NCBI GenBank assembly: GCA_014896635.1 | Contig: JADBKA010000062.1 | Location: forward strand, 1-23,082 | Direction of reading: 5' to 3' | Length of the DNA: 23,082 nucleotides | Source of the DNA: Ktedonobacteraceae bacterium | GTDB lineage: Bacteria; Chloroflexota; Ktedonobacteria; Ktedonobacterales; Ktedonobacteraceae | Shown: piece by piece, positions 1 to 23,082 of the stretch | Layout: each line of letters opens with the position of its first letter | How positions within the stretch are numbered: position 1 is the first letter of the stretch | Program-made: the position numbers and the translations under genes | The notes under the pieces: generated by a model | What the model saw: only the letters and a program-made list of their open reading frames with translations | What the model was told of the DNA's origin: nothing | The model's database searches: none

Positions 1-1223
1 CGGGCAAAGGGACTGTGCGCGAGGAGATGATCGCCACGCGGGCAGCCGATAACGGCGTAATTGTCGCCTACCTCAACCTGGTCGGCGGGCAGGACGAGCT
101 GGTCTTCGACGGCGGCAGTATGGTCTTCAACGAGCAGGGCATCCTGATCGCGCGCGGCAAAGCCTTCGAGGAAGATATGCTGATCGTCGATCTCGATACG
201 GCTTCGGTCTTCCGCTCCCGCCTGCACGATCCTCGCCGCCGCCAGGAACGCCTGCACGTCAATCGTGACGAAGTGCCAGAGATCATCGTTGATACGCGCC
301 CGCTCACTCCCCCGAAGACGAATAATCACGCCGTGCTGGGCGCTCCACAGCGCATCGAACCGAAGATGGGCCGACTACAGGAAATCTACTCGGCTCTGGT
401 GCTCGGCACCGGCGACTATGTACGCAAAAACGGCTTCAAGAAGGCGCTGATTGGCCTCTCTGGCGGCATCGACTCCTCGCTCACGGCGGTTATTGCCGTC
501 GATGCCCTCGGCGCGCAAAATGTGCTCGGCGTCTCCATGCCTTCCGGCTACTCATCCGAGGGCAGCAAAACCGACGCCCAGGAACTGGCCGAGAATCTGG
601 GCATCGAGTACCTGAGCATTCCCATCGAGGAAACCTTTCGCACCTCGCTCAAGATGATGCGCCCGGCGCTCGGCGACGAATATCCGGGCCTGGCCGCCGA
701 GAACTTGCAGGCACGCATTCGCGGCAACATCCTGATGACCATTTCCAACCGCCTCGGCCCCATCGTGCTCACCACCGGCAACAAATCCGAGCTGGCAACC
801 GGCTACTGCACGCTCTACGGCGATATGGTCGGCGGCTTTGCCGTGCTCAAAGATGTGCCGAAAACGCTGGTCTACGAACTCTGCGTGTATCGCAACAGCA
901 TCAGCGACCGCCCGCTGATCCCGCAGTCCATTATCGAGAAGCCGCCTTCCGCCGAACTACGCCCCAACCAGAAAGATACCGACAGCCTGCCACCATATGA
1001 AGAACTGGACCCCATTATCGAAGCCTATGTCGAGGATGATCGTAGCTTTGAGGAGATGCTGGCAATGGGCTTCAAGCGCGAAACGGTTGAGCGCGTGATG
1101 CGCCTGGTCGATATCAGCGAGTACAAGCGCCGCCAGGCAGCGCCCGGCGTCAAGATCACGCCGCGCGCTTTCGGACGCGATAGGCGCTTGCCCATCACTA
1201 ACAGGTATCGAGATACGCTCTAG
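1..1223 (+). CDS. nadE: Glutamine-dependent NAD+ synthetase, 3' part (5' end outside window)
   Basis: The enzyme makes NAD+ from deamido-NAD+ (NaAD), ATP and ammonia, the ammonia being released from glutamine by an N-terminal nitrilase-type amidase domain; it is cytosolic and performs the last step of NAD synthesis. The reading frame is open from base 3 with no stop, so the true start lies upstream; the GTG at 15 is internal. The first roughly 60 residues are the end of the nitrilase domain (GGQDELVFDGGS is typical of long-form NadE). The synthetase domain follows, with the ATP-pyrophosphatase P-loop SGGIDSS at 459-479, a TTGNKSE segment, and the family-typical end ITPRAFGRDRRLPITNRYR. About 407 codons of an expected 550-600 are present. 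It ends 35-45 bp before a TnpB fragment. The family call is firm; the missing part carries the glutaminase catalytic residues and cannot be judged. Confidence 0.96.
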   Translation, partial: GKGTVREEMIATRAADNGVIVAYLNLVGGQDELVFDGGSMVFNEQGILIARGKAFEEDMLIVDLDTASVFRSRLHDPRRRQERLHVNRDEVPEIIVDTRPLTPPKTNNHAVLGAPQRIEPKMGRLQEIYSALVLGTGDYVRKNGFKKALIGLSGGIDSSLTAVIAVDALGAQNVLGVSMPSGYSSEGSKTDAQELAENLGIEYLSIPIEETFRTSLKMMRPALGDEYPGLAAENLQARIRGNILMTISNRLGPIVLTTGNKSELATGYCTLYGDMVGGFAVLKDVPKTLVYELCVYRNSISDRPLIPQSIIEKPPSAELRPNQKDTDSLPPYEELDPIIEAYVEDDRSFEEMLAMGFKRETVERVMRLVDISEYKRRQAAPGVKITPRAFGRDRRLPITNRYRDTL

Positions 1224-1257
1224 CGCCGGCGAACTGCCAGGCTGTTTTACAATCCTG

Positions 1258-1521
1258 TTTCTGTACGTGGTAGGCATTCGCGTCATCATCACGGAAGAGT
1301 CCTACACCAGCAAGTGTAGTTTTCTCGATCATGAGCCGATAGGCAAACACGAAACCTATGCGGGCAAGCGGGTAAAACGTGGCCTCTTCCGTGCTTCCGA
1401 TGGGCGGTTCATCAATGCTGATGTCAATGGCAGCGCCAACATCATACGAAAAGTAGCTCCTAACGCTTTTGCCGATGGAGGAGAGGCCGTGGTAGTTCGG
1501 CCAGTGCGCCTTCGCGCATAA
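1258..1521 (+). pseudogene. C-terminal remnant of TnpB (IS200/IS605 OrfB)
   Basis: About 88 codons match the C-terminal end of TnpB, the RNA-guided nuclease of IS200/IS605-type elements. Visible are the segment ITEESYTSKCSFLDHEPIG, in the variant whose zinc-finger cysteines are mostly missing; the KRVKRGLFR basic stretch; the RuvC-III motif ADVNGSANI with its Asp at 1420-1422; and the family-typical ending PNAFADG. RuvC-I, RuvC-II and the N-terminal domain are absent. The frame is open upstream into nadE in another phase but does not resemble TnpB before about 1258. No TnpA gene and no clear element ends were seen, so this is a decayed insertion that cannot act as a nuclease. It lies just after nadE and about 100 bp before the protease gene. 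Confidence 0.85.
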
Positions 1522-1618
1522 ACGAAAACAAGCGGTCAATGGAACGCTATGCTTTTCGGAACTATAAATAGAAAGATGTCAGCGTTAAAGATGAAGAGAA
1601 GAAAGAAGAACCGGGTTC

Positions 1619-2518
1619 ATGGATTATCCGAATCTTTCACACAATACAGAACTGTCTGGCGTAGATAAAGCAGGACAATCACATTCGGAATTCCCCGATA
1701 CTGATAAACCAGTGATAGAGCAGCCGGTACCACAGATGCCAGAGATAGTACCTGTAGCACCGGCTACACCAGAAGCACCAGAAAGCAGAATCTGGAAGCT
1801 GAGCGACGTTCTGATCATCACGGTAATCAGCCTCGTACTGCTGTTCGCCGGTCTGTTCGGCGGTGGCGCTTTACTGAGCCTATTCAATTCAGCACAGCCG
1901 ATACCGACAAAGCCCACGCTCGCCATCAGCCTTATCGCTTTTGCAGCGGAGTTTGTCGCGTTGTTTATCGGCGTCTGGCTGGTTATGCGCCTCAGACGTC
2001 TGAGCTGGAGTCAGATAGGGTTTCGTCTGCTGACACCACGATGGATCACCGGCGCGATTGGCCTGGCACTGCTGGTCATGGTGGCAGGCAGCCTGGCAAG
2101 CTACCTTGTGGCGTTCCTTGTGGCGTTCTTAGCAGGACAGCCGCTTACCAATCCACAGTTGCCGGCGCTGGCGCCAGAGGACCTCTCGTGGGCTGGTATT
2201 GTGCTATTCGTGCTGCTCGGCGGCCTGGCCGTGCCGTTCGTTGAGGAACTGCTCTTCAGAGGCGTCTACTACAACTACCTGCGCAGCCATTTCGGCGTCT
2301 GGATCGCGGCCTTCGCCAGCGCATTGATCTTCGCCGTTGTCCACCTGGATCTGCTGGTAGGCGCTACGGCATTTGTGCTCGGACTCTTCAATGTCTACGC
2401 CTACGAACGCAGCAAGTCACTCTGGGCTTCCGTCATCGTGCATGGATTGAGTAACGCGCTCAAGCTGGTCATACTCTATGCCTGGCTCTCGACGACCATG
2501 AAGATTCCGCTGTTTTGA
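1619..2518 (+). CDS. CPBP/CAAX-type intramembrane metalloprotease
   Basis: 299 residues. The first about 60 residues are hydrophilic and rich in Pro/Glu and have no signal peptide. They are followed by about seven hydrophobic segments (roughly residues 64-90, 100-124, 141-172, 189-208, 229-245, 247-262 and 270-292). The three motifs of the CPBP (Abi/CAAX prenyl protease 2, Rce1-like) family are present: E209-E210-x3-R214 (EELLFR), F238-x3-H242 (FAVVH), and H275-x3-N279 (HGLSN), which together form the expected metal or catalytic site in the membrane. Such proteins cleave or process membrane-bound peptides; in bacteria they occur in bacteriocin immunity and other roles, and the substrate here is unknown. 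The ATG at 1619 has only a weak purine-rich leader (AAGAAGAA). A poor TATAAA box lies at 1563-1568. It appears to be transcribed alone. Confidence 0.9.
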   Translation: MDYPNLSHNTELSGVDKAGQSHSEFPDTDKPVIEQPVPQMPEIVPVAPATPEAPESRIWKLSDVLIITVISLVLLFAGLFGGGALLSLFNSAQPIPTKPTLAISLIAFAAEFVALFIGVWLVMRLRRLSWSQIGFRLLTPRWITGAIGLALLVMVAGSLASYLVAFLVAFLAGQPLTNPQLPALAPEDLSWAGIVLFVLLGGLAVPFVEELLFRGVYYNYLRSHFGVWIAAFASALIFAVVHLDLLVGATAFVLGLFNVYAYERSKSLWASVIVHGLSNALKLVILYAWLSTTMKIPLF

Positions 2519-2681
2519 TGATCACTTCAAAAAGAGAAAAAAGGAGTTTTTCGGGGATTCTGCTGTGTCCTCTGGTCCCTCGTCTTTACCATCTCTCCGG
2601 CAGGCCGATAATAGAGAGCAGAGGCGGGCAACCTGTTCACGCAATCTCAACCGGTGTGACACTCGATTGTAACCATTGATA

Positions 2682-2690
2682 TGTTATACT
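2682..2690 (+). promoter_or_regulatory. Extended -10 promoter upstream of the glmS ribozyme
   Basis: TGTTATACT fits an extended -10 element (TGn followed by TATACT at 2685-2690). No good -35 box sits 17 bp upstream: TTGTAA at 2667-2672 is only 12 bp away, which is usual for extended -10 promoters. The predicted start at about 2697 would leave a leader of about 27 nt before the ribozyme cleavage site. The remaining bases 2519-2680 after the protease gene show no gene and no clear terminator. Confidence 0.55.
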
Positions 2691-2721
2691 CCGTCTATAA
2701 ATCTGGTTGTTGTCGCGTCTA

Positions 2722-2872
2722 GTAGCGCATGGGCCGGGCCACAGGAGGGGTCACGGTTGACGAGGTGGAGGCTGTTCGGAGTCTATCAGCGGGGAGCCTC
2801 CAGGGGTGTTCACGCTCCTGAGAAGGGTGCGTCCAAAGACGTCCGGTAACGGGCGGGACAAAGCGCACCCGG
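2722..2872 (+). ncRNA. glmS self-cleaving ribozyme (glucosamine-6-phosphate riboswitch)
   Basis: The 5' leader of glmS contains the conserved glmS ribozyme core. The cleavage site fits A2724/G2725 in AGCGC, and the invariant string GTTGACGAGG lies at 2756-2765. P1 is formed by CCGGGCC pairing with the GGTC/CGG bases just before that string (one bulged A). P3 is a perfect 7-bp helix, 2767-2773 (GGAGGCT) with 2795-2801 (AGCCTCC), whose loop reads TCTATCAGCGGGG, matching the class consensus region. P3.1 is a small GGGGTG/CGCTCC hairpin near 2803-2818. P4 pairs 2825-2831 (GGGTGCG) with 2864-2870 (CGCACCC). In the known class, glucosamine-6-phosphate acts as a coenzyme for cleavage and the cut mRNA is degraded, giving feedback control of GlmS. 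Assignment is by visual match of core and helices. Confidence 0.93.
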
Positions 2873-2963
2873 TGATGTAGTTACAGCATGTCTTTCACCT
2901 TCATTTGATGGCGTAAGCCAGGCTTTTAACTACAAAAAAAGGACAGAAAGGGTACCCGTCCAC

Positions 2964-4832
2964 ATGTGCGGTATCATCGGCTACGTTGGTTCCGAAGGAA
3001 TCGATGTTACTTCTTTATTGCTTGATGGCCTGACCAGGCTTGAGTATCGCGGCTACGATTCAGCCGGCATCGCAGTATTGACCTCTAATGGTTCGCTCGA
3101 ACTTCACCGCCGCGCAGGCAAAATCGCCAATCTCGTTGCTACCGTCCTGAACGGTTCGCATCCCGGCGATGGTACGCTCGGCATCGGACACACGCGCTGG
3201 GCCACGCATGGTCGTCCGAGCGATAATAACGCTCATCCTCATCCCGACAGCACTGGTACATTGACGGTTGTACATAATGGCATCGTCGAGAATTATGCCG
3301 AGTTGCGTAGAGAACTGGAGCAACTCGGCCACAGCTTCCGCTCCGAGACAGATACCGAGGTGCTCGCCCACCTCGTCGAGCGCTACTACTTCCAGGAGGC
3401 GCAGCACGATCTGACCGAGGCAGTACGCATGGCGTTGCGGCGTGTTCACGGCACCTATGCCGTCGCGGTGGTCAGCAAAGAGCATCCCGATGTGCTGGTC
3501 GGCGCGCGGCACAGCAGTCCGCTGATTGTTGGTCTGGGCGAGCAGCAGCAGTATCTTGCCTCGGACATCCCCGCCATTCTCAAGCATACTCGCCGTATGC
3601 TCATCCTCGAAGAGGAAGAGGTCGTTACGCTGCGTCCTGGCAGCGTGGTCATCACAAAGCTCGATGGTACGCCGGTTGAGCGCGCTCCTCTCACGATTGA
3701 CTGGGATATCGAGGCGGCGGAAAAAGGCGGCTACCCGCATTTCGCGCTCAAAGAGATCAACGAGCAGCCAGAAGCTATTCGGCGCGCGCTGCTTGGCCGT
3801 GTCCACTCCGGCAAGCTCGATCTGACCGAACTGGAGCCGATGCGCCAGAAGGGACTGCTGGAGCAGGTGAAGCGCATCATCATCGTAGCTTGCGGCACAT
3901 CCTATCACGCCGGCCTGCTGGCGAAATATGCCTTCGAGAAGTGGGCGCGCATCCCGGTCGAGGCGATCACCGCCTCGGAGTTTCGCTACTGCGATCCGAT
4001 AGTCGGGCCGGAGACGCTCTGCATCGCCGTTACGCAGTCGGGCGAGACACTGGACACGCTGGTCGGCATTCGCCAGGCACGCGAGCACGGCGCGCCAGTT
4101 ATCGCCATCACCAATGTCGTCGCCAGCGCCATTACGCGGCTGGCCGATGCCACGCTCTACCTGCAAGCGGGACCGGAGATCTGTGTTGTTGCCACCAAGA
4201 CGTTTGTCAGTTCGGTCTGCGTGCTCTACCTGCTCGGCCTCTATCTCGCGCAGATGCGTGGGCAGCTCACGCCGGAGGAGGCAAGCGTCATTTTGATGGG
4301 CATGGAGCAATTGCCGGAGCAAATCCAGCGTATTCTTGATCACGCGGCCAGCGCCGAGGACGTGATCGAGCCGCTGGCGAAGCGCATGGCGAAGGTCAGC
4401 AGTATGATGTTTGTGGGACGTGGTGTCGGCTACCCGACGGCGCTGGAAGGTGCGCTCAAGCTCAAGGAAATCTCTTACATTCACGCGGAGGGCTTTCCGG
4501 CGGGCGAACTCAAGCATGGTTCTATCGCGCTGCTCGATCCCGATACGCCACTGGTCGGTGTTGCTACGGCCTCGCACGTCTATGAGAAGGTTGTGAGCAA
4601 CATTCAGGAAGTGCGGGCGCGTGATGCACATGTCATCGTTGTAGCGACCGAGGGCGACGAGAAGATTCGCCAGCATGCCCACGATGTGCTGTATGTCCCG
4701 GCGACGCTCGAAGTGCTCAGTCCGCTGCTGGCGATTGTGCCGTTGCAGCTCTTCGCCTATCACGTCGCTGTGGCGCGCGGTTGCAATGTTGATCAGCCGC
4801 GCAACCTGGCGAAATCGGTAACGGTGGAGTAG
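2964..4832 (+). CDS. glmS: Glutamine--fructose-6-phosphate aminotransferase (isomerizing)
   Basis: This cytosolic enzyme makes glucosamine-6-phosphate from fructose-6-phosphate and glutamine, the entry step to UDP-GlcNAc, peptidoglycan and other amino sugars. It has 622 residues, slightly above the usual 600-610. The N-terminal class II glutaminase domain (about 1-225) begins MCGIIGYVG, so Cys2 becomes the nucleophile after Met removal; RLEYRGYDSAG, GHTRWATHG and HNGIVENY are all present. Two SIS sugar-isomerase domains follow (ACGTSYHAG and TQSGETLDTL in the first, LKLKEISYIHAEGF and GELKHG in the second). The protein ends DQPRNLAKSVTVE, as expected. The start ATG has AAAGGG at 2947-2952. 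Its leader carries the ribozyme described separately, so expression should fall when the enzyme's own product accumulates. It is the only gene in its transcription unit. Confidence 0.98.
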   Translation: MCGIIGYVGSEGIDVTSLLLDGLTRLEYRGYDSAGIAVLTSNGSLELHRRAGKIANLVATVLNGSHPGDGTLGIGHTRWATHGRPSDNNAHPHPDSTGTLTVVHNGIVENYAELRRELEQLGHSFRSETDTEVLAHLVERYYFQEAQHDLTEAVRMALRRVHGTYAVAVVSKEHPDVLVGARHSSPLIVGLGEQQQYLASDIPAILKHTRRMLILEEEEVVTLRPGSVVITKLDGTPVERAPLTIDWDIEAAEKGGYPHFALKEINEQPEAIRRALLGRVHSGKLDLTELEPMRQKGLLEQVKRIIIVACGTSYHAGLLAKYAFEKWARIPVEAITASEFRYCDPIVGPETLCIAVTQSGETLDTLVGIRQAREHGAPVIAITNVVASAITRLADATLYLQAGPEICVVATKTFVSSVCVLYLLGLYLAQMRGQLTPEEASVILMGMEQLPEQIQRILDHAASAEDVIEPLAKRMAKVSSMMFVGRGVGYPTALEGALKLKEISYIHAEGFPAGELKHGSIALLDPDTPLVGVATASHVYEKVVSNIQEVRARDAHVIVVATEGDEKIRQHAHDVLYVPATLEVLSPLLAIVPLQLFAYHVAVARGCNVDQPRNLAKSVTVE

Positions 4833-4837
4833 AGGTA

Positions 4838-4860
4838 GGGGCGGGGCTTGCCCCCGCCCT
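4838..4860. terminator. GC-rich hairpin between convergent glmS and beta-propeller genes
   Basis: GGGGCGGGG at 4838-4846 pairs with CCCCGCCC(T) at 4852-4860 around the loop CTTGC, giving a stem of 8 G-C pairs plus one G-T. It lies 6 bp after the glmS stop and 23 bp from the stop of the opposing gene. There is no U-tract on either side, so an intrinsic terminator is not proven. The sequence resembles short dispersed GC-rich repeats common in large bacterial genomes (inference). Confidence 0.5.
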
Positions 4861-4882
4861 GGTCAGACTAGAGTCCCGATCC

Positions 4883-5983
4883 TTATTCGATCACAGTCGC
4901 GCTTACCGAATAGATGCTCGGCAGGAAATCCGCGATCAGTCGCCAGTTCTCGCCGCGATCATTGCTGGCGAAAAGCTGGCCGGTATTTGTGCCGACATAG
5001 ACGCCGCAGGGATTCAGTTGATCTGTACACAGCCCGTGACGCAGGACGCCCAGCCTCACACCATCTCCCGCTGGCAGACCCTTTGTCATCGGCTCCCAGC
5101 TCTCTCCCGCATTTTCTGTGCGATAAACCGTAAATTGCTTGCCGAAATTGTGGCGTCCTTCCGTCTCGCTGACCACAAACAGGGTATCAGGATTGTGAGG
5201 ATCAATCCCCAGAGGAAAGCCGAAATCAGAAGGCAGGTTGCCACGAATATCCTGCCAGTCCTCGCCGGCATTCAGACTCTTGTAGACACCACAGTGATTC
5301 TGTTGATAGAGCACGTCGGGCTTCGTCGGATGCTGGAGCAGGCGATGGATGCATTGCCCAAATTCGGGATAGCGCTCAGGCTGGAAATCGGCGCGCGTAT
5401 TTTTGTTAGCGAAGGTCCAGTGCCGGCCCTCGTCATCCGTCCGCAGGCAGCCAACCGCCGAGATACCGACCCACATCCTGGCGGCGTTGCTATAATCGAC
5501 AACGATGGAGTGCAGGCATAAGCCACCCGCGCCCGGTCCCCACTGCTCCCGCGTGGGATGCCTGAGTAGCGCCTCGTTCGGCTCCCAGGTTTCGCCTCCG
5601 TCGCCGCTGATCCAGAGGCTGGCCGGATCGACGCCCGCGTACACCATGCCCGGCTCTTCGGCCCGCCCCGGCTCGATATACCAGATGTTTTGCAGTTTCA
5701 GCCCGCTCTCCTGTGAAAACTGGATATCCTGGCGCGGCTCCTGCCACGTCTGCCCAAAATCGTCGCTATAGCGCAGAAACGTACCAAAAAAGTCGCCGTT
5801 GTCAGTGGCAAACAGGCGATAACCGGCGCGTTGATCAAAAACTGCATAGAAGACGCGCGTACCGTTTAATGTTGTATTTTCGACATTCCAGCGCACACGA
5901 TCCTGTGTGCTGAGCAAAAAAAGGCCGCGCTTCGTTCCTACAGCCAGGACGAGCGTTCCCTGTGGATAGGTGTGTTGTACCAT
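4883..5983 (-). CDS. Asp-box (BNR/sialidase-like) beta-propeller protein
   Basis: 366 residues from the ATG at 5983, chosen over the upstream TTG at 5989 because AAGGAG (complement of 5991-5996) lies 7 bp before it. There is no signal peptide or membrane segment. Six Asp-box turns (S/T-x-D/N-x-G-x-x-W) are spread along the chain: SDDFGQTW, SGDGGETW, TDDEGRHW, SLNAGEDW, TENAGESW and SNDRGENW. This indicates a six- or seven-bladed propeller like those of sialidase, sortilin and YCF48 families. The catalytic Arg triad of true sialidases is not evident, so glycosidase activity should not be assumed; a binding or scaffold role is as likely. It is probably co-transcribed with the MoaD-like gene 36 bp upstream, which hints at a joint function. 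The specific role is unknown. Confidence 0.85.
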   Translation of the reverse strand: MVQHTYPQGTLVLAVGTKRGLFLLSTQDRVRWNVENTTLNGTRVFYAVFDQRAGYRLFATDNGDFFGTFLRYSDDFGQTWQEPRQDIQFSQESGLKLQNIWYIEPGRAEEPGMVYAGVDPASLWISGDGGETWEPNEALLRHPTREQWGPGAGGLCLHSIVVDYSNAARMWVGISAVGCLRTDDEGRHWTFANKNTRADFQPERYPEFGQCIHRLLQHPTKPDVLYQQNHCGVYKSLNAGEDWQDIRGNLPSDFGFPLGIDPHNPDTLFVVSETEGRHNFGKQFTVYRTENAGESWEPMTKGLPAGDGVRLGVLRHGLCTDQLNPCGVYVGTNTGQLFASNDRGENWRLIADFLPSIYSVSATVIE

Positions 5984-6019
5984 AAACAAACTCCTTTGCT
6001 CTGCTTAATTTGTGGTAGA

Positions 6020-6298
6020 TTACCCACCGGCAACCGAAGGGAGAATGCGAACGCTGGCTCCGGCCTGGACAGGCGTCTCCAGTCCCTGCAAGCTACGGAT
6101 ATTTTCACGTTCGAGGTAGATATTGACATAGGGACGCAGTTCGCCCGTTTCATAGCAGAGGCTGAACTGCATGCCGGGAAAGCGCCGCTCAAGCTCCGCG
6201 ATAATCTCACGCACCGTCCCGCATCCTACTTCGACACGCTTCTGATTGCCTGCCTTCTCGCGCAAGATGGCTGGCAGGATCACCGTTGCCGATGCCAT
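6020..6298 (-). CDS. MoaD/ThiS-family ubiquitin-like sulfur-carrier protein
   Basis: 92 residues ending in LPSVAGG. The terminal Gly-Gly, preceded by the I-L-P-x-x-A pattern, is the hallmark of MoaD/ThiS-type beta-grasp proteins, whose C-terminus is adenylated by an E1-like enzyme and turned into a thiocarboxylate. The segment VREIIAELERRFPGM is the family's helix region. The start ATG has a very strong AAGGAGGAG (complement of 6307-6315) 8 bp upstream. It is the first gene of a probable two-gene unit with the beta-propeller gene. No MoaE, MoeB, ThiF or ThiG gene is in the window, so a place in molybdopterin or thiamine synthesis cannot be assigned. The partner and substrate are unknown. Confidence 0.88.
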   Translation of the reverse strand: MASATVILPAILREKAGNQKRVEVGCGTVREIIAELERRFPGMQFSLCYETGELRPYVNIYLERENIRSLQGLETPVQAGASVRILPSVAGG

Positions 6299-6356
6299 AG
6301 GCTATACTCCTCCTTGTGTTGAGCGGAATAAGAACCGCGTTCTCTCCCGATTATCG

Positions 6357-6416
6357 TTGCTCATGAGCAAAAAATCTTCTCCGATCTTGCTTTTTTGCCG
6401 GGCAAAAGAGCTTTTG
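6357..6416. promoter_or_regulatory. Cluster of dyads in the divergent intergenic region (candidate operators)
   Basis: Three dyad elements lie within 60 bp. TTGCTCATGAGCAA (6357-6370) is a perfect 14-bp palindrome. TTTTGCC-G-GGCAAAA (6393-6407) is a perfect dyad with one central base. CAAAAG-AG-CTTTTG (6403-6416) overlaps the second. They sit 59-118 bp upstream of the MoaD-like start and upstream of the plus-strand promoter at 6432-6461. Control of one or both divergent units by a dimeric regulator is an inference; the regulator is not identified. Confidence 0.45.
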
Positions 6417-6431
6417 AAAATTCCCCTTCTC

Positions 6432-6461
6432 TTGCGCCGGTAGCAGGCTCTATGCTACACT
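6432..6461 (+). promoter_or_regulatory. Promoter for the 583-residue hypothetical gene
   Basis: TTGCGC (-35, 6432-6437), an 18-bp spacer, and TACACT (-10, 6456-6461) preceded by TGc form a plausible sigma-70-type promoter with an extended -10. The predicted start is near 6468, giving a leader of about 90 nt before the ATG at 6559. Confidence 0.5.
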
Positions 6462-6502
6462 CACCCCGTAAGGTAAGAGAAAAGGAGAGCGGCAGCATCC
6501 TT

Positions 6503-6557
6503 GCAAGCATACCGACATTGGCAAGCATGCATACTACGGGTTTGCCGCCGCAAGCAC
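6503..6557 (+). repeat. Three short direct repeats GCAAGCA in the leader
   Basis: GCAAGCAT occurs at 6503-6510 and 6521-6528 (18 bp start to start), and GCAAGCAC at 6550-6557, directly before the start codon. They lie between the predicted transcription start and the ATG of the 583-residue protein gene. They could be a binding site for a regulator acting on DNA or mRNA, or chance; the function is unknown. Confidence 0.4.
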
Positions 6558-6558
6558 T

Positions 6559-8310
6559 ATGAAGCCGGAAACGGAGAGATTGCTGCACCAGTGTCGCGCC
6601 GCACTCTTGCAGTACGATAACGAACAACTCAACAGGCTGTTCCTGTCCTGGCTTGAGCGCATGATCGGCGAAGAGGATCTAGCAATAGATGAATTACTGG
6701 ACGATCTCTGCCTGCTGCTGGGCTACAAAATACGCTCATCACATTCAGACCTGCTCTACGCGACCTACACAGCCTGGTGGGAAGTCGAAGGCTTCGCCGA
6801 CCTGGACGGCGAGTTCGTGTGTACCGACGTGGCGGCTCTCCAGCAGCGGCTCATCACTCTACCGATCAAGCAGTTTGACCTCATCACCGAGCTGGCTTTT
6901 CAGGTCTGCCGGCGGGATGCCCAGGATGAGAGCCAGCCGGGTCCTCCAACAGGGCAGCAGTGGTTTCGTACGCTGACTGCCTGGCTCAACAACGGCGCAC
7001 GAGAGCCGCTCCATAAAGAGATCTGGGAAATCTGGCAGAGAGAAGTGCAGGCCGCTTCCACTATCCCTCAACAACAGCAACTCACACGCAAACAGATCAA
7101 AGCCCAGCAGCGCAAACTTGAGAACGCGCTGGCCGAGCAGGCATGGCAGCGCGGCTACCTGCTGCTCGGTTCACAGGTCAGTAACCAGGTCATGATACTC
7201 GTGCAGAGCCGCTGCAAGAAAAATACGCGCCCGTTCATCAGTGTGCAGGAAACGGAATCGCAGTTCGCCAGCATCTCTATTGATCTGGGGACGGTTCGCC
7301 GCGCGTTTGAGAAACAGGGCAAACTCTTCGATGGCGCGCCTGTCCCCACCTTTCTACCTACTGGCGAGCTACAGCAGCGATTGATAGCGTTCGCAGAGCA
7401 ATACAGCGCCAATGCAAAGACAACATCCCGCAACGCCTTCACGCTCTCCCGGCGCGAGGATGTGCTTGAGCTACACCAGATCCCACAGGAAGATGTTCCC
7501 AGAGCGGTTCAGGATTTTATGACGTTGTGGCCCGACATCCTGGCAGAATACGAGGCACAGCTCGCTGCAAGTCGCAAAGCCTACGAAGCGCGGCAGCGCG
7601 AACTGGAAGAAGCGCGCAAGGAAGCACACAAGCCCGCATGGCTGAAGACTATTGAGCGCCTGGGCGCGCCGGGCCAGCCGATAAGCTGTCCAGAGCTAGC
7701 CGAAACGGTGGTGCTGCCTGAGTCCTGGCCCGATCTGCTCACCAAAGAACAACTGGGTGCCTTCCTGACCTTTCTCAAACTGCCCGCCAGCTCGCGCGAG
7801 ATCAAGACCAATCTCGTACAACACCTCTCAGCGTATATGGAAACAGACAAAACCGCTAAAGCCTTGCTCTTTGAAATCTTCGCCTTTGAACTGGGCGTGC
7901 CACTTTACGAACTCGAAACGCTGCTCAACTGCACGACGACCGAGCGCAAACGCTGGACGGACGAACAGAAGCTACCCATCGTCGGCTATGGCAACTTCCG
8001 TAAAGCCGGCAGCGAGCGGGCGTACCCCATCTACGACCGGCGAGCTGTTCTCTCTCTGACGCCTGCCGACATCGAAGGCTGGCGCAGCGAACACCAGGCG
8101 CTTGTACGCGAACGACGGCGCGCGTCCGCCCAGGCGGCGGCAGCCAGTCGGAAAGCGAAACGCGCAGCGGAGCAGGCTGCCCGGACTGCCCAGGCCATCA
8201 GCACAGCCCACACTCCGCCGGAAAACGCTGACTCCCACCCCGCCGCTGACGATACGTCCTCGCTCCCCATCTCAACAACTCTCAGCGGAAGTGGCAAAAG
8301 TGACTGTTGA
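6559..8310 (+). CDS. Hypothetical protein with coiled coils, SAP-like and possible DNA-binding segments
   Basis: 583 residues; the family is not recognised. The N-terminal 130 residues are acidic and probably helical. Residues about 170-205 (Gln/Lys-rich) and 335-360 (Glu/Lys/Arg-rich) look like coiled coils. Around residues 390-425, LLTKEQLGAFLTFLKLP followed by a basic helix resembles a SAP motif. Residues about 450-500 (LLNCTTTERKRWTDEQKLP, then YPIYDRRAVLSL) look like a MerR-like recognition helix and wing. The last about 70 residues are a basic Ala/Arg-rich helix and then a Ser/Pro-rich tail. There is no signal peptide or membrane segment. A nucleic-acid-binding role is inferred only. 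The ATG at 6559 has no Shine-Dalgarno; the only GGAG (6484-6487) is 70 bp upstream and there is no in-frame start between, so initiation may be unusual or the start may be further in (Met35, 6661). Confidence 0.75.
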   Translation: MKPETERLLHQCRAALLQYDNEQLNRLFLSWLERMIGEEDLAIDELLDDLCLLLGYKIRSSHSDLLYATYTAWWEVEGFADLDGEFVCTDVAALQQRLITLPIKQFDLITELAFQVCRRDAQDESQPGPPTGQQWFRTLTAWLNNGAREPLHKEIWEIWQREVQAASTIPQQQQLTRKQIKAQQRKLENALAEQAWQRGYLLLGSQVSNQVMILVQSRCKKNTRPFISVQETESQFASISIDLGTVRRAFEKQGKLFDGAPVPTFLPTGELQQRLIAFAEQYSANAKTTSRNAFTLSRREDVLELHQIPQEDVPRAVQDFMTLWPDILAEYEAQLAASRKAYEARQRELEEARKEAHKPAWLKTIERLGAPGQPISCPELAETVVLPESWPDLLTKEQLGAFLTFLKLPASSREIKTNLVQHLSAYMETDKTAKALLFEIFAFELGVPLYELETLLNCTTTERKRWTDEQKLPIVGYGNFRKAGSERAYPIYDRRAVLSLTPADIEGWRSEHQALVRERRRASAQAAAASRKAKRAAEQAARTAQAISTAHTPPENADSHPAADDTSSLPISTTLSGSGKSDC

Positions 8311-8316
8311 AGTATC

Positions 8317-8347
8317 TTGCTCGGTGGAAAGAGGAATGTAATATAAT
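8317..8347 (+). promoter_or_regulatory. Promoter for the TIGR04255-family gene
   Basis: A perfect TATAAT -10 box lies at 8342-8347, with TTGCTC at 8317-8322 as a possible -35 at a long 19-bp spacing. The predicted start is near 8354, about 60 bp before the ATG at 8416. The gene therefore probably has its own promoter, separate from the upstream gene. Confidence 0.5.
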
Positions 8348-8415
8348 CAAAGCGGGAAACCCGTTCTTTAATGTAGTGGGACTGGTCTCGCAGATGTGTG
8401 TAATCGGAGAGGAAC

Positions 8416-9165
8416 ATGATAAATAACCATCCAACATATCCTAATCCAACTATTACCGAGGCGGTATGTGATATACATTTCAGGCTACCCCAGGACAGGG
8501 AGTGGAAACCATCTTTTCCAGGCGAAATTTTCAAGCATATACAGAACGAATATCCAGAAATGGAGCCGGTACTTGAAATGGGCCTGCAATTTGAGTTCGG
8601 GCCACTGGGTACAGGCACAAAATTTTTGCCGCAGCGGCAGAAAGTCCGTTTCAAGCATGCTACTCGCCCTCTCATCCTTCAACTGGCTGAGAATTCCCTC
8701 AGTATCAGTACGCTTGCACCTTATCAGGGATGGGAAGTGATGCGCCGTGATGTGTTGGCAGCCTGGCAGTGGGTTGACGAAGTGTTACAGCCAGAAGCTA
8801 TTCATCGTATTGGACTACGTTACATCAATCGAATAGAAAAAGAAACGGAACAAGATAGATTAGATGAGTGGTTCGTAGCAAACGATTATATACCGATTGG
8901 TATTCTTCGATCAAAACCAGGTTTTCTTTTACGAGAAGAAATACACATAGATACTGAAAATATCCTGATCATCACATTAGGCGATCCTAAAATAGATGAT
9001 GATAGAGGGCATAAGATTATCATTTTTGATATTGATCGGATCGTTGAGCGAGAGATGTTGAAAAAGCAGCAGTCTCCAGAAGAAGAGATGGACCGCTTAC
9101 ATGCCGATATCTGGGCAGTGTTCTCTTTGGCTAAAAGTGAGAAGTTAGAGGCGCTGAAGGTATGA
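8416..9165 (+). CDS. TIGR04255-family protein
   Basis: 249 residues. The N-terminal pattern NPTITEAVCDIHF, the central EAIHRIGLRYINRIE and the overall length fit TIGR04255, a sporadically distributed family of unknown biochemical function. There is no signal peptide or membrane segment; the C-terminal part (FDIDRIVEREM, then a Glu-rich helix) looks soluble. The start ATG has GGAG at 8406-8409. The coding sequence, especially 8820-9080, is clearly richer in A+T than its neighbours (long runs such as GATTATATACC and TTTTCTTTTACG), which suggests recent acquisition. Its stop overlaps a downstream ATG (ATGA, 9162-9165), so a translationally coupled partner may once have followed. The family call is by eye, and function is not known. 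Confidence 0.75.
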   Translation: MINNHPTYPNPTITEAVCDIHFRLPQDREWKPSFPGEIFKHIQNEYPEMEPVLEMGLQFEFGPLGTGTKFLPQRQKVRFKHATRPLILQLAENSLSISTLAPYQGWEVMRRDVLAAWQWVDEVLQPEAIHRIGLRYINRIEKETEQDRLDEWFVANDYIPIGILRSKPGFLLREEIHIDTENILIITLGDPKIDDDRGHKIIIFDIDRIVEREMLKKQQSPEEEMDRLHADIWAVFSLAKSEKLEALKV

Positions 9166-9318
9166 CGCCTCTACTCCAACCGCGCGAGAGAGCATTGCGC
9201 AAATGGCCCTGCATCGCCTGTGATCAGTTTGTTAGACGGCGGGCGCTTTCTGTGTCGGCATTGTCAGCGAGCCGGGCCACCCCCGCCGTACTTACCAGTG
9301 CTCGACGCGCCTGGCTGA
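9162..9318 (+). pseudogene. Frameshifted small zinc-ribbon ORF coupled to the TIGR04255 gene
   Basis: The ATG at 9162 overlaps the upstream stop (ATGA). The first frame reads RKWPCIACDQF, giving Cys-x2-Cys. Around 9225-9235 the sense continues one base later as LLDGGRFLCRHCQRAGPP, giving a second Cys-x2-Cys, and stops at TGA 9316-9318. Joined, the two frames would encode a protein of about 52 residues with a four-cysteine zinc ribbon. Unjoined, the first frame runs on as meaningless Arg/Ser-rich sequence to 9602. A one-base frameshift mutation is the simplest reading; no typical slippery sequence for programmed frameshifting is seen. The parent family is not recognised. Confidence 0.5.
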
Positions 9319-9508
9319 TACGCCCTACGTCGATGCCGACGACTGGCAGGCGGCGGCTCCTACCTACGAAGGCTCGTGGTGGCCGGCCTGGCAGCGGTGG
9401 CTGGCCGAACATTCAAGTGGGCAGACAGAGCCACCGCCGATGGGCGCTCCCGCGCGCGGCTATCCCCCGCTCGGCGATGCACCGGGCAGCTACGTCTTGC
9501 AGCGATGA
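9311..9508 (+). pseudogene. phaC: C-terminal remnant of polyhydroxyalkanoate synthase (PhaC)
   Basis: About 65 codons in a third frame read ADTPYVDADDWQAAA, GSWWPAWQRWLAEHSSG and finally DAPGSYVLQR, then TGA at 9506-9508. This is the characteristic end of class I PHA synthase, where x-SWW-x2-W-x2-WL-x2-(R/H)SG and APG-(T/S)-YV are strongly conserved. The alpha/beta-hydrolase core with the catalytic Cys, Asp and His is missing, and the sequence joins directly to the zinc-ribbon debris, so the fragment is non-functional. It marks an old rearrangement or deletion at this site. Bases 9509-9635 beyond it hold no recognisable gene. Confidence 0.75.
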
Positions 9509-9635
9509 GATTCTGCTCCGCTTTCTGGGTCGAGAAACAGCTCCATCACATCGGGCATGGTTGGGGAGGATGAGATGCAGCCCACCATCAAGCAAGAGAT
9601 AATGCAGCAATCCACGATCATGTAGCAAAGGAGCA

Positions 9636-9711
9636 GCGCTGATTTGCTTTCTCGCAAATGCGCGGCGTAAACTGGAAAGTGGGCTGTTCTCTTCTTCGAG
9701 AAGGAACAGCC
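9636..9711 (+). promoter_or_regulatory. Two-hairpin leader of the P-type ATPase gene
   Basis: Hairpin 1 pairs GCGC (9636-9639) and ATTTGC (9642-9647) with GCAAAT (9654-9659) and GCGC (9660-9663), with a 2-nt bulge and a 6-nt loop. Hairpin 2 pairs GGCTGTTC (9682-9689) and CTTCT (9691-9695) with AGAAG (9699-9703) and GAACAGCC (9704-9711), a 13-bp stem with one bulged T and a UCG triloop. Hairpin 2 ends 15 nt before the Shine-Dalgarno AAGGAG (9727-9732). No U-tract follows either hairpin, so control of translation or mRNA stability is more likely than termination. A cation-sensing role is an inference from the downstream gene. Confidence 0.5.
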
Positions 9712-9740
9712 AGGCGTCTCTATAGCAAGGAGAAGAGTGT

Positions 9741-12350
9741 ATGCCAGCATCCAGTACCGCGCAGGGCGTTCAGCAATCGGCGAGCGCAGCACAGAGCATG
9801 CAGCAGGCGTCGTTGCGCGATCTTTTCGCGCAGGTGCGCAGTTCAGAACAGGGTTTGAGCGGACAGGAAGCGCAGCGGCGCCTGGCCGAAGCCGGCTTCA
9901 ACGAGCCGGTCAGCGTGCGGCACCTGCCCGGCATCGTGCAGTTCTTGCGCCTGTTCCTCAATCCGCTTGTTGCGATTCTGCTCATCGCCAGCTTCATTTC
10001 CGCGCTTTTAGGTGATGTGATCAGCGCTGTGATCATCGACAGTATCGTACTGCTCAGCCTGCTACTCAATTATTTTCAGACCTCGCGCTCGCAGCGGGCC
10101 GTTGAGCAACTGCGCGCCGGCGTGGCGCTCACCGCCAATGTTTTGCGTGATGGCGCATGGCAGGAAGTGCCGCGCCGCGAACTCGTGCCGGGCGATGTGA
10201 TTCGTTTGCAGGCGGGCGACCTGATCCCCGCCGATGCACGCCTCTTGCAGGCCACCGACCTGCACGTGCAGCAGGCCGCCCTGACCGGCGAGTCCATGCC
10301 TGTCGAAAAAGTGGCAAACGAAGGGGAAGAGCCATCCGATAATCTGGCTGAAGCCAGCAACAGCATCTTTCTCGGCGCCTCAGTCGTCAGCGGCACGGCA
10401 ACTGCACTCGTGGTTGCCACTGGCCAGCGCACAGCTTTTGGCGATATCGCTCTACACCTGGCGCGGCGTCCCCCCGAAACTGAATTTGAACGAGGAATCA
10501 AGCATTTCAGCTTTCTGATCATGCAGACCGTTTTTTTCCTCGTCTTCTTCATCTTGCTGATTGCGATTGCCCGCGTATTTTTTGTGCAGCATGGCCGTCT
10601 CAACCAGGCAGCCATCCTCGAAGCGGTGCTCTTCGCCATTTCTCTCGCCGTTGGCCTGACGCCGGAATTCCTGCCCATGATCACAACTGTGACCCTGGGT
10701 CAGGGCGCTCTGCGCATGGCGAAACGCAAGGTGATTGTCAAACACCTGGAGTCAATCCAAAATTTCGGCAGTATTGATGTCCTGTGCAGCGATAAAACCG
10801 GAACATTGACCACCGGGCAGACGGCGCTCATCCGGCATCTTGACCTGCGCGAGCAGCCATCCGAACGTATCCTGCTTTTCGCTTACCTCAACAGTTTCTT
10901 TGAGACCGGCATCAAGAGTCCGTTTGACGCCGCCATTTTGCAGCATGAGCGCCTCGATGTCAGCAGTTACGTCAAGCTAGGTGAGATACCGTTTGATTTT
11001 GAAAGGCGCAGGCTCTCGGTAGTCGTTGCACAGACGGCTGACGGTGGGGAAGCGAGAGCGTTGTTGATCACGAAAGGCGCGCCTGAAAGCGTGTTGCAGG
11101 TCTGCTCGCATTATGAGGTGGATGGGACGCAGCAACCGCTGGATGGCGCTGCACACGAATGGTGCAAGAGCACCTATCAACGTCTCAGTGCAGAGGGTTT
11201 CAGGTTGCTAGCAGTAGCCTATCGTCCCATGCCGAAGCAGGCGAGCTATCATCGCAAGGATGAGCAGGATTTGATATTGCTCGGCTTCCTGGCTTTTGCT
11301 GATCCGCCGAAAGAGGGGGTGGCAGAGGCGCTGCAAGCTCTGCGCCGCGATGGTGTACAGGTCAAGATTCTGACCGGGGACAACGAACTGGTGGCGCGCC
11401 ACGTCTGTTCAGAGGTGGGCCTGGACGGCAGCCGCATCGTGCTTGGCAGCGAACTTGAGCATATGAGCGATTCCGCGCTCGCCTCGCTGGCCGAGCAGGT
11501 ACAGATTTTCGCGCGCGTCTCGCCTGCGCAGAAAAATCGTATCATCATGGCCTTGAAAAGTCGCCATCATGTCGTAGGATTTCTTGGGGACGGCATCAAC
11601 GACGCACCTTCGCTGCACGCTGCCGACGTCGGGATCTCCGTTGCCGATGGAGTGGAAGTTGCCAAAGAAGCTGCCGCGATTATCCTGCTGGAGCAGAGCT
11701 TACAGGTACTGCACGATGGTATCATTGAGGGACGCAAGGCTTTTGGCAATGTCATCAAGTACCTGCTGATGGGAACGAGTTCCAACTTCGGCAATATGTT
11801 CAGTATGGCTGGCGCTTTTCTCTTTCTGCCGTTTTTGCCCATGCTGCCGACGCAGATCCTGCTCAATAACTTTCTCTACGACCTCTCTCAGGTCACGATT
11901 CCGACCGATAATGTCGATCCGAGTTTCGTACGGAAGCCGCAGCGCTGGAACATCAGGCTCATCCGCGATTTCATGCTCTTCATTGGACCGATTAGCTCGA
12001 TTTACGACTTCCTGACCTTTTTTGTCATGCTGGCAGTTTTCCATGCGTCCGAGCCGCTGTTTCACACCGGCTGGTTCGTGGAGTCGCTGGCAACGCAGAC
12101 GCTGGTACTCTTCATCATTCGCACTGCTGGCAATCCTTTGCGCAGCCGTCCCAGCCGTCCGCTTGCCATCACGATCTCGTTGATCGTCTGTATCGGCGTC
12201 GCGCTGCCATTCACGCCACTTGCTGGCCTGCTTGGCTTTGTGCCGCTGCCGCCATTGTACTTCCTCTTCCTGGTGGGAGTAGTGGTGACCTATCTCGGTC
12301 TTGTTGAGGTGGGAAAGCGTCTTCTGATGCGACGGCATGCAATGGAATAG
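9741..12350 (+). CDS. MgtA/MgtB-type magnesium-translocating P-type ATPase
   Basis: 869 residues, close to the 860-910 of the P3B ATPases that import Mg2+ through the inner membrane. Domain order: a cytosolic N-terminal tail (1-68), a first transmembrane pair (about 70-115), an actuator domain with TGES at 182-185, a second pair (about 255-318), the phosphorylation site Asp351 in CSDKTGTLT, the nucleotide domain, the hinge GDGINDAP at 616-623, and a C-terminal membrane block (about 670-860). The strings SIQNFGSIDVLCSDKTG and GTSSNFGNMFSMAGA, with a following N-F-L-Y-D stretch, are typical of MgtA/MgtB rather than Ca2+ pumps. The start ATG has AAGGAG 8 bp upstream. A leader with two hairpins precedes it. 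It converges with the helicase gene, leaving 5 bp between stops. The family call is strong; ion specificity is inferred. Confidence 0.9.
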   Translation: MPASSTAQGVQQSASAAQSMQQASLRDLFAQVRSSEQGLSGQEAQRRLAEAGFNEPVSVRHLPGIVQFLRLFLNPLVAILLIASFISALLGDVISAVIIDSIVLLSLLLNYFQTSRSQRAVEQLRAGVALTANVLRDGAWQEVPRRELVPGDVIRLQAGDLIPADARLLQATDLHVQQAALTGESMPVEKVANEGEEPSDNLAEASNSIFLGASVVSGTATALVVATGQRTAFGDIALHLARRPPETEFERGIKHFSFLIMQTVFFLVFFILLIAIARVFFVQHGRLNQAAILEAVLFAISLAVGLTPEFLPMITTVTLGQGALRMAKRKVIVKHLESIQNFGSIDVLCSDKTGTLTTGQTALIRHLDLREQPSERILLFAYLNSFFETGIKSPFDAAILQHERLDVSSYVKLGEIPFDFERRRLSVVVAQTADGGEARALLITKGAPESVLQVCSHYEVDGTQQPLDGAAHEWCKSTYQRLSAEGFRLLAVAYRPMPKQASYHRKDEQDLILLGFLAFADPPKEGVAEALQALRRDGVQVKILTGDNELVARHVCSEVGLDGSRIVLGSELEHMSDSALASLAEQVQIFARVSPAQKNRIIMALKSRHHVVGFLGDGINDAPSLHAADVGISVADGVEVAKEAAAIILLEQSLQVLHDGIIEGRKAFGNVIKYLLMGTSSNFGNMFSMAGAFLFLPFLPMLPTQILLNNFLYDLSQVTIPTDNVDPSFVRKPQRWNIRLIRDFMLFIGPISSIYDFLTFFVMLAVFHASEPLFHTGWFVESLATQTLVLFIIRTAGNPLRSRPSRPLAITISLIVCIGVALPFTPLAGLLGFVPLPPLYFLFLVGVVVTYLGLVEVGKRLLMRRHAME

Positions 12351-12355
12351 GGATC

Positions 12356-14752
12356 TTAGAGCTTCTCCAGCTTTGCGAAATCCATGCTCAGGCGTTTTTT
12401 GCCGAACTGGCCTTTGAACTGGACCTCGACGAACTCGGTAGTCTCTTCCATTTCGCTTTTGAGCACGATCCCCTCACCAAAGATGTTGTGACGCACGTGG
12501 TCGCCAGCCTTGAACTGTGCTTCTTGCGAGCGAGGAGCGCGCGGCGCAGGTGATGATGGCGTGGGTGAAGGAGTCACAGAAGAAGAACTCGCGCCGGTCG
12601 AGCGCCTGGATGGCGTGGAAGACGTACCGCTGCGCGCAGAAGTGCCGCTGCCGAAGACTCTACCGAAGTCGCGCGCATTGTAGGGATCTTGATTGAAGTC
12701 GTCCTGTGGCTCTACCCGCTGCATGCTGACTGTACCGCCCTCTGCACCGATGCCTTTGCGTGTGACCAGGTGTTGCGGGATATCATCGAGGAAGCGCGAC
12801 GGCTCGGTATATTGCGTCTCGCCGAACAGCGAGCGGCGGCGAGCGCGCACAAGATAGAGGCGCTGCATGGCGCGGGTGATACCGACGTAGGCCAGGCGGC
12901 GCTCCTCTTCCAGTTGCTGCGGCAGGGAAAGCGAGCGCGCGTGCGGCAGGGAACCTTCGTCCATGCCGACGATAAAGACGACGGGGAATTCCAGCCCTTT
13001 CGCGGCATGCAGCGTGATCAGTGTCACCGCGTCCTTATTTTCTTCGGTGATGAGTGCGCCATCCTCACTGGTCTGGGCCATATCGGCCCCGCCGACCAGG
13101 GCCACATTCTCCAGGTAAAGTTCGAGCGCGACCCGCGTCTCGATCTCAGAGTAGTCCTCGGCCACGCGGCGCAACTCCTGGACGTTCGCCCAGCGATCAA
13201 GCTGCTGGTCCATCGTCGCGCGCAGTTCGGGACCGTAGCCGCTGCGTTCGAGGATGCGGTCCAGCAATTCGGGCAGGTTCAGCTCGTCAAAGGCGGCGCT
13301 GAGATCCTCGATCAGCTTACCGAAGGCGTTCAGCGCCGTTTTTGCCGCCTTGCCGAGCGTGGGATGTTCCTCGATATGCCTGATAGCGGCAAACAGTGAA
13401 ATGTTCTGCTGCCCGGCCCACTTTTGCAATTCGCCGAACGTCTTCGGACCGATTTTGCGATTCGGCACGTTGATGATACGCGCCAGGCTCAGATTATCGT
13501 CGGGATTGGCGAGCAGGCGCAGGTAGGCCAGCATATCCTTGATTTCCTTGCGTTCGTAGAACTTGCGGCTGCCGACGACCTTGTACGGGATGTTCCAGCG
13601 GATGAACTGTTCTTCGAGCGCGCGGGACTGCGCGTTGGTGCGATACATTACGGCGATGTCGCCCAGGCTGCTGATTTCGCCGCGCGCCTGCATCAGGCGC
13701 ACTTCCTGAGCCGTATAGTTGCCTTCTTCCTCTTCGTCCAGAGCGGTATGGACGATGATCTTCGGGCCGGTGCCGCGTGTTGTCCAGAGCTGCTTGTCCT
13801 TGCGCATGCGGTTGCGTCGCACGATGTGCTGGGCGGCGTCAAGGATGGTCTGTGTCGAGCGATAGTTCTGATCGAGAATGATCAGCTTGCTACGTGGAAA
13901 ATCCTCTTCAAAGTGCAGTACGTTTTCGGCACTGGCGCCGCGCCAGGAGTAGATCATCTGGTCATCGTCGCCGACCACACAGACATTCCCCAGACCCTCG
14001 TGACGATCCAGCGTGCCATAAGCCAGCAGGCGGATCAGTTTGTACTGTGGCAGGTTGCAGTCCTGGAACTCATCGACGTGCAGATACTGCCAGCGGCGCT
14101 GGTAGCGCGCCAGCACATCGGGTTCGCGCCGCCAGAGCTGCTCGGTCAGCATCAGCAGGTCGTCGAAATCGACGCCGTTATTACTGCGCAGCAGTTTCTG
14201 ATAGACTTTGTAGACGCGCGCCGCCACCTCTTCGCTGTATTTGCTGGCGCGTTCGGCCATCTGGTCAGGATTGAGCATTTCGTTCTTGGCGCGCGAAATA
14301 TGACCGAGAATGGTGGAAGGGCGATAGAGCTTTTCGTCCAGGTTCAGTTCTTTGATGGCCTGTTTGATCAACGTCGCCTGGTCATCGGTATCGAAGATGA
14401 CAAAGGAACGGTTCAGGCCAAGAGGCAGGAGCGAATCGGCTTCTGTACGCAGGACGCGGGCGCAGATGGCGTGAAAGGTGCCAATGGTCATCTCCTTTGC
14501 CTCGCTGGCCCCGACTAACTTTTCCAGGCGTTCGCGCATCTCCCTGGCCGCTTTGTTGGTAAAGGTCACGGCCAGGATATGCCAGGGTAAAATATGCTCA
14601 TGCTGCACAAGGTAAGCAATGCGGTGAGTGATCACGCGCGTTTTGCCGCTGCCCGGCCCCGCCAGAATAAGCACCGCTCCCTGTGTTGTCGTCACGGCCT
14701 GTCGTTGTGCCTCGTTCAATCCTGCCAGTAAATCGCTTTTATGTTCCAGCAT
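12356..14752 (-). CDS. pcrA: ATP-dependent 3'-5' DNA helicase, UvrD/PcrA family
   Basis: Superfamily 1A helicase that unwinds DNA in repair and clears replication and transcription obstacles in the cytosol. 798 residues from ATG 14752; a longer frame begins at 14863, but GGGAG (complement of 14760-14764) sits 7 bp before 14752, and a promoter lies inside the extension. Visible motifs are the Q-motif region LNEAQRQAV (12-20), Walker A AGPGSGKT (31-38), Walker B DEFQD (227-231), GDDDQMIYSWRGA (motif III), QNYRST (motif IV), TLHAAKGLEFPVVF (motif V), and VGITRAMQRLYL (motif VI). After a Ser/Pro-rich linker, the last about 50 residues (GDHVRHNIFGEGIV onwards) form the Tudor-like domain of PcrA that contacts RNA polymerase. 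Its stop is 5 bp from the convergent ATPase stop. Confidence 0.95.
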   Translation of the reverse strand: MLEHKSDLLAGLNEAQRQAVTTTQGAVLILAGPGSGKTRVITHRIAYLVQHEHILPWHILAVTFTNKAAREMRERLEKLVGASEAKEMTIGTFHAICARVLRTEADSLLPLGLNRSFVIFDTDDQATLIKQAIKELNLDEKLYRPSTILGHISRAKNEMLNPDQMAERASKYSEEVAARVYKVYQKLLRSNNGVDFDDLLMLTEQLWRREPDVLARYQRRWQYLHVDEFQDCNLPQYKLIRLLAYGTLDRHEGLGNVCVVGDDDQMIYSWRGASAENVLHFEEDFPRSKLIILDQNYRSTQTILDAAQHIVRRNRMRKDKQLWTTRGTGPKIIVHTALDEEEEGNYTAQEVRLMQARGEISSLGDIAVMYRTNAQSRALEEQFIRWNIPYKVVGSRKFYERKEIKDMLAYLRLLANPDDNLSLARIINVPNRKIGPKTFGELQKWAGQQNISLFAAIRHIEEHPTLGKAAKTALNAFGKLIEDLSAAFDELNLPELLDRILERSGYGPELRATMDQQLDRWANVQELRRVAEDYSEIETRVALELYLENVALVGGADMAQTSEDGALITEENKDAVTLITLHAAKGLEFPVVFIVGMDEGSLPHARSLSLPQQLEEERRLAYVGITRAMQRLYLVRARRRSLFGETQYTEPSRFLDDIPQHLVTRKGIGAEGGTVSMQRVEPQDDFNQDPYNARDFGRVFGSGTSARSGTSSTPSRRSTGASSSSVTPSPTPSSPAPRAPRSQEAQFKAGDHVRHNIFGEGIVLKSEMEETTEFVEVQFKGQFGKKRLSMDFAKLEKL

Positions 14753-14785
14753 CGCCACACTCCCGGTTCTCTCAATCTCCTCGCC

Positions 14786-14794
14786 ATTGTACCA
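14786..14794 (-). promoter_or_regulatory. Extended -10 promoter of pcrA
   Basis: On the minus strand TGGTACAAT (complement of 14786-14794) is an extended -10 element. The -35 region is poor. A start near 14779 would give a leader of about 27 nt to the ATG at 14752, which supports that start over the longer frame. The remaining 150 bp to the divergent hydrolase gene hold no other clear element. Confidence 0.5.
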
Positions 14795-14944
14795 CAGTTG
14801 AGCGAAGCGGGATAGGGCATTCGTAGAGGAGCAAGGTTTTCTGTGGTCCCCATCTCGCTCCACTTATGGCACGATCTCATTTGCGCGTTGTATCATAGCC
14901 ATAAGAGCATTGACTCAATTTGCTGTCTGTAAGGAGAGGCTATC

Positions 14945-16723
14945 ATGGCAACGCAGTTAGAACACCAGATTGCTGTCGATTTTGATGTCCCTGCCAGGAT
15001 GAGAGATGGCACGATTCTGCGGGCGAACGTCTATCGCCCGGCTGAAGAAGGCAAATGGCCCGTGCTACTGACGCGCCTGCCGTACGGCAAGGACCTGCCT
15101 GCCGCAACGTTCGTGCTTGATCCTGTGCAGGCGGTGCGACGTGGCTATGTGGTGATCATCCAGGACACGCGCGGGCGTTTTGCTTCTGGGGGCGAGTGGG
15201 ACCCCATGCGTAACGAGGCGCTGGACGGCGCGGATACCGTCGCATGGGCCGCGAAGCTGCATTACAGCAACGGCATAGTCGGCATGTATGGAGCCTCATA
15301 TTTCGGCTTTACGCAGTGGTCCGCCGCCACACAGAGTCCCCCGGCGCTCAAGGCAATCGTCCCCGTCGTGACCTGGAATGACCCGTTTAATGGCGTGCTG
15401 TATCGGGGGGGGGCATTGGAACTGGGACTCACAGCCGACTGGCATTTGCGGCAAGGACTGAACGTACTGATGCGCCGCTATCAGAACGATCCTGACCCGA
15501 GCCACTTCAGGCAGGCGCTTGTCACATGGGTGAAAGATCTGGACGCGATAGGAACGCAGGGCTACTCATCGCTGCCGCTCAAAGAGTTCGCCCCTTTCAA
15601 ACGCAACGATATCGCCCCGGCATTTTTTGAGACTGTTGAGCACCCGATGGATCGCTCCTACGCCGACTTCATGACCATTCTCGGCAAACATGAGCATGTG
15701 CAGGTCCCAGCCTTTAACATTGGCGGTTGGTACGATATCTGTCTCAAAGATACTATTGAGAACTTCAAGATTCTGCGCGAGCATGGCAGCACACCCGAAG
15801 CACGACAGAGCAAGCTGCTGATTGGCCCCTGGACACACACGGGAATGATGAATCCCATTGGCGAGATGTGCTTTGGTTTTGCCGCGACTGCCGCGTTCAT
15901 CGACCTGCAAATTGATCTGATGAGCCTGCAACTGCGCTGGTTCGACCACTGGCTCAAGGGCATTGAGAACGGCATCACGCAGGAACCGCCGATCAAGTTA
16001 TTTGTGATGGGTGCGAACACCTGGCGCAGCGAAAACGAGTGGCCACTCTCACGCGCCGTAGAGACGCGCTACTACCTGCACAGCGGTGGGCATGCCAATA
16101 CGCTCAACGGTGATGGCGCACTTAGCCTTGCAGCGCCGCAGGAAGAGCCTGTCGACCAGTATCACTACGACCCGGCCAACCCGGTCATCACACGCGGCGG
16201 CGCTCTGCTCATGGCGCCGGAGTTCCCCGGCGGTCCCTACGATCAGCGGTCAATCGAGCAGCGCGAAGACGTCCTGGTCTACAGCACGCCGCCTCTGGAT
16301 CAAGATATCGAAGTGACAGGCCCCATCACCGTTCACCTGTGGGCCACATCGAGCGCGCCCGATACTGACTTTGTTGCGCGACTGGTTGACGTACACCCCG
16401 ACGGCTACGCGCGTAATCTGACCGATGGCATCGTTCGCGCTCGCTACCGCAACTTTGCGCGCGGAGAAGCCCCATCACTGATCGAGCCGGGACGAGCCTA
16501 CGAGTACGAGATTGATCTCTGGGCCACCAGCAATCTCTTCAAGAAAGGACATCGCATCCGCCTGGATATTACCAGCAGCAACTTCCCGCGCTGGGACCGC
16601 AACCTGAATACAGGGAAAGAGTTCGGCTCCGAGAGGGAGGACGAAGGAGTGGTAGCGCAGCAGACAATCCTGCACGATGCCGAGCATCCATCGTACATTA
16701 CGCTGCCGGTCATCCCTTCGTGA
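14945..16723 (+). CDS. CocE/NonD-family serine hydrolase
   Basis: 592 residues, matching the 550-650 of the family (cocaine esterase, X-Pro dipeptidyl-peptidase-like, glutaryl-7-ACA acylase). The N-terminal half is an alpha/beta-hydrolase with the start VPARMRDGTILRANVYRP and nucleophile Ser118 in GASYFG. The likely acid is Asp264 in GGWYD and the likely base is His298 in IGPWTH. The C-terminal 200 residues (from about VYSTPPLDQDIEVTGPI) form the jelly-roll domain of the family, which helps build the substrate site. There is no signal peptide, so the enzyme is probably cytosolic. AAGGAG at 14931-14936 lies 8 bp before the ATG. It hydrolyses esters or amides, but the actual substrate cannot be read from sequence. 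It stands alone, convergent with the kinase gene by 24 bp. Confidence 0.92.
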   Translation: MATQLEHQIAVDFDVPARMRDGTILRANVYRPAEEGKWPVLLTRLPYGKDLPAATFVLDPVQAVRRGYVVIIQDTRGRFASGGEWDPMRNEALDGADTVAWAAKLHYSNGIVGMYGASYFGFTQWSAATQSPPALKAIVPVVTWNDPFNGVLYRGGALELGLTADWHLRQGLNVLMRRYQNDPDPSHFRQALVTWVKDLDAIGTQGYSSLPLKEFAPFKRNDIAPAFFETVEHPMDRSYADFMTILGKHEHVQVPAFNIGGWYDICLKDTIENFKILREHGSTPEARQSKLLIGPWTHTGMMNPIGEMCFGFAATAAFIDLQIDLMSLQLRWFDHWLKGIENGITQEPPIKLFVMGANTWRSENEWPLSRAVETRYYLHSGGHANTLNGDGALSLAAPQEEPVDQYHYDPANPVITRGGALLMAPEFPGGPYDQRSIEQREDVLVYSTPPLDQDIEVTGPITVHLWATSSAPDTDFVARLVDVHPDGYARNLTDGIVRARYRNFARGEAPSLIEPGRAYEYEIDLWATSNLFKKGHRIRLDITSSNFPRWDRNLNTGKEFGSEREDEGVVAQQTILHDAEHPSYITLPVIPS

Positions 16724-16747
16724 CCAAGAATAACTCCTGCGAGCTGC

Positions 16748-18238
16748 TCAGCGCACACGCCAGAAAAAAACCACAGCCACCAGCAGGCTGATCACCAGCA
16801 GCAGCAAGAAGACGGAACTGATCATAGCAATGACGAGCGCAGTAGAGTGCCGTGTAATGAACTGGATGGATTTCAGCTTATTTTGCAAGCTGATGAAGGT
16901 CGAACGGGAAATAGATACTGCGGCCTGATCGACACCTTCCCCCGGCTGCGCTTCAGGCTGCGCTCCCTGTCCGCGCTCGGCAGGCGCAGGTGGTGACTGC
17001 CGTTCTGGCGTTGCCACCTGCGCGACCGCTGCGGAGAGCAGCACACTCACTTCTTTAGGAGGCTGTACTTTGATCGCCTCTGAAGGAGAAGCTGCCTGCT
17101 CAGGCTGCGCTCGCTCGCTGCGTGTGGTTTTTGTCGTTTTCTCAACTGCTGGCAACGCGGCAGTCGCGGTGGCATCCTGCCGCTGAACGGGAACAGAAAC
17201 AGGCTTTTTTACTGCCCCGGTGGCATTTTGTGAGCGGGCGGCACGCCCGCGTTCTGATGTCGAAGGGATGATCGAGCGAGCACGTAGCCATGCCTGTAGC
17301 ACCTCATCATATGCCTGAGCGAATTCGAGGATGGTGGGATAGCGCTGCTCCGGTTTTTTCGCCAGCGCGCGCAGGAAGACCTCGTTCAGTCCTGGCGGTA
17401 GTGAAGGATTGAGCGTACACGGTGGCGTTGGCGGGGTATGATGGTGATGATAGAGTAACTGTGCCGCCGTTCCCTCAAAGACTGCGCGTCCGGTGAGCAA
17501 CTGGTACATCATGACTGCCAGAGCATACTGATCGGCGGATGGCCCGACATGCACCGAAGTGACCAGCGTCGGATCATCGAATTGCTCCGGGGCCATGTAG
17601 AGCGGCGTCCCCACAGAGCGGTGCAGTGAGCGTCCGCTGCGATAAAAGGCGGCCAGACCGAAATCGGCCAGCAACAGGTGTGGCCGACCATGCGGAAAGA
17701 TGGGCGCCAGGTAGCTCTGTTGCCCATTTCTGGGAATGCTACGCTCGACACGAATGAGGAAATTCGTCGGCTTGATATCGCGGTGAATAATACCATGCTC
17801 ATGGGCATACTGAAGAGCAGCAGCGGCCTGCAAAAGATAATAGCCAGCTTCTTCCGCAGCAATAGGCCAGCCAAAGCCGAATTGCTGCGTGCGCCGCTGA
17901 AGCCAGTTCCAGAGCGAGCCTTCAGAAAGATAGGGCATGACCAGGTAAGTAATGGGGGGACCGCCGGGTTCAAGCACCTCCTCGCCAAAATGATAGAGTG
18001 GCAGAATATGTTCGTGCTCCAACTCCGCGACGGCACGCGCTTCACGCTCGAAACGCAATGCAGCCTGTTTGCCCTCAGGCGAATCCACAGCCGAGCGTAA
18101 ATCACCGCAGATAACTTTAATTGCCACTTTTCTTCCTATACGAGCATGTTGAGCCAGGTAGATATCACCCATACCACCACTCTCGATGAGCCGCACGAGT
18201 CTGTAGCCACCAAGAGTTCTCCCCACCAGCATATTCAT
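16748..18238 (-). CDS. Membrane-anchored Ser/Thr protein kinase (Hanks type)
   Basis: 496 residues. The kinase domain spans about 12-275: the glycine loop ESGGMGDIY (19-27), Lys41 in VAIKV, the catalytic loop HRDIKPTN with Asp154 and Asn159, DFG with Asp192, and a [11 protein letters not shown] activation-segment end. All catalytic residues are present, so it should be active. Residues about 325-460 are a Pro/Ala/Gln-rich linker, and a single transmembrane helix fills about 466-493, followed by a three-residue end. There is therefore almost no extracytoplasmic domain and no PASTA repeats: the kinase appears tail-anchored facing the cytosol. GAGGGA lies 8 bp before the ATG at 18238; Met3 is an alternative. 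It lies downstream of the HEAT-repeat gene, separated by a strong hairpin and a probable own promoter. Substrates are unknown. Confidence 0.94.
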
Positions 18239-18279
18239 CCAAAATTCCCTCGATAAGGTTTTGCGATAAGTTCTCTGAA

Positions 18280-18302
18280 AGATAGTATTCTGTAGATAGT
18301 AT
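18280..18302 (-). promoter_or_regulatory. Duplicated -10-like boxes upstream of the kinase gene
   Basis: AGATAGTAT occurs at 18280-18288 and 18294-18302 on the plus strand, 14 bp apart. On the minus strand each gives an ATACTATCT unit, and the upstream one contains TATACT. No good -35 is seen 17 bp upstream. This AT-rich stretch in front of the kinase ATG (18238) is the best candidate for its promoter, possibly with two starts. Confidence 0.4.
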
Positions 18303-18355
18303 ACTAAAATTACTGTAACAGGCGTGCGGCGATGGGAAAAAGGTGCTATAGAGAG

Positions 18356-18383
18356 GGGGGGTCAGAGCGAATACTGACCCCCC
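18356..18383 (-). terminator. Strong hairpin after the HEAT-repeat gene
   Basis: GGGGGGTCAG (18356-18365) pairs perfectly with CTGACCCCCC (18374-18383) around an 8-nt loop. It begins 4 bp after the stop codon of the HEAT-repeat gene on the minus strand. The bases following in that direction are pyrimidine-rich but the T-run (CCTTTTTCCC) is about 15 nt further, so this is either an imperfect intrinsic terminator or a 3'-end stabiliser that separates expression of the two minus-strand genes. Confidence 0.6.
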
Positions 18384-18387
18384 GATG

Positions 18388-20412
18388 CTACTGTCCGAGT
18401 TGGCGCAGGGTGTCAAAAACAGCCTGAGCGAGTGTAGGATGTGCGCTGCTGACCTGGTGTACCAGGGTCAGCGCTTCAAAATCGCGGTACTGCACGACAA
18501 GTTGTAGCGCAGCGCGCACAACGGATTCGCGTGGATCGGCGAGTGCTTCGCGTGCTGCCTGCCGGCTGCGGATATCCTGCCCGGTGGGGTCGATGCGCTT
18601 CAGAGCCTCGGCAGCCTGCGTACGGACATAGGGGTCAAAGTCGCGGATAGCCCGCAGCGAGCTATCAAGAGCATGAGGATCGGCCATCAGGCCGCAGGCA
18701 CGTATTACTGCAGCATACACAATACTACCGGGGATATCGGCATCGCCCGGCGGCAGATTATCGCGTCGCCGGGCATGGCTCATGCGCCTGCCGACATCAA
18801 CAACACGATTAACCAGTTGCAGCATCGGTACAGTAGCGCGGCGGTCGCCGATACGACCCAGTGCTGTACAGATAGCATCCAGGGCGAGAGCCTGTGCGCG
18901 GTCGGTGAGCAGACGTACCGACTCCAGGCGGCTCATGAGAGGAGCCACAGCGCGAGGTTCGCGCATCTCTCCCAGTACCTTGATTAACGGGGTCAGCGAG
19001 GCGAGTTCTGTCTCCTCGGCAGTGTCCGCCAACGTATCCAGCAGCACATCTCGTCCTGGCCCGTTCATCCAACGCTCGACCTCATTCATCATAGGCAGAC
19101 AGACGGAGATCGCATCAACGATGCGTGGGTCTCGCAGCGTACCGCGCGCTATCTCGCTCCAATAACGACCCATAAATAGCCCGAAGTAATGAACTGCCAG
19201 CACATTTTGCCAGCACGGGCTGGTGCGGGCTTCTTCAAACAACGTCGATGCCAGCACAGACAGATCGCGTTCAAAAATCACAGGAAGCGATTGAGCAGTG
19301 GTCGCCGCACCAGTCACAGAAGTCGCAGACGGCGGGGTCATACTATTCTGCAACACCTGGGCGAAGATCAATGCAGCCTGTTGTGAGAGACGCGGGCTGT
19401 TCAGCCTGCCGGAACGCAAGTACTGTTCAAGCGGAACAGCACGATAGATCGGAATAGCGACATAGCTTTCCAGGCCGGGAACACGGTCCAGCCCGCTCGC
19501 CAGCAGAATGTCATGAAAGTGTACAAGCTTCAGAGAAAGCAGAGCTTCTACAATATCGACTTTAGCCCAGCCTTCTGCCACGCTCAGAGCTTTCAAGAGG
19601 GCCTGAGTGGCCAGATTAGTGGACATACGGGCGAGCGATTGTGTCGCATAGAGGGACGTAGTGGGGTCCAGCGCGAGCTGGCTGAGCGTCCGCACGAGAT
19701 CTTCGGCGGTAGTGGCCACTCTGGCTAGCCCGGATCGTCCTTGTGAGAAGCCCATCTTCTTATCTTGCTCAATCCGCTCCCCATATTTGTAGTAACCGAG
19801 CATCAGAATAGCAAAGCGCCTGGCGCGTCCTACTGGCGTCTCGGCCGGGTTCGCTCCCGGTGAAAGTTCGGGAGGATCTTCTTGCTTGATGATGTGCAGC
19901 CAGACCGGGAGGAGATTACCAGCACGGTCGATTTCAAAGAGGAACGGCATCAAAATGGACTTCCACTGCGACACCGGCCCAACATTGAGCAGAGGGATCA
20001 TCTGCTCAGCAGCCTCTTCCACTGAGAGAACTGGCAGGCGCATGCTGCTTCGACTGGCACCGCTGGACAGGAAACTTGCACCGGTTTTTCCCTCTGGCAG
20101 ATCTTGCCAGCGCAGAGCCGTGACCAGCCTGGTTACTTCTGCACGCAGTTCCACCAGACGTTGCTTTATAGCCGGCGCCTCGCTGTCAAGCTGTGGCATG
20201 GGGCGGCGCGCTGCCAGGTGCTCAACAGTTCCCCTTTGAGTGCGCTCCAGCGCCTGGGGAGGGGCCGGCGGTTTGACCTGGCTCGGTTGGACCTCTTGCA
20301 CGGCGGGCAGCGGGTTATCCTGCTTTTCTTCGACGGACAGGAAGCCCGGCTCGGTCATCTCGCCGCTGGCAGGATTGTTGGACGCCGTCAGTTGTAAGTC
20401 TCTATCAGACAT
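18388..20412 (-). CDS. HEAT-repeat protein of unknown role
   Basis: 674 residues from ATG 20412. Upstream in-frame ATGs at 20418 and 20439 are less likely because GAGGG lies 8 bp before 20412 but only 2 bp before 20418. The N-terminal 80 residues are Pro/Gln/Glu-rich and probably disordered. The rest is all-helical, and the C-terminal part shows clear HEAT-like units such as DPYVRTQAAEALKRIDP and DPRESVVRAALQLV, with weaker ones near EPRAVAPLMSRLES and DRRATVPMLQLV. There is no signal peptide, membrane segment or enzyme motif. Such proteins act as binding scaffolds. A kinase gene follows on the same strand after 149 bp and a histidine kinase lies divergently, so a role in signalling is suggested by context only. 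Confidence 0.8.
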   Translation of the reverse strand: MSDRDLQLTASNNPASGEMTEPGFLSVEEKQDNPLPAVQEVQPSQVKPPAPPQALERTQRGTVEHLAARRPMPQLDSEAPAIKQRLVELRAEVTRLVTALRWQDLPEGKTGASFLSSGASRSSMRLPVLSVEEAAEQMIPLLNVGPVSQWKSILMPFLFEIDRAGNLLPVWLHIIKQEDPPELSPGANPAETPVGRARRFAILMLGYYKYGERIEQDKKMGFSQGRSGLARVATTAEDLVRTLSQLALDPTTSLYATQSLARMSTNLATQALLKALSVAEGWAKVDIVEALLSLKLVHFHDILLASGLDRVPGLESYVAIPIYRAVPLEQYLRSGRLNSPRLSQQAALIFAQVLQNSMTPPSATSVTGAATTAQSLPVIFERDLSVLASTLFEEARTSPCWQNVLAVHYFGLFMGRYWSEIARGTLRDPRIVDAISVCLPMMNEVERWMNGPGRDVLLDTLADTAEETELASLTPLIKVLGEMREPRAVAPLMSRLESVRLLTDRAQALALDAICTALGRIGDRRATVPMLQLVNRVVDVGRRMSHARRRDNLPPGDADIPGSIVYAAVIRACGLMADPHALDSSLRAIRDFDPYVRTQAAEALKRIDPTGQDIRSRQAAREALADPRESVVRAALQLVVQYRDFEALTLVHQVSSAHPTLAQAVFDTLRQLGQ

Positions 20413-20456
20413 ACGCATAGCCCTCTCTGTTAAACGCACCGATGTAATACTGGCCT

Positions 20457-20485
20457 ATTGTATCTTGCTCTGCCATGCCGGTCAA
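20457..20485 (-). promoter_or_regulatory. Sigma-70-type promoter of the HEAT-repeat gene
   Basis: On the minus strand TTGACC (complement of 20480-20485), a 17-bp spacer and TACAAT (complement of 20457-20462) form a near-consensus promoter. The predicted start near 20450 gives a leader of about 38 nt with GAGGG before the ATG at 20412. It is one of the best promoters in the window. Confidence 0.75.
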
Positions 20486-20586
20486 GGGCTTCTCGCTTTT
20501 CTTTTGGCAACAGTCATATACTGGAAGAGGAAGAGAGTGGGCAGGTAAACTGCCTGGCAAACCTGGAGGGCGATAGGTCAGGGGAT

Positions 20587-22041
20587 ATGTTGATCGAGAT
20601 GAGTTTACGCGGACTGATCAGACATATACAGCAATTGTTCGACTGCTACATTGTACAGGTGTCTCCCGGCTGTTCTGAACCGGCACTGCGCCATCCACTG
20701 CTTGCGCTACTGCCCTCCCCATCCACGCCTATGCCGGCGATCACAGCCGACAGAAACGGCATGCCAGGGCAGGCAGTACATATTTTGACTGACGAACGAC
20801 TCGCGGCTACGTGCGATATGGCGATCCAGACCGGTAGACTCTGGCGGCTTGAGCAACTGACATTGCACGATGGCCACGCGGGCTGCGCTGTAGCTGTCCC
20901 ACTACGACGTCCCGCCGGCATCCTGGGACTTCTGCTGCTGATCACCGATCAATCGGCAACGCTCGGTCCCGGCGAGTATATGATACTGGAACAGCTTACA
21001 GCACTTTTCTCACAGCGCCTGGAAGCGTACCTGCTGGAAAACAGTATCATTAATAGCGTCAATGAGTGGATCGTGCAGAGTGAGCAAGAGCAAAGAACAG
21101 GCGCCTGCGGCGACGGTACAAAGGAGCCAGCCAGCTTTGTCTCCGTCGTCAGCCACGAAATGCGCGTTCCTTTATCAGCGATCAAAGGGTATGCCGCTCT
21201 CTTGCAGCTATATGGAAACGTCAATGAGAACGAAAGCTGTAAAACGGGCCGGGAACTCGGCCAATCACTACAAGAGCAGGAAGGCATGACACCAGCTCGC
21301 CGCCAGCAGTATCTGAGCGCCATCTTGCAACAGGTTGATCACCTGGAAACGCTGGTCAACGATTTGCTGGATATAGAGCGTATCCGCACCGGACGAATCA
21401 CATTGCGTAGCACTAATGTCGATCTTCTCCCGCTCTGCTACGATGCCGCACGCTTGATCCAGGAACGTGAGGACCGGCAGCGTCCCGGTTACTATACTAT
21501 TCGCTGCCTGGCAAAACGCGAACCGCCACCAGTCCGCGCCGATGCTGCCCGCGTACGGCAGATTCTCATAAATCTGCTGGAAAACGCCGTAAAATATTCT
21601 CCCGCCGGGGGAGTGATCGAGATTCTTGTCGATTACGCCTGCCCGCATCACATACCGCTCCCACCAACGTCACCCAGCCAGCATGACACAGCCCGCTGTA
21701 GTAGCCAGAAGGGCTACGCTCTCCCCCCAACTTCTGTCTGCTATGCATCTATTACAATCTGCGATGAAGGCGTCGGCATCCCTGCACACCTGCAACCTTT
21801 TCTCTTTCAGGCTTTCACAAGAGCAGAGCACGCTTCTCTTAGAGACGTTCCCGGCACTGGCCTGGGACTCTACATCGCGCGCGAACTGGTCGAAGCTCAG
21901 AGTGGCAAAATCACCCTCTCCAACCGCGAAAAGCAGGGAACATGTGTGACGTTTACTCTACCGCTAGCGTGTTCCATTGCAGACTACCAGATGAACCGTT
22001 CTCGCCAGACCACTTGCGAAATACGGCACAGTTTGTTATAG
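20587..22041 (+). CDS. Sensor histidine kinase (GAF-HisKA-HATPase_c)
   Basis: 484 residues from ATG 20587. The frame is open from 20458, but that stretch overlaps the opposing promoter and does not look like protein. The start is uncertain: GGGG at 20581-20584 fits TTG 20590 better than ATG 20587. Residues about 10-150 resemble a GAF domain (GCAVAVPLRRPAGILGLLLL), so the protein is soluble with no membrane segment. HisKA carries phosphoacceptor His190 in VVSHEMRVPLSAIKGY. HATPase_c has the N-box NLLENAVKY (Asn333), DEGVGIP, and GTGLGLYIARELV. Two parts are longer than usual: the stretch between the two HisKA helices, and about 30 Pro/Ser/Cys-containing residues between the N-box and the DEGVGIP motif. 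It probably phosphorylates the receiver protein encoded 125 bp downstream. The sensed signal is unknown. Confidence 0.9.
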   Translation: MLIEMSLRGLIRHIQQLFDCYIVQVSPGCSEPALRHPLLALLPSPSTPMPAITADRNGMPGQAVHILTDERLAATCDMAIQTGRLWRLEQLTLHDGHAGCAVAVPLRRPAGILGLLLLITDQSATLGPGEYMILEQLTALFSQRLEAYLLENSIINSVNEWIVQSEQEQRTGACGDGTKEPASFVSVVSHEMRVPLSAIKGYAALLQLYGNVNENESCKTGRELGQSLQEQEGMTPARRQQYLSAILQQVDHLETLVNDLLDIERIRTGRITLRSTNVDLLPLCYDAARLIQEREDRQRPGYYTIRCLAKREPPPVRADAARVRQILINLLENAVKYSPAGGVIEILVDYACPHHIPLPPTSPSQHDTARCSSQKGYALPPTSVCYASITICDEGVGIPAHLQPFLFQAFTRAEHASLRDVPGTGLGLYIARELVEAQSGKITLSNREKQGTCVTFTLPLACSIADYQMNRSRQTTCEIRHSLL

Positions 22042-22042
22042 T
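22014..22042 (+). promoter_or_regulatory. Promoter of the receiver gene overlapping the kinase stop codon
   Basis: TTGCGA (22014-22019), a 17-bp spacer and TATAGT (22037-22042), preceded by TGt, form a strong sigma-70-type promoter with an extended -10. The kinase stop TAG (22039-22041) lies inside the -10 box. The predicted start near 22049 gives the receiver gene its own transcript with a leader of about 118 nt. Confidence 0.65.
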
Positions 22043-22082
22043 GTGCAAAGTCAGGGGATGGATAGAACACGATTCAGAACAC

Positions 22083-22120
22083 ACCGGGGAACCAGTGACA
22101 GAGAGAACTGGTGGACCGGT
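22083..22120 (+). terminator. Terminator/attenuator-like hairpin in the leader of the receiver gene
   Basis: ACCGG (22083-22087) pairs with CCGGT (22116-22120) and ACCAGT (22091-22096) with ACTGGT (22107-22112), separated by a symmetric GGA/GGA internal loop; the apical loop is 10 nt. It is followed by the pyrimidine-rich run ATTTCCTTCTCTTT. It could end the kinase transcript, or act as an attenuator in the leader made from the promoter at 22014-22042. The receiver Shine-Dalgarno is about 30 nt further on. Confidence 0.55.
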
Positions 22121-22166
22121 ATTTCCTTCTCTTTAATATACTGCCGAAGGGGGAAAGGGAAATATT

Positions 22167-22562
22167 ATGCGTGTAGGACTGCTGGAAGACGATATTGCCA
22201 CTCAGGAAATGCTCGTACTGGCACTTCAGGACGAAGGCCACACGGTGATCGTCTATGATGGAGCAGAGGCATGTCTGGATGCACTCAATGTGAAGGAGAC
22301 GAGGCAACTTCCTCTCCCCCTTGATCTCCTGATTGTTGATTGGCGCCTGGCCGGACCAATCTCAGGAATCGAAGTTATCCAACAGGTACGTGCCAATCCC
22401 CGCCTGCACGAGCTTCCCATTATTTTAACAACGGCTGTTGCATTGAATGATTCTGAGGAACTGCGCAATTTACAGACCCAGGCCGTCCTGCTGGAGAAGC
22501 CTTTTTCAGTTGATGAGATGAGCGCCCTGATCAAACAACTCTCCCAACCCCCTCTCCCGTAG
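22167..22562 (+). CDS. Single-domain response regulator (receiver protein)
   Basis: 131 residues that are a receiver domain and nothing more. The acidic pocket is Glu7-Asp8-Asp9, the phosphoacceptor is Asp58 in LLIVDWRL, the switch Thr is Thr88 or Thr89 in LTTA, and the conserved Lys is Lys111 in LEKPF, so all key residues are present. There is no DNA-binding or enzyme output domain. It must therefore act by protein binding or as a relay step, like CheY or Spo0F. GGAAAGGG lies 7 bp before the ATG at 22167. The histidine kinase upstream is the obvious partner, but the gene has its own promoter and leader hairpin, so its level may be set independently. Confidence 0.93.
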   Translation: MRVGLLEDDIATQEMLVLALQDEGHTVIVYDGAEACLDALNVKETRQLPLPLDLLIVDWRLAGPISGIEVIQQVRANPRLHELPIILTTAVALNDSEELRNLQTQAVLLEKPFSVDEMSALIKQLSQPPLP

Positions 22563-22601
22563 CACAGTCGCCGGGGGGCATCATGCTCATTCCTCCTCCC
22601 A

Positions 22602-22641
22602 TCCAGAATATCTATCACGGCTCCAGAATATCTATCACGGC
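22602..22641. repeat. 20-bp tandem duplication
   Basis: A 20-bp unit starting TCCAGAATATC and ending ATCACGGC occurs at 22602-22621 and again, identical and without gap, at 22622-22641. Two copies only. It lies 40 bp after the receiver stop in non-coding sequence. It is probably a recent slippage duplication; a function as a paired binding site cannot be excluded. Confidence 0.85.
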
Positions 22642-22693
22642 GCGATATAATGATACTTCTCTGCATGCACCAGGCCACATACTCTACCCGATG

Positions 22694-22724
22694 ATAAAAC
22701 CTGATCATATATACAGGATTTTAT
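22694..22724. terminator. AT-rich hairpin downstream of the receiver gene
   Basis: ATAAAA plus CCTG (22694-22703) pairs with CAGG (22714-22717) and TTTTAT (22719-22724) with one bulged A and a 10-nt loop. Both flanks are A/T-rich, so it may terminate transcripts from the receiver gene. Stability is modest. Confidence 0.35.
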
Positions 22725-22739
22725 TCCAATTCCCATATT

Positions 22740-22955
22740 TTTTATCTCATCACTTTCTTAATAATAGATGAGTCTACATTAGAGATTGCTGAGACTTTCC
22801 CACAGGCGAGTATCGAGCGTGATATGGGGTTGTCTCCTGGCTTTCTAGCTGCTATGCTTAACTCGTGTACCGATGAGAATACTAGAGCGCGCCACGCCAT
22901 ACATGGCTGGCACATGGCGAGTTTAAACACAGACAACCAGATTTTCAGGAAGTGA
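22740..22955 (+). pseudogene. Possible decayed coding stretch, unrecognised
   Basis: This frame is open for 71 codons and contains a protein-like run (LEIAETFPQASIERDMGLSPGFLAAML, shown here in two parts: LEIAETFPQASIERD and MGLSPGFLAAML) that would suit a helix-turn-helix, then degenerates and stops at 22953-22955. There is no start codon with a ribosome binding site near its beginning; the first in-frame ATG is at 22824. No family is recognised. It may be a gene fragment or chance. Apart from this and the repeats, 22563-22952 shows nothing I can support. Confidence 0.25.
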
Positions 22956-23082
22956 ACACTGCCTGTATCCGAATAATTGGATGAGACGTGTTGTCTAGTA
23001 GGGATAACTGGTTACCTCAGGTACCTGGCAGCAGGTATTGAGGAAAGCTTTCCTCTGGTGAGACGGAAGCGGAACCGAATGT
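22953..23082 (+). ncRNA. Run of small stem-loops at the window edge, candidate structured RNA
   Basis: Starting at GTGAACAC, successive local stems follow: ATCC/GGAT (22967-22970 with 22979-22982), AGAC/GTCT (22984-22987 with 22993-22996), then a two-part hairpin with CCTCA (23015-23019) and TACCT (23022-23026) pairing AGGTA (23033-23037) and TGAGG (23039-23043), and the 16-bp palindrome GAGGAAAGCTTTCCTC (23040-23055). This density of pairing in non-coding sequence suggests a structured RNA. A 5' GTG start followed by many small helices would suit the beginning of a group II intron, but the window ends before any diagnostic domain. Confidence 0.35.

Follow-up and report, generated by a model that had tools for sequence, protein, structure and literature searches.

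A glmS ribozyme with an altered P2.2 helix in a Ktedonobacteria-like Chloroflexota bacterium, and related copies before other genes

The 23,082-nucleotide stretch of DNA analysed here (the window) contains, upstream of a predicted glmS gene, an element that a sequence-only reading had taken for a glmS ribozyme, and the questions raised by this locus are whether the element is a complete member of the class, how the departures of its core from the consensus can be accommodated, and how the class is distributed among related genomes and target genes. The covariance search with Rfam RF00234 (glmS ribozyme) that had been proposed as a check gave a match at 2713-2880 (+) that spans the entire model (1-167) and scores above the threshold (64.4 bits, gathering score 37, E 5.8e-13); this is the sole Rfam family at gathering thresholds within the 23 kb window. 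The match ends 83 nt before the ATG of glmS on the same strand, as expected of a leader element, and the product of 2964-4832 is a GlmS equivalog (NCBIfam TIGR01135, 799.7 bits, cut-off 418.05), so that the placement of a glmS ribozyme before glmS is borne out. The window copy has the A|GCG cleavage context (A2724|G2725), the GACGAGG core (2759-2765), which presumably includes the catalytic guanine, the P3.1 pseudoknot, P4 with a GNRA loop, and the double pseudoknot of P2.1 and P2.2, with three pairs in P2.1 and the C5-G53 pair of P2.2 missing. The segment 2713-2880 is therefore almost certainly a complete glmS ribozyme in the glmS leader of a Ktedonobacteria-like Chloroflexota bacterium, and a single transcript presumably runs across the ribozyme and glmS, whose Met-Cys start provides what we take to be the N-terminal cysteine nucleophile. 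A transcript from the putative -10-like element TGTTATACT would begin about 25 nt 5' of the cleavage site; a promoter consensus scan did not list this element and listed instead a 9-of-12 site at 2656-2685, its total being 2 sites against 1.2 +/- 1.0 expected. The features of the element are collected in the table.

Table. Features of the glmS ribozyme locus in the window. Residue numbers follow PMC7125110; as far as the P1 loop, adding 2724 to a residue number gives its window position.
Feature	Position	Strand	Basis
Putative extended -10-like element TGTTATACT	2682-2690	+	By-eye reading
glmS ribozyme, whole RF00234 match	2713-2880	+	64.4 bits, cut-off 37
Cleavage dinucleotide A(-1)/G1	2724-2725	+	Model alignment; numbering of PMC7125110
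P2.2 5' strand: C2 G3 C4, A5 (2729), U6 (2730), G7 (2731)	2726-2731	+	Alignment
P1 hairpin, bulged A2753	2732-2758	+	Covariation and fold
GACGAGG core; CGA 2761-2763 = P2.1 first strand	2759-2765	+	Invariant, 38 rows
P2 5' strand, partner 2795-2800	2768-2773	+	Two-sided changes, 5/6 pairs
UCG, P2.1 second strand	2776-2778	+	Paired in 38/38 rows, no variation
P2.2 3' strand: C52, A53 (2788), G54 C55 G56, then G57	2787-2792	+	Alignment
P2 3' strand	2795-2800	+	Covariation
P3 hairpin; UCAC 2810-2813 pairs in P3.1	2801-2820	+	Covariation and fold
P4 2825-2831/2864-2870; P4a 2840-2845/2850-2855	2825-2870	+	Covariation and fold
GUAA (GNRA) tetraloop of P4a	2846-2849	+	Covariation and fold
GUGA, P3.1 pseudoknot 3' strand	2872-2875	+	95.4% of cells paired; two-sided changes 2/4 pairs
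glmS, 622 aa, Met-Cys start	2964-4832	+	TIGR01135; Pfam amidotransferase domains and two SIS stretches

Several details of the sequence-only reading also hold: the core GUUGACGAGG lies at 2756-2765, the cleavage position A2724/G2725 agrees with the A2724-G2725-C-G-C2728 context and with the model alignment, and the bulged A reported in P1 is A2753. P3 and P4 had been called perfect; P4 consists of seven standard pairs, whereas P3 is continuous but holds two G-U pairs, so that in the Watson-Crick sense the word fits P4 only. The extent proposed for the element, 2722-2872, stops a few nucleotides too early, as the P3.1 pseudoknot has its 3' strand at 2872-2875. The helices had further been described as unusually GC-rich; the G+C of the ribozyme from G1 on (65.4%) lies within the range of its relatives (mean 62.3%, range 50.6-70.5%, 38 rows), and it is therefore not unusual in this respect. 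The suggestion of a useful thermostable variant falls with it: G+C is ordinary for the clade, the bulged A of P1 is no sign of stability, and nothing points to unusual thermostability, which was rejected on G+C. Elsewhere in the window, GGACAGAAAGGGTACCCGTCC at 2941-2961, just 5' of the glmS start codon, could fold into a small hairpin that would cover the probable ribosome-binding site; the strand opposite glmS contains an open frame of 567 codons (3060-4763, -), probably a by-product of codon usage; a histidine kinase is followed by a response-regulator-like gene (20458-22562); and further genes encode an NAD synthase, a UvrD helicase, a P-type ATPase and an X-Pro dipeptidyl-peptidase.

The host had been tentatively described as Ktedonobacteria-like, in agreement with a GlmS protein scan that covered one genome per species and yielded 50 loci. 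The GlmS of the window is 77-79% identical to those of four named Ktedonobacteria (Dictyobacter aurantiacus 79%, D. vulcani 78%, Ktedonosporobacter rubrisoli 79%, Ktedonospora formicarum 77%), 58% to that of a Chloroflexi MAG and at most 52% to those of Clostridia and others; judging from this one protein, the host is Ktedonobacteria-like.

The Ktedonobacterial set comprises 41 sites (40 genomes plus the window), 38 of which were aligned; two copies with core inserts (L061, L090) and one missed by the pattern (L089) stand outside the alignment. Standard pairs occupy 92.9% of the cells in the 38 sequences, compared to at most 44.6% in slid controls, and two-sided changes are found in 28 of the 46 pairs, compared to 20.8 +/- 1.7 in shuffles (0/500 as high). 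The P3.1 pseudoknot covaries in these rows. The three P2.1 pairs and, in P2.2, the pairs C2-G56, G3-C55, C4-G54 and G7-C52 are present in all 38 rows with no variation, so that covariation neither supports nor contradicts them. The cleavage site and the core letters, as well as G1, C2, U43, C44, G45 and G57, are invariant in all 38 aligned rows. The linker positions 42, 46 and 58-60 are U, G and GGA in 32 of the 40 parsed Ktedonobacterial rows, including the window. In L089 (1086-1256), P2.1 has C30-G43 where A30-U43 is usual (GACGCGG with GCG), so that both sides of a pair near the active site have changed in a natural copy; in L061 and L090 the P2.1 and P2.2 strands are separated by a long insert; and the L062 ribozyme (1492-1519) opens with two copies of the substrate strand AGCGCATG, 20 nt apart.

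The principal departure from the consensus is in P2.2. In the consensus core, residues 5 and 53 form the C5-G53 pair of this helix; all 41 Ktedonobacterial copies, the window included, have A5 and A53 (38 aligned rows invariant; 40 sites parsed automatically, L057 by eye). Residue 6 in these sites is U in 32, A in 8 and G in 1, residue 8 is G in all 41 (40 parsed, L057 by eye), and a U6-A53 pair is possible in 29 of the 38 aligned rows. In the window, 2726-2728 pairs with 2789-2791, and G7 (2731) pairs with C52 (2787). In the mutant scan of PMC7125110, changes at 5 or 53 of the consensus core cost about a thousandfold on average; the study nonetheless describes the 5-53 pair as poorly conserved in nature, proposes that bulges are able to shift towards the centre of P2.2, reads the same kind of bulge shift from double mutants, and presents A8G and A6U as general rescuers of other defects.

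The wider Chloroflexota set shows how residue 53 may find a partner. It consists of 92 sites, 88 of them with an assigned cleavage site (exceptions: L114, L141, L145 and L180) and 83 of them scored; L170 (GCGCUUG) and L181, L182, L183 and L185 (GCGCAACG, A53) are outside the residue counts. Overall, 128 of the 137 located sites were parsed automatically, and L130 (A53), L057, L158, L184 and L186 were read by eye. The states of the 83 scored sites are C5/G53 in 40, A5-U6/A53 in 34, [G/A]4-C5-U6/A53 in 7, and two single copies, A5-C6/A53 (L152) and U5-A6/A53 (L171). Outside the phylum, C5/G53 is found in eight named loci, and CCN/G53 in 50 of the 51 Bacillota-like sites, the one other triplet being probably a parse slip. 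U6 is present in 66 of the 76 scored A5/A53 sites (32/41 in Ktedonobacteria, 34/35 in other Chloroflexota) and in 45 of the 98 C5/G53 sites. The remaining scored A53 sites, with [G/A]4-C5-U6 (7) or U5-A6 (1), could also form a standard pair with A53. Altogether, a standard pair of residue 53 with residue 5 or 6 is possible in 172 of the 182 scored sites, the ten exceptions being nine Ktedonobacterial copies and L152; the four unscored copies with GCGCAACG, A53 and A6 would add to the exceptions. These same four copies (L181, L182, L183, L185) have GCGCAACG at the cleavage side together with very long core inserts.

In the window copy, then, A5 (2729) is probably bulged and U6 (2730) paired with A53 (2788), so that the bulge of P2.2 is shifted by one position. 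The alternative, that P2.2 keeps its usual register with an A5-A53 mismatch and residue 6 free, retains a substantial if lesser probability, given that nine of the 41 Ktedonobacterial copies keep A5/A53 with A6 or G6, that L152 has C6 and that the four unscored copies have A6; the preference for U6 in the company of A5/A53 and the eight other A53 copies that reach a possible standard pair by other routes argue against it. A strict rule by which U6 always pairs with A53 in Ktedonobacteria was rejected, because the pair cannot form in those nine copies. Across the phylum, P2.2 seems from these comparisons to occur in three registers, with the bulge at 6, 5 or 4, the window copy having the shifted bulge at 5; the exceptions and the shared descent of the sites, which makes the residue counts non-independent, leave this reading short of proof.

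The window ribozyme is expected to function in the ordinary way of its class. The GlmS product, glucosamine-6-phosphate, would bind the core built by P2.1 and P2.2 and act as a cofactor, self-cleavage would take place at A2724/G2725, and the resulting glmS message, which begins with a 5'-hydroxyl, would then be degraded, so that GlmS would be made only while its product is scarce. The window copy itself contributes its identity, position, covariation-backed structure, conserved core letters and place before glmS; ligand, cleavage and message decay are expected by analogy with the known class, as described in part in PMC7125110 and PMC2258182. That the RNA still cleaves and its altered linkers have changed the ligand or the affinity is quite improbable: positions 42, 46 and 58-60 do differ together in most parsed Ktedonobacterial rows, and the adjoining strand 43-45 belongs to the cofactor pocket according to PMC7125110, but a glmS-like start (NTGTGYGG) lies within 700 nt downstream in 39 of the 39 rows checked, and G1, C2, U43, C44, G45 and G57 are invariant in the 38 aligned rows, L089, outside that set, having G43. 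That the element is a degenerate remnant, or has retained its fold but lost cleavage, can be considered extremely unlikely, since the departures at 5, 53, 42, 46 and 58-60, two of them at positions where mutants of the consensus core are very slow (PMC7125110), are accompanied by an invariant cleavage site and core (38/38), two-sided changes in 28/46 pairs, and the published rescuers, G8 being fixed (41/41) and U6 frequent (32/41).

With respect to the spread of the class, RF00234 was detected upstream of glmS in 6 of the 11 loci submitted to Rfam (L001-L005 and L006, from a Clostridia MAG), and in all five of L001-L005 it precedes the glmS gene matched by the query. In the class that includes Dictyobacter (G001), 40 of the 47 genomes have a match above the cut-off, one copy each. 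The best GlmS match in the remaining seven is partial, at 27-36% identity, with extra fragments in G019 (24 residues at 88%) and G046 (two pieces within a single short open frame); none of the seven shows a full-length GlmS, and the absences are therefore best read as assembly gaps. In the Chloroflexota sample, 125 of the 400 genomes match at E<=0.001, 111 of them above the cut-off, and 40 of the 125 are the Ktedonobacterial ones; in the phylum of the Clostridia MAG, 262 of the 398 genomes are above the cut-off. These counts are lower bounds, as weak matches are missed under the stricter filters applied in Rfam runs on sets of over 40 genomes. The glmS ribozyme is thus widespread in Chloroflexota, and the earlier expectation that the window copy would extend the spread of the class holds only weakly: the Rfam model already detects the copy, and 125 sampled genomes of the phylum have one.

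Not all copies precede glmS. In five Chloroflexota genomes, a second ribozyme, with AGCG[G/A]CUG, lies before a glutamine synthetase gene instead; a pattern derived from these five is found in 7 of the 396 genomes in the class of G347, two of them additional to the original five, and the reversed pattern in none. All seven matches (L188-L193, L199) are located before glnA and apparently have the P2.2 bulge at 4. Four of the five tested products pass the GlnA cut-off, and the fifth, clipped by the locus end, scores 419.6 versus 429.15 bits. The core letters and helices are kept across the alignment of all seven copies, with 94.4% of cells paired and two-sided changes in 21 of the 51 pairs, compared to 11.0 +/- 1.9 in shuffles (0/500); further pair types in these seven copies are not above chance (35 versus 32.0 +/- 2.4, 72/500 shuffles), and in this alignment of related sequences P2.1, P2.2 and P3.1 are invariant. 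RF00234 scores three of the seven above the cut-off of 37 (42.9, 46.6, 47.7) and three below it (34.9, 35.0, and 23.7 with E 0.059), and gives no match to L199 even at E 10. In two of the seven glnA-linked cases (L198:1283-1458, L199:1297-1472), the cleavage site lies 42 and 28 nt downstream of the end of a 6S RNA gene on the same strand, and ribozyme cleavage might shape the 3' end of the 6S RNA there.

Other targets were found in further genomes. The Bacillota-like genome G790 has a plain glmS ribozyme (L238:1267-1419, -; 101.3 bits) with the cleavage site 193 nt before glnA (531.7 bits) and another copy before glmS; this link is confined to one genome because G790 is alone in its family and order among the genomes searched. 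In the family of G1118, the ribozyme precedes a fructose-1,6-bisphosphate aldolase/phosphatase gene in four of the five genomes (loci L240 and L258-L261, L240 and L261 being the same place) and glmS in the fifth, the second copies L263 and L264 being without gene assignment; one of the four proteins matches NF041126 (592 bits, cut-off 520), and the others are alike by eye. G1135 carries tandem ribozymes (L236:341-494 and 1998-2151), one before glmM (585.5 bits) and one before glmS. In the A5-C6/A53 copy (L152:972-1213, -), some 490 nt separate the cleavage site from a downstream gene resembling those of sugar aminotransferases, for which the best family is PseC (185.3 versus a cut-off of 423.5, the frame being clipped by the locus end). 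Among the 51 Bacillota-like sites, the targets are glmS in 47 (43 by motif, 4 by eye), and glmM, glnA, aldolase/phosphatase and an unassigned gene in one each; these come from 50 loci, the 30 best scores and 20 chosen among the matches listed, and the shares do not represent a rate because several genomes were chosen for having two copies. By motif, the 90 Chloroflexota sites comprise 60 before glmS, 4 before glnA, 1 with both and 25 without a motif, and most of these 25 show ATGTGYGG, the motif search start having been wrong for some loci.

Glutamine and fructose-6-phosphate, which GlmS takes as its two substrates, are made by GlnA and the phosphatase, and the product of GlmS is used by GlmM; this argues that the links to glnA, the phosphatase gene and glmM are functional. 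The gene contexts suggest a glucosamine-6-phosphate regulon that reaches both GlmS substrates. We lean, if only slightly, towards the combined view that these ribozymes govern glmS, glnA, the fructose-1,6-bisphosphate aldolase/phosphatase gene and glmM as such a regulon and that the P2.2 bulge moves from 6 in the consensus through 5 in the window lineage, a natural intermediate, to 4 in the glnA-linked Chloroflexota copies, a shift so far proposed from mutants only.

Many Chloroflexota copies outside Ktedonobacteria have a more elaborate core. Of the 80 parsed Chloroflexota sites outside Ktedonobacteria, 52 have a spacing of at least 39 between GACGAGG and the second strand of P2.1, which is usually about 17 and exactly 17 in the insert-free window copy. 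The insert folds into two hairpins in the glnA-linked copies, the same being judged by eye in the others, and is present in all parsed A53 copies outside Ktedonobacteria. A visible P4 is missing by eye in some copies (e.g., L160, L162, L169, L172, L174b and L177). Pairing of the leader just 5' of the cleavage site with the segment that follows P3 (helix 'P0') was tested in the 52 insert-bearing copies and gave a mean score of 14.5, compared to 12.57 +/- 0.46 with shuffled partners (maximum of 200 shuffles, 13.8), the helix being clear in only part of these copies. Possible helices of this kind with compensating changes are seen in L143, L144, L147, L150, L155, L157, L164, L169, L193 and others.

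Compared to the known RF00234 ribozymes of the Bacillus subtilis and Thermoanaerobacter tengcongensis types, the window copy shares the cleavage site, the GACGAGG core, the place before glmS, and P1, P2, P2.1, P3, P3.1 and P4 with its GNRA loop; it differs in having A5/A53 for C5-G53, U42, G46 and GGA at 58-60, and the bulged A in P1. A survey of 2011 reportedly described Deinococcus-Thermus variants of the glmS ribozyme with extra core stems, which, by description rather than by sequence comparison, resemble the extra core hairpins of many non-Ktedonobacterial Chloroflexota copies, the window copy differing from them in its lack of an insert. The same survey is said to have placed all but two glmS ribozymes before glmS, and these two exceptions may be of the kinds reported here. 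The glutamine riboswitch glnA (Rfam), known from cyanobacteria, likewise acts on glutamine synthetase genes; it is an unrelated RNA, whereas the glnA-linked ribozymes have the glmS core and cleavage site. PMC3766115 describes 17 RNA motif families in five Chloroflexi genomes, its available part leaving glmS membership unstated. Within the literature covered, in part at the level of partial texts and with the 2011 class survey outside its scope, no mention of Chloroflexota glmS ribozymes was found, nor, among the matches listed, any of glnA- or glmM-linked ones, and claims of novelty are provisional because that survey lies outside this coverage. The useful novelty is, provisionally, structural, namely a lineage form with an altered P2.2.

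The A5/A53 state, found in all of the copies examined in the clade (41/41), concerns a pair at which single mutations cripple the consensus ribozyme in the laboratory, and the A5/A53 copies together with those that seem to have the bulge at 4 make the register-shift idea of the 2020 scan (PMC7125110) testable with natural RNAs. The wider pattern of registers and additional targets is more interesting than the window copy itself. If the links to glnA and to the aldolase/phosphatase gene hold, a small regulon centred on the GlmS reaction would be under the control of a ribozyme whose cofactor is a metabolite. Glucosamine-6-phosphate inhibits the glutamine synthetase of enteric bacteria, and control of glnA by the same metabolite at the RNA level would be a striking parallel to this inhibition of the enzyme.
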